DNA of 64,000 nt from Herpetosiphonaceae bacterium. GTDB taxonomy: Bacteria > Chloroflexota > Chloroflexia > Chloroflexales > Kallotenuaceae. Positions 1-64,000 of this stretch are shown piece after piece; position 1 is the stretch's first letter, and the number at the start of each line of letters is the position of its first letter. Below the pieces are notes generated by a model. The model ran no database searches and had not been told where the DNA came from. It worked only from the letters and a program-made list of their open reading frames with translations. The stretch covers positions 1 through 64,000 of the forward strand of contig JACDGP010000003.1 of NCBI GenBank assembly GCA_013821605.1. Reading direction: 5' to 3'. A program made the position numbers and the translations under genes.

Positions 1-1113
1 GGGTCCAGTGTAGACTGACTCGGGTCGGATTAGGCGGGTGTTGTTGGTGAACGACTCGATCACATGCGCCGTCCAACCAGCAGTGCGGCTAATCGCAAAA
101 ATGGGGGTAAACTGATCGGTCGGGATGCCCAAGGCGGCATAGGTTGAGGCCGAGAAAAAGTCGACATTGATTGGCAGATCGGGCTTGGCTTCGTGCATGG
201 CCGCTGCGATCGCCTCGGATACGTCGTACCATTGGGGATTGCCGTTCGCTTTGCCAACTTCCTGCGCGATGCGGCGTAGCTGGATAGCGCGGGGATCATC
301 AGCACGGTAGACGCGGTGACCAAAGCCCATCACCACGTGCTTATGGGCCAGAGCATCCTGTACATAGGGCCGGCCGCGCTCAGGCGTCTTGACCTCGTTG
401 ATCATGCGCATCACTTGCTCGTTGGCACCGCCATGGCGGGGGCCTTTCAAGGCACACAAGGCGGCGGTAATTGCCGAATACATATCTGCGAGGGTTGATG
501 CGACGACGCGCGCCGCGAAGGTTGAGGCATTCAAGCCATGATCCGCGTGCAAGATCAACGCAATATCGAGGACCTTGGCTGCTTGCTCGTTGGGTACTTC
601 GCCGCATAGCATATGCAAGAAATTCGCGGCATGACCAAGATCGTCGCGTGGCTCAATCACTGCTTGGTCGGTGCGAATGCGCTCCCACACGGCGACAATC
701 GTGGCTACAGCTGCGGTCAAACGCACTGCCTGCTTGACGAGATTTTCGTGCGTCGTTGAGGAGCTATCGTGCTCAAACGAGCCTAGGGCAGACACTGCTG
801 TACGCAGCACCTCCATTGGTGTAGCCGTCTTTGGCAACTCGTGGAGCATTGTGATCAACTCGACTGGTAGACGGCGCTGGGCCTTGAGCTCGCGTTGTAG
901 CTCGTCGAGTTGCGCGGCTGTCGGGAAGCTGCCGTGCCACAGCAAGTACACTGTTTCTTCAAACGTTGAGTGCTCGACCAGTTCATTAATCTCAATGCCC
1001 TGGTAAAACAAGCGCCCATGCTGGCCATCAATATAACTAATCGCGGTCTTGGCCGCTACAATGCCTTCAAGGCCTTTATCCGCTGCGGCGACGTCCTGCT
1101 CCTTATTCGTCAT
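1..1113 (-). CDS. gltA: Citrate synthase (C-terminus cut by window edge)
   Basis: Condenses acetyl-CoA and oxaloacetate to citrate in the cytoplasm, the entry step of the TCA cycle. The 371 visible codons stay open to the first base of the window and end inside the usual C-terminal RLIRP...YxGP region, so only about 10-15 residues should be missing. Seen in the protein: LILHADHGLN, HGGANEQV (catalytic His), GFGHRVYRADDPR (second His) and NVDFFSA (catalytic Asp), all in the right order. The ATG at 1113 is preceded by GAGGAG about 8 bases upstream. Length and motifs fit the short bacterial/thermophile-type enzyme; a 2-methylcitrate synthase cannot be fully excluded without the neighbours beyond the edge. 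A korAB pair elsewhere in the window fits an active 2-oxoacid metabolism. Confidence 0.93.
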   Translation of the reverse strand, partial: MTNKEQDVAAADKGLEGIVAAKTAISYIDGQHGRLFYQGIEINELVEHSTFEETVYLLWHGSFPTAAQLDELQRELKAQRRLPVELITMLHELPKTATPMEVLRTAVSALGSFEHDSSSTTHENLVKQAVRLTAAVATIVAVWERIRTDQAVIEPRDDLGHAANFLHMLCGEVPNEQAAKVLDIALILHADHGLNASTFAARVVASTLADMYSAITAALCALKGPRHGGANEQVMRMINEVKTPERGRPYVQDALAHKHVVMGFGHRVYRADDPRAIQLRRIAQEVGKANGNPQWYDVSEAIAAAMHEAKPDLPINVDFFSASTYAALGIPTDQFTPIFAISRTAGWTAHVIESFTNNTRLIRPESVYTGP

Positions 1114-1274
1114 TGAACTCAGTCTCCTCGCGCTGTGCTCTACATATACCCATCTATAGCTTGACGGGCACATCGTTCTTGGCGCATTATAGCACCGCCA
1201 TTTGGGGTGCGTGAGCCATGGGTAGTATGCATGGGGCCCAGGGTTGCATCTGTGAGGCGACGCTAGGAGGAGCT

Positions 1275-1664
1275 ATGGGGCGGTTTTTCGTTCACCTGTT
1301 CGCAACGGCCGTGGCCTTATTTGTGGCTACTAAGGTTGTTCCAGGCGTGCGGATGGATCCAGTGGGGCCAGCCCTAACCCTCGGACAGTATGTCGTGAAC
1401 CTTGGGCTGATAGCTATCATTTTTGGGCTGGTAAACGCCATCATCCGTCCGCTGATCAAGGCCTCGACCTGTTTGGTCAATCTGCTTACGCTCGGTCTTT
1501 TTACCTTTGTGATCAATGGTGTCATGCTGCTGATTACCTCGGCGATTGCTCAAAGCTTTAAGCTCGGCTTTCACGTCGACGGCTTCTTGGCCGCGATCGA
1601 AGGCGCGATTGTGGTGGGCGTCATGAGCTTCATCTTCGGCTTCCTGATTCCTGATCGAAGATAA
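1275..1664 (+). CDS. Phage-holin-4/YvlD-type small membrane protein
   Basis: A 129-residue, very hydrophobic protein with about four membrane segments, including the conserved early stretch GLVNAIIRPLIK followed by TLGLFTFVINGVMLLI. This pattern is that of the phage holin family 4 superfamily IV (B. subtilis YvlD), a family of integral membrane proteins often associated with envelope-stress genes rather than phage lysis. The start at 1275 is chosen because AGGAGGAGCT lies directly upstream; a start at 1218 would add 19 residues without membrane character or a good ribosome site. It stands alone between divergent citrate synthase and the next gene. A YvlB-like operon lies about 29 kb away (30.3-32.6 kb), which may or may not be functionally linked. 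Confidence 0.85.
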   Translation: MGRFFVHLFATAVALFVATKVVPGVRMDPVGPALTLGQYVVNLGLIAIIFGLVNAIIRPLIKASTCLVNLLTLGLFTFVINGVMLLITSAIAQSFKLGFHVDGFLAAIEGAIVVGVMSFIFGFLIPDRR

Positions 1665-1679
1665 GGGCGGATGATCCCG

Positions 1680-1685
1680 TATAAT
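1680..1685 (+). promoter_or_regulatory. Perfect -10 box before the acidic protein gene
   Basis: TATAAT lies 24 bases before the ATG at 1710 and would start transcription near 1692, giving a leader of about 18 bases that contains the GAGGAGGG ribosome site. No convincing -35 hexamer is visible at 16-18 bases upstream, so this is only a partial promoter call. Confidence 0.4.
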
Positions 1686-1709
1686 GGTCGTACATGAGGA
1701 GGGCCTTGC

Positions 1710-2354
1710 ATGGCTGAAGCAATGACTGAACTCGACCTTGTGGTCGGGTCAATGATAACCACCCGTCCTGAAGAAGATCGCGAAGCGTATGAGGAGGAGA
1801 AGGAGCTTTACCAAGACATCCAGGATCTCCTCCGCGAGGAAGGCGTGACGGTCGATCTGCTATCCCAGCCGGGCACCGAAGTATGGGAAGGCGGCATCGA
1901 AAGTTTCTATGACCTCTACCAGTTGCGCCGGCTAGCGGCACATTTGGAGCGCGGCGACGACATTACTCAGGTGCTCAGCGATACATCCTTGGATGGTGAG
2001 GATGTCGATCCGGTGCTGGCCGATATTTGGGACGACGAAGCACAGACCAAGTTCCCACACCTGATCAAGCACCAGGGGGATGGTGGCTCGTACCTACCCG
2101 CTGATTTTCCCGAGCCGATCTGGGTCGAAACGGAGCCGGACGAAGGTGATGGGGAGGATGGGGAGGATGAGGAGGACGCCGATGCGGTCGTCTCGTTTGG
2201 ATCATCGATCCGGCTGTTAAGCGAGTTGAATGAGTTAGATCAACTGTTCCGAGATCATAAGGTGCCACAGGGCGGGTACTCGCGGGCGCTCGATGTGCTC
2301 AAAATGGCGGCCCAACAAAGCGTGGAGCACGGCTTGCCCATTATCCTGTGGTAG
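1710..2354 (+). CDS. Hypothetical acidic protein
   Basis: A 214-residue soluble protein that I do not recognise. It is strongly acidic, with an almost uninterrupted Glu/Asp run near residues 139-153 that separates an N-terminal helical part (residues 20-110) from a short C-terminal helical part (SSIRLLSELNELDQLF...). There is no signal peptide or membrane segment. The ATG at 1710 has GAGGAGGG upstream. It is followed by a clear intrinsic terminator, so it is probably a single-gene transcription unit. The acidic linker between two helical modules is the only notable architecture. Confidence 0.75.
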   Translation: MAEAMTELDLVVGSMITTRPEEDREAYEEEKELYQDIQDLLREEGVTVDLLSQPGTEVWEGGIESFYDLYQLRRLAAHLERGDDITQVLSDTSLDGEDVDPVLADIWDDEAQTKFPHLIKHQGDGGSYLPADFPEPIWVETEPDEGDGEDGEDEEDADAVVSFGSSIRLLSELNELDQLFRDHKVPQGGYSRALDVLKMAAQQSVEHGLPIILW

Positions 2355-2401
2355 CAAGGGTCCGGCCCATCCGACAATGACAAGCTTGTTGGTCGTTACG
2401 T

Positions 2402-2429
2402 CGCCCAGACCTGAAGTCTGGGCGGTTTT
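2402..2429 (+). terminator. Rho-independent terminator
   Basis: A nine-base-pair perfect stem (CGCCCAGAC / GTCTGGGCG) with a five-base loop is followed by GTTTT. It lies 48 bases after the stop of the acidic protein gene and before the rhomboid gene. Confidence 0.85.
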
Positions 2430-2505
2430 GTGATTGCTGCCAACCTACGTCAGTGCCTCAGGGCATACGCTTTGCTATACCCAAGCTAAGACAAAACGGA
2501 GCGCT

Positions 2506-3198
2506 ATGTTTCCTATCGGCGACCAAAACCGGCCCGGCCATCTTGTGCCGGTCGTCAATTATCTGCTAATCGCGGCCAATGTAGCGGTCTTTTTGCTTGA
2601 GCTACAGTTGGGGAGTACCGAGGCGATGGATGCTTTCATCACGCGGTATGGTGCGGTCCCGACCGAGATCATCGCCCGCCAGCACCTCTCGACTCTCTTC
2701 ACATCATTATTTGTGCATGCCGGTTGGGCGCATATCTTCGGCAACATGGTCTTTCTGCTGATATTTGGCGATAACGTCGAAGACGCCTTGGGGCATGCTG
2801 GCTATCTCATTTTCTATTTGGTCGTCGGGCTGTTGGCGAGCTTAACCTTTGTTGCACTTAATGCCGGCCTAGACACCCCGAGTGTTGGTGCATCCGGTGC
2901 GATCTCAGGGGTGCTGGGCGCGTATCTAATCTTTTTCGGCAATAATCGAATACGGGTGCTGATCTTCTTTTTCATCATGACGGTGCCGGCCTGGGTTATG
3001 ATCGGCTTATGGGCCGGGCAGCAGTTCTTTGCGACGTATGGCGCCTTGGCGCAGACCGCGCAAACTGAGATGAGCGGGGTAGCCTATGCGGCGCATGCCG
3101 GTGGTTTTCTGGCAGGGTTGCTGATAGCTGCGGTCCTGCGCGTGATGCTCGGTCGACCAGAGCAACGACCTGCATCTCGCACGGGTAGGTATGCGTAA
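2506..3198 (+). CDS. Rhomboid family intramembrane serine protease
   Basis: Intramembrane protease that cleaves transmembrane helices of substrate proteins. The 230-residue protein has about six membrane segments and the full rhomboid signature: HAGWAHIFGNM with the oxyanion Asn at residue 80, GASGAISGVLG with nucleophile Ser130, and AAHAGGFLAG with catalytic His197. The start at 2506 is preferred because CGGAG precedes it and the family begins with a short hydrophilic N-terminus; an earlier start at 2434 would add a segment with no supporting signal. Substrate cannot be inferred. The next gene is also a membrane protease, giving a small protease neighbourhood. Confidence 0.92.
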   Translation: MFPIGDQNRPGHLVPVVNYLLIAANVAVFLLELQLGSTEAMDAFITRYGAVPTEIIARQHLSTLFTSLFVHAGWAHIFGNMVFLLIFGDNVEDALGHAGYLIFYLVVGLLASLTFVALNAGLDTPSVGASGAISGVLGAYLIFFGNNRIRVLIFFFIMTVPAWVMIGLWAGQQFFATYGALAQTAQTEMSGVAYAAHAGGFLAGLLIAAVLRVMLGRPEQRPASRTGRYA

Positions 3199-3263
3199 TA
3201 TTTATTAGGAGCTGTTTTGTAACAGCCGGTAGTGACGCTGCCGCGTCAGGAGAAGCAACGAGC

Positions 3264-3983
3264 ATGTTCTTTTTTGATCCACGCTACTTCTTGTTTGCCT
3301 TACCCGCTATGCTTTTTGCTATGTGGGCACAATACAAAGTTAAATCAACGTTCGCGCGCTATGCGCAGGTGCCGAATATGCAAGGCGTGAGTGGTCTGGA
3401 TGTGGCCCAGATTTTAATGCGCAACGAGCAACTACAACTCCAAGTCCACGAGGTTCCGGGCAGCTTGACCGATTTTTATAACCCCGCTGATAAGTCGATC
3501 AATCTTTCCCAAACCTCAACCGGCGGGCCGTCGGTAGCGGCGATGGCGGTGGTCGCCCATGAGCTTGGGCATGCAGTGCAGGATCGTGATGGCTACGTGC
3601 CTATGCGCTTGCGCTCCTCAATTGTGGGTGTGGCCAACATTGGCTCAAATATGGGGCCGCTCCTGTTCTTTGTTGGGATCATTATGGGCGGTGCAGCCCG
3701 TGGGCAAGGCAGCATCGGCTGGAGCGTTGCGTTGCTTGGCCTGTTGCTGTTTGCCGGTGCCGTCGTTTTTACTCTGGCAACGCTGCCTGTGGAGCTTAAT
3801 GCTTCGCGGCGCGCACGCGAAATGCTGCTTCGGAATGGGTTGGTGTCCACGCAGGAGATGGCCGGTGTCAGCCAGATGCTCAACGCTGCCGCCCTGACGT
3901 ACGTAGCGGCTGCGGCATCGGCAATCGCGAACCTGTTGTACTATGCGCTGATCTTGTTCGGTGGGGGTCGCCGCCGCAATTAA
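3264..3983 (+). CDS. YugP-type neutral zinc metallopeptidase
   Basis: Membrane-bound zinc peptidase of the DUF/Zn_peptidase_2 (YugP) family, role unknown. The 239-residue protein starts with a membrane segment, carries VVAHELGHAVQ with the HExxH motif at residues 99-103, and has two or three further membrane segments after it. ELNASRRA contains the likely third zinc ligand Glu. AGGAG lies about ten bases before the ATG. The gene follows rhomboid by 65 bases in the same direction and could be co-transcribed with it. Confidence 0.9.
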   Translation: MFFFDPRYFLFALPAMLFAMWAQYKVKSTFARYAQVPNMQGVSGLDVAQILMRNEQLQLQVHEVPGSLTDFYNPADKSINLSQTSTGGPSVAAMAVVAHELGHAVQDRDGYVPMRLRSSIVGVANIGSNMGPLLFFVGIIMGGAARGQGSIGWSVALLGLLLFAGAVVFTLATLPVELNASRRAREMLLRNGLVSTQEMAGVSQMLNAAALTYVAAAASAIANLLYYALILFGGGRRRN

Positions 3984-4036
3984 AGTTAGGGTATGATGGA
4001 ACACCAACACATATGTGATTTTAAGGAGGGCTGCCC

Positions 4037-4165
4037 ATGAATGATGAAACTAAACGCCGCTTGGTCTATGGCTTTTTCAGCTTAGTGCTGAGCGCACTCG
4101 CCACGCGTCTCGCAATGTACCTGACCAACAAACTTTTAGGCGAGCCGCTCGAAGAGTTGGCGTAA
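4037..4165 (+). CDS. Small membrane protein, 42 aa
   Basis: A short open frame beginning MNDETKRRLVYGFF with a single membrane helix (about residues 11-30) and an acidic tail ending EPLEELA. AAGGAGGG sits eight bases before the ATG and a -10-like TATGAT lies about 40 bases upstream. An intrinsic terminator follows 23 bases after the stop. The combination of ribosome site, membrane helix and own terminator supports a real gene, but I do not recognise a family. Confidence 0.7.
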   Translation: MNDETKRRLVYGFFSLVLSALATRLAMYLTNKLLGEPLEELA

Positions 4166-4187
4166 ATCAGGTCAGTAAGCTATGAAC

Positions 4188-4214
4188 AGGGACATCGCAA
4201 GGTGTCCCTATTTG
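4188..4214 (+). terminator. Rho-independent terminator
   Basis: A seven-base-pair stem AGGGACA / TGTCCCT with an eight-base loop is followed by ATTTGATTT. It closes the unit ending in the 42-aa membrane protein. Confidence 0.65.
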
Positions 4215-4285
4215 ATTTCCTTCCGTAAGGTGGCTGATGGAACAGCTGTTGCTATTTACTGGCACGAAATAGTTTGTTGTTGCCG

Positions 4286-5596
4286 ATGGGATCAACCATG
4301 CAAGCTACTGCACCTGTAACCACACCACCGTTGCGCCATTGGACCGCCCGACGAGTTATTCTGGTGACCCTAACCGTGGCTGCGATTGCCGCCGGCTTTT
4401 ACTTATTAACCCGCATCTCCGGCATTTTGTTTATTGTATTTATTGCGGCGGTTCTGGCCACAGCTTTTCGGCCGGCCGTCTTATGGATGGGCCGGCGTGG
4501 CATACCGCAGCGCCTTGGTATCATCTTGATGTACCTCGCGTTGGTACTAGTGGTGTTGGGTGTCCTGGGAGTCCTGGTGCCCCTCCTGATTAATCAGGGT
4601 GGTGGGCTTGTCAAATCCTTGCCTTCATATTATGCCGCCCTCCGTAAAACACTGACCCAATCCAATATTTTGATTGTGCGTAATGTGGCCGCTGGGCTAC
4701 CCGCGGCGCTCAGCTTCAACATCGGTGGACTGGGCGGTCAATCATCCGATAATGCGGCTTTGTTGTCCGAGGCGTTGTCGGCCACGCGTGGCGTGGCCTG
4801 GGTGCTCTTTGGTACGATTAGCGTCTTTGTGATCGCCTTTTTTTGGGTACTCGATCGCGATCAAATTCTGAGAGCGACCCTGCTGCTGCTACCACTTGAC
4901 AAGCGTGATGAGGCGACTGAGTTGTGGGGAGAGATCGAGACCAAGGTGGGTGGGTATGTACGCGGCACGGCTATTTTGTGCGTCTCGATCGGCGTCATGT
5001 CGGCCATCGTCTACTTCTTGATTGGCATTCCATCAGCGCTGATCATCTCGGTGTTGGCTGCCACGCTTGAAGCAATTCCTTATATTGGCCCCTTCTTGAC
5101 GGCTGCTATCGCCATTGTCGTCACATTGTCCCAGGCACCCGATAAAATCATTTATGTCATCGTCGCCTGCATTGCGCTTCAACAGTTCGAGGGTGTAGTG
5201 CTGGTGCCACGGGTCATGGACAAAGCTGTGGGCGTGAATGCGATTGTGACGCTGCTCGGTATCGCTGCCTTTGGGTCGTTGCTTGGCGTGCTAGGCGCGA
5301 TCCTCGCAATTCCCCTGGCTGCGGTCGTCCAAGTGTTGTTGGATCATTGGCTGTTGAGTGCTGATACGGCTTTGCCGGCTATTCACGGCCGCGATAAGGT
5401 AGCTGCGCTGCGGTACCAGGCGCAGGATTTGGCTGCCGATCTGCGCGACCGCATCCGGATCGATGATACCCCTGAGGCCGACGACATCTTTGAAGAACGA
5501 ATCGAGACACTGGTGGGTACGCTCGATCAGATCCTCGTGCAGTTGACACCGGCAACAACGACGGTGGAAGTGCCTAGCGTACGAGGTGCGGCATGA
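4286..5596 (+). CDS. AI-2E family transporter (permease 1)
   Basis: Integral membrane protein of the AI-2E/PerM/TqsA family, whose members export small molecules or act as ion antiporters; the substrate here is unknown. Of about 436 residues, the first 80 contain two membrane helices, followed by a soluble insertion (VKSLPSYYAAL...) and then six or so helices including the family-typical PYIGPFLTA and LLGVLGAILAIPLAAVVQVLL. The C-terminal 80 residues are soluble and charged. No strong ribosome site is visible; ATG 4286 is taken, ATG 4298 and TTG 4274 are alternatives. Its stop overlaps the start of the next permease by four bases (ATGA), so the two paralogues are probably translated together. 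Confidence 0.88.
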   Translation: MGSTMQATAPVTTPPLRHWTARRVILVTLTVAAIAAGFYLLTRISGILFIVFIAAVLATAFRPAVLWMGRRGIPQRLGIILMYLALVLVVLGVLGVLVPLLINQGGGLVKSLPSYYAALRKTLTQSNILIVRNVAAGLPAALSFNIGGLGGQSSDNAALLSEALSATRGVAWVLFGTISVFVIAFFWVLDRDQILRATLLLLPLDKRDEATELWGEIETKVGGYVRGTAILCVSIGVMSAIVYFLIGIPSALIISVLAATLEAIPYIGPFLTAAIAIVVTLSQAPDKIIYVIVACIALQQFEGVVLVPRVMDKAVGVNAIVTLLGIAAFGSLLGVLGAILAIPLAAVVQVLLDHWLLSADTALPAIHGRDKVAALRYQAQDLAADLRDRIRIDDTPEADDIFEERIETLVGTLDQILVQLTPATTTVEVPSVRGAA

Positions 5597-6876
5597 TTAA
5601 GCCTATGAGTCTGCCCCGGATTGCGGGGTATACTGCAGCAGTTCTCGCAACGCTGACGATCTTGTTTGTGGTCTACCGGCTCGGCCAAGTTGTACTGCTA
5701 TTTGTGCTATCAATTATTGTTGCCGCTGCCCTCCGTCGGGGTATCCTCGCCCTCGAACGTTATCATGTTCCACGTGGGTTGGCTATTTTGTTGTGGTATG
5801 TGGTCGTCATCGGCATCATCGCCGGGGGCATCACGTTGCTGGGTCCACCGCTGCAAAATGAACTACGCTATGCCAGTGATACGCTGCCGCGACGGTATGA
5901 CACCTTGTTGGGTAGCTGGAAGACCAGCGGTCTAGCCTGGCAACAAGCGATAGCACGGCGACTACCAACGACGGCTGCCCTACTAAGCGGAGTTAGTCAT
6001 AGTGATCCCGCGACGATCGGCTTTGGCTTAATCGGCCTGACCTCCGGCATCGTTGGTGTGGTGATCGACCTGGTGGCCATTTTATCCCTGACCTTTTATT
6101 GGCTTGCCGATCAGGAACGGTTTGAGCGCTTGTGGCTGACCCTGCTCCCGGTTCAACAGCGCTCGATTGCGCGCGCAACCTGGCGTGATACGGAAACTCA
6201 GGTTGGTGCGTTCGTACGCTCGGAGGCAATCCAGTTCGTCTTGACCATCGGTATTTTATGGCTGGGCTTTCAGCTGCTCGGACTGCGCTACGCTACCTTC
6301 CTGGCCTTATATGCCGGCTTCGCCCAGCTTATCCCATGGATTGGTGTGCCACTCACTTTGCTGCCCTTGCTTCCGCTAGCTTTCACCACGCCCATTAGCG
6401 TGATCGTGCTAGCGGCCGGCATCGTGATCGTGACCGGTCTGCTTATGGATCGCATTTTGGAGCCGCGACTCAGTGAGGGTGCAGGTGCGCATCCGATCCT
6501 AGTGATCGTTGCACTGTTGATCATGGCGCAAGCGTCGGGTTTGTTCGGAATGATCGTCGCACTACCGATCGCAGCCACCTTCCAAATTGTCTTGAGCTCG
6601 GTCGTGCGCGCCAACTCGGCGGCCCGGGATACGAGTAGCGATCAAGAAGCGGCCCAAGTGCAGGAGTTGCGAGCACAAATCACACGACTGCATGCTGGCC
6701 TCCCGCCCGATCCTGAGCAGCGGCTGGCGCTTGAAGGTATGCTGGGGCGGCTCGAAGGCATGGTTGCTAAAACCGAGACGCTTATTCACGAGCGAACCCT
6801 GGTGACGGAGCGGACACGTCGCCGTGAGCGGGGCCAACTGGTCCGAGGTGCCTCGATCTTTGAACGGCGTCCGTAA
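5593..6876 (+). CDS. AI-2E family transporter (permease 2)
   Basis: A second AI-2E/PerM-family permease, 427 residues, with the same layout: two N-terminal helices, a soluble segment with SWKTSGLAWQQAI, a helix bundle containing FAQLIPWIGVPLTLLPL and GLFGMIVALPIAATFQIVL, and a C-terminal charged, probably coiled-coil tail (QEAAQVQELRAQITRLHAGL). The start ATG overlaps the previous stop by four bases, indicating translational coupling. Adjacent coupled paralogues suggest a hetero-oligomeric permease, which is an inference. It ends 15 bases before the convergent phosphoesterase gene. Confidence 0.88.
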   Translation: MIKPMSLPRIAGYTAAVLATLTILFVVYRLGQVVLLFVLSIIVAAALRRGILALERYHVPRGLAILLWYVVVIGIIAGGITLLGPPLQNELRYASDTLPRRYDTLLGSWKTSGLAWQQAIARRLPTTAALLSGVSHSDPATIGFGLIGLTSGIVGVVIDLVAILSLTFYWLADQERFERLWLTLLPVQQRSIARATWRDTETQVGAFVRSEAIQFVLTIGILWLGFQLLGLRYATFLALYAGFAQLIPWIGVPLTLLPLLPLAFTTPISVIVLAAGIVIVTGLLMDRILEPRLSEGAGAHPILVIVALLIMAQASGLFGMIVALPIAATFQIVLSSVVRANSAARDTSSDQEAAQVQELRAQITRLHAGLPPDPEQRLALEGMLGRLEGMVAKTETLIHERTLVTERTRRRERGQLVRGASIFERRP

Positions 6877-6891
6877 ATAGCCGAGCGGCAG

Positions 6892-7611
6892 TTACGAGGG
6901 CTGGTGGTCAGTCCAGATCAGGCGGGGCATAAAGTTGAGAAAGTCGCAACTGGTCAGGTGGTATATGACACCTGCCCGTTCACCTTGAACCGCTTGCTGC
7001 CAATCATGGCGGCGATGCAGGTGCCCATAGACACAGAAGTTTGCTTGCGCTGCTGCCAGTTGCTCGGCAAAGGCAGTAGCTGTACCGTCAAACAGGAACG
7101 GCGGATAATGTAACAACACGCCCAGTTGCTCGCCGTTTGTTTGAAGGCGGTGAGCAGCGGCCAGCGCACGCTCTAACCGGCCAAGCTCGCGGCGGTAGAT
7201 GCGCTCATCTTTCTCGGGTTTGAAGGTTGCTTGGCCCGGTGTAAGCCAGCCGCGCGTCCCACAAAAGACCCAGCCGTTGAGCACAACGGCGTCCGCTTCG
7301 ATTAAAGCCAGTGATGCAGGCAATATGGCGGGGCGCTTACGGGCATAGTCCCACCAGTAATCGTGGTTGCCCTTGGTCAACACTTTCTGGCCCGGTAAGG
7401 CGGCAAGCCACTCAAGATCGGGTAGTGCCTCTGGCAAGCGCAGCGCCCACGAGGTGTCGCCCGCGAGCAAGACCACGTCATCGGGTGCGACGAGTTTGTG
7501 CCATAGTGCGGCAATATGGGCAGCGTGATCATGCCAGTTAGGGCCGAAGATATCCATCGGCTTAGGGTTGGCGAAGGAAAGATGAAGATCGGCTATCGCC
7601 CAGATGCGCAT
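6892..7611 (-). CDS. Calcineurin-like metallophosphoesterase
   Basis: Cytoplasmic metal-dependent phosphoesterase, substrate unknown. The 239-residue protein shows the whole metal-binding set: IADLHL (DxH) at residues 6-11, LAGDTSWAL (GD), TKGNHDYWW (GNHD) and VYGHLHRRHDW (GHLH). The GDTSWAL plus NHDYWWDY combination is typical of a small predicted phosphohydrolase family. The start is three bases after the stop of the dipeptide epimerase gene, so both belong to one minus-strand unit starting near 9101. Confidence 0.9.
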   Translation of the reverse strand: MRIWAIADLHLSFANPKPMDIFGPNWHDHAAHIAALWHKLVAPDDVVLLAGDTSWALRLPEALPDLEWLAALPGQKVLTKGNHDYWWDYARKRPAILPASLALIEADAVVLNGWVFCGTRGWLTPGQATFKPEKDERIYRRELGRLERALAAAHRLQTNGEQLGVLLHYPPFLFDGTATAFAEQLAAAQANFCVYGHLHRRHDWQQAVQGERAGVIYHLTSCDFLNFMPRLIWTDHQPS

Positions 7612-7614
7612 CGT

Positions 7615-8703
7615 CTAGCCCTCAGTCGGCATGTGCGGCTCAACACCGTGGCCCGCTGTTACGTGGGCGACCGAGAGACAAGCGCCGCTTTGGCGGAAGC
7701 CGCCACGCAAAGGCTGTGCCGCCATAAACATGGGTGTATCGAGGTCAACAAAGCTAAAGCCGCCCAAGCCGGCAGCAAAATGCGCGCTCACCGTCATCGC
7801 CAGGATGGTTTCGACCATGCCACCGATCATGAGTTGGATACCGGCGGCACGACAAATCGCCGCGATGTCGAGGGCTTCGGCTATGCCGGCTTTCATAAGC
7901 TTGATATTAATACAGGTGACGGCGTCTTCATGTGCCGCCCGTAGTGCATCGGCGGCGGTCGTTACCGTTTCGTCGGCGGCGACCGGTACTGTGCTCCAGT
8001 GGCGGACCTGTTTAAGTCCCTCCCAATCATGGCGCGCTGTTGGCTGCTCGAACAAGGCCACGGGAATCGATCGGCGCTCAAGCTCGTCGAGCAGCGCACA
8101 CGCCTCGGCTGCACCATAGCCACAATTACCGTCGAGGATCAGCGGTGCTGCCGGAGCTGCAGCATGGACGGCGGCGATGCGATCAAGGTCGATGCGCGGA
8201 TCCCCGCCGATCTTAATCTTGATCGTCGTAATACCACGGGTGCGAATCGCCAGGGCTGAGCGGGCAGCATGTTCGGTCGAGCCGGCGGTAATCGTCATGT
8301 CGGTTTCGAACTCGGTGGCGGTTCCACCAAAAAAGGCCCACAGTGGTAGCTGCGCACGCTTACACCATGCATCAAGCAGCGCTGTTTCCAGAGCACAGCG
8401 GGCCGCGGCAGCCTCCTTTTCAGCAGCGCGCATGCTCGTGGCAAGCGCACGCCAGCAGCGAGTATCTTGTCCAATGAGCAGCGCTGCGAGGCGGTCCAGC
8501 GCGGCCAAGGTACTGCTTTGGGTTTCGCCGGTTACTGCGGCGAAGGGTGCAGCTTCACCCCAGCCGATTGTGCCATCAGCTAGCTCGACAGCGACAAGCA
8601 CGTTATGCGCAATGGACTGCGTACCCGTTGCAATGGCAAAGGGTTCGATCAAGGGAATATCGAGCAGTTGGTGGCGGACCGCGCGAAGCGTGTAGTCAGA
8701 CAT
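7615..8703 (-). CDS. Dipeptide epimerase (enolase superfamily, muconate-lactonizing subgroup)
   Basis: Epimerises L,L- to L,D-dipeptides, typically L-Ala-L/D-Glu from murein turnover. The 362-residue protein has all catalytic positions of the superfamily: KIK with Lys162 and Lys164, metal ligands Asp191 (LILDGN), Glu219 (LFEQP) and Asp244 (VAADET), and Lys268 (NIKLMK). The N-terminal capping domain is complete. The exact dipeptide specificity cannot be read from sequence; a muconate cycloisomerase or o-succinylbenzoate synthase assignment is less likely given the DxD/NIKLMK context. Its ATG overlaps the previous stop by one base. Confidence 0.88.
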   Translation of the reverse strand: MSDYTLRAVRHQLLDIPLIEPFAIATGTQSIAHNVLVAVELADGTIGWGEAAPFAAVTGETQSSTLAALDRLAALLIGQDTRCWRALATSMRAAEKEAAAARCALETALLDAWCKRAQLPLWAFFGGTATEFETDMTITAGSTEHAARSALAIRTRGITTIKIKIGGDPRIDLDRIAAVHAAAPAAPLILDGNCGYGAAEACALLDELERRSIPVALFEQPTARHDWEGLKQVRHWSTVPVAADETVTTAADALRAAHEDAVTCINIKLMKAGIAEALDIAAICRAAGIQLMIGGMVETILAMTVSAHFAAGLGGFSFVDLDTPMFMAAQPLRGGFRQSGACLSVAHVTAGHGVEPHMPTEG

Positions 8704-9101
8704 TAGTTTTCGTCTCTCGCGAAGAGTTGCTCTTCAAGCCGGTCGGCGGTTGTCGCAACTTCGCGCAACATGATCAGCACTTCTTGTGGTTGTGCGGTGT
8801 CGAGCAGTTGGCTGGCGACGACGAAGATCATCTGGCGCACAACGGCAACGCGGCAAAACATCGTTTTGTCGTTCATCGCCAGCAAATACCAGGGATCGAG
8901 CCCGCGATAGACCTGGCCCACGCCCGAAACGAAATCGATCAGTTGATGGCCTTCGTGATCGGGCCGGATGGTCGCCGAGACAACCTGAAAGCGCGCACCA
9001 GGCAATGGGACGGTCAGGGTGTAGACATCATGTACGACATCAAGCGGTGTGCGCAGATACGTCGCCAGATCGTGCATGAGTTTATCGAGTGGCAATGGCA
9101 T
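8703..9101 (-). CDS. Hypothetical protein, 132 aa
   Basis: A soluble alpha/beta protein of 132 residues beginning MPLPLDKLMHDLATYL. The fold pattern (short helix, five-strand-like stretches, long C-terminal helix) recalls YbjN/secretion-chaperone-like proteins, but I cannot assign it. The start at 9101 is chosen because the frame upstream is not protein-like and runs through the terminator hairpin of metK. A -10-like TATACT lies about 30 bases upstream on the minus strand. It is the first gene of the unit with the epimerase and phosphoesterase; the TAATG overlap with the epimerase start implies coupling. Confidence 0.7.
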   Translation of the reverse strand: MPLPLDKLMHDLATYLRTPLDVVHDVYTLTVPLPGARFQVVSATIRPDHEGHQLIDFVSGVGQVYRGLDPWYLLAMNDKTMFCRVAVVRQMIFVVASQLLDTAQPQEVLIMLREVATTADRLEEQLFARDEN

Positions 9102-9171
9102 AGATGGTCGCCGTGACAAATTGCTGGGGGAAGTATACCTGATGAGTGACGCCGTGCTTGACAACAACACG

Positions 9172-9201
9172 ACCAACCGTGGCAGCTGGCCCACGGTTGG
9201 T
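9172..9201 (-). terminator. Hairpin terminator after metK
   Basis: An eleven-base-pair perfect stem (ACCAACCGTGG / CCACGGTTGGT) with an eight-base loop lies just after the metK stop on the minus strand. The following bases are GT-rich (CGTGTTGTTG) rather than a pure T run, so termination is likely but perhaps not complete. Confidence 0.65.
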
Positions 9202-9231
9202 CCTATGTGCTTACCCCTGCGTAGAGTTGTG

Positions 9232-10446
9232 CTACAGCCCCGCCGCGTCTCGTAATTCTTCGGTTTTATCGGTGCGTTCCCAGGGGGCATCGATATCGTG
9301 CCGACCAAAATGGCCATACGAGGCCGTCTTTTGGTAGATCGGGCGGCGCAGATCAAGGTCACGGATAATTGCACCGGGGCGTAGATCGAAGTGCATGTCG
9401 ATAATGCGCCGCAACTCCTCGTCGGCAATTTTGCCGGTGCCGAAGGTCTCGAAGGAGATCGACAACGGCTTGGCAACGCCGATGGCATAGCTGAGCTGGA
9501 GTTCGAAGCGGTCGGCCAGACCGGCGGCTACAATATTTTTAGCGACATAGCGCGCGGCATAGGCGGCTGAGCGGTCAACTTTGGTCGGATCTTTGCCTGA
9601 GAAGGCACCACCACCGTGGCGGGCGATGCCACCATAGCTATCTACGATGATCTTGCGGCCGGTGAGGCCGGCATCGCCCATGGGTCCGCCGACTACAAAG
9701 CGACCGGTCGGGTTAACGAAGTACTTGGTTTTGTCGTCAAGCAGTTCGGCCGGCATGACGGCTTTGATAACGTACTGCAGCACATCGTCGCGAATTTGCT
9801 GTTGTGAGACTTGTGCATCGTGTTGAGCTGAGACCAGTACCGTATCGACGCGCACCGGCTTGCCGTGGGCATATTCAACCGTGACCTGCGCTTTGCCATC
9901 AGGCCGTAGGTATGGCAGTTGCCCCGATTTACGCACGTCGCTTAGGCGCCGTGTCAAGCGGTGGGCCAGGGAGATCGTCAGCGGCATGAACTCTTCCGAC
10001 TCGTTGCAGGCGAAGCCAAACATCATGCCCTGGTCGCCGGCACCGACTGCCTCGACCTCGGCTTCGGACATCGTGCCGATCTTGGCTTCCAGTGCTTTGT
10101 CGACACCCTGGGCGATGTCGGGTGACTGGTCGTGCAGCGCGACGATCACACCGCAGGTGGCAGCGTCGAAGCCATAGTCACTGTTGGTATAGCCAATCTC
10201 ACGGATCACGCGTCGCACAATGTCCTGGACCGGGACATAGGCCTCCGCCGTCACTTCGCCCAGCACGACCACCAGACCGGTCGTCGTCGCGGTCTCACAA
10301 GCGACGCGACCGTTGGGATCCTTCGCCAGAATCGCGTCCAGAATCGCATCCGAAATTTGGTCGCAAATCTTATCGGGATGGCCCTCAGTCACCGACTCCG
10401 AGGTCAGGAAGAGCTGGGGGGCATCCGTAAACGTTGTTCCACTCAT
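9232..10446 (-). CDS. metK: S-adenosylmethionine synthetase
   Basis: Makes S-adenosylmethionine from methionine and ATP; cytoplasmic homotetramer. The 404-residue protein is full length and has [13 protein letters not shown]-type N-terminal motif, [12 protein letters not shown] (adenosyl binding), and the P-loop-like [19 protein letters not shown]. It is the last gene of a four-gene minus-strand operon led by a SAM-I riboswitch, starting 23 bases after the ahcY stop. Regulation by its own product through that riboswitch is the natural reading. Confidence 0.97.
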
Positions 10447-10469
10447 AAGCAGTAGTGCTCCACTATCGA

Positions 10470-11735
<1,266 letters not shown>

Positions 11736-11765
11736 TCAATCGTTCTCCTGATAGTTGGTTTACAT

Positions 11766-12746
11766 TCAGTAGCTTACGGCTACCGGCTTCTCAAAAAGGG
11801 CTTCTACGGCAGCATCGCTGCCGAAGTTCTCACGATAGCGCGCGAGGAACTCGGCCTGGGTATAGGCGTGTTGTTGTGGTCCAGCGTGCTCAATGGCATA
11901 AACAGCGGTGAGAGCGGCGATGCGCCCACAGGTGGCCCACGGCAAACCGTTGGCGATCCCTTTAACGAGGCCCGCCCGGAAGGCGTCTCCCGCCCCCGTG
12001 GGGTTAATCACTTCGCGTGGCTTAGCTGCTGGGATGATATATTCCTGGCCGTCGGCAAAGATCGACGAGCCGGCCTCGCCTTTGGTCACGACACAGAACG
12101 GTACCGATTGGTACAGGTCAGCCTCACTCATACCCAGCTTTTCGGCCATCATGCCGAATTCGTAGTCGTTGCCGGCTAAGATGCGAGCACCGGCGAAACC
12201 CGCGCGTAGCTCTGCAGCTTGCATGCGAGGCATCTGCATTGATGGGTCATAAAGATAGGGAATGCCGAGACGGATACATTCAGCGGCATAATTGGCCATC
12301 GCCAGTGGATCGTTGGGCGAGATGATGACCAGATCTTCGCTGGTTAGCCCGTGGTTATCCAAGTGCAACGTGTGGGCCTGGCTCATGGCACCAGGATAGA
12401 AAGCGATGATCTGATTATCCTCAAGGTCGGTGTTAATAAAGCAGGAGGAGGTGAACTCACCGGGCACGACCGCGATGCTGCGCGTGTTAACACCCTGCTG
12501 CTCCAGCCATGCGCGGTAATCCCCAAAATCTTCGCCGACAGTGGCAACGACTTCCGGCTGCTCACCTAATAAGGCCAGATTAAAGGCAATATTAGCGGCC
12601 GTGCCGCCGCGCTGCTTTTTCATCGACTCCACCAGAAACGACACACTCAACGTATGTAATTTATCGGCCACAATATGCTCTTTAAAATGGCCGGGAAAGA
12701 CCATCAAATAATCATACGCGACCGAACCCGTCACGATAATCCGCAT
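11766..12746 (-). CDS. PfkB-family sugar/nucleoside kinase, probable adenosine kinase
   Basis: ATP-dependent kinase of the ribokinase family. The 326-residue protein has the N-terminal substrate-binding GGTAANIAFNLALLG (residues 47-61), SFLVESMKKQRGG, the P-site NPTGAGDAFRAGL with catalytic Asp254 and a complete C-terminus. The family includes adenosine, ribose and fructokinases; placement immediately upstream of ahcY in a SAM-riboswitch operon makes adenosine (released by AhcY) the most likely substrate, which is an inference. Removing adenosine would pull the AhcY reaction forward. Confidence 0.9.
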   Translation of the reverse strand: MRIIVTGSVAYDYLMVFPGHFKEHIVADKLHTLSVSFLVESMKKQRGGTAANIAFNLALLGEQPEVVATVGEDFGDYRAWLEQQGVNTRSIAVVPGEFTSSCFINTDLEDNQIIAFYPGAMSQAHTLHLDNHGLTSEDLVIISPNDPLAMANYAAECIRLGIPYLYDPSMQMPRMQAAELRAGFAGARILAGNDYEFGMMAEKLGMSEADLYQSVPFCVVTKGEAGSSIFADGQEYIIPAAKPREVINPTGAGDAFRAGLVKGIANGLPWATCGRIAALTAVYAIEHAGPQQHAYTQAEFLARYRENFGSDAAVEALFEKPVAVSY

Positions 12747-12764
12747 AGGTACTCCCCTAACTCC

Positions 12765-13787
12765 CTACTCAATGGCATAGGCTTGCCGTAATAACTCTGC
12801 TAGATCGGCAGTGAGCGTCAATACGCGTTCCGCCTCAGCCGGTGACAGCTGGTGTAAGGTGTCTTCCGGCATGATCATTGATGCACGTACCACGTATTCG
12901 ACCGGCAGGTCCGCCTCTTGGAGCGCTTTTAATACCGAGCCAAAACGCGCCGCCAGTCGACCCGCCGTCACCTGCCGTAAGCCGTCGCTGGTGACCGGCA
13001 CGATGCCCCAGCCAATCGCGCCTTTGCGCCGGATAAAGCTATGCAGATCGCCAGCCCAGCTTTCAGCCTGTTCCGGCGAGGGCAGGGTCACGCCCACGAC
13101 CTCGACCGTTTCGCTGGCCAACAACTGCTGTAGTTGCACGTGTGCTCCCACCCACACGCCACGTATCCCGCTATGCTGGCCCCAGACCTCGCTCAGCGCA
13201 TCGTGAACTGCCTCCCACGTCAGCGAAACAAACGGTGAATCGAGCAGCTCCAGATAGGGTTCATAGAGCCACTGCAGTACGGGTTTGTGCCAGTGGCCCA
13301 AGCGTTCGGCTTGGAATTGTAACTGGAGGTAGAGATGCTTGACGATGGCATCGACCATGGTTGGATCGCTCAAGGCCGACTCATACTCGGCGTTGATGAG
13401 CGTTAGTGCTAAGCTGACGGGCCCCCATTGCACGGTACTAAGCGCCTGTACCGACCGAAGTTTCCCGTCGCCTTGCTCAAGCTCTTCCAAGGCTGCCAAA
13501 TCCAGCGCGCGACTCTCGGTTTGGTGTTTAAGGTACGCGACGTATAACGTATCAAGCGCCGTTTGCATGTCGGGGCCGCCCCAGGTGGCATGGTCGCCAG
13601 CCATGGTGGCTCCCGGCAAATTGTGGAGTGCCAAGCGCAGCAAATCTTCACCATGCTGGTGAAGCAATGGAACCGGGGCCAGCTGGCGAAGCCGGGGCAG
13701 CACAACATCCCACAACTCCACCGTCGGGGGATGGGGCAGTGGTCCTAGGGCTGTTGGCAAACAATTCGGGCGAAACGGCAAGGGCAT
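12765..13787 (-). CDS. MetE-like/UROD-like TIM-barrel protein, first gene of the S-box operon
   Basis: A 340-residue soluble protein. Pattern similarity to cobalamin-independent methionine synthase catalytic-domain proteins (UROD/MetE-like superfamily) is seen in the order of segments: N-terminal TALGPLPHPP (residues 12-21), WGPVSLALTL (121-130), LYEPYLELLDSPFVSL (174-189) and GAIGWGIVPV (256-265). In typical members a HxCG zinc motif follows the EPYL segment by about 35 residues; here that place reads GVWVGAHVQL, so the usual Cys is missing. It may be a divergent methionine synthase or a non-catalytic/regulatory relative. The ATG at 13787 is forced by an in-frame stop two codons upstream; the ribosome site (GGTGGGAG) is rather distant. 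The next gene starts 18 bases downstream. Confidence 0.72.
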   Translation of the reverse strand: MPLPFRPNCLPTALGPLPHPPTVELWDVVLPRLRQLAPVPLLHQHGEDLLRLALHNLPGATMAGDHATWGGPDMQTALDTLYVAYLKHQTESRALDLAALEELEQGDGKLRSVQALSTVQWGPVSLALTLINAEYESALSDPTMVDAIVKHLYLQLQFQAERLGHWHKPVLQWLYEPYLELLDSPFVSLTWEAVHDALSEVWGQHSGIRGVWVGAHVQLQQLLASETVEVVGVTLPSPEQAESWAGDLHSFIRRKGAIGWGIVPVTSDGLRQVTAGRLAARFGSVLKALQEADLPVEYVVRASMIMPEDTLHQLSPAEAERVLTLTADLAELLRQAYAIE

Positions 13788-13839
13788 GGGTTATGTACGG
13801 CTTAGGGCTCCCACCAAACAGTTTGTGTGTCCATATTCC

Positions 13840-13868
13840 AAAAAAAAAGCCACTCAGCATGAGAGGCT
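13840..13868 (-). terminator. Riboswitch expression-platform terminator
   Basis: On the minus strand a stem AGCCTCTCA / TGAGTGGCT with a three-base loop and one mismatch is followed by nine T residues. The CTCTCAT of its 5' arm is also complementary to ATGAGAG at the 3' side of riboswitch helix P1, giving the competing antiterminator expected when SAM is absent. Confidence 0.93.
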
Positions 13869-13877
13869 ACGTACCAA

Positions 13878-13990
13878 CTCTCATCTTTCCGCACATGCGG
13901 CAGGATTTGGCACCTTGAACGCGTCCATTCTGGTATCGTCGCCGGTTGCCGGAGCTTCGCAGGGCCTGTCCCTCCGCTCCTCGCGATGAG
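13878..13990 (-). ncRNA. SAM-I (S-box) riboswitch aptamer
   Basis: Binds S-adenosylmethionine and turns the downstream operon off. On the minus strand the conserved S-box elements occur in order: P1 5' strand CTCATCGCGA, GGAGGGACAGGCCCTGCGAAG, the kink-turn and pseudoknot region CCGGCAACCGGC, AAGGTGCCAAATCCTGC and GGAAAGATGAGAG closing P1. CTCATC (13990-13985) pairs with GATGAG (13885-13880). It is followed by a terminator with a nine-T run, then by the MetE-like, kinase, ahcY and metK genes. This is one of the strongest calls in the window. Confidence 0.96.
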
Positions 13991-14012
13991 TCGCGTATTC
14001 ACTTGTTACGCA

Positions 14013-14041
14013 ACTATAGCATACTCTCCTTCTGTCCGCAA
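14013..14041 (-). promoter_or_regulatory. Promoter of the SAM operon
   Basis: On the minus strand a -35 TTGCGG is separated by 17 bases from a -10 TATAGT, with TGC directly before it (extended -10). Transcription would begin near 14006, about 16 bases before the riboswitch P1 helix and about 220 bases before the first start codon. Confidence 0.75.
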
Positions 14042-14099
14042 ACCTAGTTGACGAAGGGCGATAGCGCCTCTACAATGGCCGGCTGCTAACAAGGGTACC

Positions 14100-14948
14100 A
14101 TGACGATCATTACACAAAAAATGGTGCGTGCCTTTATTGAGGGGCGCTACTGGCAGCATCCTATTCGTGCGTGGCGGATCTTTCGGGCTGAAACGGCGCG
14201 CAAAAATTGGGGTTATAAGCAGGCCTGGGAAGCCGTGGGTCAGGATGCCGGCTGGACCTTTACGATGATGAACGGCAGCCCGGACGAAGCCACGTTGCAA
14301 CGGACGGGTGCAGCCATGGCGCGGCGCTTGGTTGATGCCCTGACGATCACATCCGCAGACCGTGTGTTGGAGGTGGGCTGTGGTGTGGCGCGGGTCGGGC
14401 GTGAGCTAGCACCCTTGGTACGGGAATGGCATGGTGCGGACATTTCGGCCCCAATCCTGCACATCGCCCGTCGCCGTACCGCCCACTTGCCCAACGTGTA
14501 TTTCCACGAGTTGAGTCGCACGAGCTTGCCTTTCGGTGATGACAGCTTCGACCGCGCCTACTCGCATCTGGTGATGTTCCACCTGGATAAAGAAGATATG
14601 TTTGGCTATCTCCAGGAGTTGGCCCGCGTGCTCGTGCCGGGCGGGCTGGTTTATTTCGATACCTGGAATCTGCTCCATCCGCAAGGTTGGGAACGCTTTC
14701 TATGGGAGCGTGAGCACCATCGCGACAAAGCGGTGAAACCGGCTCATCGTAACCAGTTTGCAACGGTGGAAGAGGTGCGCCTGTATGTGGAAAAGGCTGG
14801 TTTAGTGCCGTTGGCGGTGCTCAACGAAAGCTTTTGGCTGCAGGTTATTGCCGCTAAGCCCGGCCCCTCCGTCGATCTTGACAGCCTGCACAACTCGCTA
14901 CAGCAGTTGGAGGCCCTGGTACCGCACGGTCATTGGTATTACGAGTGA
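14100..14948 (+). CDS. Class I SAM-dependent methyltransferase
   Basis: Transfers a methyl group from SAM to an unidentified substrate. In the 282-residue protein, SAM-binding motif I is DRVLEVGCGVARVGREL (about residues 85-101), motif II region GADIS follows, then FDRAYSHLVMFHL (motif III/post-I) and VPGGLVYFDTWNLL. There is no membrane segment. The weak AAGGG before the ATG at 14100 is the only ribosome site. It is transcribed divergently from the SAM operon, sharing the intergenic region, and its stop overlaps the convergent AlaX gene by ten bases. Substrate type (lipid, small molecule) cannot be told. Confidence 0.87.
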   Translation: MTIITQKMVRAFIEGRYWQHPIRAWRIFRAETARKNWGYKQAWEAVGQDAGWTFTMMNGSPDEATLQRTGAAMARRLVDALTITSADRVLEVGCGVARVGRELAPLVREWHGADISAPILHIARRRTAHLPNVYFHELSRTSLPFGDDSFDRAYSHLVMFHLDKEDMFGYLQELARVLVPGGLVYFDTWNLLHPQGWERFLWEREHHRDKAVKPAHRNQFATVEEVRLYVEKAGLVPLAVLNESFWLQVIAAKPGPSVDLDSLHNSLQQLEALVPHGHWYYE

Positions 14949-16153
14949 ACATCCTGCAGAGCTTCGACGGCGGCGGCTAGCGCCACATCGATCAAAGCAA
15001 CATTCGGCCCACCTCCCTGAGCAGCATCGGCTTTGCCACCACCTTTGCCACCGACGATGGCGGCAGCAGTGCGGAGTAGGGCACCCATATCGGGGTGAAG
15101 TGTGGTGGCACGGCTAAAGACGAACTGCGCTTTGTCACCGGCCAGAGCGAGCAGGGCGATCCCGCCGCCGTCAGCGATGGCACGGGCGAGCAGACGCACT
15201 TCGTCGAGTGGGCGGTCATGGAGCACCTGGGCTACAACCGGCATGCCGTTGATCTCCGTAGCTGCAGCCAAGGAGGCCTGCGCTTCGTAGACACATAGCT
15301 CGCGACGTGCCGACGCCAAAGCCTTGCGACTTGTCTCCTCGGCGAGGCGTACCCGTTGCAGGGCAGCGGGTAGATCAACGGCGGCCACGCTGAGCTCGTT
15401 CGCTAAGGTCGTGATGATCGCCGTCTTCGCGCGATAATCATGTAACGCACGGCTGCCGCAGATAAACTCGATGCGCAGGCTGTCGCCCCGCCGTTCCCAA
15501 CGACGGAGGGCGACGATCCCAACTTCGCCCGTGCGGCGAGGATGAGTACCACCGCAGGCCGAGTGATCGACATCACCCGCCGATACGATGCGAACGCGAT
15601 CATGAACCTTCGGCGGCCGGCGTAGCGCCAGTGAGGCGAGTTCTTCGGGCGTGACAAAGCGCACGTGTACCGGTAGATCATCGTAAATGACCCGGTTGGT
15701 CCATTCTTCGGCTGCTACCAATTGGTCCGGACTAAGGCTCGTATTTTCGATATCGACCGTACAGCTTTCTTCCCCTAAATGCACCGCTACGGTCGGCGCG
15801 CCAAAGAGCTGCTCGAAGGCGGCCGACAAGAGGTGCTGGCCGTGATGCTGCTGCATGAAGTCGAAACGACGCGGCCAGTCGATCAGGCCGTGCACCTCGT
15901 CAGCGAGTAGTGGGGCAGGGAGGTGGTGCCATACTATCTCGTCTGCGACCTGCACATCGGTCACCGGTACCCCGTTTAGGGTGCCATGATCGGGCAATTG
16001 ACCACCGCCCTCGGGATAAAAGGCCGAGCGGTCGAGGGCGACCAGCCAGTGATCCTCGGTCTGATGGCGGGCAACGACCTGTGCCGTGAACTCCTGCAGA
16101 TAGGGATCGGTGAAGTACAAGCGCACGGTGGGCGCGATCTGGTGAGTGGTCAT
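14939..16153 (-). CDS. Alanyl-tRNA editing protein, AlaX-L type with DHHA1 domain
   Basis: Freestanding trans-editing enzyme that deacylates mischarged tRNA(Ala). The 404-residue protein resembles the C-terminal half of AlaRS: an N-terminal beta-barrel (FYPEGGGQLPDHGTL), the editing zinc site H103xxxH107 in QQHHGQHLLSA and the CGGTH motif, and a C-terminal DHHA1-like domain with GGKGGGKADAAQGGG. It lacks the aminoacylation domain. It starts only six bases after the gltX stop, so both tRNA-quality genes form one minus-strand unit. Confidence 0.92.
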   Translation of the reverse strand: MTTHQIAPTVRLYFTDPYLQEFTAQVVARHQTEDHWLVALDRSAFYPEGGGQLPDHGTLNGVPVTDVQVADEIVWHHLPAPLLADEVHGLIDWPRRFDFMQQHHGQHLLSAAFEQLFGAPTVAVHLGEESCTVDIENTSLSPDQLVAAEEWTNRVIYDDLPVHVRFVTPEELASLALRRPPKVHDRVRIVSAGDVDHSACGGTHPRRTGEVGIVALRRWERRGDSLRIEFICGSRALHDYRAKTAIITTLANELSVAAVDLPAALQRVRLAEETSRKALASARRELCVYEAQASLAAATEINGMPVVAQVLHDRPLDEVRLLARAIADGGGIALLALAGDKAQFVFSRATTLHPDMGALLRTAAAIVGGKGGGKADAAQGGGPNVALIDVALAAAVEALQDVHS

Positions 16154-16159
16154 GGTGAG

Positions 16160-17632
16160 CTACTCCAGGGAGGCCGTGGCGACGGTCAGCCGCTCCAGGG
16201 TCGCGGCTTGGCCTAGCACAGCAAGGGTTTGGAAGAGCGGTGGAGTCGCTTTGCTGCCGGTCGCAGCTACACGCAAGGCCATAAAGAGGTCACCGGCTTT
16301 GACGCCACGCTGCTCGGCCAGGTCGCGTAGGGCTGGCTCAAGCCCCTCCTCGTCCCAGGTTACGAGTCCACTGAGCGTGGTATAGGCGTGCTGTAGCAGT
16401 TCCTTGGTTGTCGCGACATCGAGCTTTTTCGGAACCAGATCGTTGCGCACATACTGTGTCGGTGCCTCGAAAAAGAAGCGGCTCAGGTCGATCGCGTCGG
16501 ACAGGGTTTGTAGTCGGTCCTGGATCAACGGGACGATGCGTTCCACCAAGGCCTGCTGCTCAGGAGTGGCCGGTGTGCTCACCAATTCGGCTTTTTCGAG
16601 ATAGGGCATGATCATGCCGGCGATCTCCTGCGGCGTGTGCTGGCGAATATAGTGGCCATTAAACCAGTTGAGCTTGTCGTGCGAGAAGACACCGCCGTTG
16701 GGCGAGATGCGCTCGATCGAGAAGCGCTCGATCAACTCCTCACGCGTCATGAACTCGGTCGTTTCGTCATAGCCCCAACCGACCAGCGCCAGGCAATTAG
16801 TCAGTGCTTCGACCAGATAGCCGCGCTCGATGAACTCGTTGATCGCCGTCGCACCATGGCGCTTGGATAACTTCTTGCCGTCGGTGCCCAGTACTTGTGG
16901 CACATGCACCCAGACCGGCTGCTCCCAGCCCATGAACTGGTACAACAGCACGTGGTACGGCGAGGTGGCGATCCATTCGTCGCCGCGCAGCACATGCGTA
17001 ATCTCCATCAGATGATCATCAACGTTAGCGGCGAAGGCGTAGGTCGGAAAGCCATCGCTTTTGATCATGACCGGATCGTTTAAGACCGCGTGTTTAAAGG
17101 TAATTGGTCCACGTAACACATCATGAAGTACCGTCTCACCATCCAGCGGTGTAGCCAGACGCAAGACCGACGGTATACCGGCGGCTTGTTGCGCCGCCCG
17201 ATCCTCCGGCGATAGATTACGGCAGTGGCGGTCATAGCCCGGCGGCTCTCGGCGGGCCTGTTTTTCCCGATTGACCGCTTCTAGCCGCTCGGGCGTGCAG
17301 AAGCAGCGGTATAAGATGCCACGCTCTTCCATCTCCGCCGCTAATGGATGGTAGATTGGGAGCCGCTCGGATTCGCGGTAGGGTCCAAACGGTCCGCCGA
17401 CATCGGGTCCTTCGTCCCACTGAAAACCCATCATCTGGAGCGATGCTTTAAGTTGTTCTTCGGCCCCTGGAACATAACGCTTGCGATCGGTATCCTCGAC
17501 GCGCAGAATAAACTGGCCGCCCGTTTGGCGGGCCAGGAGCCAATCGAAGAGGACGGTCCGCATGCTGCCGATATGCACAAAGCCGGTCGGACTGGGGGCG
17601 AAACGGGTGCGAGCGGGACGAAGATCAGGCAT
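16160..17632 (-). CDS. gltX: Glutamyl-tRNA synthetase
   Basis: Class I aminoacyl-tRNA synthetase that charges tRNA(Glu), possibly also tRNA(Gln) in bacteria lacking GlnRS. The 490-residue protein has FAPSPTGFVHIGSMRT (HIGH-type motif, here HIGS instead of the common HLGG), LRVEDTDRKR and KLSKRHGATA (KMSKS-type loop). The C-terminal anticodon-binding domain is complete. The start at 17632 fits the family start. It is the first gene of a two-gene unit with the AlaX-L gene and follows the UbiA-type gene by 16 bases in the same direction. Confidence 0.96.
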   Translation of the reverse strand: MPDLRPARTRFAPSPTGFVHIGSMRTVLFDWLLARQTGGQFILRVEDTDRKRYVPGAEEQLKASLQMMGFQWDEGPDVGGPFGPYRESERLPIYHPLAAEMEERGILYRCFCTPERLEAVNREKQARREPPGYDRHCRNLSPEDRAAQQAAGIPSVLRLATPLDGETVLHDVLRGPITFKHAVLNDPVMIKSDGFPTYAFAANVDDHLMEITHVLRGDEWIATSPYHVLLYQFMGWEQPVWVHVPQVLGTDGKKLSKRHGATAINEFIERGYLVEALTNCLALVGWGYDETTEFMTREELIERFSIERISPNGGVFSHDKLNWFNGHYIRQHTPQEIAGMIMPYLEKAELVSTPATPEQQALVERIVPLIQDRLQTLSDAIDLSRFFFEAPTQYVRNDLVPKKLDVATTKELLQHAYTTLSGLVTWDEEGLEPALRDLAEQRGVKAGDLFMALRVAATGSKATPPLFQTLAVLGQAATLERLTVATASLE

Positions 17633-17648
17633 GAAGAGATCCTTATTG

Positions 17649-18650
17649 TTATTTATTGCCGAACCAAACCAGGATCGCTACGACGAGGATGCCCCATGAC
17701 ATGATCGAAGTAAAGAAAGGCCGGTCGCGGAACAGCAGATCCGCCGGTTCGCCGCCTTCCTTTTTTTGGACGATCAAGTACAGGTAGCGAAACATGGCGT
17801 AGATCACGAAAGGGATGGTCAGCATCAGATACGGAAAGCCTTCTTTGGGCACGGCGGGGGCGGTAAAGGTAGCCTGGCTGTAGGCCATGATCGTGCAGGC
17901 CACGTCGATCAAGATCAGCTGTTCAAGGAGCTTATGCGAGTATTCTTCGAGGATGCGGCGGTGGCTACCGGCATCACTTTCCAGCACTTGTAGCTCGTTA
18001 TAGCGCTTACCTAAGCCCAGGAAGAGTGCTAGCAACAACACACACAGCAACCACCAAGGTGTAATGGCGACGAATAAGACGGCGGCACCGCCCACCGCCC
18101 GCAGCACGAAGCCCCCGGCAATGGCAAACAGGTCGATAATGACGACATGCTTCAGCACAAAAGTATAGGCCACCTGGAGCACAAAATACAGCACCAGCAC
18201 AACGGTAAACGCAGCCCAGCCACGGTCGAAGGCACCCCCAGTCCAGATCAGGGTTAAGGGAACCAGCAACGAACCAAAGGCGAGTGCCACGGCTGTAAGG
18301 CGGGCGAGGACGGGTGAGAGCTGTCCGGAGGCGAGAGGACGCAGCCGTTTACGAGGATGCTGGCGGTCTTGTTCGATGTCGGCCAGATCGTTGATCAGAT
18401 AGATCGAGCTTGAGACCAGGCAAAATAGTATAAAGGCGATAAGCACGCGGCCCAGCGCCGCGACGTTGGTGAACAGGTGTTTTTCGGCAAAGACAATACC
18501 GGCGAAGACGAAGGCGTTTTTGACCCATTGCTTGGGGCGCATCGCCTTTAGCAGATAGCGCAAGGTTGTCAACAGCGAGCTACGAGCAAGCGTGATTGGC
18601 TCATTCACAAAAGTTATTTCCAGATACCAGCGGATCACGCACAGCAGCAT
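17649..18650 (-). CDS. UbiA-family prenyltransferase, decaprenyl-phosphate phosphoribosyltransferase-like
   Basis: Polytopic membrane enzyme with about eight to nine helices. MRPKQWVKNAFVFAG, INDLADIEQDRQHPRKRLRPL (metal/pyrophosphate-binding NDxxDxxxD) and LGKRYNELQVLESDAGSHR match the DPPR synthase branch, which moves phosphoribose from PRPP to a polyprenyl phosphate for cell-envelope arabinose/ribose donors. That branch assignment comes from the HPxKRxRP pattern. The frame extends to a TTG at 18680; ATG 18650 is the first ATG, and GTG 18608 (after GGAA) would give a more family-like N-terminus, so the start is uncertain. It ends 16 bases before gltX. Confidence 0.85.
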   Translation of the reverse strand: MLLCVIRWYLEITFVNEPITLARSSLLTTLRYLLKAMRPKQWVKNAFVFAGIVFAEKHLFTNVAALGRVLIAFILFCLVSSSIYLINDLADIEQDRQHPRKRLRPLASGQLSPVLARLTAVALAFGSLLVPLTLIWTGGAFDRGWAAFTVVLVLYFVLQVAYTFVLKHVVIIDLFAIAGGFVLRAVGGAAVLFVAITPWWLLCVLLLALFLGLGKRYNELQVLESDAGSHRRILEEYSHKLLEQLILIDVACTIMAYSQATFTAPAVPKEGFPYLMLTIPFVIYAMFRYLYLIVQKKEGGEPADLLFRDRPFFTSIMSWGILVVAILVWFGNK

Positions 18651-18736
18651 GTAGAGATACTGCGAATGATGATCCTGCAATCTGTTCTATTGTACCTGAG
18701 GGGTATCAGCGGTGCAAAAGCGTTGATCACGCAATT

Positions 18737-18766
18737 AGGCAGTCGCCTTGTCACAACTGCCTTTTT
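18737..18766. terminator. Hairpin with T run between UbiA-type gene and BrnTA module
   Basis: A seven-base-pair stem AGGCAGT / ACTGCCT with a twelve-base loop is followed by TTTT on the plus strand. Both flanking genes run on the minus strand, where the hairpin is followed by TAATTGCG, so orientation is odd; it may still slow read-through from the toxin-antitoxin module. Confidence 0.4.
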
Positions 18767-18788
18767 CAAGGTATGAGTTTGGTTGGGC

Positions 18789-19052
18789 TTAGGCTGCTTC
18801 CCGCGCTTGCTCTTGCAGCCAGTGAGTAATCAGTGCTTCCGCTGATACATGCTGAGTCTTGGCAATAGCTACGACTTTCTTCATGAGGTCTGCATCGATC
18901 GCAACTAAATAGTGTCGTCGCTTGATGTCAACATCAAAGGCAGCTTCAGCCATGTGTTCAACGTATTCACCCATATCATGAGTGTCGAAAAAGTCCGTAA
19001 GCTCCTGGATAGACTCAAATTGCGGAAGCGACGAAGATTTATTTTCTGCCAT
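18789..19052 (-). CDS. brnA: BrnA/CopG-type antitoxin
   Basis: An 87-residue protein beginning MAENKSSSLPQFESIQ. The middle FFDTHDMGEYVEHM and FDVDIKRRHYLVAIDADLMKKVVAIAK, followed by HVSAEALITHWL, is the pattern of short ribbon-helix-helix antitoxins found next to BrnT toxins. The start at 19052 overlaps the end of the toxin gene by 14 bases, the normal toxin-first order of BrnTA. It would neutralise the toxin and repress the shared promoter, both from family knowledge. Confidence 0.82.
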   Translation of the reverse strand: MAENKSSSLPQFESIQELTDFFDTHDMGEYVEHMAEAAFDVDIKRRHYLVAIDADLMKKVVAIAKTQHVSAEALITHWLQEQAREAA

Positions 19053-19323
19053 ACCAGTTACGCTCCTTCGTAGCCATGTCTCTAGCACTCAAAATCAAGG
19101 CTTCTTTCGCTAGCTTGTAGATAAATAGCACAGTTAAGTACCTTCCAGCGTCCGTTTGGCCCAACGCCATGTACACATCCTCACCAGTTCGATCACCAGA
19201 CGCGATAAAGCGAAACTTGCGCGCATTATACAAAGCTTCCTCAACTTCCTCTGGCTCCACATGATGCTTAACCGCAAGTTTCTCGACGATCACCTCAAGC
19301 CATATGATACTCTCAATTCTCAT
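19039..19323 (-). CDS. brnT: BrnT-family toxin
   Basis: A 94-residue RelE-fold-type predicted ribonuclease. The N-terminal WLEVIVEKLAVKHHVEPEEVEEAL, the central DRTGEDVYMALGQTDAGRYL and the C-terminal LILSARDMATKERNWYGRK are characteristic of BrnT-like toxins, which cleave RNA and stop translation. It precedes and overlaps its antitoxin gene. The module sits beside an ATPase remnant (19349-19699), a typical accessory position. Confidence 0.83.
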   Translation of the reverse strand: MRIESIIWLEVIVEKLAVKHHVEPEEVEEALYNARKFRFIASGDRTGEDVYMALGQTDAGRYLTVLFIYKLAKEALILSARDMATKERNWYGRK

Positions 19324-19348
19324 GCCATAACTCGCATACTACGCTTAG

Positions 19349-19699
19349 TCACATACTGTACTGTAACTGGAGGCTGATCCAGCCACAAAACTGGCGCAGA
19401 AAGGTATCCGCGCTGCTGAGCGCTGCTGCATCGACCAGTTGAGAATCCAAGAGTGCGACGCGCTTACTGGCACCCGTTGCCGCCTCAGCCGTGCGCAGGA
19501 GCAATGAGCTCTTGCCCATCTGACGTGGGCCTTTGATCGTGATCGTCACGCCCTGGCGTTGAATGGTCTGCAACGCCAAAGCATCGGTCGGACGGACGAC
19601 GTAGAACGCCGAACGAGGATCCATCGTCCCCTCGGGTGCCTCAAGTGGTACGGCTGGCATGGGCGCGGGTGGAGCGTTATGATATTCGGGTTGAGCCAT
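19349..19699 (-). pseudogene. AAA-like ATPase, N-terminal fragment
   Basis: The 116 codons encode the beginning of an AAA-like (AAA_35-type) ATPase: a proline-rich lead, PEGTMDPRSAFYVVRPTD, and the Walker A motif KGPRQMGKSSLL. The frame then stops after FLRQFCGWISLQLQYSM, before Walker B and the rest of the domain, whereas such proteins normally run several hundred residues. A good ribosome site (GGAGG) still precedes the ATG. It is therefore a truncated remnant, probably of a sensor/STAND-like protein, next to the BrnTA module. Confidence 0.75.
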
Positions 19700-19972
19700 C
19701 GGTCCTCCGCAGACTGGAACCAGATGGACCTACCACCTCGTAGTTCCAGAGCGCCAGAACCGAGGAGGTGGGCTGCTACAAGTATATCCTAGCAGAGCTG
19801 TCTAGCCTGTCAATTGTGGAAGCGCGATTTGATGCACTCAATCGGTTGACCTCGACCATGACGGGGCCACGACACCGAGTTTCGCCGACAGTGGCGATGG
19901 CGTGCTGGTGACCTTGATGCAGGGTGGGGCAACTATTCAAGGGTAGGTGCAAGCTGGTTAGCAACTGTGACG

Positions 19973-20665
19973 TCATTGCAGGCTATTAATGTTAAGCTCG
20001 CGGCGTAATCCTTCGCGTCCGGGGGCAGTGAGACATACCGCACGGCTGCTCGAGACGCGAACGATCCAGCCTCGCTCAAATAGTTTTTGTGCTACGGCGG
20101 CCCCAAGGGCGCCTGCTAGGTGCGGATGTCGCTCACTCCAGTCGAGACAGGGCGTCGCAAAGTGCCGGCGTGACTGGCGTAGCTGGCCGAGATCAATACC
20201 CCATCCGGCACACCAAAGCGTACCTGCCTCCGTCACGTGGTAGGTTTGTGCATCTGCGGTCAGCAATTGCTTGTTGAGCATAGCCTGTGTGATCGCTACA
20301 CCCACCACTCCGGCAAGATGGTCATAACACGTCCGAGCGAAGCGCAGGGCGCGGGCCTCCTCCGAAGCGCGGAGCGAGCGTACGCGGGCACGCGGGGCGA
20401 TCCGGGCGAGGGCTTCCCATGCCGCACCGACTTCGGGACTCTTTAACCGGTAGTACCGGTGGCGTCCTGTCGTGGTCATCGTCAGTAGCCCGCCGCCCAC
20501 GAGCTTGGCGAGATGCGTGCTCGCCGTTTGAGGCGAGATCTGGGCGCAGGCAGCGAGTTCTCCGGCCGGAAGCGCTTGTCCGCCGAGTAATGCCGCAAGC
20601 ATCGCTGCACGGGTCGGATCGCCGATCAGGAGCGCCACGCTCGCCACATCAGGGTCTGTATGCAC
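19973..20665 (-). CDS. ArsR/SmtB-family winged-helix regulator
   Basis: A 230-residue DNA-binding regulator. Residues 1-80 form the ArsR winged helix: LLIGDPTRAAMLAALLGG, LAACAQISPQTASTHLAKLVGGGLL and GRHRYYRLKSPEV. The remaining 140 residues are an additional C-terminal domain (DHLAGVVGVAITQAML..., HPHLAGALGAAVAQKLF) typical of the longer ArsR subgroup. No Cys pair for a classical metal site is visible in the recognition helix. It is divergent from the P450 gene; a short inverted repeat (CTTCG ATAAGGAA CGAAG at 20717-20734) between them is a candidate operator. Control of the P450 group is inference. Confidence 0.88.
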   Translation of the reverse strand: MHTDPDVASVALLIGDPTRAAMLAALLGGQALPAGELAACAQISPQTASTHLAKLVGGGLLTMTTTGRHRYYRLKSPEVGAAWEALARIAPRARVRSLRASEEARALRFARTCYDHLAGVVGVAITQAMLNKQLLTADAQTYHVTEAGTLWCAGWGIDLGQLRQSRRHFATPCLDWSERHPHLAGALGAAVAQKLFERGWIVRVSSSRAVCLTAPGREGLRRELNINSLQ

Positions 20666-20716
20666 CGGTGCCTCCTCATTCTGTACGTCTGCTTACACCA
20701 GTATATCACGCGCACA

Positions 20717-20734
20717 CTTCGATAAGGAACGAAG
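20717..20734. promoter_or_regulatory. Inverted repeat, candidate operator
   Basis: CTTCG and CGAAG separated by eight bases lie in the 151-base divergent region between the ArsR-type gene and the P450 gene. The arms are short, so this is only a suggestion for regulator binding. Confidence 0.3.
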
Positions 20735-20816
20735 CATTGTTGTGCTAGTGGGTGCTATAGTGAGGATAGCTCTGCGATGATGAGCTGTGTGCTTGGTACC
20801 AATAAGGAGAAGCTTG

Positions 20817-22001
20817 ATGTTTCCATATGATCCCATCGCCGCGGTAACTGCTCCCGATCCGTATCCCTGTTATGCAGAACTCGTGGCACGCGGAGGCATC
20901 TATCGCGATGATACGCTCGGGTTGTGGATTGCGGCAAGTGCCGATGCGGTGACGGCGGTGCTGTCCAGTGCATTCTGCCGCGTTCGACCAGTGGATGAAC
21001 CGATTCCCCGGGCGCTGCTTGGCTCGTCGGCAGCTGACATCTTTCGGTATCTCGTGCGGATGAATGACGGTCGCAGTCATTGCTCACTCAAGCAAGCAGT
21101 ATCGGCAACATGCGCATCAATTGAAGCAGGTGAGGTTGCCAAACGGAGCAAGTTGTGGGCCCGTGTGCTGATCGACGAACTGCGGCCACTCGATGATCAT
21201 ACGCGTCTCTCAGATTTTGCATTTCGGCTACCAGTGTATGTTATCGGCGATCTGCTCGGTGTGCCGCATATCATGCTGCCGCTAGCAGCTGCCTCCGTTA
21301 GTGCGTTCGTACGGTGTCTTGTGCCTGCCAGTAGTCCTGAGCAACTTGAGGAGGGCAACGTCGCTGCAATGACCTTACTGGACTTGTTCCATGCGGGGGT
21401 GGACCAAGGCTGCTATAGCGATGGGTTGCTGGCGGTGCTCGTCCAGGAGGCACAGCGTGTTGGATATGATGACCCTACTATCAGTGTAGCAAATGCGATC
21501 GGTTTGCTTGTGCAAGCACATGAGGCGACGGCGGGCTTGATTGGCAATACGCTCGTAGCTTTGGCCACTCGGCAGGAGCTACGCGAGCAGGTGATGGATG
21601 ATCTCACCCTTCTTGACCCCGTCATCCAGGAAGTGCTGCGCTATGATCCGCCGGTTCAGAATACACGACGCTTTGTTGCGCAGAACGGGCAGATCGCAGG
21701 ACAAGAGTTGCATGTGGGCGACACCGTACTGGTGCTGCTCGCAGCCGCGAATCGCGATCGACGCGCCAATCCCAACCCCGACCGCTTCGAACTCTGGCGG
21801 AATGACCGGCGCATCTTCACCTTTGGCCTTGGGGCGCATGGCTGCCCTGGGACAGCACTCGCGCAAACAATAGCACGCAGCGGTGTGGAGCAATTGATGC
21901 TGGCGGGCCTAGATGTTGAGCAGCTGGCCGAAAAAGTAATGTATCGCGCGGCCACAAACACTCGTATTCCACTCTTCGGCGCACATGGCGGCAACCGATG
22001 A
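20817..22001 (+). CDS. Cytochrome P450
   Basis: Soluble bacterial-type haem monooxygenase, 394 residues, substrate unknown. The haem signature FTFGLGAHGCPGTALA contains the thiolate Cys at residue 343; the K-helix EVLRYDPP (ExxR, residues 272-275) and an I-helix oxygen-activating segment VQAHEATAG are present. AAGGAG lies ten bases before the ATG at 20817, so the longer frame from 20787 is rejected. The following gene encodes an ABM-type protein 43 bases downstream, suggesting a small oxidative cluster. No ferredoxin or reductase partner is adjacent. Confidence 0.95.
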   Translation: MFPYDPIAAVTAPDPYPCYAELVARGGIYRDDTLGLWIAASADAVTAVLSSAFCRVRPVDEPIPRALLGSSAADIFRYLVRMNDGRSHCSLKQAVSATCASIEAGEVAKRSKLWARVLIDELRPLDDHTRLSDFAFRLPVYVIGDLLGVPHIMLPLAAASVSAFVRCLVPASSPEQLEEGNVAAMTLLDLFHAGVDQGCYSDGLLAVLVQEAQRVGYDDPTISVANAIGLLVQAHEATAGLIGNTLVALATRQELREQVMDDLTLLDPVIQEVLRYDPPVQNTRRFVAQNGQIAGQELHVGDTVLVLLAAANRDRRANPNPDRFELWRNDRRIFTFGLGAHGCPGTALAQTIARSGVEQLMLAGLDVEQLAEKVMYRAATNTRIPLFGAHGGNR

Positions 22002-22044
22002 ATGAGGCGACAACGAAGCTCCGTAGCTTATGGAGGTCCAACGT

Positions 22045-22395
22045 ATGATTGCTGTTATCTTCGAAGTGTGGCCAGCGGACGGGTGTAGGCAAGAATATCT
22101 CGACATTGCGGCCAGTCTACGGCCGCTGCTGGATGAGATTGATGGGTTCATCTCGATTGAGCGTTTCGAGAGCCTGTATGAATCCGGCAAGATTTTGTCG
22201 CTCTCCTTCTGGCGCGACGAGCAAGCAGTTCAGGCATGGCGGCAGCTTGAACAGCATCGCGCGGCGCAAGTCAAGGGCCGAGCAAGGGTATTCCAAGATT
22301 ACCGATTGAGGGTCGCGGCGGTCATGCGGGATTATGGGATGGTTCGTCGTGCGGAAGCTCCTCCTGACAGTCGCCAGTTGCATGATGAAGGGTGA
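22045..22395 (+). CDS. Antibiotic biosynthesis monooxygenase (ABM)-domain protein
   Basis: A 116-residue dimeric alpha+beta-barrel (ABM) protein; relatives are cofactor-free monooxygenases or haem-degrading enzymes. Visible are MIAVIFEVWPADG, LRPLLDEIDGFISIERF, LSLSFWRDEQAVQAW and QHRAAQVKGRARVFQDY, the standard order of strands and helices. GGAGG seven to twelve bases before ATG 22045 fixes the start. It follows the P450 gene closely and is probably in its operon. The substrate is unknown. Confidence 0.87.
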   Translation: MIAVIFEVWPADGCRQEYLDIAASLRPLLDEIDGFISIERFESLYESGKILSLSFWRDEQAVQAWRQLEQHRAAQVKGRARVFQDYRLRVAAVMRDYGMVRRAEAPPDSRQLHDEG

Positions 22396-22457
22396 GTTGA
22401 TCGTTGATCAGTGATGATCCGGCGGCTTTGAGAACAGGACTATTTGCGCTTGCGGTG

Positions 22458-22482
22458 GCATTAAGCAAGAATTGCTTGATGC
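22458..22482. repeat. Near-perfect palindrome before the DUF3224 gene
   Basis: GCATTAAGCAA and TTGCTTGATGC flank a three-base centre with one mismatch over eleven positions. It ends 27 bases before the next start codon and has no T run, so a regulator binding site is more likely than a terminator. Confidence 0.5.
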
Positions 22483-22508
22483 TAGGTACAGGCTAGTGGG
22501 AGGTGGTC

Positions 22509-22913
22509 ATGGCGATGCATGCAAGTGGGACGTTTGAAGTACAGTTGAATCCTCAGGTAGGGGATGACAACGCTGAGGTGACAACCCTCGGCAGGATGTC
22601 AATCGATAAGCAATTTCACGGCGATCTCGAAGCGACCAGCAAGGGTCAGATGCTGACCGCAGGCACGGAGGTCGAAGGCTCGGCGGGGTATGTCGCGATT
22701 GAGCGCGTAAGTGGGACGCTGCATGGACGCAAGGGCACCTTCGTACTTCAGCACAGTGCTACGATGACGCGCGGTGCACCACAACTGCGGATTGCGGTGG
22801 TGCCGGACTCCGGTACCGACCAACTGATGGGTCTGGCGGGCACGATGGGTATCATTATTGCCGATGGGAAGCATGGGTACGACTTCGAGTATACGCTTGA
22901 GGAAACTTCTTGA
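22509..22913 (+). CDS. DUF3224-family protein
   Basis: A 134-residue beta-rich, probably barrel-shaped protein of the DUF3224 type (allene-oxide-cyclase-like barrel). Characteristic stretches are ASGTFEVQLNP, KQFHGDLEATSKGQML, SAGYVAIERVSGTLHGRKGTFVLQH and LMGLAGTMGI. No catalytic residues are known to me. GGGAGG six to eleven bases before ATG 22509 supports this start. It lies downstream of the P450-ABM pair, behind a palindrome that may give it separate control. Confidence 0.87.
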   Translation: MAMHASGTFEVQLNPQVGDDNAEVTTLGRMSIDKQFHGDLEATSKGQMLTAGTEVEGSAGYVAIERVSGTLHGRKGTFVLQHSATMTRGAPQLRIAVVPDSGTDQLMGLAGTMGIIIADGKHGYDFEYTLEETS

Positions 22914-22934
22914 AAACCGGTCACTTGTGGACTG

Positions 22935-23338
22935 CTAAAGCTCGGTGGTGCTGGCTTCAGCTGCGTTTCGGCGGAGGTCAATGGCTTGGGCCAGGGCAAC
23001 AACGGCGGCGCGTAGCACGTGGGAAATGTCGGGATCGGCAAGCATATCAGCTTCATTAAGGTTGTTCGTCATCAACGACAGGGTGGGAGAGGCCTCAGCA
23101 ATGATGGAGGCCATCATCACGTTGAGGGTCTCCGTGAGGGACGACTGGGCATAGGTCGAGCGGGGCGACGCCTTGAGTAAGGCCACGGGCTTGCCAACGA
23201 ACTCGCCGCTACCAACAACCCAATCGAGCGCGTTCTTAAGCACGCCGGGTACGCCGTGGGCATATTCGGGGTAGAGATCAAGATGCGCAGGGGGCGTGGT
23301 TCGGGATGGATGGTCACGTCAGGTTGTTGTTGATGCAT
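22935..23338 (-). pseudogene. NADPH-dependent FMN reductase, degenerate
   Basis: On the minus strand the C-terminal half is open: VLKNALDWVVGSGEFVGKPVALL... is the hallmark of NADPH-dependent FMN reductases. The preceding residues EYAHGVPG are in the same frame but the ISTP just before them are in another frame, so one base is missing around 23270. Upstream of that the protein jumps directly from a start-like MHQQQPDVTIHPEPRPLRI to LISTP, so the FMN phosphate-binding GSLR region (about 60-70 residues) is deleted. Two independent lesions make this a pseudogene. Confidence 0.8.
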
Positions 23339-23531
23339 AGGTGCCTCTTGTCTTCAGACGCTTCATCATCGTGCATTGCCCATTGTAACGCGATGAAGCC
23401 GTGCAGACCCGGCTGTGAACCAAGATGCTTAGTATTCAAGTCCGGCAACCTGCGACGGCTCACGAGTGCTCGCTCGTGGCGGTAGCCGGGAATGGGTAGC
23501 GCCTTGGTGCGCTAGTTGCTGAGGTTGCGCT

Positions 23532-24245
23532 ATGCTGATCAGGACGGTTTCACCGGCGGACCTGCAGGCGGCGTATGCGCAGGGACTATGCCCAATCTGC
23601 GCACTCAATGAGCGTGACGAGCGACGCTATATTGACACGATGTTCTACGACCAAGTCACGAATGTCACTTGGCGTGCTCAGATTCGTGACGCGCGTGGGT
23701 TCTGTGCCGCCCACACCACACGTATCCTCGTTGAGGGCCGCTCCGCGCTTGGCGTTGCCCTGATTGCCGATGATCTTCTGAAAACTGTTCGCGAGGCACT
23801 CGGTGCTGCCCCAGCTTTGCGGAGCAGTGCTTTGAGCCGGTTTCGCACAGTCGTTGGGGCTGGCAGGCGGCGGGTTGGCGCGGTGCGGAGCACGGCTGCC
23901 TGCCCCCTTTGTCTGCATCTCCGGCAGCAGACGCCGGTCCATATCCGCTCGCTGCTCCAGGACCTCGCGAACGATGGGGGCCGCACTGCCTATACGCTCT
24001 CGCCAGGCTTATGTGTCGCCCATCTGGTCGGAGTGCTCGATAGCAGCGATCCGCCAGAAGGCATTCCTTTTTTGATTGAGCATCAGCAGCGCTGCTGGCA
24101 GCGTCTTAACGACGAGCTGCAGGAGTTCATCCGTAAGAGCGATTACCAATTCGCCGGTGAGCCAATCGGCGAGGAGGGTGATGCCTGGCGGCGCGCGTTC
24201 CGGTTACTAGCGGGGTGGCAAACGGGCCAGCAGTTACGCAATTGA
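23532..24245 (+). CDS. Cysteine-rich CxxC/CxxH repeat protein (DUF6062-like)
   Basis: A 237-residue soluble protein with two copies of one arrangement: CPIC at residues 20-23 followed by GFCAAH at about 56-61, then CPLC at about 124-127 followed by GLCVAH at about 157-162. Each pair could bind one zinc ion. This looks like the family annotated DUF6062, although I state that from memory of the pattern. No enzymatic motif is visible. It starts at an ATG eight bases after GAGGTTG and ends 19 bases before the SDR gene, so both may be co-transcribed. Confidence 0.78.
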   Translation: MLIRTVSPADLQAAYAQGLCPICALNERDERRYIDTMFYDQVTNVTWRAQIRDARGFCAAHTTRILVEGRSALGVALIADDLLKTVREALGAAPALRSSALSRFRTVVGAGRRRVGAVRSTAACPLCLHLRQQTPVHIRSLLQDLANDGGRTAYTLSPGLCVAHLVGVLDSSDPPEGIPFLIEHQQRCWQRLNDELQEFIRKSDYQFAGEPIGEEGDAWRRAFRLLAGWQTGQQLRN

Positions 24246-24264
24246 TATTGATAAGGAGGGAACG

Positions 24265-25050
24265 TTGGAAAGCTCAGTCATAGGGGAGGTCGCACTGATC
24301 ACAGGTGCCGGGCAAGGGATTGGACGCGCGATTGCGCTCCGTCTTGCCCAAGATGGCATGGACGTGGTGATTGTGGATCGCCAGGGCGATCAGGCTGAGA
24401 GCGTTGCTGCTGAGGTGCAAAGCCGCAGTTGTCGCGCACTGGCACTCACGGTAGACGTCACGGTCGCAGCGCAGCGACAGCAGATGCTAGATACTACGCT
24501 GGGTACGTTTGGCCGGCTTGACGTGGTTGTCAATAATGCGGCAATCCAATGCGCGGCACTGCCTCGCGATGTGACCGAGGAGCACTGGGATGCGCTGATG
24601 AACGTGAATGCTAAAGCGGTCTTCTTTTGTTGTCAGCTTGCGCTCCAGCACATGGCGGAACAGCGAAGTGGACGGATCGTGAACATGGCCTCGATCGCCG
24701 GCAAGCTTGCCAGCACGATCTACCACCCTATCTATAATGTCAGCAAAGCCGCAGTGATCGCCATGACGAAAACGTTGGCGCTGGCGTATGCGAGCGATGG
24801 CATCCGCATCAACGCTGTTTGTCCAGGGGTTGTCGATACGCCGATGCAAGCCGTAGTGGATCGCGAGTTTGCGCGTGTGACGGGCCGGCCAGCCGCAGAG
24901 ATTCGGGCCGAACGTGTGGGTCGCATTCCGATGGGTCGTATCGAACAGCCGGAGGAGGTCGCGGCGATGGTTTCGTTTCTGGTCGGTCCCGACGCGGGCT
25001 ATATTACCGGTGAAGCTTTTAACGTCAGCGGAGGCATGCTCGCGGGCTAA
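24265..25050 (+). CDS. Short-chain dehydrogenase/reductase (classical SDR)
   Basis: NAD(P)-dependent oxidoreductase of 261 residues. TGAGQGIGRAIALRLA (cofactor binding, residues 14-29), NNAAIQ, the catalytic Ser in VNMASIAG, YNVSK (Tyr and Lys about residues 156-160) and PGVVDTPM are all intact; Asp at VIVDRQGD suggests NAD preference. The C-terminus GYITGEAFNVSGGML is family-typical, so the protein is full length. The start is TTG, supported by AAGGAGGG five bases upstream. Sugar, polyol or 3-oxoacyl substrates are all possible. Confidence 0.92.
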   Translation: MESSVIGEVALITGAGQGIGRAIALRLAQDGMDVVIVDRQGDQAESVAAEVQSRSCRALALTVDVTVAAQRQQMLDTTLGTFGRLDVVVNNAAIQCAALPRDVTEEHWDALMNVNAKAVFFCCQLALQHMAEQRSGRIVNMASIAGKLASTIYHPIYNVSKAAVIAMTKTLALAYASDGIRINAVCPGVVDTPMQAVVDREFARVTGRPAAEIRAERVGRIPMGRIEQPEEVAAMVSFLVGPDAGYITGEAFNVSGGMLAG

Positions 25051-25114
25051 ACGACTGACGGGGCGAGGAACGAAGGTCCACGATGCTTGATCATTGATCG
25101 TGCTGCGTCACAGC

Positions 25115-25162
25115 AAAAAACTCCTGATAAGAAAGAATACTATGTCCTTCTTATCAGGAAGT
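25115..25162 (-). terminator. Strong terminator hairpin
   Basis: A twelve-base-pair perfect stem (TCCTGATAAGAA / TTCTTATCAGGA) with a fourteen-base loop is followed on the minus strand by GTTTTTTG. It lies 40 bases after the stop of the minus-strand surface protein gene and should also hinder read-through from the SDR gene. Confidence 0.85.
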
Positions 25163-25201
25163 TGTAGTGCTCGAACAATGGTCGGGATTTATGCGGACGT
25201 G

Positions 25202-25504
25202 TTACTTGCGGGTATCATAAACCTTGGCTTCGCCCGGAGTTGAATCACGCATTACCGGCTGTGGCTGGGGACGGCGCAGACCGGCTAAACCGGCCAGACC
25301 AAGCAAGCCGAGCAGACCGTAGGGGAATGGATTGCTCGTTTGCTGAACCGGCTGCGTCGTCACCGTGGTATCAACTGCGGTAGCCGTTGTTGTGGCAGCT
25401 TGGGCGTAGGCCGACTGGGTTACATGCGTGTCGCGGGTGACGATCCCTGCAACGCCGAGGAACATTGCGAACGCAAGCGCGCCGCATAATACCAATTTTT
25501 TCAC
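25202..25504 (-). CDS. Small secreted WGxxGxxG-like surface protein
   Basis: A 100-residue exported protein. It has a signal peptide (MKKLVLCGALAFAMFLGVAGIV, probable cleavage after SAYAQA), a Thr/Val-rich low-complexity stretch (AATTTATAVDTTVTT) and a C-terminal glycine-leucine hydrophobic segment YGLLGLLGLAGLAGLRR followed by a short polar tail. This resembles WGxxGxxG/CTERM-like proteins in which the Gly-Leu segment acts as membrane anchor or sorting signal. The start codon is GTG, seven bases after AGGAG. It has its own strong terminator and is divergent from alkA. Confidence 0.82.
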   Translation of the reverse strand: MKKLVLCGALAFAMFLGVAGIVTRDTHVTQSAYAQAATTTATAVDTTVTTQPVQQTSNPFPYGLLGLLGLAGLAGLRRPQPQPVMRDSTPGEAKVYDTRK

Positions 25505-25773
25505 CAGAAACTCCTGCTATTGTCTTCTTATGTAAGACGGATACCCTTTAAAGCAATAACTGGACCACCTAACGGTGTCATCCGCTTAAGTAGCCAGGTT
25601 GTATGATGAGACTGGGTGACAACGAGCTCATCGTCATATTGCCATAGCTAAAGATGGGCAGGTCCGCCGGCCTGCTGACATACTGTTGTCACACCTATCT
25701 TCTATAGTTGATGTGTCGAGCATGTATGTGCGCAACACTGCGCCTTGGCACACACAATAAATGGAGGTTGGTG

Positions 25774-26673
25774 ATGCAATTCGAAATCAAGCCGAGCGGT
25801 CCCTTTAGTCTGACGCTGGCGAATCGCTACTTCGGTGGTTGGCTTTCCTTAGACCCCAAGACAACTGCACCAGTTGTGGCGTTTCCGGTTGAAGGATGGA
25901 ATACGGCGGCAGCGGTGATCATGCGGCAGGATGAAGGTGGGAGTGTCGTTGGTGAGGTCCATACGGCACCGGATGCTGCTGAGGCGGCTTGGTGGCAAGC
26001 GCTGGCAACACTGTCGCTGGATATGGATGGCAGCGCTTGGCCGGAAGTTGGCAGTTGTGATTCTGTCATCGGACGATTACAGCAGAAGTATGAGTGGCTA
26101 CGGCCGGTCTTGTTCCACTCGCCTTATGAAGCTGCGGCAGCTTTCGTGATCGGGCACCGCATATCGATCCAGCAAGGTCGCGCGATCAGGCAGCTGATGG
26201 CGCAGGAGTTGGGGGAGGTCGTACAGGTTGGTGAGGTGTCCATTCCCACATTTCCACGGCCTCAGGTGTTACGCGAAGTCTCAAGTTTCAAAGGCGTAAG
26301 CGCCGAGAAGATCGCGCGGCTGCATAACATTGCGCAAGCAGCCCTTGATGGACTCCTTGACCGTGCATACCTGCGTTCCATCGCAAGGGAGCAGGCGCTT
26401 AAGGAGTTGTGCGCCTTGAGCGGGATTGGGCCATTCTTTGCACAAGGGATCTTATTGCGGGGGGCAGGCATTGTCGATGAGGTGACCGATGACGATATAA
26501 CCAAGCAGGCGGTCCAGCGGGCGTACCAGCTGCCGCAGCTCCCCAATCATTCAGCTGTGCTCGAAATCGCGGAAGCGTGGCGGCCATACCGGATGTGGGC
26601 CAACGTACTGTTGCATGTGTGGTTGCGCAGTGAGGCGGGTGGTCCATTGCGGCAGGGGAAGCGAGGGAAATAG
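25774..26673 (+). CDS. alkA: DNA-3-methyladenine glycosylase II (AlkA-type HhH-GPD)
   Basis: Base-excision repair glycosylase that removes alkylated purines. The 299-residue protein has an N-terminal AlkA-like strand domain, SPYEAAAAFVIGHRISIQQ (ExxxxxIxxQQ), and the helix-hairpin-helix LCALSGIGPFFAQGILLRG with the Asp-rich VDEVTDDD at the position of the catalytic Asp. GGAGG nine bases before ATG 25774 fixes the start; the longer frame from 25708 is rejected. It is a single gene, divergent from the surface protein and convergent with the diguanylate cyclase. Confidence 0.87.
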   Translation: MQFEIKPSGPFSLTLANRYFGGWLSLDPKTTAPVVAFPVEGWNTAAAVIMRQDEGGSVVGEVHTAPDAAEAAWWQALATLSLDMDGSAWPEVGSCDSVIGRLQQKYEWLRPVLFHSPYEAAAAFVIGHRISIQQGRAIRQLMAQELGEVVQVGEVSIPTFPRPQVLREVSSFKGVSAEKIARLHNIAQAALDGLLDRAYLRSIAREQALKELCALSGIGPFFAQGILLRGAGIVDEVTDDDITKQAVQRAYQLPQLPNHSAVLEIAEAWRPYRMWANVLLHVWLRSEAGGPLRQGKRGK

Positions 26674-26686
26674 TTTTCCTTCTAAC

Positions 26687-28294
26687 CTAGGCGACGGGCG
26701 GGACTGTGTCTGGCCCTGCCCCTCCACGTTGAGCGTGGTCAAAGATTTTATAGGTACCTTTGGTCGTGGTCTTGACCTGGTACATCGCACTATCGGCAGC
26801 GCGGAGCAGATCGTCGGCGTTCATGTGATCTGGAGTACTCAGTACCAAGCCGATGCTCGCAGTCATTGATACTACTTGTTCACGCAGGCGCATCGGCTTG
26901 TTCATTTGGGTCAAGATGCGCTCGACCACACGCATTGCATCACGAGAGTCCACAATATGTTCAAGCAGGATCGTGAACTCGTCTCCTGCGAAGCGGGCCA
27001 CGGTATCGTGAGGCCGCACACAGGAGGGGAGACGTGTGGCAACTTCCACAAGAACCTCATCCCCACTATGATGGCCGAAGTTGTCATTAATGAGCTTGAA
27101 GTTGTCGAGATCCAGAAAAATGATCCCGACAGTAGTCATGTCGCGGGCCGTGCGGGCCAGGGCGTGATCGAGGCGGTCGATGAATAACGCTCGATTTGGC
27201 AGATTGGTCAACGCGTCATGCCAGGCCTGATGCACGAGCTGCGCCTCAAGCTCCTTCCGTTCAGTGATATCCCGCCGCAGTTCTTCCATGAGGGCTACGC
27301 TTTCGAGCACAAGCGCAACCTGGCTTCCTAGGGCCTGTAACCCGTCCTTGCAGTCGGGGAGCATGGTTCCGTCGCTTTCCACCGTCAGTGCGCCATGGAA
27401 CGTGTTCCGGATGAAGAGTGGCACGACCAGTAAGCAGCCCGTCTTTGGACTGAAGCTGAGGGCTTGCCGCACGTCCGGATCCTGCGGATCGAGCTCGATC
27501 AGATTGTTTTCGGTTAGCAATGTCGAAGGATCGTCCAGACGAAGCTGGAGGGTGATACGGCCATCGATGATATCGGTGGCGTGATCCCCGGCTACCGCGA
27601 CCACGATGAGTTGCTCTGCGGTTCCCCGCGCTAAACTAATGCGGACACCTCGGACTTCGGCGGTCAATTCAACTGCGGTGGTGACTGCAGCCGCTTGAAC
27701 ACTGGTGCGGTCCTGGGCGACTGTGAGTGCCATCCCTCCTCGTCGTAGAATTCGCTCACGTGCCACTGTCCGATCATGCTGGTGTAAGAGCTGTGCCAAG
27801 AGCTGCATCAGGCAGGTGGTCAGCAGGAAGCCCGGAATATTTGCGAGTACCAGTGGTGAAAAGAGCGAGAGAGCAGTAGGCCCATGAATTTGGGTTACTA
27901 CGGACAAGAATGTAGCAAGGTAGACAAGTACCAGAATGCTTGCCTGGCGCGGTGAGCCGTATAAGGAGCGAAAAAACAGGCTGCAGTAGAAGAGGCCAAG
28001 GGTATTGCGCGGATCGCTCGTCGCGATGCCGACTACCACGAGGGCTAGTCCTTCGAAGATCAACCCAGTGCTGGGGAAGCTACCGCGCCGATAGCCCCAG
28101 ATCCACCACGCGGCAAGCAGCGGGATGAGTACGCCGGCTATGATCGAGGTTGCTCCAGTCTTGGGATAGGCCAACACCAGGAGCGGGACACTGAACAAGG
28201 CGGCACTTAACAGTGGGATAAGCAGGAAGAACGTGCGGATTCGCACGAAGAGCTGATCGGTGGGCGGAACAAAGCGTCTGATCAACTGCATCAT
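26687..28294 (-). CDS. Membrane-anchored GAF-GGDEF diguanylate cyclase
   Basis: Makes cyclic di-GMP from GTP. The 535-residue protein has about six N-terminal membrane helices (residues 15-170), a GAF-like domain (about 190-345), then a short connector RRDITERKELEAQL and a GGDEF domain with LTNLPNRALFIDRLDHAL, DLDNFKLIND and the active-site motif FAGDEF (AGDEF variant, generally still active). An RxxD inhibitory site is not obvious. No EAL domain is present. A minus-strand promoter (TTGGGA, 18 bases, TATACT) lies 75-105 bases upstream. Confidence 0.92.
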   Translation of the reverse strand: MMQLIRRFVPPTDQLFVRIRTFFLLIPLLSAALFSVPLLVLAYPKTGATSIIAGVLIPLLAAWWIWGYRRGSFPSTGLIFEGLALVVVGIATSDPRNTLGLFYCSLFFRSLYGSPRQASILVLVYLATFLSVVTQIHGPTALSLFSPLVLANIPGFLLTTCLMQLLAQLLHQHDRTVARERILRRGGMALTVAQDRTSVQAAAVTTAVELTAEVRGVRISLARGTAEQLIVVAVAGDHATDIIDGRITLQLRLDDPSTLLTENNLIELDPQDPDVRQALSFSPKTGCLLVVPLFIRNTFHGALTVESDGTMLPDCKDGLQALGSQVALVLESVALMEELRRDITERKELEAQLVHQAWHDALTNLPNRALFIDRLDHALARTARDMTTVGIIFLDLDNFKLINDNFGHHSGDEVLVEVATRLPSCVRPHDTVARFAGDEFTILLEHIVDSRDAMRVVERILTQMNKPMRLREQVVSMTASIGLVLSTPDHMNADDLLRAADSAMYQVKTTTKGTYKIFDHAQRGGAGPDTVPPVA

Positions 28295-28367
28295 ATATCG
28301 CAGGGTTCATGGTAAAGCTACGCATGCGTGCCAGATCAACAGAACTAATGGTTATGGACACCCTGAA

Positions 28368-28397
28368 AGTATAGCATGCCCACGAGCGCGGTCCCAA
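28368..28397 (-). promoter_or_regulatory. Promoter of the diguanylate cyclase gene
   Basis: On the minus strand -35 TTGGGA and -10 TATACT are 18 bases apart, and TGC directly precedes the -10 box (extended type). It is correctly placed about 75 bases before the ATG at 28294. Confidence 0.55.
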
Positions 28398-28476
28398 AAG
28401 ACCGTTTGTCCCATATGAGGGCGGCAACTGGCTGCGAAGAGTCATGCTGTTGAGTTCGGACACCACCGTTCGATAT

Positions 28477-28505
28477 TTGACACTCCCAGCCGATGTCCCT
28501 ATGCT
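28477..28505 (+). promoter_or_regulatory. Promoter predicting a leaderless rdgB mRNA
   Basis: A consensus -35 TTGACA and a -10 TATGCT are separated by exactly 17 bases. The -10 box ends six bases before the rdgB ATG at 28512, so transcription should begin at or next to the start codon. No Shine-Dalgarno sequence is present between them. Confidence 0.7.
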
Positions 28506-28511
28506 GCCCCT

Positions 28512-29105
28512 ATGGATTTATTGATCGCTACGACTAACCAGCACAAGCTGGCGGAGTTCCGCGGACTGTTTCGCGCTTTGCCGTATCAGGTGATGAGCTT
28601 AAGCGATGTGGGGATTACCGACGAAGTGGCCGAGACGGGGCTAACCTTTCGGGAGAATGCCATTGCCAAAGCTGAAGGCTATGCGGCATTGAGCGGCCTG
28701 CTGACGCTGGCAGATGATTCGGGGTTGGCGGTCGATGCCTTGGGTGGACGACCGGGCGTTTTCTCGGCGCGCTATGGGGGACCAAATGCGGATCCGCCAA
28801 CGCAACATCGTTTGTTGCTGCAGGAACTGCAAGGCGTGCTCTGGGAGCAGCGCACTGCCCAGTTTGTTTGTGGGATTGCGATGGCCCAACGCGGTCGAAC
28901 AACAGCGTATGTCGAGCGCCAGTGGCCGGGGCTGGTGGCATGGGCGCCGCAGGGCAGTCACGGCTTTGGCTATGATCCGTTGTTTTGGTTGCCGGATGAG
29001 GGCTGTACTGCCGGGGAATTGCCTCCCGACCAAAAAAATAGGATCAGCCACCGCGCGATGGCTGCGCAGGCTGCCCACGCGTTGCTGTTGGATTGGCCGG
29101 GATAG
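28512..29105 (+). CDS. rdgB: dITP/XTP pyrophosphatase (RdgB/HAM1)
   Basis: House-cleaning enzyme that hydrolyses dITP and XTP to monophosphates and keeps deaminated purines out of DNA. The 197-residue protein has ATTNQHKLAEF (residues 6-16), FRENAIAKA, LADDSGLAVD (catalytic Asp), GVFSARYGG, GFGYDPLF and KNRISHRA, i.e. every family motif. Its mRNA is probably leaderless (see promoter just upstream). It is followed after 148 bases by an unrelated small gene. Confidence 0.96.
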   Translation: MDLLIATTNQHKLAEFRGLFRALPYQVMSLSDVGITDEVAETGLTFRENAIAKAEGYAALSGLLTLADDSGLAVDALGGRPGVFSARYGGPNADPPTQHRLLLQELQGVLWEQRTAQFVCGIAMAQRGRTTAYVERQWPGLVAWAPQGSHGFGYDPLFWLPDEGCTAGELPPDQKNRISHRAMAAQAAHALLLDWPG

Positions 29106-29170
29106 TGAAATGACGCGGCACGTCGTGATGCAAAAACGGTTATGTGAGCAGCAAAATAGCGCCTCTATCC

Positions 29171-29198
29171 TTGCAAAAGTACGTGTGTGTTGTACAAT
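29171..29198 (+). promoter_or_regulatory. Promoter of the 116-aa basic protein gene
   Basis: TTGCAA and TACAAT are separated by 16 bases. Transcription would start near 29205, about 50 bases before the ATG at 29254. Confidence 0.55.
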
Positions 29199-29253
29199 TA
29201 TTTGTGCATAAGCATGGCTGTTGATCGCTTATTGCGTAGCGGCGAGGATGTAA

Positions 29254-29604
29254 ATGGCTAAAATTCAATTGTTAACGCCGGAACAGCTGTCCGAACGGGA
29301 TAAAAAACCAAGAGGTAAAAGCGGACGTCGTCGTAGCGAGGAGCGTACTCGTATTATTGAGGATTATAAAGACCAGTTACGTACGGCTGAACCAGGTTAT
29401 GGTGGTGATGTGACATTGGGGAACGATGAAGATAAACGCATCGTGCGCCAAAATCTTAAAACGGCGGCGGATGAGTTGCATAAAGCGATTGAATTTCGCC
29501 CGATTAAGGATAAAAGTCGTATTCATTTCCGTATCATCACCGCCGAGGAGCGGGCAGCAAAGCCGAAGCGTACGGGCCGACCACGTAAAAACCCATCGGT
29601 TTGA
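29254..29604 (+). CDS. Hypothetical basic protein, 116 aa
   Basis: A lysine/arginine-rich soluble protein that I do not recognise. It has a charged N-terminus (SERDKKPRGKSGRRRSEERTR), a helical centre (LKTAADELHKAIEFRPIKDKSRIHF) and a basic AT-hook-like tail KRTGRPRKNP, which together suggest nucleic-acid binding (inference). Its codons favour A/T endings (AAA, ATT, GAT, TTA) unlike its neighbours, which may mean high expression or a different origin. It has its own promoter. The ATG at 29254 follows GCGAGGATGTAA, a moderate ribosome site. Confidence 0.72.
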   Translation: MAKIQLLTPEQLSERDKKPRGKSGRRRSEERTRIIEDYKDQLRTAEPGYGGDVTLGNDEDKRIVRQNLKTAADELHKAIEFRPIKDKSRIHFRIITAEERAAKPKRTGRPRKNPSV

Positions 29605-29615
29605 GCGGTGTTCGC

Positions 29616-30269
29616 TTAGCGCGGCGCGGCTGAGGGTGGGGGTGAGTGCACTTCATTGGTGAGGGGGCGGGCCAGCAAGAGCCGAGGTGGAACGCCCAGC
29701 CGGAGCAGTGATAATAGGCCACGACGGTGCCGAACGAGCGTGTAGCCGTGGCTTTCATAGAGGCGTAGTGCAGCGCTGTTGGTTGCTACGACCTCCAGGG
29801 CGATGCGGCGCTTGCCGCGGCTCCATGCCTCCTGCTGCAGCACTTGCAACAAAGCCTCGGCCACGCCGCGCCGCCGCCAAGAGGCGGTGACCACGACGCT
29901 ATACACAAAGGCTTCATCGGGTCGCAGTTGGTAGTTGCTAGGCTCAGTGAGATCGGCCCGGAGTTCAAGCCAAAAGGCGCGAGCAATACCCAGTTCCTCC
30001 AGCTGAATACTTTCCTCTTGCCAGTTGGTGGTCGGTCGAAGCTCGGTGGTGCGTAGACCGGCCATGCCAACCGGGCGGTCGGTGGTATCCGCTGCGACAA
30101 ACATGCCGTTTAAACGACCGGGCAGCGCATGAATGCGTTCTAGCATGCGCTGCCCGGCCTTGCCAAGCAAGGCCCCTCCATAGTCGTGCCCGAAGCCTTC
30201 CACCAATAGTGCGGCGATGACCGCGCTATCGGTGGTCCGTGCCTGCCGGATGCGGTAGGGTTCCGTCAA
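29616..30269 (-). CDS. GNAT-family N-acetyltransferase
   Basis: Acetyl-CoA-dependent acyltransferase with unknown acceptor, 217 residues. The core is IRQARTTDSAVIAALL at the N-terminus, VYSVVVTASWRRRGVAEALLQVL (acetyl-CoA-binding R/QxxGxG/A motif A) and LEVVATNSAALRLYESHGY (motif B). A basic C-terminal extension of about 35 residues follows. The start is TTG at 30269, overlapping the stop of the beta-helix protein gene, with GGAG upstream, so it is the last gene of the YvlB-like operon. Confidence 0.88.
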   Translation of the reverse strand: MTEPYRIRQARTTDSAVIAALLVEGFGHDYGGALLGKAGQRMLERIHALPGRLNGMFVAADTTDRPVGMAGLRTTELRPTTNWQEESIQLEELGIARAFWLELRADLTEPSNYQLRPDEAFVYSVVVTASWRRRGVAEALLQVLQQEAWSRGKRRIALEVVATNSAALRLYESHGYTLVRHRRGLLSLLRLGVPPRLLLARPLTNEVHSPPPSAAPR

Positions 30270-31747
30270 GCAGTGCGCTCCAGCCCGCGCAGCAGCCCTT
30301 CGGCCTCGTCGGGTGTGATTTGGCCTGCCGCAACCATACGCAGAATCGCCAGGCGCTCTTCATCCGGGTTAGCGGGCGGTGTGACCGTCGAAGAGGCATA
30401 GCCGGGTGTGAGGGTCGCACCCGCAGGCGCGGCGGGTGGTGGTGGGGGCGGGGTTGCCGCAACAGGCGTGCTGGGTGGCGTGCTCGCTGCGGGAGCCGGG
30501 GCATGATCAGCATGATCGATGCGCACGGTCTGACCGGTGTAACCACCGCCCGGTGCTGGTGGGGGTGGTGCCGGTGCGTCGGCGTTTTCGATCCGAATGT
30601 TTTGACTCGGCTGGGCCGGTGGGCTGGGTGGAGCCGGTGGCGTCGGGATGTTCATATTATTAAAGGCACGCATGACGGCTTCCTGGGCACGTGCAATGCC
30701 GTTGGCTGCGGCGGATTGAGCCTCGCGCTTAATGCGTTCGACCTGCTCGGGATCGAAGTTGAACTCGCGGTTATTGACGCGCACATGCACCCGCGGGCGA
30801 CCCGGACGGCCCGGCTCGCGTGGCTCGTCGTTCATCACTTCGCGCATAACCTCACGCTGGACATCACGCCCGACGTTGCCTAATTCACGCGCAAGATCGC
30901 GCGCCATGGCTTCCATCTCGCGGCCAAAGGAGCGCATCTCGCCGCCGAAGCCCCAGCCGGGCCGGCGATCACCTTCACGCGAACCGCTGAGCGACGAATT
31001 GGTAACCGGGCCGCCTTCGACTTCTAGCTCGCCGCCAGCGCGCAGATACAGCGTAGCGGTACCCGCGCCAAAGGTAGCGTTCAGGGTACTGCTGTGGCCT
31101 TGGATATCCCAACCTTGGCCATGGCCCTGGATGTCGCCTTGAGCTACGCCGGTCAGAATGAAGTTGGCTTCGGAGCCGACGCGCAGCCGGGCATCGCCGC
31201 CAACCTTGATGCGTAGTTCGCCCTCGACAGCTCCTTGCCAAGCTAGTTCGAGATCACCGCCGACCTTTTCCAGGCCACGCAAGGTACCAATATCTTCGAG
31301 TTCGGCATCACCGCCGACGACACCAACGGTGAGTTGGGCCGCCCCACGGACTTCCAGGTCACCGCCGACACGGCCAATGGTCGCCTGGTCACCTTTGAGC
31401 ATAAATTCGCCGTCGCCGCCAATCGCGTCGACACGCACCTGAGCGACATCCTCAACTTCGAGATCGCCGCCGATGGTCGCTGCTTCCAGCAGAGCAACGT
31501 CGCTCACCTCGGCGTCGCCGCCGACGCGATAGACGACGATGCGCGAGCCATGCGGCACCCGCAGATCGAGATCGCTGCTGACCATCCCAATCGTCCATTC
31601 TTGCCCGTTTTGCCGCACGGCATCATCGCGGAACTTGCCACGTACTTCGATTTGATTGTCCGTAGAGCCCTCGACCCGTAGATCGCCGCCGGTTGCTTCG
31701 ATGCGGATGGTTGGTTGTGCGTCCGTTGTATAGGTCATGGTTGCCAT
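30266..31747 (-). CDS. YvlB/DUF4097-like beta-helix protein with C-terminal SHOCT-like hairpin
   Basis: A 493-residue protein without signal peptide. Residues about 20-220 contain at least six repeats of the type GGDLEVxxVAxVxVxxIGGD, as in DUF4097-type beta-helix or beta-solenoid proteins. Then come a charged helical region (FGREMEAMARDLARELGN...), a long Pro/Ala-rich linker (PTPPAPPSPPAQPS, PPPPPPAAPAGA) and a C-terminal helix pair ERLAILRMVAAGQITPDEAEGLLRGLE. The same helix pair occurs in two small upstream proteins. B. subtilis YvlB and enterococcal LiaX join the same two modules and sense envelope stress, which suggests but does not prove a similar job. ATG 31747 is chosen because of GAGG nine bases upstream. 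Confidence 0.8.
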   Translation of the reverse strand: MATMTYTTDAQPTIRIEATGGDLRVEGSTDNQIEVRGKFRDDAVRQNGQEWTIGMVSSDLDLRVPHGSRIVVYRVGGDAEVSDVALLEAATIGGDLEVEDVAQVRVDAIGGDGEFMLKGDQATIGRVGGDLEVRGAAQLTVGVVGGDAELEDIGTLRGLEKVGGDLELAWQGAVEGELRIKVGGDARLRVGSEANFILTGVAQGDIQGHGQGWDIQGHSSTLNATFGAGTATLYLRAGGELEVEGGPVTNSSLSGSREGDRRPGWGFGGEMRSFGREMEAMARDLARELGNVGRDVQREVMREVMNDEPREPGRPGRPRVHVRVNNREFNFDPEQVERIKREAQSAAANGIARAQEAVMRAFNNMNIPTPPAPPSPPAQPSQNIRIENADAPAPPPPAPGGGYTGQTVRIDHADHAPAPAASTPPSTPVAATPPPPPPAAPAGATLTPGYASSTVTPPANPDEERLAILRMVAAGQITPDEAEGLLRGLERTA

Positions 31748-31782
31748 AATAATCCTCATATCGCCAGCACAGCATGCATGGC

Positions 31783-32043
31783 TTATTGAATAGTGATCAT
31801 GATTCGTTCGCCGTTCGCTGTATCTTCGAGATGAAGATCGAGCGGCGTACCCGCGTCAAGCGCGCCGGTCAGCTGTTGCGTATCCTGGTTCGGTGGCAGC
31901 AAGCGTGCCCCCGAACGTAGTGCAACGGCCGCCAGATTGGTCGGAATGCGCACATCAACTTTGTGCTGACCCGTCTGGAGATCGTCGATCCGGATATGCA
32001 GTTCGCGACTACGCTCCTTGCCCGACGTTGGTGGTGTGTCCAT
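31783..32043 (-). CDS. Hypothetical small beta-rich protein, 86 aa
   Basis: An 86-residue soluble protein with HIRIDDLQTGQHKVDVRIPTNLAAVALRSGARL followed by LDLHLEDTANGERIMITIQ. The pattern LRIRVxDxxTGxxKVxVxIP is the one seen in small proteins that accompany SHOCT-like/DUF4097 genes, and similar segments occur in proteins annotated SHOCT-like. I do not know its function. It lies between the DUF2089 regulator and the beta-helix protein in the same operon with gaps of 13 and 35 bases. Confidence 0.7.
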   Translation of the reverse strand: MDTPPTSGKERSRELHIRIDDLQTGQHKVDVRIPTNLAAVALRSGARLLPPNQDTQQLTGALDAGTPLDLHLEDTANGERIMITIQ

Positions 32044-32056
32044 TGGTTATCCTCAG

Positions 32057-32425
32057 TTATTTCTGACCCTTGAGCAGATCAAGGGCCACTTCGGGTGATA
32101 GCTCGCCGCGTTCGAGGCGGGCTAGCACGTCGAGCCGTTCGGCCGGTGGCGATACAGGGGTATTGTAGCCGAGTGCCGCCACAATGTCATCCATACGACT
32201 ACGGGCTGTGGTATAAGAAACGCCCAGGTCGTTGGCGACGCCGTTGATGTTGCCGCGATTTTTGACCAATAGCTCCACGAATTGGAGGTGATCGCGCTTT
32301 AAGCGCGCCAGGCCACCCAGGTCAAAATGGCCTTCGACTGCACCGTGACAGCTCTCGCAGGCGAGACGTGTCGCGATCAACGACTCCCCGCAGATCGGAC
32401 AGCGGGTCAGGAGGGGATAATTCAT
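32057..32425 (-). CDS. DUF2089 zinc-ribbon/HTH protein
   Basis: A 122-residue putative regulator. The N-terminus has a two-CxxC zinc ribbon (CPICGESL and CESCHG), followed by the helical DUF2089 core (HLQFVELLVKNRGNINGVANDLGVSYTTARSRMDDIVAALGY), which contains a helix-turn-helix. The C-terminus LARLERGELSPEVALDLLKG repeats the helix-pair motif of its operon partners. Start ATG 32425 has AAGGAA upstream and overlaps the TGA of the previous gene (ATGA), so translation is coupled. It probably regulates this operon (inference). Confidence 0.87.
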   Translation of the reverse strand: MNYPLLTRCPICGESLIATRLACESCHGAVEGHFDLGGLARLKRDHLQFVELLVKNRGNINGVANDLGVSYTTARSRMDDIVAALGYNTPVSPPAERLDVLARLERGELSPEVALDLLKGQK

Positions 32426-32646
32426 ACAGTTTCCTTTCTTGCCTGCCAAGCTGTATCGTCACCGACACTTTTCACGGCACTTGGCTGGTCAGTACCGGAG
32501 GCCAGCGGCTCTGCCATATCGGGAGCCGACGTGGGAGGATGCTCCTCGTGCTCGTCGTCCAGGACAGCCAGCAGTTCATCTGCTTGCTCGGCCGATAACT
32601 TGCCGTCTGCCACCATCCGCAGCACTTTGAGCGATGCTTCGTTCAT
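32422..32646 (-). CDS. Small SHOCT-like (YvlB N-terminal-type) protein
   Basis: A 74-residue protein that begins with the helix pair NEASLKVLRMVADGKLSAEQADELLAVLDD and continues as an acidic, apparently disordered tail. It is essentially a freestanding copy of the motif found at the C-termini of the DUF2089 and beta-helix proteins downstream. The motif is thought to mediate oligomerisation. Its stop overlaps the next start (ATGA). It lies 60 bases after the MFS exporter gene in the same direction. Confidence 0.75.
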   Translation of the reverse strand: MNEASLKVLRMVADGKLSAEQADELLAVLDDEHEEHPPTSAPDMAEPLASGTDQPSAVKSVGDDTAWQARKETV

Positions 32647-32705
32647 GCTTTATTCCTCCTACAATTTTGGTTGATGATCGTGAGGCTATGGAAATTGAAG
32701 TCAAG

Positions 32706-33986
32706 TCATAGTTGTTCCTCCAGTTCCAATGGTTGTGGCGGTGGCAGGGCCGCCGGCTGCATATGTACCAAGAGTGGAAGCAAGCCGATGCTGCAGTACA
32801 GCATCGCTGAGATATTCAATGTCTGTACGATACCAATGCGGTCGCCCAGCACACTACCAAGTCCTAAGCCGAGCAGCAGCATCAGCGAGACGGCCATGCC
32901 TAAGGTACCGAAGACCCGTCCACGAAATTGGTCGGCAACGCTCGCTTGTAACATCGTCTGGATGGTAATAAAAAGACCAATGAATGGCATGCCGCCGATG
33001 CCGATGAGTCCAGTCGCCAGCAGGACTGGCGGGAGATTGAGCAATGGCCCGAGGGTAGCAGTATGGTAGATGGCGAGCAAGATCAGCCCCGAGATGATGC
33101 CGCAGACACCCATGAGCACCGTTGGTTTGATGGTTTTGCCTAACCGCCCGAGCAAGAAGCTGCCAATGAGTCCGCCAACACCCTGCGCCGTCACGATCTG
33201 ACCGAGCTCAACCGAGCCGCCGTGGAGCACGCTTTTGACGAAGGGTACCAGCAGCACATTCAAGAGGCCCTGGCTCAAACTGGCTATACCAAAGATCACG
33301 AAGAGCATGGTAACGAGGCGGTCGGCACGTACTAGGCGCACACCGGCGCGCCAGTCCTGCCACACAGCTACCAAAGCTGCCGCCGTGACCGGTGAGCTAT
33401 GTATTTCGGCAGTCATGTGCGGTGCCACTGCGACCATGAATAGGAGGGTCGCAGAGAGCAGATAGGAAATGGTATCGACCCAGATGATGCTGTGGAAGCC
33501 CAAGGCGGCGAATAAGACGCCGCCAAGCGCCAGACCTAGCACCTGGGGTAGGGCGTCACTGATGGCCGTTAGTGAATTCGCGGCGAGGAGTTGTTGCTCA
33601 TCGACAAGCTCCGGGACGAGCGCACTTTTGGCTGGATTGAAGAACTGCGACATGCTGGATTCAAGAAAGGCCGCTACATATACGAGCCCGATCCACTCGC
33701 GCGAATGCACCAGTAGGAGCAACAAGAGGACAGCGGCGCGGGTCAGGTCGGCGACGATCATGGTGCGCCGCCGGTCCCAGCGGTCCACAAAGACACCAGC
33801 CAATGAACTCCAGAGTAGTGAGGGTAGCGTTTGGGCGACGAACATGCCACCGGTCAGGAGCGCCGAGCCCGTCAGGTCATAGATGTAGAAGGGCAGCGCG
33901 ATAAACAGGACGAAGTCGCCGATGGTGGAGATGAGGCCGGCAATCCAGACGCAGCCAAAGTTCCGTTGGCGCAAAAGCTTAAGCAT
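32706..33986 (-). CDS. MFS exporter (EntS/macrolide-efflux-like, MFS_3)
   Basis: Twelve-helix major facilitator of 426 residues. NFGCVWIAGLISTIGDFVLFIALPFYIYDLTGSALLTG at the N-terminus and FVDRWDRRRTMIVADLTRAAVLL (motif A region) are typical for the MFS_3 group that includes EntS and Mef-type drug exporters. The substrate is not predictable. AAGGAG lies nine bases before ATG 33986. A 35-codon leader peptide, an AT-rich promoter and operator-like repeats precede it (34008-34242), so inducible expression is likely. The YvlB-like operon follows 60 bases downstream. Confidence 0.9.
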   Translation of the reverse strand: MLKLLRQRNFGCVWIAGLISTIGDFVLFIALPFYIYDLTGSALLTGGMFVAQTLPSLLWSSLAGVFVDRWDRRRTMIVADLTRAAVLLLLLLVHSREWIGLVYVAAFLESSMSQFFNPAKSALVPELVDEQQLLAANSLTAISDALPQVLGLALGGVLFAALGFHSIIWVDTISYLLSATLLFMVAVAPHMTAEIHSSPVTAAALVAVWQDWRAGVRLVRADRLVTMLFVIFGIASLSQGLLNVLLVPFVKSVLHGGSVELGQIVTAQGVGGLIGSFLLGRLGKTIKPTVLMGVCGIISGLILLAIYHTATLGPLLNLPPVLLATGLIGIGGMPFIGLFITIQTMLQASVADQFRGRVFGTLGMAVSLMLLLGLGLGSVLGDRIGIVQTLNISAMLYCSIGLLPLLVHMQPAALPPPQPLELEEQL

Positions 33987-34007
33987 GAGATATGCTCCTT
34001 CTTGCCG

Positions 34008-34115
34008 CTATTTCCAACCGACCAGACAAAGCAACCAGAGCGCGAAGGTCCGGCGCAATGTCACGGGCTTGTTCCCGCGCGGAACCATGCAACCATTACG
34101 TTCCAAAATCACCAT
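34008..34115 (-). CDS. Probable leader peptide of the MFS gene, 35 aa
   Basis: A short minus-strand frame starts at ATG 34115 with a perfect AGGAGG five bases upstream and stops at 34008, 21 bases before the exporter ATG. It encodes MVILERNGCMVPRGNKPVTL and fifteen more residues, rich in Leu, Trp and Arg near the end (ALWLLCLVGW). Such a strong ribosome site on a short frame directly before a drug-exporter-type gene suggests a translational attenuator like those of mef/erm/cat genes. An internal GTTCC/GGAAC stem is present. This is inference from position. Confidence 0.5.
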   Translation of the reverse strand: MVILERNGCMVPRGNKPVTLRRTFALWLLCLVGWK

Positions 34116-34166
34116 GCTCGCCTCCTGCTGCTACTTCGTCGCTCTGCCCGCTTTTCGAAGGCACGT

Positions 34167-34208
34167 TACTTCTTGTTGTTTGATAAACATATATTACAAT
34201 AAGAAGTG
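34167..34208. promoter_or_regulatory. Dyad around the -10 region of the MFS promoter
   Basis: On the plus strand ACTTCTTGTTG and CAATAAGAAGT form imperfect inverted arms (34168-34178 and 34197-34207) with the -10 box between them. This is a plausible binding site for a local repressor. Confidence 0.4.
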
Positions 34209-34219
34209 ATATTTTGCAA
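34191..34219 (-). promoter_or_regulatory. Promoter of the MFS exporter and its leader
   Basis: On the minus strand TTGCAA (-35) and TAATAT (-10) are 17 bases apart, in an unusually AT-rich stretch. The start point near 34184 gives about 70 bases before the leader peptide. The -35 box lies inside one of two TTGCAAAATAT repeats. Confidence 0.55.
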
Positions 34220-34242
34220 GAGGTAATTGGCATATTTTGCAA
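34209..34242. repeat. Two direct repeats, 23-base period
   Basis: ATATTTTGCAA occurs at 34209-34219 and again at 34232-34242, spaced 23 bases start to start. One copy overlaps the predicted -35 box of the MFS promoter and the other lies upstream on the minus strand, which fits a tandem activator or repressor site. Confidence 0.5.
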
Positions 34243-34385
34243 AAACTGCTCAAAATGCGTCAGCAACGGCGACACAAAGGAAAATCGGTATAATGGCAAG
34301 GCCCGCGCAAACATGGCACGCTGAGGCTTGGACGTTCAAGCACAGCAGCCGGTTGCCGATCAATTAGGATGGGAAAGGGTAGCGA

Positions 34386-37208
34386 GTGGATACGGTGTTT
34401 GTGGTTTTGGACGTTGAGTCGACAGGGCTGGAAACGGGCGTTGACGAACTGATCGAGGTCGCGGCCGTGAAGTTTCAGGGCGACCGTGTGTTGGAGACGT
34501 TTCAACAGTTGGTCAAGCCCCGTCATAGCCTGCCGATCAAGATCGCCCAGCTCACAGGTATCAACCAGAGCGACCTGGAAGCAGCCACGCCGTTTCATGA
34601 GGTGGCTCCAGCGTTTGTGCGCTTTCTGCGGAGCTACCCGGTGATCGGTCACTCGATCCACTTCGACTTACGTATGCTGGCTGCACAGGGCCTCCAGCTC
34701 AGCCAGCGCTCCTACGACACCTTTGAGCTCGCCACGCTGCTGTTGCCGGGCCAGCCCTCTTATAGCTTGACCGCACTCGCTGCCGCACTTGAGATCCCGC
34801 ATCCCGATGCGCACCGAGCACTGGCCGACTCCGAGGTCACGCGCCAGCTTTTTTTACGCTTAATGGCGCGCATCGAACAGCTGGACGACACGATGCTGGG
34901 CGAAATTATTAAGTTTGGCGGGCAAATGGATTGGGGTCCACGCCCCCTATTTGAGCAGGTGCTGCGCGAGCGCGCGATGGTCGCGTTGACCAAGCCCTTG
35001 TCGAGCACGCCAGCGGTTGAGCCGGGTGTGCCGTGGCGTCAGTTTGTTCCCCTGGAGCCGGCGCGCCAGCCGGTGCCGCTCGATCCAACACTGGCCAAGG
35101 GTTTTTTTGCGACCGACGGCTTGATTGGGCGGGCCTTTCCGGGTTATGAAGCGCGCCCGCCCCAGGTGCACATGACCGAGGCGGTAGTCGATGCCTTTAA
35201 TGCCGCCGATACCTTGATGGTCGAGGCCGGCACCGGCACGGGCAAGTCCTTGGCCTATCTGGTTCCGGCGGCGGAGTTTGCAGCGAGCCGCGGTCAGCGT
35301 GTCGTGGTGTCAACCAACACGATCAATTTGCAAGACCAGCTGTATGGCAAAGATATTCCGGCCTTACAGCAGGTGATCGATCATGCCACGGTCCATAGTG
35401 GAGGCGTGGCGGCGACGCAGTTCGAGGCGGCGCTCTTGAAAGGCCGCGGCAATTATCTGTGCTTAAGGCGCTACGGCCAGCTACGGCAAACACTAACGCC
35501 AACGCCGGAGCAGGCGCGTGCGTTGATCAAGCTGGGGTTGTGGGTCGGGACGACCCAAACCGGTGACCGCGCCGAGATCGCGCTGCAAGACGAAGAAAAC
35601 CGGGTGTGGGGCGATGTGAACGTGACGCTCGATACCTGCACCGGCCCCCGCTGTCCGGCCTTTGACCGCTGCTTTTTCTTTGCCGCCCGCCGGGCAGCCG
35701 AGGCAGCGCATGTGATTGTGGTCAACCATGCCTTGCTGTTGTCGGATCTGAAGGCCGATGGCAAGGTGCTGCCACCCTATGATCATGTGGTGATCGATGA
35801 AGCACATCACCTGGAAGATGTAGCGACCGATCAGTTGGGCTGGGCGACGGATCAGGGCACGCTTTTGCACTTTCTGGATGGCATCTGGTTGGCAGGGGGC
35901 GCGCGGATCGTGAGCGGCTTGCTGAGTGAATTGCCGAATCATTTTAAGGGCTCGGGAGCGACGGCTGCTGATGTTGATCGCGCCGAGGGTTTTGCCGCGC
36001 CACTGCGCTTAGAGGTTGATCGCGCGCGCGTGGCCGTGCACGAGCTATGGAATCGGCTGCGGCTGTTTATGGAGCGACAGTGCAAAGAGGGCAGCTATGA
36101 GCTGCGGCTGCGCTTGACACCGGCACTGCGTAAAGGAGCGGACTGGATTACGATGCAGGGAGCCTGGGAGCAGTTGATGTTGCCGCTGGCCGATCTGGGG
36201 CGTGGTCTAGCCAAGCTAGAGGAGCATATTCGCGGTCTGGAGGACGCCGAATTACTCGAGTATGATGCGCTGGTGTTGCAGCTATCGGGGCTAGCGAATA
36301 TGGCGGTGGATACCGCGATCGCCGGCTCGGCGCTGTTTTATGGCGATGACGAACAAATCCAGTGGCTGTGGTGGGACCGGCAGCGTGACGTGCTACGCTT
36401 GCATGCCGCGCCGCTGCACGTTGGGCCATTGCTCCAAGAAAAGCTCTTCGCCGGCAAAGAAACTGTGGTGCTAGCGTCGGCGACCATGTCGATCAACGGT
36501 TCGTTCCAATATATTAAAGAGCGGCTAGGGCTGGCCGATGCACCGATTAGCGAACTGCAGTTGCCTTCGCCCTTCGATTATCAGCGCTCGACGCTGCTCT
36601 ACCTGCCGACCGATATGCCGGAACCCCAAGAGCGTGGCTATCAAGCGGCTCTGGAAAACGCGCTGATCGAGCTGGCCAAGGCGACGGGCGGGCGGATGCT
36701 AGCGTTGTTTACCTCGAACTCGGCGCTGCGCCAAACCTATCGCGCGATCAGCGAGCCCCTAGAAGAGCACGATATCGTGGTGCTGGGCCAGGGGCTGGAT
36801 GGGTCACGCCGCTCGGTGCTGCAGCGCTTCCGTGAGCATCCCCACTCGGTGCTGCTGGGTACCAGTTCCTTTTGGGAGGGTGTGGACGTGGTGGGCGATG
36901 CCCTGAGCGTGTTGGTCGTCTGTAAACTCCCTTTCGCCGTGCCCAACGACCCAATCTTCGCCGCCCGCTCGGAGCTGTTCAATGATCCTTTTAATGAGTA
37001 TGCGGTGCCGCAGGCGATCTTGAAGTTCAAACAAGGCTTTGGCCGCTTGATCCGTTCCAAGGAAGATCGGGGCGTTGTGGCAGTCCTCGACCGTCGTTTG
37101 CTGTCCAAGCGCTATGGCGAATTGTTCCTGCGCTCATTGCCACCGGCAACAACGCAGCGCGGCCCATTACAACAACTACCGTTGCTGGCTGCGCGCTGGT
37201 TGGTGTAG
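34386..37208 (+). CDS. DEDDh exonuclease-DinG-family helicase fusion
   Basis: A 940-residue two-module repair enzyme. Residues 1-170 are a DnaQ-type 3'-5' exonuclease: VVLDVESTGLETG (DxE), GHSIHFDLRML and HRALADSEVT (HxAxxD). From about residue 250 there is a superfamily-2 XPD/DinG helicase with VEAGTGTGKSLAYL (Walker A, about 280), VVIDEAHHLED (DEAH, about 470) and C-terminal GFGRLIRS. Four cysteines (one in NYLCLRR, three in CTGPRCPAFDRC) are placed as in the iron-sulfur cluster of XPD-like helicases. The start codon is GTG after AAGGG. A TATAAT lies at 34289. Firmicute DinG has the same exonuclease-helicase layout but often lacks the cluster. Confidence 0.92.
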   Translation: MDTVFVVLDVESTGLETGVDELIEVAAVKFQGDRVLETFQQLVKPRHSLPIKIAQLTGINQSDLEAATPFHEVAPAFVRFLRSYPVIGHSIHFDLRMLAAQGLQLSQRSYDTFELATLLLPGQPSYSLTALAAALEIPHPDAHRALADSEVTRQLFLRLMARIEQLDDTMLGEIIKFGGQMDWGPRPLFEQVLRERAMVALTKPLSSTPAVEPGVPWRQFVPLEPARQPVPLDPTLAKGFFATDGLIGRAFPGYEARPPQVHMTEAVVDAFNAADTLMVEAGTGTGKSLAYLVPAAEFAASRGQRVVVSTNTINLQDQLYGKDIPALQQVIDHATVHSGGVAATQFEAALLKGRGNYLCLRRYGQLRQTLTPTPEQARALIKLGLWVGTTQTGDRAEIALQDEENRVWGDVNVTLDTCTGPRCPAFDRCFFFAARRAAEAAHVIVVNHALLLSDLKADGKVLPPYDHVVIDEAHHLEDVATDQLGWATDQGTLLHFLDGIWLAGGARIVSGLLSELPNHFKGSGATAADVDRAEGFAAPLRLEVDRARVAVHELWNRLRLFMERQCKEGSYELRLRLTPALRKGADWITMQGAWEQLMLPLADLGRGLAKLEEHIRGLEDAELLEYDALVLQLSGLANMAVDTAIAGSALFYGDDEQIQWLWWDRQRDVLRLHAAPLHVGPLLQEKLFAGKETVVLASATMSINGSFQYIKERLGLADAPISELQLPSPFDYQRSTLLYLPTDMPEPQERGYQAALENALIELAKATGGRMLALFTSNSALRQTYRAISEPLEEHDIVVLGQGLDGSRRSVLQRFREHPHSVLLGTSSFWEGVDVVGDALSVLVVCKLPFAVPNDPIFAARSELFNDPFNEYAVPQAILKFKQGFGRLIRSKEDRGVVAVLDRRLLSKRYGELFLRSLPPATTQRGPLQQLPLLAARWLV

Positions 37209-37629
37209 GCAAGCTATTCCCCAGGACAATCACTTCTTACATGCGTATTTTTACGAAGCTAGGGCGTAAAGCCTAGGAGCTTGGCCCAGATATCGCTGGC
37301 GAATCATTGCTAGGAGCCTTTTTGGCGAAATTGGAGCGTTTTTGACCATCGATGCAAGTACGACTCCAGTTCTGTCTGGTGCCCAATAAGGTGCTCCGAT
37401 ACCGTCCTCGAAACATCTCACAATCTGTCACACGTTGATCGGTTGTGCTCGTCATCGGAAAGGTGGGTCCAGACATCGAGCAAAGGATAGGGAAGGAAAC
37501 GTGCTCGCTCCACGCGGTCAGTTAAGACCGTGTGGCCTTTCAGGATGCTTTGAGATAACTTTCGTAGGCGCTTACGAAGCGTATAAATCCGGCTGTCACG
37601 AGGCAACCTTTATTTATGAGGAGGAAGGT
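37209..37629. other. Non-coding or decayed stretch
   Basis: About 420 bases between the helicase gene and the AlbA_2-type pseudogene contain no frame that I can support. Two short minus-strand frames (37273-37476 and 37418-37606) have no ribosome site and no recognisable family. They could be the residue of an old coding region, but I cannot show it. Confidence 0.4.
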
Positions 37630-38290
37630 GTGGATTTCGTCGATTGGAGCGAGTTAGTGCTAAAAACGCTTGTGCAAGCTACTCAAGTATCAGCCACGAT
37701 GCGCATGATCGGTACTGATCTGACGCCTCTGTCATCGGCTATATTTGGAGAAGACGTTTCAAGCGCTCCCGGTTTTTGGGGTTCGGATCGACATCTAGCG
37801 ATGTTTGACGCGCTCGAAGGACTCCAAGCGGTCGGGCTTGTCGAAAATGATGATCAGTTGCTTTATTGGAAGCCGACGAAGCGCGGACGAGATTTTGTCG
37901 AAGATTTGACTCCACTATGGCAAGACACATGTAGCATATCATCCTCCGCGTCGTTAATCGACTGAGTCCACAAGTTAGTCTAGACGGGGATTACGTGCGG
38001 TTAGGAGAATTCGACCAGGAACAAGTGCTCGCAGAACTGGAGTGGCAAGAAGCAGAGGATTTGCTATCTGCCATAGCGCAGGAGGTCAGTGACCTAGGCT
38101 TGATTAGGGCTGTAATGTTCATCGGGTTGATTTCAAGCGCGAACTACACCTCAATACAGCCTCAGAGAAAGCCAAGTTCATCAAAGATATGTTGGGCTTA
38201 GCAACTACACAGGCAAGTGGAAGGCGCTGGATGATCATCGGGTTTGATGACAAGACTAGGACCTACTATAGTCCACCCGATCCTAAAGTC
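37630..38290 (+). pseudogene. AlbA_2 (Schlafen-type) domain protein, frameshifted and truncated
   Basis: A GTG at 37630, preceded by GAGGAGG, opens a good frame (VDFVDWSELVLKTLVQATQV...) that loses register near 37930. Protein-like sequence continues in a second frame (IILRVVNRLSPQVSLDGDYVR..., LAELEWQEAEDLLSAIAQEV) to about 38110, and then in the third frame as VDFKRELHLNTASEKAKF, LGLATTQASGRRWMIIGFDD and TYYSPPDPK, which is the AlbA_2/Schlafen nucleic-acid-binding domain. The gene therefore carries two frameshifts. It ends near 38290 where an antisense SDR gene begins, so the C-terminal part is missing. Confidence 0.78.
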
Positions 38291-39048
38291 ATCAAGATCT
38301 GTCCGCTTTTCTCCATGATCTTCGGATCCGTCGCCAGTGCCACCACCGCCCGCCCCACAAACAGGGGCGTTTCCATCCACGGGAGCAGCTTCTGGCTCTT
38401 CCGTCCCGCCATCAGCATCTCCGTGGCAACCATAAAGGGACACAGGGCAATCACCGCCACCTGGTGATCGCGCAGTTCATGCGCCATATCGGTGGCCATG
38501 CGATTCACCGTGGCTTTATTGACGCCATACGCCACATTATCTGTGGGGCCGTAGGATGCCATCGACAGATGGACGATGAGACCTCCTCCGTGTTCAACCA
38601 TCGGGGCTGCTCCATACACGCTAGCAACATAGGTGGACCGTACCCCAACCGTATGCATGGTATCCCAAAACGTGGGGGGCAGTTTCCAGAAAGCGGTCTT
38701 GAAGCCGCTCTTCTTACTCCGTTGTTTGGCTTGGTAGCCGGCCCACGCATTATTTACCAGAATGTCGAGCCGTCCGTGATCGGCATAGATCTGCTGAAAC
38801 ACCTGCTCGACTTGCTGATCGTCCCTATGATCACACCGGAGGGCAATGCCGACGCCGCCTGCCTCGTTGACCAGTGCGGCAGTCTCATGAATGGTCCCAG
38901 GCAGTGGCACGGTTGCGGTATCGGCATCTTCGGTACGTCCCGTCACATACACCGTTGCGCCAGCGGCACCGAGTGCGTGGGCAATCCCCTTCCCGATCCC
39001 GCGACTAGCCCCCGTCACCAGTGCCACACGCCCCTTCAGGTCTTGCAT
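38266..39048 (-). CDS. SDR-family oxidoreductase, C-terminally truncated
   Basis: NAD(P)-dependent short-chain dehydrogenase resembling the DHRS1-like group. The 260 residues contain ALVTGASRGIGKGIAHALG (cofactor site), ILVNNAWAGY, the HLSMASYG catalytic Ser region, AYGVNKATVNRMATDMA (YxxxK) and CPFMVATEML. GGAGGAG precedes ATG 39048. In relatives the KSGQIL segment is followed by an LAxEYGFxDxDG-type tail; here it is replaced by MTLGSGGL and a stop, exactly where the AlbA_2 pseudogene on the other strand ends. The core is intact, so activity is possible, but a recombination junction has removed the tail. Confidence 0.85.
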   Translation of the reverse strand: MQDLKGRVALVTGASRGIGKGIAHALGAAGATVYVTGRTEDADTATVPLPGTIHETAALVNEAGGVGIALRCDHRDDQQVEQVFQQIYADHGRLDILVNNAWAGYQAKQRSKKSGFKTAFWKLPPTFWDTMHTVGVRSTYVASVYGAAPMVEHGGGLIVHLSMASYGPTDNVAYGVNKATVNRMATDMAHELRDHQVAVIALCPFMVATEMLMAGRKSQKLLPWMETPLFVGRAVVALATDPKIMEKSGQILMTLGSGGL

Positions 39049-39114
39049 GAAAAACTCCTCCTGCAAGAAACAGATGATGCATGTCAGTCATTGTAGATCA
39101 CCTTGGCAAGATAG

Positions 39115-39456
39115 CGTCTATCGCACCAACCTATTGCCTACCACATTGGTTCCATCACCACCGAGTTCAGGGTCAACGTAGATAGGAAGTGGCTCTCGTT
39201 ATCCAGTGATGGTGTGCGCTACGTACATCCTATCCAAGGCTTCAGGGAAGCGGAAGACGCACTTGGGGGTGAAGCTAGCGAGGGACGCGCAGTAATCGCG
39301 GCAGCTCTGAGGGCGAATTATAGAAGAAGTGAGAAAGCTTACAAGTACCCAGGCCACTATGAGCCAGAGCCAACTCCATTCAGGAGACGAGCATATGCAA
39401 CTCCCATCAGTGGAGTCTCCTTGAAGTTACGCCAGCCGAGGGGCCGTAGTGCCTGA
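39115..39456 (+). other. Open stretch, possible gene remnant
   Basis: A plus-strand frame is open from 39115 and reads AYHIGSITTEFRVNVDRK, LSSDGVRYVHPIQGFREAED and EKAYKYPGHYEPEPTPFRRR before its stop at 39456. Composition is protein-like, but no ribosome site precedes the only starts (GTG 39214) and I recognise no family. It may be the displaced 3' end of a gene broken by the same event that brought the SDR gene here. Confidence 0.3.
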
Positions 39457-39483
39457 TCGGACGGTCGAAGAGGAGACAGCATA

Positions 39484-39714
39484 ATGACACCGATGACAAA
39501 AGTATACGCCGTCGTTTTGGAGCATGGCGAACATAATTGGTCAGCCTATGTACCCGATCTACCAGGATGCATAGCGACGGGCACAACACGTGAGCAAACG
39601 CTCGCCCTCATACAGGAAGCAATTGCGTTCCACATTGAGGGAATGCAGTTCCATAATCAGCAAATCCCTGAGCCTACGACTCAGGTAGAATGGGTGGAGG
39701 TAGCGGCCAGCTAG
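39484..39714 (+). CDS. hicB: HicB-family antitoxin-like protein (orphan)
   Basis: A 76-residue protein with the partial RNase-H-like fold of HicB: KVYAVVLEHGEHNWSAYVPDLPGCIATGTTREQTLALIQEAIAFHIE, then a Gln/Pro tail. AGGAG lies about ten bases before ATG 39484. HicB normally neutralises the HicA mRNA interferase, but no HicA gene is visible on either side, so this may be a solitary or remnant antitoxin. Confidence 0.85.
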   Translation: MTPMTKVYAVVLEHGEHNWSAYVPDLPGCIATGTTREQTLALIQEAIAFHIEGMQFHNQQIPEPTTQVEWVEVAAS

Positions 39715-39808
39715 CAAGTAGTGTGCTCTCAGAGGGCCAACGATATACCACGCATCAGAAAATAGCATTTTGCTTTCGGGTATTCTCGTGTTCGAATGCT
39801 ATACTGCC

Positions 39809-40306
39809 CTACGCCTCGCTGGCTAATTGCAAGATCGCTGTACGTAACGCGGGACTAATCCAGAAGCCATTGGCGATAAGTGCATCAATGAGCGGCATAA
39901 CCGCAGGGACAATGTGTTGCTCTTTGGCATCGAGCAAGCCGCCTAACACGCCAGTGAAGGTAAGTCCTAGTGTTGCTGCTACGTCCCGACCGGCTGCTTC
40001 ATCGATGATGAGCACGTCAGCCTGCAGTTCATGTGCAAGCACGATCGCCTCGACCTCAGCCTGGGCTAGTGCCTCGTGCGTGACTAGCAACTGCTCAACC
40101 ATGGACACATCCGTTACTGCACGTGTTACGATCCACGCCTCGGTCTGCACGGCAAGGGCTCCCGGATTGGCAGTTCCGGGACCCACCAACTCGTTCCGAA
40201 CGGCCTCAGGTATCACGATTTGCCCATATAATGCTCGCAGAAGATGCAGTTCGTTAATGGCAGCAAGGTTCGTGATGGCAGTTGTATCGGACACAACGAT
40301 GAGCAC
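39809..40306 (-). CDS. DUF3368 PIN-like toxin
   Basis: A 165-residue PIN-type predicted ribonuclease. Acidic active-site residues are visible in VVSDTTAITNL (Asp), QAEVEAIVLAHEL (Glu) and VLIIDEAAGRDVA (two Asp). VIPEAVRNELVG and GLTFTGVLGGLLDAKE are typical for DUF3368. The start GTG 40306 is chosen over ATG 40351 because AAGGAG lies six bases upstream and the family begins directly with the VVSDTT strand. The UPF0175 gene just upstream encodes the expected antitoxin. Confidence 0.85.
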   Translation of the reverse strand: MLIVVSDTTAITNLAAINELHLLRALYGQIVIPEAVRNELVGPGTANPGALAVQTEAWIVTRAVTDVSMVEQLLVTHEALAQAEVEAIVLAHELQADVLIIDEAAGRDVAATLGLTFTGVLGGLLDAKEQHIVPAVMPLIDALIANGFWISPALRTAILQLASEA

Positions 40307-40404
40307 CGTCTGCTCCTTGCTAGGCAGAACGATCAGCAATGCGTGAGGCATGGAATTCGCGCCCAGGCCTCACATCGATGTCGGCGACTGGCTCGTCAGC
40401 AGTG

Positions 40405-40659
40405 TTATTCAATTGGTGTGTGCTTGTGCAGCTTCCGGAGCGTGTCGAGATCAGCCTCGACGTCAGTCACCATGATATGGAGCGGAACACGGCGCTTTGC
40501 TAGGAGCCGTTGGAAGTCGAGTCGCGTCAGGCCAGCGATTTCAGCGCCCTTCGCGAGGCTGACCACCCGGCGTTGATACAGCACAACCGCGAGATCCTGC
40601 TTCACTTCTACAAGCTCTTGCTCGGTCATGCTCAACGGTAATTCGAGCGTGGTTGCCAT
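40405..40659 (-). CDS. UPF0175-family antitoxin
   Basis: An 84-residue DNA-binding antitoxin. LELPLSMTEQELVEVKQDLAVVLYQRRVVSLAKGAEIAGLTRLDFQRLLAKRRVPLH follows the UPF0175 pattern, with a helix-turn-helix in KGAEIAGLTRLDFQRLLA. GAGGAG precedes ATG 40659. Pairs of UPF0175 and DUF3368 genes are common in cyanobacteria, archaea and Chloroflexota; antitoxin first, toxin second as here. Confidence 0.88.
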   Translation of the reverse strand: MATTLELPLSMTEQELVEVKQDLAVVLYQRRVVSLAKGAEIAGLTRLDFQRLLAKRRVPLHIMVTDVEADLDTLRKLHKHTPIE

Positions 40660-40730
40660 GTCGTCACTCCTCTTTGCCGCGCCAACAGAATGTTCCCCTC
40701 AGGTAGAATCGGTAGGGTAGCGGTCAGCGC

Positions 40731-41678
40731 TTACGGATCGATTCGCCCGAATAAGTCACGTTCTAGCGTACGTTGGGGCTCCCATGGTGGCTCAATGCGG
40801 GTGAAATACTCGGTGCTGTTGAGTTGGCGCACAATGCGCGGGATGCGGCGCAGGAAAGCGGGACCGCCACCAAGCTGGCTAGCATGACAGGCGACCGCTT
40901 GTTCTTTGCGCGCGAGCATCGGGCCACTATAGATCGCGGTCGTAATCGGTGTGATCTGTGCCAGGGCTTCGACGAGGTCGATATCCGCATTCTGACCAAC
41001 CTTGCGCGGATCCTGCCCTCGTAGCCGCATGAAGGCGAGGGCGATCTTCAGAAAGCGGTTGGTGAAGGTCGGATAATATAGCTTGGTCGGCTGCCAAGGC
41101 ACGAGGCCCGCCTCGGCTTGCTCCGCGTAGGCTGTAGCATCACCGGCTAGGTGAAAAGCTGCTTGCGTAACTTTGTGCGCCATAATGTGATCGGGATGAC
41201 CATAACCACCATACGGTCCAAAGGTCACTACAACCTGGGGCTGAAGTGCGCGTATCGCCGCCACAACCTGCCCGACGGCTTGCCCAAATGGGGCCTGAAC
41301 AAAGGCATTTGGATCCTCGTTGTCGGACGAGCCGGTCATGCCTGAGTCACGATAGCCTAGGAAGTGGACACCCGATAATCCAAGCGCCTCGGCGGCGCAC
41401 ATCTGCTCGGCGGTGCGCAGCTGGCCAACATCTGCATAGCCGTCGAGAAACTTGGGATCGACGGTGCCGCATTCACCGCGAGTGGCACAGGCGTAATGAA
41501 CGGCGGTACCGGTCGTGGTATAGCGCGTGATCGTACCAGCGTTGCCGAAGCTTTCGTCGTCGGGATGGGCATAGACGACGAGCAAGGTGTGGCGGGTTGG
41601 AACGGGATTAAGCCAATGCGACTCGATGCCGAATTGTTCGAGGGCTGTCTGGTGGGGCGCAGTAGTTACTGTATTCAT
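40731..41678 (-). CDS. PIG-L/LmbE-family deacetylase
   Basis: Zinc-dependent N-deacetylase family that acts on GlcNAc-containing small molecules or lipids. The 315-residue protein has the motif AHPDDESFG (zinc His and catalytic Asp) and GGYGHPDHIMAH with the other zinc His residues. ATG 41678 overlaps the LtrA stop (ATGA), so translation is coupled to LtrA. Mycothiol/bacillithiol-type deacetylases belong here too, but the sequence does not settle the substrate. Confidence 0.9.
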   Translation of the reverse strand: MNTVTTAPHQTALEQFGIESHWLNPVPTRHTLLVVYAHPDDESFGNAGTITRYTTTGTAVHYACATRGECGTVDPKFLDGYADVGQLRTAEQMCAAEALGLSGVHFLGYRDSGMTGSSDNEDPNAFVQAPFGQAVGQVVAAIRALQPQVVVTFGPYGGYGHPDHIMAHKVTQAAFHLAGDATAYAEQAEAGLVPWQPTKLYYPTFTNRFLKIALAFMRLRGQDPRKVGQNADIDLVEALAQITPITTAIYSGPMLARKEQAVACHASQLGGGPAFLRRIPRIVRQLNSTEYFTRIEPPWEPQRTLERDLFGRIDP

Positions 41679-42874
41679 GCTTCCAGTATAACATCGCGGT
41701 GCTGGGTCGGGCGATACCAAACATAGGCTCCATACACCATCTGGATGGCGACCAAGAGGATCAAGAGCAGCAGCGAAACAATCGACCGCACAGGTAGTGC
41801 CATCAGCCCGATGATAATCGCTACCAACCCGGCCCCAAGCTTAAGCCCGACGCTTACGGGTGCCCATGTTGGCTCATCCGCCTCTGCACGGAGGGTCAAT
41901 TCCAGCAGACCGATCGCAATTAAAGCGACACCGACTGCGTCGTTGAACAGGTAGCGGCTTGCCAGTGCTGGTAGGTCGTTCCCGGCACTCAGGACGTTCA
42001 CCACGGCTGCGCCAAGAGCAGCCGTGGTCATGACTAAAGGCAGATGCAGATAGGTCCAGACCACCTGTGCCCAGACGTTATGGCGTGGTCGGCGGCGCGC
42101 GACAAAATCAAAGTAGATCCAGCAGAGGCCGAAGACCAAGGCCATGCCCAGTGTACCGGTGAGAGCGAGGCTAGGCGTCAGGGTAGACAGGCCGGCAATC
42201 CCTTGTACCACGCCGACAACCGCTTCGCCCAGGACGATTAACACAAATGTCGCAAAGCGTTCCGGTAAGTTTGAACTATTCAAAGCTGGCAAACGTGCCT
42301 GAAGCTGCAAGGTTGTAATGGGTGTCAGGAGGTCGAACATAGCCCCCAGCCCCCACAAGCCATAGCGCCAAGGAGCGGGAACAAAGACCGAGGCGATGAA
42401 CAGCAGCACCGAACAGCTGAAACCAAGCGCGTAGCGGGTGGTAACCGGGCGGTAGCGCGCATCGTGATAGCCACCGCGCAGCCACATGCTGATCAATAAG
42501 ATGCGTACCACAGCGTAGGCTAGGGCGAAGCCGCGCGAGTTGGTTGCGAGGCCATCATGGACGAAGATCGCCATCGCTGCTACCGGGAGCATCTGCAGGA
42601 AGACAAAGAAACGGTAACTAATATCATAGGTTTCGAAGCGATCATTATAAATCGTACCGCCGATCCAGACCCACCAGACCGGAACAAATAAGACGATATA
42701 ACTCCCGATGCCCGCAAGCGTGGTATGACCGGCTAAATAGTGGGCCAGTTCGGAGACGATCACGACGAAGACCAGATCGAAGAATAACTCCTGCCAGCCC
42801 GTACGCCGCTCGTACCGGTCTTCTTCGTTTGTGCGGAGCCGTGGAACTTGCCACCAGCGTCGTTTTGCGACCAT
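41675..42874 (-). CDS. Low-temperature-requirement A (LtrA)-family membrane protein
   Basis: A 399-residue polytopic membrane protein with about ten to eleven helices. WQELFFDLVFVVIVSELAHYLAGH, VWWVWIGGTIYNDRFETYD, SSNLPERFATFVLIVLGEAVVG and a PRHNVWAQVVWTYLHLPLV segment are the LtrA signature. The biochemical role of the family is unknown. GGAGG ten bases before ATG 42874 fixes the start; upstream sequence to 43021 is open but not protein-like. Its TGA overlaps the ATG of the PIG-L gene, so both are one unit. Confidence 0.9.
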   Translation of the reverse strand: MVAKRRWWQVPRLRTNEEDRYERRTGWQELFFDLVFVVIVSELAHYLAGHTTLAGIGSYIVLFVPVWWVWIGGTIYNDRFETYDISYRFFVFLQMLPVAAMAIFVHDGLATNSRGFALAYAVVRILLISMWLRGGYHDARYRPVTTRYALGFSCSVLLFIASVFVPAPWRYGLWGLGAMFDLLTPITTLQLQARLPALNSSNLPERFATFVLIVLGEAVVGVVQGIAGLSTLTPSLALTGTLGMALVFGLCWIYFDFVARRRPRHNVWAQVVWTYLHLPLVMTTAALGAAVVNVLSAGNDLPALASRYLFNDAVGVALIAIGLLELTLRAEADEPTWAPVSVGLKLGAGLVAIIIGLMALPVRSIVSLLLLILLVAIQMVYGAYVWYRPTQHRDVILEA

Positions 42875-43058
42875 GCGGATATCCTCCGTACGGGTCATGC
42901 TTGCACACGTACAGCCTTGGACCGATGCGCTGCTGCAGTATAGTGGATCTCCAAAGACGACGATATCAGTCATTTGGGGAGGAAGTGCGTGGCGGATGAG
43001 GAGTGTGGCGGCGTGGTCCATGAGTTGCTCCCGGACTCAACAGTTCGAGGAGGAGACG

Positions 43059-43919
43059 ATGGCGAAGAAACAACACGTGTTGCTAGCGGAGCGAGGCGGC
43101 GTTGACCTGAAGGTCGGCTCGGTTTTTTTCATTGGCACGGCGACGACCTTGCTGCGTTATGCTGGCTTTACGATTTTGACCGATCCCAATTTTCTGCACC
43201 AGGGCGAGCAGGCTAAACTGGGCTATGGCTTACGCTCGACTCGTCAAACCAATCCGGCGATCCCGATCGACGAACTGCCGCCGCTTGATCTCGTGCTGCT
43301 GTCACATATGCATGGCGATCATTGGGATCATGTCGCGAGCGAGCGGCTTGACCAGCGCTTGCCGATCATCACAACCCGCTCGGCAGCAGCGGCACTACGC
43401 GGCGAGGGTTTTCGCGAGACACACGGCCTAAAGACCTGGCAGAGCTATATCTTCCGCAAAGGCGACGTAACATTACGCATTACGGCCATGCCCGGCAAAC
43501 ATGGGCCGGGTGTGATCGCACGCCTATTGCCGCCCGTGATGGGCAGTTTGCTCGAGTTTGAAGGTGCAGATGGCACTCGGCTCCTACGCATCTATATCAC
43601 TGGCGATACCTTGATCTATAACCAGTTGAAGGAGATTCCCAAGCGCTACCCCGAGATCGACCTAGCGCTGCTGCACCTTGGTGGGACGCGTGTGATGGGC
43701 ATCCTGGTGACGATGGATGCCGAGCAGGGTGTGAAAATGCTACAGCTCATCGATCCAACGATTGCGATCCCGATCCATTTCAATGACTATACCGTCTTCA
43801 AGTCGCCGTTGGAGGATTTTCAATCGGCAGTCAAGGCGGCCGGGCTCGAACGCCAAGTCCGCTATGTTGCGGCAGGTGAGCGCTATCGCTTTGAGGTGCC
43901 ACGCAAGCGGCGGGGTTAA
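43059..43919 (+). CDS. Metallo-beta-lactamase-fold hydrolase (UlaG-like)
   Basis: A 286-residue binuclear metal hydrolase. VFFIGTATTLLRYAGFTILTDPNF is the typical start of the UlaG/YfhI-like group; SHMHGDHWDH supplies HxHxDH metal ligands, ITAMPGKHGPG the third His region, YITGDT the bridging Asp and IPIHFNDY the last His. Substrate unknown. GAGGAGGAG precedes ATG 43059. It is divergent from LtrA and ends at a bidirectional terminator. Confidence 0.92.
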   Translation: MAKKQHVLLAERGGVDLKVGSVFFIGTATTLLRYAGFTILTDPNFLHQGEQAKLGYGLRSTRQTNPAIPIDELPPLDLVLLSHMHGDHWDHVASERLDQRLPIITTRSAAAALRGEGFRETHGLKTWQSYIFRKGDVTLRITAMPGKHGPGVIARLLPPVMGSLLEFEGADGTRLLRIYITGDTLIYNQLKEIPKRYPEIDLALLHLGGTRVMGILVTMDAEQGVKMLQLIDPTIAIPIHFNDYTVFKSPLEDFQSAVKAAGLERQVRYVAAGERYRFEVPRKRRG

Positions 43920-43953
43920 GCACGGGATGGCCGGTATGAGTCACATCACACGT

Positions 43954-43990
43954 AGGCACCGCTCCCGGTTATCAGATCGGGGCGGTGCCT
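43954..43990. terminator. Bidirectional terminator between convergent genes
   Basis: A nine-base-pair perfect stem (AGGCACCGC / GCGGTGCCT) extended inward by CCCG/CGGG lies between the stops of the convergent MBL and 122-aa genes. T runs are poor on both sides, so its efficiency is uncertain. Confidence 0.6.
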
Positions 43991-44007
43991 TAAGGGTGGG
44001 GAAGAGG

Positions 44008-44376
44008 TTATCCTGTGGCCTGTGCTAGGCGTTCGGCCTGCGCCCCAATGGCTTTAGCCGCCATACCCTGGAACTGCCGGCGCATACCCGCGTCTGTAAA
44101 GGTCGAGGCGAGTTGGGCAACACCGACTGCTACAAAGATATTGCGGATCACAGGACCCCAGGGGCCGTTGGGGTCAGGACCATCGCCCTCCGGATTAGGA
44201 AATCCACTCGTGAGCACACTACTGATGGCGCTCGCCAATATCAGACTAGCCGGGTTGATGGGCTTCGGCTCGTCACCACCGCCGATGGGTCCCCGGAACA
44301 CCAGATTCTTGAGCAACCCTGCCACCAACAGATCCCACATGACTGGATTATCCAGTCCCAAACCGTTGTCGTTCAT
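44008..44376 (-). CDS. Hypothetical protein, 122 aa
   Basis: I do not recognise this protein. It begins MNDNGLGLDNPVMWDLLVAGLL, has a Gly/Pro-rich loop (GPIGGGDEPKPINP), one hydrophobic segment (ASLILASAISSVLTSG) and a second (NIFVAVGVAQLASTF), and ends in an amphipathic helix (QFQGMAAKAIGAQAERLAQ). A weak membrane association is possible. AAGGTGGAG precedes ATG 44376. It stands alone, closed by the shared hairpin at 43954. Confidence 0.65.
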   Translation of the reverse strand: MNDNGLGLDNPVMWDLLVAGLLKNLVFRGPIGGGDEPKPINPASLILASAISSVLTSGFPNPEGDGPDPNGPWGPVIRNIFVAVGVAQLASTFTDAGMRRQFQGMAAKAIGAQAERLAQATG

Positions 44377-44524
44377 TGTCTCCACCTTTCATGATTGTTG
44401 ACCTTGCTCTCATAAATGCGGGTGGAAACAAAATATCACGCGCGCTCGGCGTTCAAGCGCAACAGCTGCTCAAGCAGTGCGTCATCGTCCAAGTCGTTTG
44501 GCACCACGGCATAGAATAGACAAC

Positions 44525-45010
44525 ATGATCATACAAGCAGTGACACGAGAGAATTGGCGAGCTGCCCTTCGCTTGATGGTCTCCCCTGAACAACAGCGCT
44601 TCATTGCTGAGTACACTCCCATAGCGGCGATTGCGCTCGCCAAAGCGTATATCCGACCTGGAGGGCTCTTCTGGCTACCCTATGCATTCTATGCTAACAA
44701 TGAGATGGTTGGGTTCTCAACACTGACATACGAACCAGAGAGTACCGAGAACTACTGGATCTTTCACTTTTTTATTGACGTACGTTGGCAAGGCCAGGGG
44801 TATGGAAAGCAAGCACTCCGCAGCTTCGTGCACTTCATCGAAGCTCACTACCCACAGTGCCGTGCCATTCACCTCACGGTTCATCCTGAAAATCAGCGTG
44901 CTCAGCACCTCTATACCGGTCTGGGCTTTCAACCAACTGGGGCAGAGGTTGATGGAGAACCTGTCTACCGCCGAGCAACAGTAGCCCAAGATGCTATGAT
45001 AGGGTCTTAG
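44525..45010 (+). CDS. GNAT-family N-acetyltransferase
   Basis: A 161-residue acetyltransferase close to the spermidine/diamine acetyltransferase pattern. MIIQAVTRENWRAALRLMVSPEQQRFIAE at the start, IFHFFIDVRWQGQGYGKQAL (acetyl-CoA loop QxxGxG) and LTVHPENQRAQHLYTGLGFQPTG are the family segments. The N-terminal FIAEYTPIAAIALAKAY is seen in polyamine acetyltransferases such as Blt/BltD, so that substrate class is a guess. No Shine-Dalgarno is visible before ATG 44525. Confidence 0.87.
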   Translation: MIIQAVTRENWRAALRLMVSPEQQRFIAEYTPIAAIALAKAYIRPGGLFWLPYAFYANNEMVGFSTLTYEPESTENYWIFHFFIDVRWQGQGYGKQALRSFVHFIEAHYPQCRAIHLTVHPENQRAQHLYTGLGFQPTGAEVDGEPVYRRATVAQDAMIGS

Positions 45011-45053
45011 GCGTGCCCCACTGTAGGCCACACATGAAGTGCGCGAGGAGATC

Positions 45054-45476
45054 ATGACTGATCCCCAGTTGCTCATTCGCTTATACCAACCCGCCGACGA
45101 AGTGCAGGTCATTGATCTGTGGCAGCGCTGCGGGCTGACTGTGCCGTGGAATGATCCGCAGCAAGATATTCAACGCAAGGTCGTGTTTCAACCCAGCCTT
45201 TTTTGGGTCGGTGTGATCGATGGGCGCATCGTTGGCACGCTCATGGCCGGGTATGAAGGCCGTCGTGGCTGGATTAACTATCTGGGCGTCGCACCCGAGT
45301 ACCGGCGCATAGGCATTGGCCGACAGTGGATGGCAACGGCAGAAGCTGCCTTGCAGGAGCTGGGTTGCCCTAAGATCAACCTACAGGTCCGCTCGTCGAA
45401 TACCAGTGTGATCGCCTTTTATAGGAGCTTAGGCTTTACGATGGACGAGGTAGTAAGTCTGGGGAAGCACTTATAG
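45054..45476 (+). CDS. GNAT-family acetyltransferase (YpeA-like)
   Basis: A 140-residue acetyltransferase. LIRLYQPADEVQVIDLWQRCGLTVPWNDPQQDI is the YpeA-type N-terminus, GWINYLGVAPEYRRIGIGRQWM the acetyl-CoA motif and INLQVRSSNTSVIAFYRSLGF motif B. GAGGAG five bases before ATG 45054 supports the start. It follows the other GNAT gene by 43 bases and overlaps the convergent moaDE gene by six bases. Confidence 0.9.
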   Translation: MTDPQLLIRLYQPADEVQVIDLWQRCGLTVPWNDPQQDIQRKVVFQPSLFWVGVIDGRIVGTLMAGYEGRRGWINYLGVAPEYRRIGIGRQWMATAEAALQELGCPKINLQVRSSNTSVIAFYRSLGFTMDEVVSLGKHL

Positions 45477-46157
45477 CTCACCCAAGCGCTCGTGCTCGTG
45501 GCCGATCCACTCGGCTGCGCCATCGGCCCAATGTTCGCGCTTCCAGATCGGTGCGATCTCCTTGATCCGATCCATAATATATTCGGCGGCTTCGAAGGCC
45601 GCATGGCGGTGAGGTGCCCCCACCGCAACGAGCACGGCTGTTTCGCCGATCTGCAGCTGCCCAATGCGGTGATGCACCGCGACCCTTCCGATCTCGTAGC
45701 GGCTACGCGCTTCCTCCGCGATCTGCGCCAACACCGGCTCGGCCATCTCACGATAAGCCTCGTAGACCAGATGATCGGTCGCGCGTCCACCGAAGTTATT
45801 GCGGACCATGCCGGTGAAAAGCACGACCGCACCATCATCGGGTGTGGCGATATACTGCTGCAAGGGACCCCCATCGAGTGGCTCGGCCGTGACGACGAAC
45901 GGTGCCCAATCGCTGCCCCCGCTCACCGGTGGAATAAAGGCAACTTCATCGCCCTCATGGATCACGGTAGCCGGGTCGGCATATTCTTGGTTAACGGCAT
46001 ACAACAAGCTGCCGGTCATCGCCGCGAGCCGTGGATATTCCCTGCCAAGCTGCGCCCACACGCCCCCGACTGAGCTCCCGTCCGCGACCTCGTAGCGAAG
46101 CTCGGGCGCACCGACGATATCACGATGCTGGGCAAAAAAACGAACGGTGATCTGCAT
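45471..46157 (-). CDS. moaDE: Molybdopterin synthase, MoaD-MoaE fusion
   Basis: Inserts the dithiolene sulfurs into precursor Z during molybdenum-cofactor synthesis. Residues 1-81 are a MoaD (ubiquitin-fold) domain ending FIPPVSGG, where the Gly-Gly at 80-81 would carry the thiocarboxylate. Residues about 85-228 are MoaE with GAVVLFTGMVRNNFGGR, HHRIGQLQIGETAVLVAV, PHRHAAFEAAEYIMDRIKE and the active-site Lys region PIWKREHW. In separate MoaD the Gly-Gly is C-terminal and free; here it is internal and would need proteolytic cleavage, as reported for the mycobacterial MoaX fusion. No other moa gene is adjacent. Confidence 0.95.
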   Translation of the reverse strand: MQITVRFFAQHRDIVGAPELRYEVADGSSVGGVWAQLGREYPRLAAMTGSLLYAVNQEYADPATVIHEGDEVAFIPPVSGGSDWAPFVVTAEPLDGGPLQQYIATPDDGAVVLFTGMVRNNFGGRATDHLVYEAYREMAEPVLAQIAEEARSRYEIGRVAVHHRIGQLQIGETAVLVAVGAPHRHAAFEAAEYIMDRIKEIAPIWKREHWADGAAEWIGHEHERLGEL

Positions 46158-46204
46158 ACGGACAGTTTACCATGCGGTTCTCATCAGAACATCAGTTCTT
46201 AATA

Positions 46205-46234
46205 TTGGAATGTGCCGAACATGTGTGTTATAAT
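46205..46234 (+). promoter_or_regulatory. Promoter for an intergenic transcript
   Basis: TTGGAA and a perfect TATAAT are separated by 18 bases. The predicted start near 46241 leads into a structured stretch without any coding frame before tRNA-His. Confidence 0.6.
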
Positions 46235-46240
46235 ACACCG

Positions 46241-46375
46241 TTCCGTATTGCTCCCAAATCGCGAAATATCCCTTCCTGATGCGGAAACTCCATACTCGGG
46301 GATTTCCATTGCCAGCAATACATTGGGGACCACCTCGTTATAACTAGTTCCCGACGTTCCAACAGCCGTGGTGAG
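46241..46375 (+). ncRNA. Candidate structured RNA of unknown function
   Basis: Downstream of a good promoter lie nested complementary arms: GTATTGCT (46245-46252) with AGCAATAC (46314-46321); inside it AAATATCCC (46264-46272) with GGGGATTT (46298-46305), one bulge; and inside that TTCC (46273-46276) with GGAA (46283-46286). A second element pairs CACCTC near 46331 with GAGGTG near 46373. No open frame or family signature is visible. It could be an independent small RNA or a leader of the tRNA transcript; the 3' end is a guess. Confidence 0.4.
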
Positions 46376-46388
46376 GTGCGATTCGTGG

Positions 46389-46417
46389 TTGCGGCAGTTG
46401 ATATGATCTGCTATACT
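46389..46417 (+). promoter_or_regulatory. Promoter of tRNA-His
   Basis: TTGCGG and TATACT are separated by 17 bases, the same -35 hexamer and spacing as the SAM-operon promoter. The predicted start is about 6-7 bases before the mature tRNA 5' end at 46430. Confidence 0.75.
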
Positions 46418-46429
46418 ATCGCACAACGT

Positions 46430-46505
46430 GGTGGATGTAGCTCAATGGCAGAGCGCCGCACTGTGGCTGCGGATGTTGCGGGTTCGAGACCCGTCTTCCA
46501 CCCCA
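46430..46505 (+). tRNA. tRNA-His (anticodon GTG)
   Basis: A 76-base cloverleaf with encoded 3' CCA. The acceptor stem is GTGGATG paired with CTTCCAC (one T-T mismatch), D arm GCTC...GAGC, anticodon arm CCGCA-CTGTGGC-TGCGG with anticodon GTG, and T arm CGGGTTCGAGACCCG. The extra G at position -1 opposite C73 is the identity element of histidine tRNA and is present at 46430. Confidence 0.95.
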
Positions 46506-46520
46506 AATCGAGGTCCTAGA

Positions 46521-46562
46521 CGAGACGCTACGGTTACAGATTTTTCTGTTCGTGGCGTCTCG
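46521..46562 (+). repeat. Long hairpin after tRNA-His
   Basis: CGAGACGC and GCGTCTCG form an outer eight-base-pair stem, and ACAGA/TCTGT form an inner stem around a TTTT loop. It begins 16 bases after the tRNA. There is no T run, so it may be a processing or weak termination element. Confidence 0.55.
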
Positions 46563-46709
46563 CCATTCATGCATAGCGCTCGCAATCCTCCTTACTCGCA
46601 TCATTTGACATAATATGTGAATGCCTTGGGAAGTGCTCGATAGTTAATCGAAGTGGTACACGAGCGTGCTACAATAATAAGGTGTGATAGTTTATTGAGG
46701 AGGGATCGT

Positions 46710-46850
46710 ATGGGCGAGAAACGCTTCACCAAAGAAAAGAAAAAGCCCAAGCAGGAAAAGCCCAAGCCGGTCAAATTCCAGGAAGCGACCGTGCCTCCGG
46801 AGCCGGCCAAAAGCTCAGAAACGACCAAGCAGGGCTCGAAACGCCCGTAG
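46710..46850 (+). CDS. Small lysine/proline-rich protein, 46 aa
   Basis: A 46-residue basic, probably disordered peptide: MGEKRFTKEKKKPKQEKP, then a proline-containing tail ending TTKQGSKRP. GAGGAGGG lies seven bases before the ATG, and a TACAAT box lies about 40 bases upstream. A seven-base-pair hairpin (46860-46884) follows. The family is unknown; nucleic-acid or ribosome association would fit the charge but is a guess. Confidence 0.6.
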   Translation: MGEKRFTKEKKKPKQEKPKPVKFQEATVPPEPAKSSETTKQGSKRP

Positions 46851-46859
46851 CAGGGAATT

Positions 46860-46884
46860 GCGGGCAGACACTGTGTTTGCCCGC
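46860..46884 (+). terminator. Weak hairpin terminator
   Basis: GCGGGCA and TGCCCGC form a seven-base-pair stem with an eleven-base loop ten bases after the small protein stop. No T run follows. Confidence 0.4.
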
Positions 46885-46907
46885 CAACACGATGATGTGC
46901 GGCTCCG

Positions 46908-46936
46908 TTGACAGCCGCGTGATGCCCCGTTAAAAT
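46908..46936 (+). promoter_or_regulatory. Promoter predicting a leaderless fur-family mRNA
   Basis: A consensus TTGACA and TAAAAT are separated by exactly 17 bases. The -10 box ends six bases before the ATG at 46943, so transcription should begin at the start codon. No ribosome site precedes the gene. Confidence 0.7.
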
Positions 46937-46942
46937 ACAATT

Positions 46943-47359
46943 ATGGATACAGTGGCAACGATCAGCCCCGAACTGCGTATGACCGGCAACCGTCAGATTG
47001 TGCTGGAGGTCCTGCGGGGTACGACTGCACATCCGACGGCCCATCAACTCTTTCTTCTGGCGCGCGAACAGCAGCCACAGCTTGGTTTTGCGACGGTTTA
47101 TCGCACGCTCGACTTGTTGGTCAAACACCATCTTGCGCAGGAAGTGTTTCGGGATAAGGATGGCGCGGCTCATTATGACGCGAATGTGACGCGCCATGAC
47201 CACGCCATTTGTGACCGCTGTGGTCGGATCGAAGATGTATCGGCACCGTTGCATGCGCTCGCCTATGCAATCGTCGAACGCTCATCGGGCTTTCACATTC
47301 AGTGGCATGCGTCGGCATTCTCGGGCTTGTGCGCCGATTGTGCTGCCGACGCCGAGTAG
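46943..47359 (+). CDS. Fur/PerR-family metalloregulator
   Basis: A 138-residue winged-helix repressor. MTGNRQIVLEVLRGTTAHPTAHQLF and GFATVYRTLDLLVKHHL form the DNA-binding domain; HYDANVTRHDHAICDRCGRIEDV carries the sensory-metal His/Asp residues and the first structural-zinc CxxC, and GLCADC the second. Whether it senses iron (Fur), zinc (Zur) or peroxide (PerR) is not clear; RHDHAICDRCG is most like PerR/Fur. The promoter suggests a leaderless mRNA, and TACAATTAT around the start might allow autoregulation. Confidence 0.92.
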   Translation: MDTVATISPELRMTGNRQIVLEVLRGTTAHPTAHQLFLLAREQQPQLGFATVYRTLDLLVKHHLAQEVFRDKDGAAHYDANVTRHDHAICDRCGRIEDVSAPLHALAYAIVERSSGFHIQWHASAFSGLCADCAADAE

Positions 47360-47448
47360 TTTCCGCACTCCCAACCTGAAAGCCACCCCAGATTGCATGA
47401 TGCGTCTGGGGTTCGTTATTGTCCACGGCTTGCGAGGAGGTATGCCCC

Positions 47449-48555
47449 TTGGATGATCTGCTATATTACCTGGGCTTCAACCTAGTAACCGGGATCGGTC
47501 CCACCCGCCTTGACCGGTTGATTGCCTGCTGTGGCGACCTGCAGGCCGCGTGGGAGGCCGATCCGGCCCAGATGGCATTGGCCGGGCTAGACGGTAGAAC
47601 GAGCGCCTCCCTGCTCCACGCACGCAAGCGGCTTAATCTCGCAAGCGAGTTTGAGCGCATAACGGCTCGCGGCGTGCGCCTCGTATCGCGGGATGACCCG
47701 GCCTACCCGGTGCTTTTGCTCCAAACTGCCACCCCACCGCCGCTACTGTATGTACGCGGCACGCTAACACCCGCCGACCGCTGGGCCGTAGCCATCGTCG
47801 GCACCCGCAAGCCTTCAACCTATGGCATCGATGCAGCGCGCAAGCTGGCGCACGATTTGGCTGCTTCCGGCGTAACCGTGATTTCGGGCCTGGCGCTGGG
47901 GATCGACGCGGTTGCTCACCAAGCGGCGTTGCAGGCCGGTGGACGCACGATTGCCGTGCTGGGCAGCGGCGTCGATCACCTATCGCCACAGACGAATGAG
48001 CGGCTGGGGCTACGGATTATCGACCAAGGTGCGGTGGTCTCCGAGTATCCGCTAGGAACGCAAGCCGCTGCGTCGAACTTCCCACCCCGCAACCGGCTAA
48101 TTAGTGGCTTAGCGCTCGGCGTGATGGTGGTAGAAGCAGCGGCGAAAAGCGGCGCGTTAATCACCGTCGACTTTGCCCTAGAACAGAACCGCGACGTCTT
48201 TGCCGTCCCCGGCTCGATCTTCAGCCCACGTTCTGATGGCACCAACGGCTTGATCCGCAAGGGCGCATTGCTTGTAACCTCGGCGCAAGATGTGCTCGAA
48301 GCCTTAAATATGCTCGACACGGCGACGCACCAGGAGGTCGCGGGTGCCGTCCCCGATACGCCCGAGGAGGCGGCGGTGCTGCAGCTGGTGGAGGCTGAAC
48401 CACGCCATATCGACGCGATTGGGCGCGACAGTACCCTCAGCCCGTCGGAAGTATCGGCGACGTTGTCGCTGCTTGAGCTCAAGGGGCTGGTCAAACAGGT
48501 GGGTGCAATGCAGTATGTGCTGGCGCGCGAGCAGCGCGCCTCCTATGATGCGTGA
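47449..48555 (+). CDS. dprA: DNA-processing protein DprA (Smf)
   Basis: Loads RecA on incoming single-stranded DNA in natural transformation. The 368-residue protein has an N-terminal SAM/HhH-like part (NLVTGIGPTRLDRLIACCG), the Rossmann-like DprA core (VAIVGTRKPSTYGIDAARKLA, VISGLALGIDAVAHQAAL, GSGVDHLSPQTNERL, FPPRNRLISGLALGVMVVEA) and a C-terminal winged helix. The start is TTG 47449, eight bases after GAGGAGGT; the in-frame TTG at 47419 lacks a ribosome site. Its end overlaps the first crcB gene. Confidence 0.94.
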   Translation: MDDLLYYLGFNLVTGIGPTRLDRLIACCGDLQAAWEADPAQMALAGLDGRTSASLLHARKRLNLASEFERITARGVRLVSRDDPAYPVLLLQTATPPPLLYVRGTLTPADRWAVAIVGTRKPSTYGIDAARKLAHDLAASGVTVISGLALGIDAVAHQAALQAGGRTIAVLGSGVDHLSPQTNERLGLRIIDQGAVVSEYPLGTQAAASNFPPRNRLISGLALGVMVVEAAAKSGALITVDFALEQNRDVFAVPGSIFSPRSDGTNGLIRKGALLVTSAQDVLEALNMLDTATHQEVAGAVPDTPEEAAVLQLVEAEPRHIDAIGRDSTLSPSEVSATLSLLELKGLVKQVGAMQYVLAREQRASYDA

Positions 48556-49039
48556 TGAGCGGGGCAAGGAAGTCGATGTAGACGTAAGCGAACGCCGGCA
48601 AGGGCAGCGGCGCTGGCACCCCATCCTGCAGCGCCACGAATGGCTCGTGAGTGCTGGTGCGATTCTAGGCGTCTGGGCCAGGTTTGCGATCAGTGACTAC
48701 GTGAGCCACCATGTCTCCATTGCCTTCCCGGTGGCCACGTTGGTGATCAACCTCCTCGGCTGCCTGCTGATCGGTAGTGTACAAGCCTTATTTCTTGATC
48801 TATTGGCGCTGCGGCGCGAACTCCAGCTCTTCCTTGCCGTAGGGCTCCTTGGCGGCTTTACCACCTTCTCAACCTTTAGCGTGGAAACGATCCAGCTGAT
48901 CGAAGCCGGTCATGCCGGTCGCGCCGGGCTATACGTATTCCTGTCGCTCGTAGGTGGTCCCCTCATAGCCGTGCTCGGCATCCTCCTGGCACATCGCGGC
49001 TACGATCTGCTCCGTCCGCATGTTGGACCGCTACGATGA
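48545..49039 (+). CDS. crcB: CrcB/FluC fluoride channel subunit 1
   Basis: Exports fluoride through a dual-topology channel. The 164-residue protein has a charged 40-residue N-terminal extension (MMRDERGKEVDVDVSERRQ...) that is longer than usual and four membrane helices, with VATLVINLLGCLLIG and GLLGGFTTFSTFSVE as the FluC pore signatures. ATG 48545 or 48548 overlaps the dprA stop by about ten bases. Its own stop overlaps the start of the second crcB gene. Such gene pairs form heterodimeric or antiparallel channels in other bacteria. Confidence 0.9.
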   Translation: MMRDERGKEVDVDVSERRQGQRRWHPILQRHEWLVSAGAILGVWARFAISDYVSHHVSIAFPVATLVINLLGCLLIGSVQALFLDLLALRRELQLFLAVGLLGGFTTFSTFSVETIQLIEAGHAGRAGLYVFLSLVGGPLIAVLGILLAHRGYDLLRPHVGPLR

Positions 49040-49410
49040 ATTGGCTATGGCTGGCGACCGGTGGCGTGTGCGGAGCACTCTGTCGCTTCCATGGTGCACG
49101 ACTGATCCAGGCACGCTGGCGCGGGAACTTTCCTGTCGGCTCGCTGGTGATTAACCTGACCGGTTGTTGTCTACTGGGCTTGCTGACCGGCCTCTTCCTC
49201 CGCCACTCATTGTGGCCCGTCATGCAGCTGCGGCTCTTGCTCGCAACCGGCTTTTGTGGGGCCTACACCACCTTTTCGTCCTTTGCCTTTGAAGCGGTTC
49301 AACTGTGGCGGCAGGGACAACGCCGGCAGGCGCTACTCCATCTTGTCGGCCAACCTTTAGTTGGTGTTGGGTTGGCTTGGAGTTGCTTGCTGTGGGGCAG
49401 ACAACTGTGA
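49036..49410 (+). CDS. crcB: CrcB/FluC fluoride channel subunit 2
   Basis: Second FluC protein, 124 residues and without the long N-terminal extension. GNFPVGSLVINLTGCCLLGLLTG (Asn and pore helix) and ATGFCGAYTTFSSFAFE (Phe-box region) are intact. The start overlaps the previous stop (ATGA), which couples synthesis of the two subunits. The paired arrangement suggests that each is fixed in one orientation. No fluoride riboswitch can be present directly upstream, as the pair is buried behind dprA. Confidence 0.92.
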   Translation: MNWLWLATGGVCGALCRFHGARLIQARWRGNFPVGSLVINLTGCCLLGLLTGLFLRHSLWPVMQLRLLLATGFCGAYTTFSSFAFEAVQLWRQGQRRQALLHLVGQPLVGVGLAWSCLLWGRQL

Positions 49411-49419
49411 AATACAGTG

Positions 49420-49965
49420 TTAAACAAACAAGTCATCCACAGCCATCGTCCAGCCTGGAACGGCTGGCTCCGCCTCAGCATCGGCCCCACGGCGGTAGAG
49501 CGTGGGCTGCTCTGGTGCACTCGTCCGGTAGACACGCACAACATCGTCGCTTAGGAGATCGACATCCCAAACCACAAGCGTACCGGCGGCGAAGTAATCG
49601 CGCCGTTTCTGTGCAATCTCCTGCTCGGCCTGCGGCCCATAATCGCCCTGACTTCTCACCTCAGCGGCAAAGGTGGGAGCACCATCATGAAATTGCATCG
49701 ACCCAGGCTCACCCTGTGCAAAGGCGGCATCGGGGCTGAACGATTTGCGATGGGGCAAGTTAACGGTAAAGCCGGCATTGTCACCGATTGCAATACCGTC
49801 GCCGACACGTCGCTCGTAGCTATATAAGCTGAGCCAGATCTTGCTGCTGGCACGGCTAGGAAAAATGCCGGTTGGACTCATCGCGACAACTGCTCCGTTG
49901 ACAATCTCGGCCTTGCCTTCAATATCATGCAGGTCTGCGATTGTTGCTTCGGTTTGCATGCTCAT
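49420..49965 (-). CDS. Uma2-family (DUF820) putative endonuclease
   Basis: A 181-residue PD-(D/E)xK-like protein of the Uma2 family, abundant in cyanobacteria and Chloroflexota. EIVNGAVVAMSPTGIFPSRAS, FTVNLPHRKSFSPDAAF, PTFAAEVRSQGDYGPQAEQEIAQKRRDYFAAGTLVVWDVD give the fold with Asp in SPDAAF and ExRS/K in AAEVRSQ. In most members the last motif is ExxS/K. Function in vivo is unknown. The start ATG 49965 follows AGGG. It is convergent with crcB. Confidence 0.88.
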   Translation of the reverse strand: MSMQTEATIADLHDIEGKAEIVNGAVVAMSPTGIFPSRASSKIWLSLYSYERRVGDGIAIGDNAGFTVNLPHRKSFSPDAAFAQGEPGSMQFHDGAPTFAAEVRSQGDYGPQAEQEIAQKRRDYFAAGTLVVWDVDLLSDDVVRVYRTSAPEQPTLYRRGADAEAEPAVPGWTMAVDDLFV

Positions 49966-49991
49966 GGTCTGCCCTTCGAGGTGTGTTTGAT

Positions 49992-50795
49992 CTACTGGAT
50001 CTGGCCCTCGCTCGTCGGGTCACCGTTGGGACCCATCAGAGCGCGCGCCTCATGGCGGCTGATGACTTCGTCACCGCGCGCACTAGCTCCGGGTCGTGCC
50101 AGGCTGCTAAGCGCTATGATGATCAGGAAGCCGTTAAAAACGATCCCGGTTGCGACAACGATCCAGCCGGTGATCGGCCCGACAGCTGCACGGCGTAGAA
50201 GTTCTGCGGGAAGTGTCGAGGGTGTGGGGTGCACGACGATCTTGATGATCCAACTTACCGTTAATACGGCGAAAATCCAGCTATAGTTGCGCCGCAACCG
50301 CCGCCCGACCGCCTCGGTCAGGCTCATATTGAAATGCGGTTGTAGCAGGTCATTCGCCAGCAGTTGGCGCCAATGCTCGCCGTCGTGGTCTTGGCGTTGC
50401 GGAAGCAAGAGCCCGGAAAAAAACTCGGTCTCCATCACTCGAATACGGGCGCGCCAGAGGTCATAGTAGCGGAAGCGGCGTGCCTCGATGAGCAAGAAGA
50501 AGCCGATCAACAGTGAGTTGATCATGATCATGACATGCGTGTTGTTGGGGCTCGAAAAGGCAAACGAAAGCGTCGCACCCGTGGTCAAGACGGCCCAGTT
50601 GGTGGTGCCATCTAGTCGGTTGCGCCATGTATTCGCGCGGGCGACTTCGCCGCGGTAGAGATGGACCATCGCCGTGTTAAACTCGCTGGGCGTGAGTGGG
50701 CGCGCCCCTGGCAACGTGCTGGGCGTTGAGCCTGCCGCTGTGAAACCCGGCAAGACCGGCTCGCTCGGTGGCGCAGAGCTTTTTTGTGTTGCCAT
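49992..50795 (-). CDS. DUF2270 membrane protein
   Basis: A 267-residue integral membrane protein of unknown role. FNTAMVHLYRGEVARANTWRNRLDGTTNWAVLTTGATLSFAF and LIGFFLLIEARRFRYYDLWRARIRVMETEFFSGLLLPQ are characteristic for DUF2270. Two helices flank that loop and two more lie near residues 165-235. The ATG at 50795 has no ribosome site; a minus-strand TACAAT lies only ten bases upstream, so the mRNA may have an extremely short leader. It is 26 bases upstream of the Uma2 gene in the same direction. Confidence 0.87.
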   Translation of the reverse strand: MATQKSSAPPSEPVLPGFTAAGSTPSTLPGARPLTPSEFNTAMVHLYRGEVARANTWRNRLDGTTNWAVLTTGATLSFAFSSPNNTHVMIMINSLLIGFFLLIEARRFRYYDLWRARIRVMETEFFSGLLLPQRQDHDGEHWRQLLANDLLQPHFNMSLTEAVGRRLRRNYSWIFAVLTVSWIIKIVVHPTPSTLPAELLRRAAVGPITGWIVVATGIVFNGFLIIIALSSLARPGASARGDEVISRHEARALMGPNGDPTSEGQIQ

Positions 50796-50870
50796 CGTTA
50801 CCGTTATTGTACCACCTGGGAGCGTGTTACACTTTCGCTGCTACGATGTGATTGAGGAGGCGCGAGCGCC

Positions 50871-52229
50871 ATGGCTGCTCAAACAATGGACCAGTTGGTA
50901 TCGCTGTGCAAACGGCGTGGTTTTATTTTTCCTGGCTCGGAGATTTACGGGGGCTTGCAGGGGGCATTTGATTACGGGCCGCTGGGCGTGGAACTCAAAA
51001 ATAATCTGAAGCAGCTCTGGTGGCGCACCAACGTGTACGAGCGCGATGATATGGAAGGGCTCGATGCGGCGATCTTGATGAACAAGCTGACGTGGCGCTA
51101 TTCGGGCCATGAAGAAACGTTTGTGGACCCGATGGTCGATTGTCGGCACTGCAAGGGTCGCTTTCGCGCCGATCATATCAAGGGCAAGTGCCCCAACTGC
51201 GGCTCGACCGACCTGACCGAGCCACGGCCTTTCAATATGATGTTCAAGACCCAGATTGGGCCGCTGCCCGACCCCGAGTCGTATTCGTATCTGCGCCCGG
51301 AAACGGCGCAGGGCATCTTTGTGAACTTCAAAAACGTGCTCGACTCGACCAATCGTAAGCTGCCGTTCGGTATCGCGCAGATCGGGAAAGCATTTCGGAA
51401 TGAGATCACGCCGCGCAACTTTATCTTCCGTGTGCGTGAACTGGAGCAGATGGAGATCGAGTACTTTGTGCGACCGGGCGATGACGAGGCCGCGCACAAG
51501 CAGTGGGTCGAAACCCGCGTTAACTGGTGGGTTAACACCTGCGGTCTGGACCGGGCCGATGTGGAAGAATATCATGTACCCGCCGGGGAACTGGCCCATT
51601 ACTCCAAAGCCACCGTGGATTTGATGTTCCGCTTCCCAATCGGCATGGAGGAACTGGAAGGCATCGCCAACCGCACCGATTTTGATCTGGGCTCACATAC
51701 AGCGGATCAAGAAAAGCTGAAGCTGACGGCTAAGGTCGCCCCTAACCCCGATAGCATCGCGCGGCTTTCGTATTTCGATCACACGACCAACCAGCATATT
51801 GTGCCCTTCGTGATCGAGCCCTCAGCGGGCGTGGACCGTGGAACGCTGGCCGTCTTGACCTCGGCGTACGAAGAGCAACAGCTTGACAAAGGCGATGTAC
51901 GGACCGTGCTGCATCTCAAGCCGGCGCTGGCGCCGATCAAAGTCGCGGTATTGCCGCTTAAGAAAAACCACGACGGGATCGTGGGCTTGGCCAAGAATAT
52001 TAAGCGGACGCTGCAGGCGAGCGGCGAGATGCGCTCGGTATATGACGATACGGCAGCCATTGGCAAGCTGTACCGCCGCCAAGACGAGGTCGGCACGCCG
52101 TTCTGCGTAACGGTCGATTTCCAGTCGTTGGAAGACCAGACGGTGACGGTGCGCGACCGTGATACGATGGCGCAAGAGCGCATCGCAGTACCGGATTTGC
52201 AGCCCTATTTTCGCGAGCGATTGCGGTAG
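50871..52229 (+). CDS. glyQS: Glycyl-tRNA synthetase (homodimeric type)
   Basis: Class II synthetase that charges tRNA(Gly). The 452-residue protein has [28 protein letters not shown] (motif 1 region), a zinc-finger-like insertion [35 protein letters not shown] and [26 protein letters not shown] (motif 2), [22 protein letters not shown] (motif 3) and a C-terminal anticodon-binding domain ([10 protein letters not shown]). GAGGAGG precedes ATG 50871. It overlaps no gene; pyrD begins seven bases after its stop. Confidence 0.97.
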
Positions 52230-52235
52230 TAGCCG

Positions 52236-53312
52236 GTGTATCAGCGCGTCGCGTATCCGCTGCTGGCACAACTGGATGCCGAGCTTGCACATGACATAAC
52301 ACTTCGCCTACTTGGTCGTGCGAGTCGTAGTCCACTGCTCCTGGGCCTGCTACGACGCCGGCTGCTACTTACCGACCCGCGGCTGCATGTGCGCTTGTTT
52401 GGGTGTGACTTCCCCAATCCATTGGGCGTGGCCGCCGGGCTAGACAAAAACGGCGTCGCTGTGACTGCCCTGCATAGCCTCGGTTTTGGCTATGTCGAGG
52501 TGGGGACGGTGACGCCCGAACCCCAGGGCGGCAATCCACAGCCGCGCATGTTTCGCTTGCAGGAGGACCAGGCATTAATTAATCGCCTGGGCTTTCCGGG
52601 CAGGGGCACTGCGGCAGTGGCAGGCCAGTTACGGCGGCTGCGCGGCCCGCGACCGATCCTAGGGATTAATCTGGGCGCGAACAAAGCGGCAGTCGAGGGC
52701 GGGACGGCAGTGGCCGATTATCTACACGGCATGCAGACCCTGGCCTCGGAGTCCGATTACCTGGCGATCAATATCAGCTCGCCCAACACCGCGCGCTTAC
52801 GTGAGCTACAAGGCCGTGAAGCACTGGCCGGACTGCTGCAAGCGGTCATCGCCGAGCGTGACCGGCTCTCGGTGCGCCGTCCCGTGCTGGTCAAGATCGC
52901 GCCCGACCTGTCGCCGGCAGAACTGGATGAGTTGCTCAATGTCGTCATGGCGCACCGCGTCGATGGGTTGATCGCCACCAACACCACGCTGGCGCGGCCC
53001 ACCACTCTGCGTAGCCCACATAGCGCACAACAAGGAGGCTTGAGCGGTCGTCCCTTAGCCGATCGCTCTAACGCAGTCATCCGCACGATCTACCGGGCAA
53101 CCGCCGGCCGTTTGCCGATCATCGGCGTAGGCGGCATCTTCAGCGCTACGGATGCTTGGCACAAACTACGGGCCGGTGCCTCGCTTGTGCAGCTATACAC
53201 TGGCTTTGTGTATGGCGGACCGTTGACGGCTACCACGATTAATCGTGACCTGTTGCAACGTCTTGTAGCCGAAGGTGTATCACAGATAACAGAGATCGTG
53301 GGCACCTTGTAG
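52236..53312 (+). CDS. pyrD: Dihydroorotate dehydrogenase (quinone), class 2
   Basis: Membrane-associated FMN enzyme that oxidises dihydroorotate to orotate in pyrimidine synthesis, passing electrons to quinone. The 358-residue protein has the class-2 N-terminal helical extension (YPLLAQLDAELAHDITLRLLG), NPLGVAAGLDKNG, FGYVEVGTVTPEPQGGNPQPR, INISSPNTARLREL with the catalytic Ser, LVKIAPDLS and LPIIGVGGI. The start is GTG 52236, six bases after the glyQS stop, and a co-transcript is likely. Confidence 0.96.
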   Translation: MYQRVAYPLLAQLDAELAHDITLRLLGRASRSPLLLGLLRRRLLLTDPRLHVRLFGCDFPNPLGVAAGLDKNGVAVTALHSLGFGYVEVGTVTPEPQGGNPQPRMFRLQEDQALINRLGFPGRGTAAVAGQLRRLRGPRPILGINLGANKAAVEGGTAVADYLHGMQTLASESDYLAINISSPNTARLRELQGREALAGLLQAVIAERDRLSVRRPVLVKIAPDLSPAELDELLNVVMAHRVDGLIATNTTLARPTTLRSPHSAQQGGLSGRPLADRSNAVIRTIYRATAGRLPIIGVGGIFSATDAWHKLRAGASLVQLYTGFVYGGPLTATTINRDLLQRLVAEGVSQITEIVGTL

Positions 53313-53328
53313 ATCGTGACCGCACCCT

Positions 53329-54210
53329 TTATTTGGTACCGTGACTTTTGGCCTGAGCGGCAGCAGGTTGTTGGTAAATTTGGGTAGTCGAAATTGAGGC
53401 ATGACCAAGCAAGGTTTGGACGGCCCGCAGGTCAGCACCGTTGGCCAGCATGTGTTCGGCGAACGAATGGCGCAACATATGAGGTGTCAACTCCTGTACA
53501 CCCAGTTGGTTCGCATAGCCCTTTAGGATCAGCCAGAAGCCCTGGCGCGTCAGTCGTTTGCCGCGATGGTTCAGAAACAAGGCCGCATCAGGTTCGTTGG
53601 CGGCGCGGGCGATCTGCGAACGGCTGATGTCGAGGTATTCTTCCAGCGCTGTGCCGGCCGAGCCACTAATCGGCAGGATCCGCTCCTTCGAGCGTCCTAC
53701 ACAACGAACCTGCTCGTCGTCGAGCCGCAGGTCGTCGATATTCAAGGCGACCAGTTCGCTCACACGCATACCCGTCGCATATAACAACTCCAGCATGGCC
53801 TTGTCACGCAGCGCTTCCGGACCGGCCTGTCGTAACGGCAGTTCGAGTAGCTCGTCAACCAGATTAACGGTGATCGAGCGCGGTGGCGTGCGGTCAACCT
53901 TGGGCGAGTCAAGCTCGGCGGCAGGATCGGTCGCTACAACACCGTTGGCGGCCAGAAAGGCGCTGAACGACTTAACCGCTGCCGTGCGTCGAGCCAGCGT
54001 CGAAGTCGCATAGCGGCGCTCGCGCAGAAACAATAAGAAGGCGAGCACGTCGTCGCGGCTCAAGGTTGACCAATTCGTGTGGCCGCGTTCACTGAAAAAG
54101 CTGCGAAACTGCTCAAGGTCGGTACGGTAGGCAGAGCTAGTATTCTCCGAAAGCCGCCGCTCATCTTTGAGGTGGCTGAAAAAGCGGTCGAGCTGCTCCT
54201 GCATGGACAT
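53329..54210 (-). CDS. Xer-type tyrosine recombinase (XerC/XerD)
   Basis: Site-specific recombinase that most likely resolves chromosome dimers at dif. The 293-residue protein has the N-terminal SAM-like core-binding domain and all catalytic residues: Arg149 (TGMRVSEL), Lys175 (GRSKERILP), His244 and Arg247 (HMLRHSFA), His270 (LLGHASI) and Tyr279 (TTQIYQ). Length and lack of extra domains fit housekeeping Xer rather than an integrative element. AGGAG precedes ATG 54210. No attachment site or mobile cargo is adjacent. Confidence 0.93.
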   Translation of the reverse strand: MSMQEQLDRFFSHLKDERRLSENTSSAYRTDLEQFRSFFSERGHTNWSTLSRDDVLAFLLFLRERRYATSTLARRTAAVKSFSAFLAANGVVATDPAAELDSPKVDRTPPRSITVNLVDELLELPLRQAGPEALRDKAMLELLYATGMRVSELVALNIDDLRLDDEQVRCVGRSKERILPISGSAGTALEEYLDISRSQIARAANEPDAALFLNHRGKRLTRQGFWLILKGYANQLGVQELTPHMLRHSFAEHMLANGADLRAVQTLLGHASISTTQIYQQPAAAQAKSHGTK

Positions 54211-54294
54211 GATTCTCCTGACCTGGTGTACATCCAGGGCGATGGTAGCTCAGGAAGGGGGGTTATGTCAAACGCGACCGCTCACAGCATGTTG

Positions 54295-55932
54295 CTAGAA
54301 ATACCGGCTCAGGTTTTCAAAGACCTTGTTAATGTCACTGGTGCCGCCTTTGATCACCTCGCCGCGCCCGAAATCCGCGATCGCTTTGAGGACTGTCTCA
54401 TTGGCATCACTGCCATAGGCAATCGGGAAGATGGTGGTGTTCGTTTCAACGAACTGTTGCTTGATCTGATACAAGTTGGTTTTACTAGAATTATCGGCAC
54501 CATCCGACAGCAGCACCACGGCCTGAATCCGGTCTTGAGCATCTGGTACGTCCTTCAGCGTTTGGAGCGCCGTCTGGAGTCCGTCATACAGCGCAGTCCC
54601 ACCATTGGCCTGGATATCTGTGATCGCGCCATCAAGTTGGAGCCGGTTGTCTCTGAGCTTCGCCAACGGTTGCACTTGTGTAACTTTATCAGAGAAGGTA
54701 ACGAGGGCCACTCGATCATCGGGCAGCAGGCGGCTCAAGAAGAGTCCCACTCCGTTCTTGGCCTGATCGAGCTTGTCACCGTTCATCGATCCAGAGATGT
54801 CGAGCAACAGTACGATATCGGCGCGTTTGCGTGCCTGACCCCATGCTTGCTTGGCGGCGACCAGCACCGCGCCGGATGGTACCTCAAGTGTCGTTTGGGG
54901 TTGGGCCGGATCAATTCCAAAGGCCGGCGTCAGCGGAGATGCCAGCTTGACATTGGGGTTAGCGGGGCGAAAGCCATAGCTCATCGCGACCGTCTGTGAC
55001 GCAGGCGTCAGCAAGAAGTCATAGAGCTGTGCAGCAGCCTGCTGCTCTTCGACGGGCGCGTTGCGCATGACAATAAAAGGATCATCATGGAAGAAGGTGC
55101 CTTCACGCGGATAGATCGCGACGAGCGGCGGATTGGGCTGCCCCTTATTGAAGTCGATCAGCGTTATCTCCTCCATCGGAAAAGCGGAGATATACGACAT
55201 ACCGTACTTTTTCATATTGTCGGAGAAGACCAGCGTGTTGTAGCCGTAGTGGCGAATACTATGGCTCAGATCACTTAAAAACTGGGTGGTTTGGGGACCT
55301 TGCACATCGGCAACCGTTAGACCGCGCGCTTTGTTATTGGCGGAGTAGACTTCGGCCAGGATGGTTGATAGCGCGGTGGTACTGATCTCAGGATCGGTAT
55401 GGCCCCAGGTAAAGCGGCCCCACTCGGGATGGTTGTATTCGCCCCAGCCCTTGTCGGACTTCGTCAGCGCCAGCAAGTCGCTCCAGCCAATAGGTTTGGT
55501 GGGCCAGCCCAGCGCCTCGGCCATCGGCTTCCACATCGAAATCACGACGGGTGTTAGTACGAGCGCCTTGTTGGAGACCGCCGGATCGGGCGTATTCGGT
55601 GCCTCGTTTTTAAGCACTTCTAGCCAAGCTGATGAGGAGGGTGACCAGACGGTTGGCTTGAAGGTACCCTGCACCATCTCGGTGCGAGCGGCACCGGATG
55701 ATTTATTAATACCTTCGACCACGATCGGGCGGCCATTCAGCTTGGGCTTGCTGGCAGCGAAGGCCGCAAAGCGATCGGTGAGCCAACCTTCCTTCTCGGG
55801 TGAATAAGCCAGTGTGATCTTAATCGCGTTCGCCGGAACGCCCGATGCCGACGTCAGGATGCCAGCATCGGCACTACATCCCGTCACGACCACAAGTATG
55901 ACCAACAGCGCACTGCACAAAAAACGTTGCAT
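54295..55932 (-). CDS. Lipoprotein with solute-binding-like and VWA domains
   Basis: A 545-residue exported protein. The signal peptide ends in a lipobox-like LVVVTGC (Cys20), so it should be anchored to the outer face of the membrane. Residues about 40-345 resemble periplasmic substrate-binding proteins (ITLAYSPEKEGWLTDRFAAFA, VWSPSSSAWLEVLKNE, YPREGTFFHDDPFIVM). Residues about 375-545 form a von Willebrand A domain with the MIDAS DISGSMNGDKL and LSDGADNSS. ATG 55932 follows AAGGA; the earlier open frame is rejected. Pairing binding-protein and VWA modules suggests a ligand-dependent adhesion or sensing role (inference). No ABC permease genes are next to it. Confidence 0.87.
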   Translation of the reverse strand: MQRFLCSALLVILVVVTGCSADAGILTSASGVPANAIKITLAYSPEKEGWLTDRFAAFAASKPKLNGRPIVVEGINKSSGAARTEMVQGTFKPTVWSPSSSAWLEVLKNEAPNTPDPAVSNKALVLTPVVISMWKPMAEALGWPTKPIGWSDLLALTKSDKGWGEYNHPEWGRFTWGHTDPEISTTALSTILAEVYSANNKARGLTVADVQGPQTTQFLSDLSHSIRHYGYNTLVFSDNMKKYGMSYISAFPMEEITLIDFNKGQPNPPLVAIYPREGTFFHDDPFIVMRNAPVEEQQAAAQLYDFLLTPASQTVAMSYGFRPANPNVKLASPLTPAFGIDPAQPQTTLEVPSGAVLVAAKQAWGQARKRADIVLLLDISGSMNGDKLDQAKNGVGLFLSRLLPDDRVALVTFSDKVTQVQPLAKLRDNRLQLDGAITDIQANGGTALYDGLQTALQTLKDVPDAQDRIQAVVLLSDGADNSSKTNLYQIKQQFVETNTTIFPIAYGSDANETVLKAIADFGRGEVIKGGTSDINKVFENLSRYF

Positions 55933-56097
55933 GTTTGATCCTTGTCTATCGTCGTGCAAAGTAGATACGTTCGGGTGCTGTTCGAGGTTGCAGCGTAGCA
56001 TACTCGGTGCTCGCTGTACATAGCCATGAAAGTAGCGGTACAATAGCATCTGATAACGTCGCCCCCAGGGAGCGCACAAAGGAGTGTTTGAACTCTT

Positions 56098-56355
56098 ATG
56101 ACTGATTCGCACGCATCAGATGCGTCGCAGCTACATCCGGCTGAGCGGTATGACCAGCTGACCGACGGCAAAACAGCCTCTGATAGCACCACACGCTCGG
56201 CGCAGGATGTTGGTAGTATGCCGTCGGCAGGCCAGGGTGCCGTGGAAACCGAAATGACACCGCTGACGCCTCCTTCTGCCGATAGTGATACCAATGCGGG
56301 AGCAGCAAGTGCCGATGACGACTTCGATCCCGCCGATGAAATTACACCGGGGTAA
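56098..56355 (+). CDS. Hypothetical acidic low-complexity protein, 85 aa
   Basis: An 85-residue protein rich in Asp, Ser, Ala and Thr with no predicted fold (DSDTNAGAASADDDFDPADE). AAAGGAG lies about 15 bases before the ATG, which is rather far, and a TACAAT box lies near 56038. It precedes korA in the same direction with a gap of 61 bases. It could be a real small acidic protein; the evidence is moderate. Confidence 0.5.
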   Translation: MTDSHASDASQLHPAERYDQLTDGKTASDSTTRSAQDVGSMPSAGQGAVETEMTPLTPPSADSDTNAGAASADDDFDPADEITPG

Positions 56356-56416
56356 ATAAGCAGGTCACACGCCTCGGCGGTGGTGGGACCATATATGTAA
56401 TTAAGAGGAGATCCTC

Positions 56417-58249
56417 ATGAGCACGGTAGACGTGCAAGCGGACGTCCAGCACAGCGCGGTGGCGGAGCGTCCCACAGTTGTCAACGATTTTTCTTTTGTG
56501 GCGGCTACGGTCAATGGATCAGGCAGCCAAACGGCCAACAGTGTCTTGATCCGCGCGATCTTTAAGATGGGTATTCCGGTTAACGGCAAGAATCTGTTTC
56601 CATCAAATATTTCGGGCTTACCTACCTGGTATACCATCCGAATCAATAAAGACGGTTATATCGCACGGCGCGAAGGCACCGAGATTGTGGTGGCCTTTAA
56701 CAAAAATACGGCGGCGGCAGACCTCGCGGGGCTACCCGAGGGTGGCGTGTGCGTTTATGCCGACGATATTCCCTTGGATCGCGCGCGCACCGATGTGACC
56801 TATTATGCACTGCCCGCGAAGGAGCTGGTCAAGCAGTCGGGCGCGGATGTCAAGCTGCGCGATTATGTGGCGAACATGGTGTATGTCGGTGCACTGGCCG
56901 AGTTGCTGGGCATTGACCGTGACGAGATTAAAGCGGCACTCACGTTTCATTTCCAGGGCAAGACCAAGCCGATCAACCTAAATTATGGCGTGGTCGAAGC
57001 CGCCGCAGAATGGGTGCGAGCTAACAACCATGCGCCCTGCCCGTTCCGCGTCGAAGCGATGGCTAAGACCACCGGTCAGATCATGATCGATGGCAACACC
57101 GCCGGCGCACTGGGTGCGGTCTTCGGCGGCGTGTCGCTGGTTAGCTGGTATCCGATTACGCCTTCGACCAGTTTGGTCGATGCACTCAACGAATACTTGC
57201 CTGAGTTCCGCCATGATGCCGATGGTGCGCCGACCTATACGGTCGTGCAGGCCGAGGACGAGCTGGCGGCGATCGGGATGGTGATGGGTGCCGGTTGGGC
57301 CGGCGCGCGCGCTATGACAGCCACGTCGGGCCCCGGTATCTCTTTGATGTCCGAGTTCGCCGGTCTGGGCTATTTTGCCGAAATTCCGGGCGTGATCTGG
57401 GATATTCAACGCATGGGACCCTCAACCGGTTTGCCGACGCGTGTGTCACAGGGCGATGTGCTTTCAACGTACTTCCTCGGCCATGGTGATACGCGGCATG
57501 TATGCTTGCTACCCGGTACGATGGCCGACTGCTTCGAGTTTGGCTACCTTGCCTTCGATCTAGCCGAACGGCTGCAAACACCGGTCTTCGTGCTTAGCGA
57601 TCTTGACCTTGGCATGAACTCTTGGCTGAGCGAGCCCTTCACCTATCCGCAGGAGCCGATGGATCGTGGCAAGGTGCTGTCTGTCGAAGACTTGAAGCGG
57701 CTTGGTAGCTTCCAGCGCTATGCCGATGTAGATGGCGATGGGATTGGCTACCGCACCTTGCCGGGCACCGATCATCCCGCTGCGGCTTATTTCACGCGAG
57801 GGACTGGTCATAACGCCAACGCGATCTATAGCGAACGGCCTGATGACTGGCAGGGCAATATGGAACGGCTGGATCGCAAGCACGAGACAGCCCGCCGCCT
57901 GGTGCCGAAGCCGGTCATCGATCAGCATGCTGCGGCGAAGCTGGCTATTCTCGGCTTTGGTTCGAGTGACGGTGCGATCCAGGAGGCGCGTGACCGGCTA
58001 ACGACGCAGGGCGTCGCTACCAGTTCGTTGCGTCTGCGGGCGTTGCCCCTGACGGACGAGGTACGCGACTTTGTGGCAGCCCATGAGCGGGTGTATGTGG
58101 TCGAGTTGAATCAAGACGGCCAAATGTACCGCCTCCTGTGCATGGAATACCCAGAGCTTGCGACCAAATTCATTTCAATCGCCCATTGTGATGGTCTGCC
58201 GCTGACGGCGCGCTTTATCACTGAGCAGATACAACAAAGAGAAGGTTAA
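56417..58249 (+). CDS. korA: 2-oxoacid:ferredoxin oxidoreductase, fused gamma-alpha subunit
   Basis: Oxidatively decarboxylates a 2-oxoacid (probably 2-oxoglutarate) to acyl-CoA with ferredoxin as acceptor. In the 610-residue protein, residues about 25-190 are the gamma domain (FVAATVNGSGSQTANSVLIRA, KAALTFHFQGK) and residues about 215-600 the alpha domain (MIDGNTAGALGAVFGGVSLVSWYPITPSTSL, AEDELAAIGMVMGAGWAGARAMTATSGPG). This fused arrangement is usual for two-subunit KorAB enzymes. GAGGAG precedes ATG 56417. korB begins four bases after the stop. A citrate synthase gene elsewhere in the window fits a TCA-cycle role. Confidence 0.94.
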   Translation: MSTVDVQADVQHSAVAERPTVVNDFSFVAATVNGSGSQTANSVLIRAIFKMGIPVNGKNLFPSNISGLPTWYTIRINKDGYIARREGTEIVVAFNKNTAAADLAGLPEGGVCVYADDIPLDRARTDVTYYALPAKELVKQSGADVKLRDYVANMVYVGALAELLGIDRDEIKAALTFHFQGKTKPINLNYGVVEAAAEWVRANNHAPCPFRVEAMAKTTGQIMIDGNTAGALGAVFGGVSLVSWYPITPSTSLVDALNEYLPEFRHDADGAPTYTVVQAEDELAAIGMVMGAGWAGARAMTATSGPGISLMSEFAGLGYFAEIPGVIWDIQRMGPSTGLPTRVSQGDVLSTYFLGHGDTRHVCLLPGTMADCFEFGYLAFDLAERLQTPVFVLSDLDLGMNSWLSEPFTYPQEPMDRGKVLSVEDLKRLGSFQRYADVDGDGIGYRTLPGTDHPAAAYFTRGTGHNANAIYSERPDDWQGNMERLDRKHETARRLVPKPVIDQHAAAKLAILGFGSSDGAIQEARDRLTTQGVATSSLRLRALPLTDEVRDFVAAHERVYVVELNQDGQMYRLLCMEYPELATKFISIAHCDGLPLTARFITEQIQQREG

Positions 58250-58253
58250 TACC

Positions 58254-59300
58254 ATGGCAACCGCAGCTAAACCCGGTGATAACCGGAAAATCAACCTGAT
58301 CGGTCTGGAGCGGACCGACTATAAAGGCAACGTTTCAACGCTCTGCGCGGGATGCGGCCATGACTCGATCTCGGCACAAATCATGACCGCCGCGTTCGAT
58401 CTATCGCTCAAGCCCCATACGATTATTAAGATGAGCGGCATCGGCTGTTCATCGAAGTCGCCCGCTTATTTCCTGAGCCGCTCGCACGGCTTCAACGCCT
58501 TACATGGCCGTATGCCGTCGGTCGTGACCGGCGCGACGCTGGCCAACCGGTCGCTAGAGGCGATCGCGGTTAGTGGTGACGGCGATACCGGCAGCATCGG
58601 TTTCAGCCAGTACAAGCACCTGCTACGCCGCAATGTGCCGATGGTGTATATCATCGAAAATAACGGTGTGTATGGATTGACCAAGGGCCAGTTCTCGGCT
58701 ACTGCCGACCAGGGCCAGAAGCTCAAATATGCGGGCCTTAACGAGTTACCGCCGATTGATCTGTGTGCCGAGGCGATCCTGAGCGGCTGTGGCTTCGTGG
58801 CGCGCTCCTTCAGTGGTGATGCCAAGCAGGTACGCGAGTTGCTCAAAGCTGCCATGTCGTACCATGGTACGGCAGTTGTTGATATCATCAGCCCGTGCGT
58901 GACTTTCAACAACCATGACGAGTCAACCAAAAGCTATGCATACGGCAAGGCCCACGAGGAGCCGATCCACGATATCACCTTTATTAAGCAATACGAAGAG
59001 ATCACAGTCGATTACGAGCCTGGCACCGTGCAGGTGGTCAAAATGCACGACGGCCCGACGATCCGGCTCAAGAAATTGGATCGCGACTATGATCCGACCA
59101 GCAAAATGGCGGCCTTGCAACTGCTCGAAGGTGCGCACGAAAAGCAAGAATTTGTCACCGGCCTGCTGTATATTAACGAGGGTCGTCCGACCCTGCCGGA
59201 GTTGCAGCATCTGCCATCAACGCCACTGGCCAAGCTGTCGCCCGATCAGCTACGCCCAGGCGAGGACAAGCTGCGCGAGATCATGGCGACCTTCATGTAA
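58254..59300 (+). CDS. korB: 2-oxoacid:ferredoxin oxidoreductase, beta subunit
   Basis: Thiamine-diphosphate-binding subunit, 348 residues. LCAGCGHDSISAQI and KMSGIGCSSKSPAYF carry the cysteines expected near the proximal iron-sulfur cluster, and VSGDGDTGSIGFSQYKHLLRRNV is the ThDP/Mg motif (GDGx...). IENNGVYGLTKGQFSAT is conserved in KorB. It is co-translated with korA (gap of four bases) and followed by a strong terminator. Substrate specificity (2-oxoglutarate versus others) is by family resemblance. Confidence 0.94.
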   Translation: MATAAKPGDNRKINLIGLERTDYKGNVSTLCAGCGHDSISAQIMTAAFDLSLKPHTIIKMSGIGCSSKSPAYFLSRSHGFNALHGRMPSVVTGATLANRSLEAIAVSGDGDTGSIGFSQYKHLLRRNVPMVYIIENNGVYGLTKGQFSATADQGQKLKYAGLNELPPIDLCAEAILSGCGFVARSFSGDAKQVRELLKAAMSYHGTAVVDIISPCVTFNNHDESTKSYAYGKAHEEPIHDITFIKQYEEITVDYEPGTVQVVKMHDGPTIRLKKLDRDYDPTSKMAALQLLEGAHEKQEFVTGLLYINEGRPTLPELQHLPSTPLAKLSPDQLRPGEDKLREIMATFM

Positions 59301-59319
59301 CGTGTGCCAACCTGAAGCT

Positions 59320-59359
59320 AAACACCGTAGTCTCCGTGACGGAGCTGCGGTGTTTGGTT
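59320..59359 (+). terminator. Terminator after korAB
   Basis: AAACACCG and CGGTGTTT form an eight-base-pair stem, stacked on an inner CTCCG/CGGAG hairpin, and are followed by GGTTT. The element starts 20 bases after the korB stop. Confidence 0.8.
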
Positions 59360-59597
59360 TAAGGACTGGTCGAGTGATTGGTTGGAACTCCCGCTGTAGT
59401 GCCTGTTGAGTCCTATTGTGCACAAGGAGAAGGGAGCACCGGCCATAGTCCGAATGTCATCTATCCCCGGCAGCCATTCCTCCGTATGCTTACAACTGCG
59501 TACAGAACGAGGACAACATGCTGCTCAAAGCACGACCCGACCGCTATGCCCACTCGTGGATCGAGAACGAATTGTTCCGGCGCGACTGGACATACCG

Positions 59598-62174
59598 GTG
59601 AAAATCCAAAGTTTTCAATGGATTGTGGGCATCTATTGTGCGGTGATCGGCACCCTCATCCTGATTGTCCCCCATCAGTTCAACGCTCCCGTCTATGCGC
59701 TCGTCCAACCCCAGTTGATGTGGTGGGGCACCCTCTTTTTACTCACCGGCATAGCCCTTATTGGTGTAGCCACCCTCGCTCCCTCACACCGCGTCCTGAT
59801 CGTCGTGCACCTGCTTGCCGTCGCTCCCTTGCTCCTGGTGGCCATCGGATTTGCTCGCGTAGCAACTTGGACCGGCACACTGAACTTTCTGCTCTTGGGG
59901 CTAGGCCTCCTGCTGGCCCCGCTCCTAACCCGTGACAGACCGAGACGATCTGGGACTGCGCCTGTCTTGTCCCCCGATCTCTTTGCCGTCATCATGGGTG
60001 TCTGTGCCACCGGCATGGGGCTCATCATCCTGCTGCTTCCGGCCCAATTTATGTCACCGATCTATGATATTGTCCGCCCCAGGTTGTTCTGGTATGGCTT
60101 GGCGCTGCTTGTGAGTGGCCTGGTGCTCATCGGTACGCAGCTTACCCATCTTCGTTCCCGTTTCTTTGTCTGGGCTGCGCCCTCGTTGGTGACCACCGCA
60201 TTTCTGCCCTTTCTCACCCTCTCCGTTACCAATCACATCTGGACCGGCGTTGCCTTTTATGGTGGCTTTGGTCTCACCTTGGCGCTCTTGCCCTGGCTCG
60301 GGCCACGGGTACGCCGTGTTGATCCTGCGGCGCTTCAGACCCGGCTGGCCTTAGTGCTTATGGTTGTGGTCACGCTGCCGCTGATTGTGATCGTCGCCAT
60401 CGGCACGGCATCCTACGAACGACAGGCCACTCATGAGGCACTCGCACGTCAACAGAATCTGGCCACCGTGCTCGCGCAGGACGTTGCAACCTATGTGCGT
60501 CTCCATCGTGCGCCCATTGCCGGCATCGCTGCCTATCCTGATTTGATGGCCCTCTCAGCCGCACGCCAACGTACGATGTTGGAAGCCTTTGGACATGCCT
60601 ATCCTGATATGGTGGCCGTTGCCTCGTACGATGTCACGGGCCGGGGAATTGCTCGCAGTGATGGGCGTCCCCCAAATTCAGTGAAAGGATTTACGTTTTA
60701 TGATGAGGCACGGCAGACCAATCAACCCTCACTCCAGATCCTGATCTCCCCCATCCTTCACCGTCCGATCTTTGCTTTCGGCTCGCCTGTGCTTGACGTT
60801 GGCGGCCACTTTATCGGCTTTGTCACCGGCGTGCTTGAAGCAACACGCCTGGCAGACGTGCTGGCGCGCGCGGGTGCGGAGACTAACGGAAGCGCGTACT
60901 TAGTGGATCAGGCCGGACGAGCCATTGCCCATCCTGATACCCGTCTGGTAAGTTCCTTTGCGTCGCTCACTGCTCTCCCACCAGTTGCGGCTTTTATTCA
61001 CGATCCGCGTGACGGTGGTATGCTGCGCTACGGTACGCCTGCCACAGAGGTCTTGGCTGCCTATGCCCCGGTACAAGGATTTGGCTGGGGAGTGATTATT
61101 GAGCGACCGGTACGCGATGCATTGCTCGGGGTGCGTAGCGTCCGAGAGCAGGCCTTCGGTCTGTTACTGCTGCTCATTGTGCTGTGCTCATTCTTTGGTG
61201 CCTGGATTTCGCAGCGCCTCGCGGCACCGCTCAATATGCTGACCCATGCCGTCGCGGATTTCGCTACCGGTATGGGAACGACACCGTTGCCGCACACCAC
61301 GTTGAGTGAAGTCGCTCATCTTGCATCCGGATTTGGTGTCATGCGGCAGCAGATATTGGCGCGGACGCGTGAGCGGGAGCAGGTCGAAGTAGAATTGCGT
61401 GCTGCAAAAGATGTCGCTGAAACTGCTAATCGCGCCAAGAGCGAGTTCTTGGCGACGGTGAGCCACGAGCTTCGCACGCCGCTCACCTCCATTCGTGGCT
61501 CGCTCGGCTTGGTGACGGGCGGCGTCACCGGGCTGGTAACACCGCAGACCAAAGCCCTGCTCGACATCGCTGATAAGAACAGCGAGCGCCTAGTGCGCCT
61601 GATCAACGATATCCTGGACATCGAGAAGATTGAGTCGGGTAAGATGACCTTCGATGCCAAGGTGCTGGAGCTGACATCGCTCGTCGAGCAGGCAATCGAA
61701 GCCAATCGCGGTTATGCTGATCAATTTGGGGTCAGCTATGCATTGACCCATGCGGAGCCGCACCTCCAGGTCAATGGTGACGCCGACCACCTGATGCAGG
61801 TGCTGAATAACGTGCTCGCGAATGGTGCGAAGTTCTCGCCAGCCAACGGAACGGTGGAGGTCTCCGTGGTATGTCAGGGCGACACGGTGCGTGTGGCGGT
61901 GATGGACCAGGGCACGGGCGTCCCTGACGAATTCCGCAGTCGCATCTTCCAGAAGTTCGCGCAAGCAGACTCTTCGGACACGCGGCAGAAAGGGGGCACC
62001 GGGCTGGGGCTGAGCATTGCCCGCGCGATCGTGGAAGAGCACGGTGGGCATATCGACTTTACGACCGCAGGTGGTGCCACCACCTTCTTCTTCGACCTCC
62101 CCATATGGCGGGAGGCTGTCGCTCCAGTGTCACTGGACGTGAATGTGCCACGGTACTCTCACGTATTAAGCTAA
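59598..62174 (+). CDS. Membrane sensor histidine kinase with dCache-type sensor
   Basis: About 858 residues. The N-terminus has about eight membrane helices in two similar halves (GIYCAVIGTLILIVPHQF and MGVCATGMGLIILLLPAQF repeat the same pattern), then a helix, an extracytoplasmic Cache-like region (about 300-505), another helix, HAMP-like sequence and a kinase core: SHELRTPLTSIRG with the phospho-acceptor His near residue 622, NGAKFSPANG (N box), DQGTGVP (G1) and GGTGLGLSIAR (G2). No response regulator is adjacent. The start is unsettled: GTG 59598 fits the first helix, whereas ATG 59454 or TTG 59406 add a non-membrane segment. Confidence 0.88.
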   Translation: MKIQSFQWIVGIYCAVIGTLILIVPHQFNAPVYALVQPQLMWWGTLFLLTGIALIGVATLAPSHRVLIVVHLLAVAPLLLVAIGFARVATWTGTLNFLLLGLGLLLAPLLTRDRPRRSGTAPVLSPDLFAVIMGVCATGMGLIILLLPAQFMSPIYDIVRPRLFWYGLALLVSGLVLIGTQLTHLRSRFFVWAAPSLVTTAFLPFLTLSVTNHIWTGVAFYGGFGLTLALLPWLGPRVRRVDPAALQTRLALVLMVVVTLPLIVIVAIGTASYERQATHEALARQQNLATVLAQDVATYVRLHRAPIAGIAAYPDLMALSAARQRTMLEAFGHAYPDMVAVASYDVTGRGIARSDGRPPNSVKGFTFYDEARQTNQPSLQILISPILHRPIFAFGSPVLDVGGHFIGFVTGVLEATRLADVLARAGAETNGSAYLVDQAGRAIAHPDTRLVSSFASLTALPPVAAFIHDPRDGGMLRYGTPATEVLAAYAPVQGFGWGVIIERPVRDALLGVRSVREQAFGLLLLLIVLCSFFGAWISQRLAAPLNMLTHAVADFATGMGTTPLPHTTLSEVAHLASGFGVMRQQILARTREREQVEVELRAAKDVAETANRAKSEFLATVSHELRTPLTSIRGSLGLVTGGVTGLVTPQTKALLDIADKNSERLVRLINDILDIEKIESGKMTFDAKVLELTSLVEQAIEANRGYADQFGVSYALTHAEPHLQVNGDADHLMQVLNNVLANGAKFSPANGTVEVSVVCQGDTVRVAVMDQGTGVPDEFRSRIFQKFAQADSSDTRQKGGTGLGLSIARAIVEEHGGHIDFTTAGGATTFFFDLPIWREAVAPVSLDVNVPRYSHVLS

Positions 62175-62262
62175 GCGAACATAATGAAAGCTGATGTGGC
62201 ATCATGAACTGTGGCTGCAAGCACTATTTCCTCGAATCTATTGCTCGCAATGGAGTAATGGC

Positions 62263-62481
62263 TTACGGACGGGAAATAACGTGCGTATGCCGCGCCGCAT
62301 AGTTATACGCGGTCATCGCAGCGATCACATGGCAGACCCAGCCAAACATGCCGCCGGTACCGATCCACAAGCCGGGCGTGACGATAAACCAGAAGATCGC
62401 CCGAAAAATGGTGCCGTTATACAGTTGGCCGAGGCCAGGAAGTAATGCACTGAGGACTGCCGCAGTACCTGGTTGTTTCAT
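62263..62481 (-). CDS. Small TM2-like membrane protein, 72 aa
   Basis: A 72-residue protein with two membrane helices. AAVLSALLPGLGQLYNGTIFRAIFWF is the hallmark of small TM2/DUF5683-type proteins (PGLGQxYxG). The function is unknown. GGAGC precedes ATG 62481 at a suitable distance. It lies alone, convergent with the histidine kinase gene and divergent from the HAD gene. Confidence 0.82.
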   Translation of the reverse strand: MKQPGTAAVLSALLPGLGQLYNGTIFRAIFWFIVTPGLWIGTGGMFGWVCHVIAAMTAYNYAARHTHVISRP

Positions 62482-62553
62482 CGTGGTTGCTCCAGCGTGT
62501 TATTGTGCAATAGACGACTGTAGCCAGCCTAAGGTTGCAGCTGGGTCCGTCGT

Positions 62554-62583
62554 TTGACGCTTAGCGCTCGGCGCTGCTAGACT
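62554..62583 (+). promoter_or_regulatory. Promoter of the HAD-rpiA pair
   Basis: TTGACG and TAGACT are 18 bases apart. A start near 62590 would leave about 14 bases, including GGAGG, before the ATG at 62604. Confidence 0.45.
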
Positions 62584-62603
62584 CATGGCTAATGGAGGCC
62601 TAG

Positions 62604-63212
62604 ATGGACATAACAACACTTCTCTTTGATCTTGGTGGGGTATGTTTGTCGAATGGGTGGGATCACGAGCAGCGCCAGCGCGTTGCGACGCAATTTGGCT
62701 TTGAGTATGAAGCGTATGACGCTCGTCATCGTCAGGTCGTTGACTCACTGGAACGGGGTCAGCTTTCGTTGGAGGATTACCTTGATTGGACGTTGTTTTA
62801 CGAGCCACGACCGTTTACGCGCCCTGAGATCGAACAAGCGATCTTTGATCTGTCAACGCCGATCCAGCCGACCCTTGACCTCGTACGGCGCTTGCATGAC
62901 GGTCGGCGCTATATGCTCGCGACGCTGAACAACGAGTCGTTGGAACTCAATAACTTTCGCATTAATAAATTCAAGCTCTGCGAGATCTTTACCGTCTTTT
63001 TCAGTTCGTGCTACCTCAATATGACCAAGCCTACGCCTACGATATACCGCCACGCACTTGATCTGCTCCAAAGGGAGCCGGGTGAGTGCTTGTTTGTGGA
63101 TGACCGGCCAATGAACTGTGAGGTGGCGCGCATCCTTGGCATGCAAACCATCCAGTTCAAGGATGCCGACCAGCTTGCGCATGAGCTCAAGCAGCATGGG
63201 GTAGAGGTATGA
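62604..63212 (+). CDS. HAD-superfamily hydrolase (YihX-like)
   Basis: A 202-residue phosphatase-like protein with a helical cap. Motif I is LLFDLGGVCL, i.e. DLGGV, which lacks the second Asp of standard HAD phosphatases but is usual in the YihX/epoxide-hydrolase-N subgroup. Motif II Thr/Ser is in MLATLNNES, motif III Lys in NMTKPTPTIY and motif IV is FVDDRPMN. GGAGG precedes ATG 62604. The last four bases overlap the rpiA start, so a sugar-phosphate substrate is plausible by context only. Confidence 0.88.
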   Translation: MDITTLLFDLGGVCLSNGWDHEQRQRVATQFGFEYEAYDARHRQVVDSLERGQLSLEDYLDWTLFYEPRPFTRPEIEQAIFDLSTPIQPTLDLVRRLHDGRRYMLATLNNESLELNNFRINKFKLCEIFTVFFSSCYLNMTKPTPTIYRHALDLLQREPGECLFVDDRPMNCEVARILGMQTIQFKDADQLAHELKQHGVEV

Positions 63213-63934
63213 GCGACGACCATGCAGCGGCACCCGATCCGCGAGCTGAGTTGAAGCGGGAGGCCGCCGAAGCAGCGTTGCAGGAGGTCCAAGACGGCAT
63301 GCGGCTGGGGTTGGGCACCGGGAGCACGGCGCGCTTTGTAATCGAAGGCGTTGGACGACTGGTCGCCCAAGGGCTACGCGTAACTGCCGTCGCAACCTCA
63401 GAGGCGAGCGTCAGGCTGGCCCAGCAGTATGCGATCCCACTCACCGATCTCACGCCCGCCGGTCTCGATCTGGCCATTGATGGCGCAGACGAGGTTGACC
63501 CTACAGGTGGCTTGATCAAGGGTGGAGGTGGGGCGCTGCTACGCGAGAAGCTGGTTGCCAGCGCAGCCCGCCGCTTTGTGGTCGTCGTGGACGAGACCAA
63601 GCAAGTTGCACAACTTGGCAACCACTTCAAGGTGCCGGTTGAGATCGTACGCTGGGGCTGGGAACGGACTGCTGCCCAGCTCGAAGCCTATCATCCAACG
63701 CTGCGACGTACCCCAGATGGTGCGCTCTTCGTGACCGACAATGGGAACCTGATCCTCGATTGCGCGACCGGTCCGATGGATCAGCCGCTCGCCGTACACC
63801 GACAGATGAAGAGCTTGGTGGGTGTGGTAGAAACGGGCTTGTTCATTGGCATAGCCCGGCGCGCGCTGGTGGCGACGACAGGCGGTGTCAAGAGTGTGGA
63901 ATTTGACGACCCGCATGGTCATGGCTTGAAGTAG
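63209..63934 (+). CDS. rpiA: Ribose-5-phosphate isomerase A
   Basis: Interconverts ribose-5-phosphate and ribulose-5-phosphate in the pentose phosphate pathway. The 241-residue protein has LGLGTGSTARFVIEG (phosphate binding), ATSEASVRLAQQ, LAIDGADEVDPTGGLIKGGGGALLREKL with catalytic Asp and Lys, and TDNGNLILDC. The ATG overlaps the HAD stop (ATGA). The end overlaps by 16 bases a minus-strand gene entering from the right edge. Confidence 0.96.
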   Translation: MSDDHAAAPDPRAELKREAAEAALQEVQDGMRLGLGTGSTARFVIEGVGRLVAQGLRVTAVATSEASVRLAQQYAIPLTDLTPAGLDLAIDGADEVDPTGGLIKGGGGALLREKLVASAARRFVVVVDETKQVAQLGNHFKVPVEIVRWGWERTAAQLEAYHPTLRRTPDGALFVTDNGNLILDCATGPMDQPLAVHRQMKSLVGVVETGLFIGIARRALVATTGGVKSVEFDDPHGHGLK

Positions 63935-64000
63935 ATAATTTCTTTCCACACTGCTGTAACCTGATCGGCGAAGACGACCAACAGCTCACCTTTCACTGCG
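63919..64000 (-). CDS. C-terminal end of a minus-strand gene, possibly cyanophycin synthetase
   Basis: Only 26 codons are inside the window: AVKGELLVVFADQVTAVWKE and IIYFKP, then a stop at 63919. The GDLxVVFxDxxxxxWKxIIxF-type ending is one I associate with the C-terminus of cyanophycin synthetases (Mur-ligase-like domain), but the stretch is too short to be sure. The frame is open to the window edge. Confidence 0.4.
   Translation of the reverse strand, partial: AVKGELLVVFADQVTAVWKEIIYFKP

Follow-up and report, generated by a model that had tools for sequence, protein, structure and literature searches.

A divergent zinc-less MesB-like protein at the head of a SAM-I riboswitch-controlled methyl-cycle operon in a Herpetosiphonaceae bacterium

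The first gene of an activated-methyl-cycle operon in a Herpetosiphonaceae bacterium encodes a 340-residue protein that, judged by its sequence, is a divergent (WGVD) member of the already reported, functionally unsolved zinc-less MesB-like group. The open reading frame starts with ATG and occupies positions 12765-13787 on the minus strand of the window, the 64-kb stretch of contig JACDGP010000003.1 analysed here. Very probably, this protein is no longer a methionine synthase. The explanation that we favour overall, and to which we give an even chance, is that it derives from MesB and, having once been a methionine synthase, would now serve the methyl cycle as a partner protein without catalytic activity.

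The riboswitch, the MesB-like gene, pfkB, ahcY and metK follow one another in this order, all on the minus strand:
13878..13992, minus strand: SAM-I (S-box) riboswitch aptamer, RF00162 (cmscan 79.3 bits, gathering cut-off 44.4, E 5e-17)
13859..13884, minus strand: antiterminator pairing of AUGAGAG (13878-13884) with CUCUCAU (13859-13865, inside the terminator), read from the sequence
13840..13867, minus strand: intrinsic terminator, GCC-U-CUCA/UGAG-U-GGC (13849-13867) and nine U (13840-13848), read from the sequence
12765..13787, minus strand: zinc-less MesB-like (core-MetE-like) protein, 340 residues (ORF, homologues, AlphaFold2, Foldseek, alignment, tree)
11766..12746, minus strand: pfkB-family kinase (Pfam PF00294, E 6.6e-46)
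10470..11732, minus strand: ahcY, adenosylhomocysteinase (TIGR00936, 637.6 bits versus a cut-off of 497.6)
9232..10446, minus strand: metK, methionine adenosyltransferase (TIGR01034, 601.7 bits versus a cut-off of 309.4)

The original prediction of an S-box riboswitch over a SAM-cycle operon is borne out by the aptamer, with pfkB-ahcY-metK downstream. The aptamer lies about 90 bases 5′ of the ATG of the MesB-like gene, with the terminator between the two, and together with its expression platform (terminator and antiterminator strands) it defines a SAM-I riboswitch-controlled operon. The folded minimum-free-energy structure also shows a hairpin at the place of the terminator (13849-13867), which a simple consensus terminator scan missed, the stem mismatch being the probable cause. 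Alternatively, GAUGAG (13880-13885) can pair with CUCAUC (13985-13990), the 5′ side of the aptamer P1; as this P1 strand overlaps the antiterminator strand, P1 and the antiterminator are mutually exclusive. In S-box riboswitches, SAM stabilises P1, the terminator forms and the switch is off. Given this mechanism and the anatomy seen here, SAM is predicted to switch the operon off. The nearest PDB entry to the kinase is 3b1n, deposited as a putative ribokinase (E 1.6e-70), with the adenosine kinase entries 4o1g and 2pkf at E 3e-63, so that the operon reads as an activated-methyl cycle (MetK, AhcY and adenosine kinase) with the MesB-like protein at its head. Elsewhere in the window, two small overlapping ORFs (18789-19323, minus strand) look, on inspection by eye, like a toxin-antitoxin pair of the BrnT/BrnA type, and a 404-residue ORF adjoining gltX (14939-16153, minus strand) looks like a stand-alone alanyl-tRNA editing protein of the AlaX type.

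Taken alone, the protein gives no Pfam or NCBIfam match and no meaningful one to a PDB sequence, nor did a PDB profile search yield anything useful. A contig-level genome scan was likewise empty when run with the single protein, and gave one metagenome-assembled genome when run with a two-row alignment. A search of 400 genomes of the phylum found relatives in 81, nearly all of them aligned over most of their length (best E 7e-65 outside the protein's own genome), and they include a Dehalococcoides-like MesB (L021; 27% over residues 9-337). The AlphaFold2 model, obtained with a 26-row alignment, has a pLDDT of 91.5 and a pTM of 0.91. Foldseek ranks Shewanella MesD (PDB entry 3rpd) first for this model (E 6.5e-8), followed by many MetE structures and then by uroporphyrinogen decarboxylases (UROD). 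With TM-scores of only about 0.6 to the best matches, the likeness of the model to MesD and MetE appears real but distant. Like MesB, the protein is a MetE/UROD-type barrel of about 340 residues without a folate domain. A core-MetE-like fold had been proposed from the segments TALGPLPHPP (12-21), GPVSLAL (122-128), EPYL (176-179) and WGIVP (260-264), all of which are present in that order, and the Foldseek comparison named at the time as a check returned a barrel of the MetE/MesD/UROD type rather than an unrelated fold.

In Dehalococcoides mccartyi MesB, zinc is bound by His215, Cys217, Asp236 and Cys312 (PMC7005905), while Ser15 and Asp177 contact homocysteine (PMC7857596). The codons at the equivalent places of the window gene are as follows:
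13260..13265, minus strand: Y175-E176; Y175 replaces the homocysteine-binding Asp, and all zinc-less relatives share E176
13152..13154, minus strand: W212, where Dehalococcoides MesB has the zinc ligand H215 (alignments)
13146..13148, minus strand: G214, where MesB has the zinc ligand C217 (alignments)
12861..12863, minus strand: D309, in the motif IMPEDTL, where MesB has the zinc ligand C312 (D309 is invariant in the protein's own family)

The place of the HxCG motif does read GVWVGAHVQL, as had been noticed from the sequence, and the loss goes further than was then seen. Besides the two ligands of this motif, D236 is replaced by V233 or T234, depending on the alignment, and C312 by D309, so that the ligand set H, C, D/E, C reads WG(V/T)D; both homocysteine contacts are also replaced (S15 by P16 and D177 by Y175). 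E176, expected at the metal site, directly follows the position of the homocysteine-binding Asp; its conservation stands, but it is not among the zinc ligands named for MesB.

The order mesB-like-pfkB-ahcY-metK is found in line in all 19 loci of the taxonomic order that were fetched with long flanks, with the MesB-like gene directly before pfkB. In about 40 genomes sampled from the order, the same gene occupies this operon slot, never with an intact site. A Dehalococcoides-like genome shows the arrangement mtnA-mtnP-mesB-(kinase-like)-ahcY-metK. Because its mesB occupies the matching slot, the zinc-less gene is, on gene order, best described as the positional orthologue of true mesB and not as a stray duplicate; of the 'paralogue with a new role' that the original prediction offered as one option, the new role thus fits better than the word paralogue. 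The riboswitch is present in 24 of the 29 loci of the order with upstream sequence, the window included; L064, L065, L067, L070 and L073 are without it. In the 16 loci read, and also in L065, the MesB-like gene is preceded by mtnA (methylthioribose-1-phosphate isomerase, TIGR00512), an arrangement seen in five loci of the protein's own family (two with an identical protein). In the window genome, mtnA is absent from the operon, which is why the MesB-like gene heads it, directly after the riboswitch. The description of the gene as leading an S-box operon therefore holds here and only here, mtnA coming first in the relatives. The only mtnA-like gene found in this genome lies on another contig (L095, G000:C100:4529-5554); it is 53% identical to the operon-type copy of G150, is followed by a transketolase-like gene and shows no riboswitch. 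It is probably a replacement copy.

The corrinoid protein of the Wood-Ljungdahl pathway is the methyl source that MesB is thought to use. Among the aligned MesB-like proteins with a genome in the 400-genome set, a strong match to the corrinoid iron-sulfur protein CdhD (more than 200 bits, a threshold set after seeing the list) was found in 38 of the 40 genomes whose main copy reads HCDC (or HEDC), the exceptions being G154 and G334, and in none of the 41 zinc-less genomes. The window genome has no strong corrinoid-protein match; where MesB would be accompanied by AcsC/AcsD, it gives just one marginal match, to PF03599 (E 8e-4). In the tree, 40 zinc-less members of the order form one group (support 93/86), which takes in Chloroflexus- and Roseiflexus-type members (types assigned from their FSHG and YCDQ signatures); a QSDA protein in G382 (L022) falls outside and represents a separate loss. 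With one main and one independent loss, the association with CdhD rests on about two independent losses rather than on 80 points. The residues at the ligand places vary by family within the order (WxxD, FSHG, CADS, ATxQ and YCDQ). Roseiflexus-like members (YCDQ) retain a Cys and an Asp there, and on this basis some of them could still bind metal. The QSDA protein comes from another family of the phylum, and its gene immediately follows a SAM riboswitch. That G382 might rely on this zinc-less protein as its sole methionine synthase was considered and rejected, as it encodes a protein of the homocysteine methyltransferase-MTHFR type. In six genomes of the order (G166, G335, G323, G341, G353 and G198), a second MesB-like protein (L075, L076, L077, L078, L079 and L080, respectively) keeps HCC, D and CG, and despite this no strong corrinoid iron-sulfur protein match was found in them.

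MetH is encoded by 58 of 60 genomes of the order. That of the window genome (1210 residues) scores above the TIGR02082 cut-off and contains all five Pfam domains; the genome further encodes a homocysteine methyltransferase-MTHFR fusion. Methionine synthesis is thus covered in this host, which rules out the window protein as its sole methionine synthase. The same genome has two more short MetE-like proteins that keep the HxC motif (L083:4126-5175 and L084:2664-3812), one of them encoded in a cluster of dehydrogenase-like genes; by sequence, both are likely to be catabolic.

The dN/dS of the MesB-like gene (Nei-Gojobori, within-genus pairs) is about 0.02-0.31, several dS values being saturated; in the pairs with usable dS it lies well below 1, which indicates purifying selection. 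In the same pairs the ratio is generally higher than for pfkB and ahcY and sometimes equal to that for mtnA, and identity to the window copy across the order is about 22-40% for the MesB-like protein, compared with 52-64% for pfkB and 71-85% for ahcY. This faster evolution than that of the operon partners also fits weak constraint. The protein's own family (six loci, five different sequences) keeps P16, W173, Y175, E176, W212, L235, P236, P238, Q240 and MPED 306-309. Its conserved residues are enriched at the predicted mouth of the barrel (22/48 versus 62/291, p 5e-4), as are those of the zinc-bearing proteins by the same measure (25/48 at the mouth versus 49/285 elsewhere), whereas several other families of the order show it less strongly or not at all; the mouth was defined by us and the sequences are related, so that such p-values are guides only. 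Mapped on the model, the pocket of the window's family thus appears to be remodelled but conserved.

We propose that the ancestor of the order lost the corrinoid donor and that MetH took over the making of methionine. The zinc and homocysteine sites would then have been lost, the gene being retained in its SAM-controlled operon. Its present role would be non-catalytic: the remodelled mouth pocket may bind a metabolite of the cycle (methionine, homocysteine, SAH, adenosine or similar), and/or the protein may bind the co-transcribed AhcY, adenosine kinase or MetK, with a tuning or scaffolding effect. Such a partner or ligand-binding role in the SAM cycle is a candidate that we judge about as apt to be right as wrong. 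The uneven mouth enrichment and the replacement residues, which differ between families, count against it, as a single shared function may not exist; so do the fast evolution of the protein and the ligand-type residues kept by the Roseiflexus-like members. We suggest more tentatively that, in this lineage, the barrel inherited from MesB now serves as a dedicated SAM-cycle sensor or a new metal-free enzyme; its rebuilt pocket (P16, Y175-E176, W212, LPxP and MPED) would be conserved in the window's family, and other families of the order would have rebuilt the same pocket differently.

The main rival to a non-catalytic partner is a new enzyme, its barrel rebuilt for some other reaction that needs no metal and acts on a sulphur or adenosyl metabolite, a reading that we regard as possible but rather doubtful. 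UROD-type barrels can act without zinc, and the mouth set kept in the protein's own family (including LPxP 235-238) and the retention of E176 in all zinc-less relatives speak for it. The usual upstream neighbour, mtnA, is moreover a methionine-salvage gene. However, the candidate catalytic residues are not common to the families of the order, which would be unusual for one conserved activity, and mtnA already adjoined mesB-type operons with an intact MesB; the link need not be new, and its value as a sign of a new salvage function is weakened.

The gene might instead be a vestige, a former mesB kept only for its place between co-translated genes with weak constraint on the protein. We consider this unlikely. 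It is the fastest-evolving gene of the operon, its ligands were lost in many different ways and it overlaps or closely adjoins its neighbours in several genomes. Yet every within-genus pair with usable dS gives a dN/dS far below 1, no stop falls inside the match in any genome of the order in the search, and the gene persists across four families, with its pocket residues conserved in its own.

Still less probable is a methionine synthase whose metal site is altered or empty and that would continue to methylate homocysteine, the other option of the original prediction. Fold, operon and SAM control would suit it, and Roseiflexus-like members retain two ligand-type residues; against it stand the loss of all four ligands and of both homocysteine contacts, the host's own MetH and homocysteine methyltransferase-MTHFR fusion, and the lack of a strong match for the corrinoid donor protein. 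Finally, an unrelated TIM barrel that is MetE-like by short motifs alone might be imagined for a protein with no meaningful Pfam, NCBIfam or PDB sequence match of its own, but is ruled out for practical purposes by the significant full-length homology to the Dehalococcoides-type MesB, the shared operon slot and the Foldseek ranking.

Price, Deutschbauer and Arkin reported MesB-like proteins without the zinc residues in Chloroflexales (Chloroflexus and Roseiflexus), with FSHG, YCDQ or YREQ in place of HCDC; they proposed another function for this subfamily, whose hosts are without the Wood-Ljungdahl pathway (Price et al., 2021; PMC7857596). Their FSHG and YCDQ patterns recur among the members of the order aligned here. 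The window protein resembles this subfamily as a MesB homologue without zinc ligands, by its grouping in the tree, by a host with another methionine synthase and no strong match to the Wood-Ljungdahl corrinoid protein and, we infer, by belonging to the same order. It differs in reading WG(V/T)D and not FSHG, YCDQ or YREQ, in its high divergence, and in the position of its gene directly after the riboswitch in an operon without mtnA. With D. mccartyi MesB/core-MetE (cbdbA481; PMC7005905) it shares a half-size MetE-type barrel without a folate domain and an operon with ahcY and metK, whereas H215, C217, D236, C312, S15 and D177 are all replaced and the host has MetH and no strong CoFeSP match. 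Shewanella MesD (PDB entry 3rpd) and the C-terminal domain of MetE are its best Foldseek matches, yet the window protein lacks their zinc and homocysteine residues and is only about 10-14% identical to them in structural alignments. The N-terminal domain of canonical MetE is a precedent, a MetE-type barrel that arose from the catalytic barrel and was repurposed for folate binding (PMC7005905); unlike that domain, the window protein stands alone, in the slot of MesB. Among the papers searched, none on the zinc-less MesB-like group went beyond Price et al. (2021). New here are the order-wide synteny, the one main and one independent loss, the purifying selection, the remodelled pocket conserved within the protein's own family and the loss of mtnA from the operon head.

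Throughout the order, then, an activated-methyl-cycle operon that is mostly controlled by SAM keeps a barrel of the methionine-synthase type that can hardly be a methionine synthase any longer. The fate of a central enzyme that loses its methyl donor, whether it becomes a pseudoenzyme or acquires a new function, can be studied cleanly on this example, and the annotation of zinc-less MesB-like genes as methionine synthases is probably wrong.
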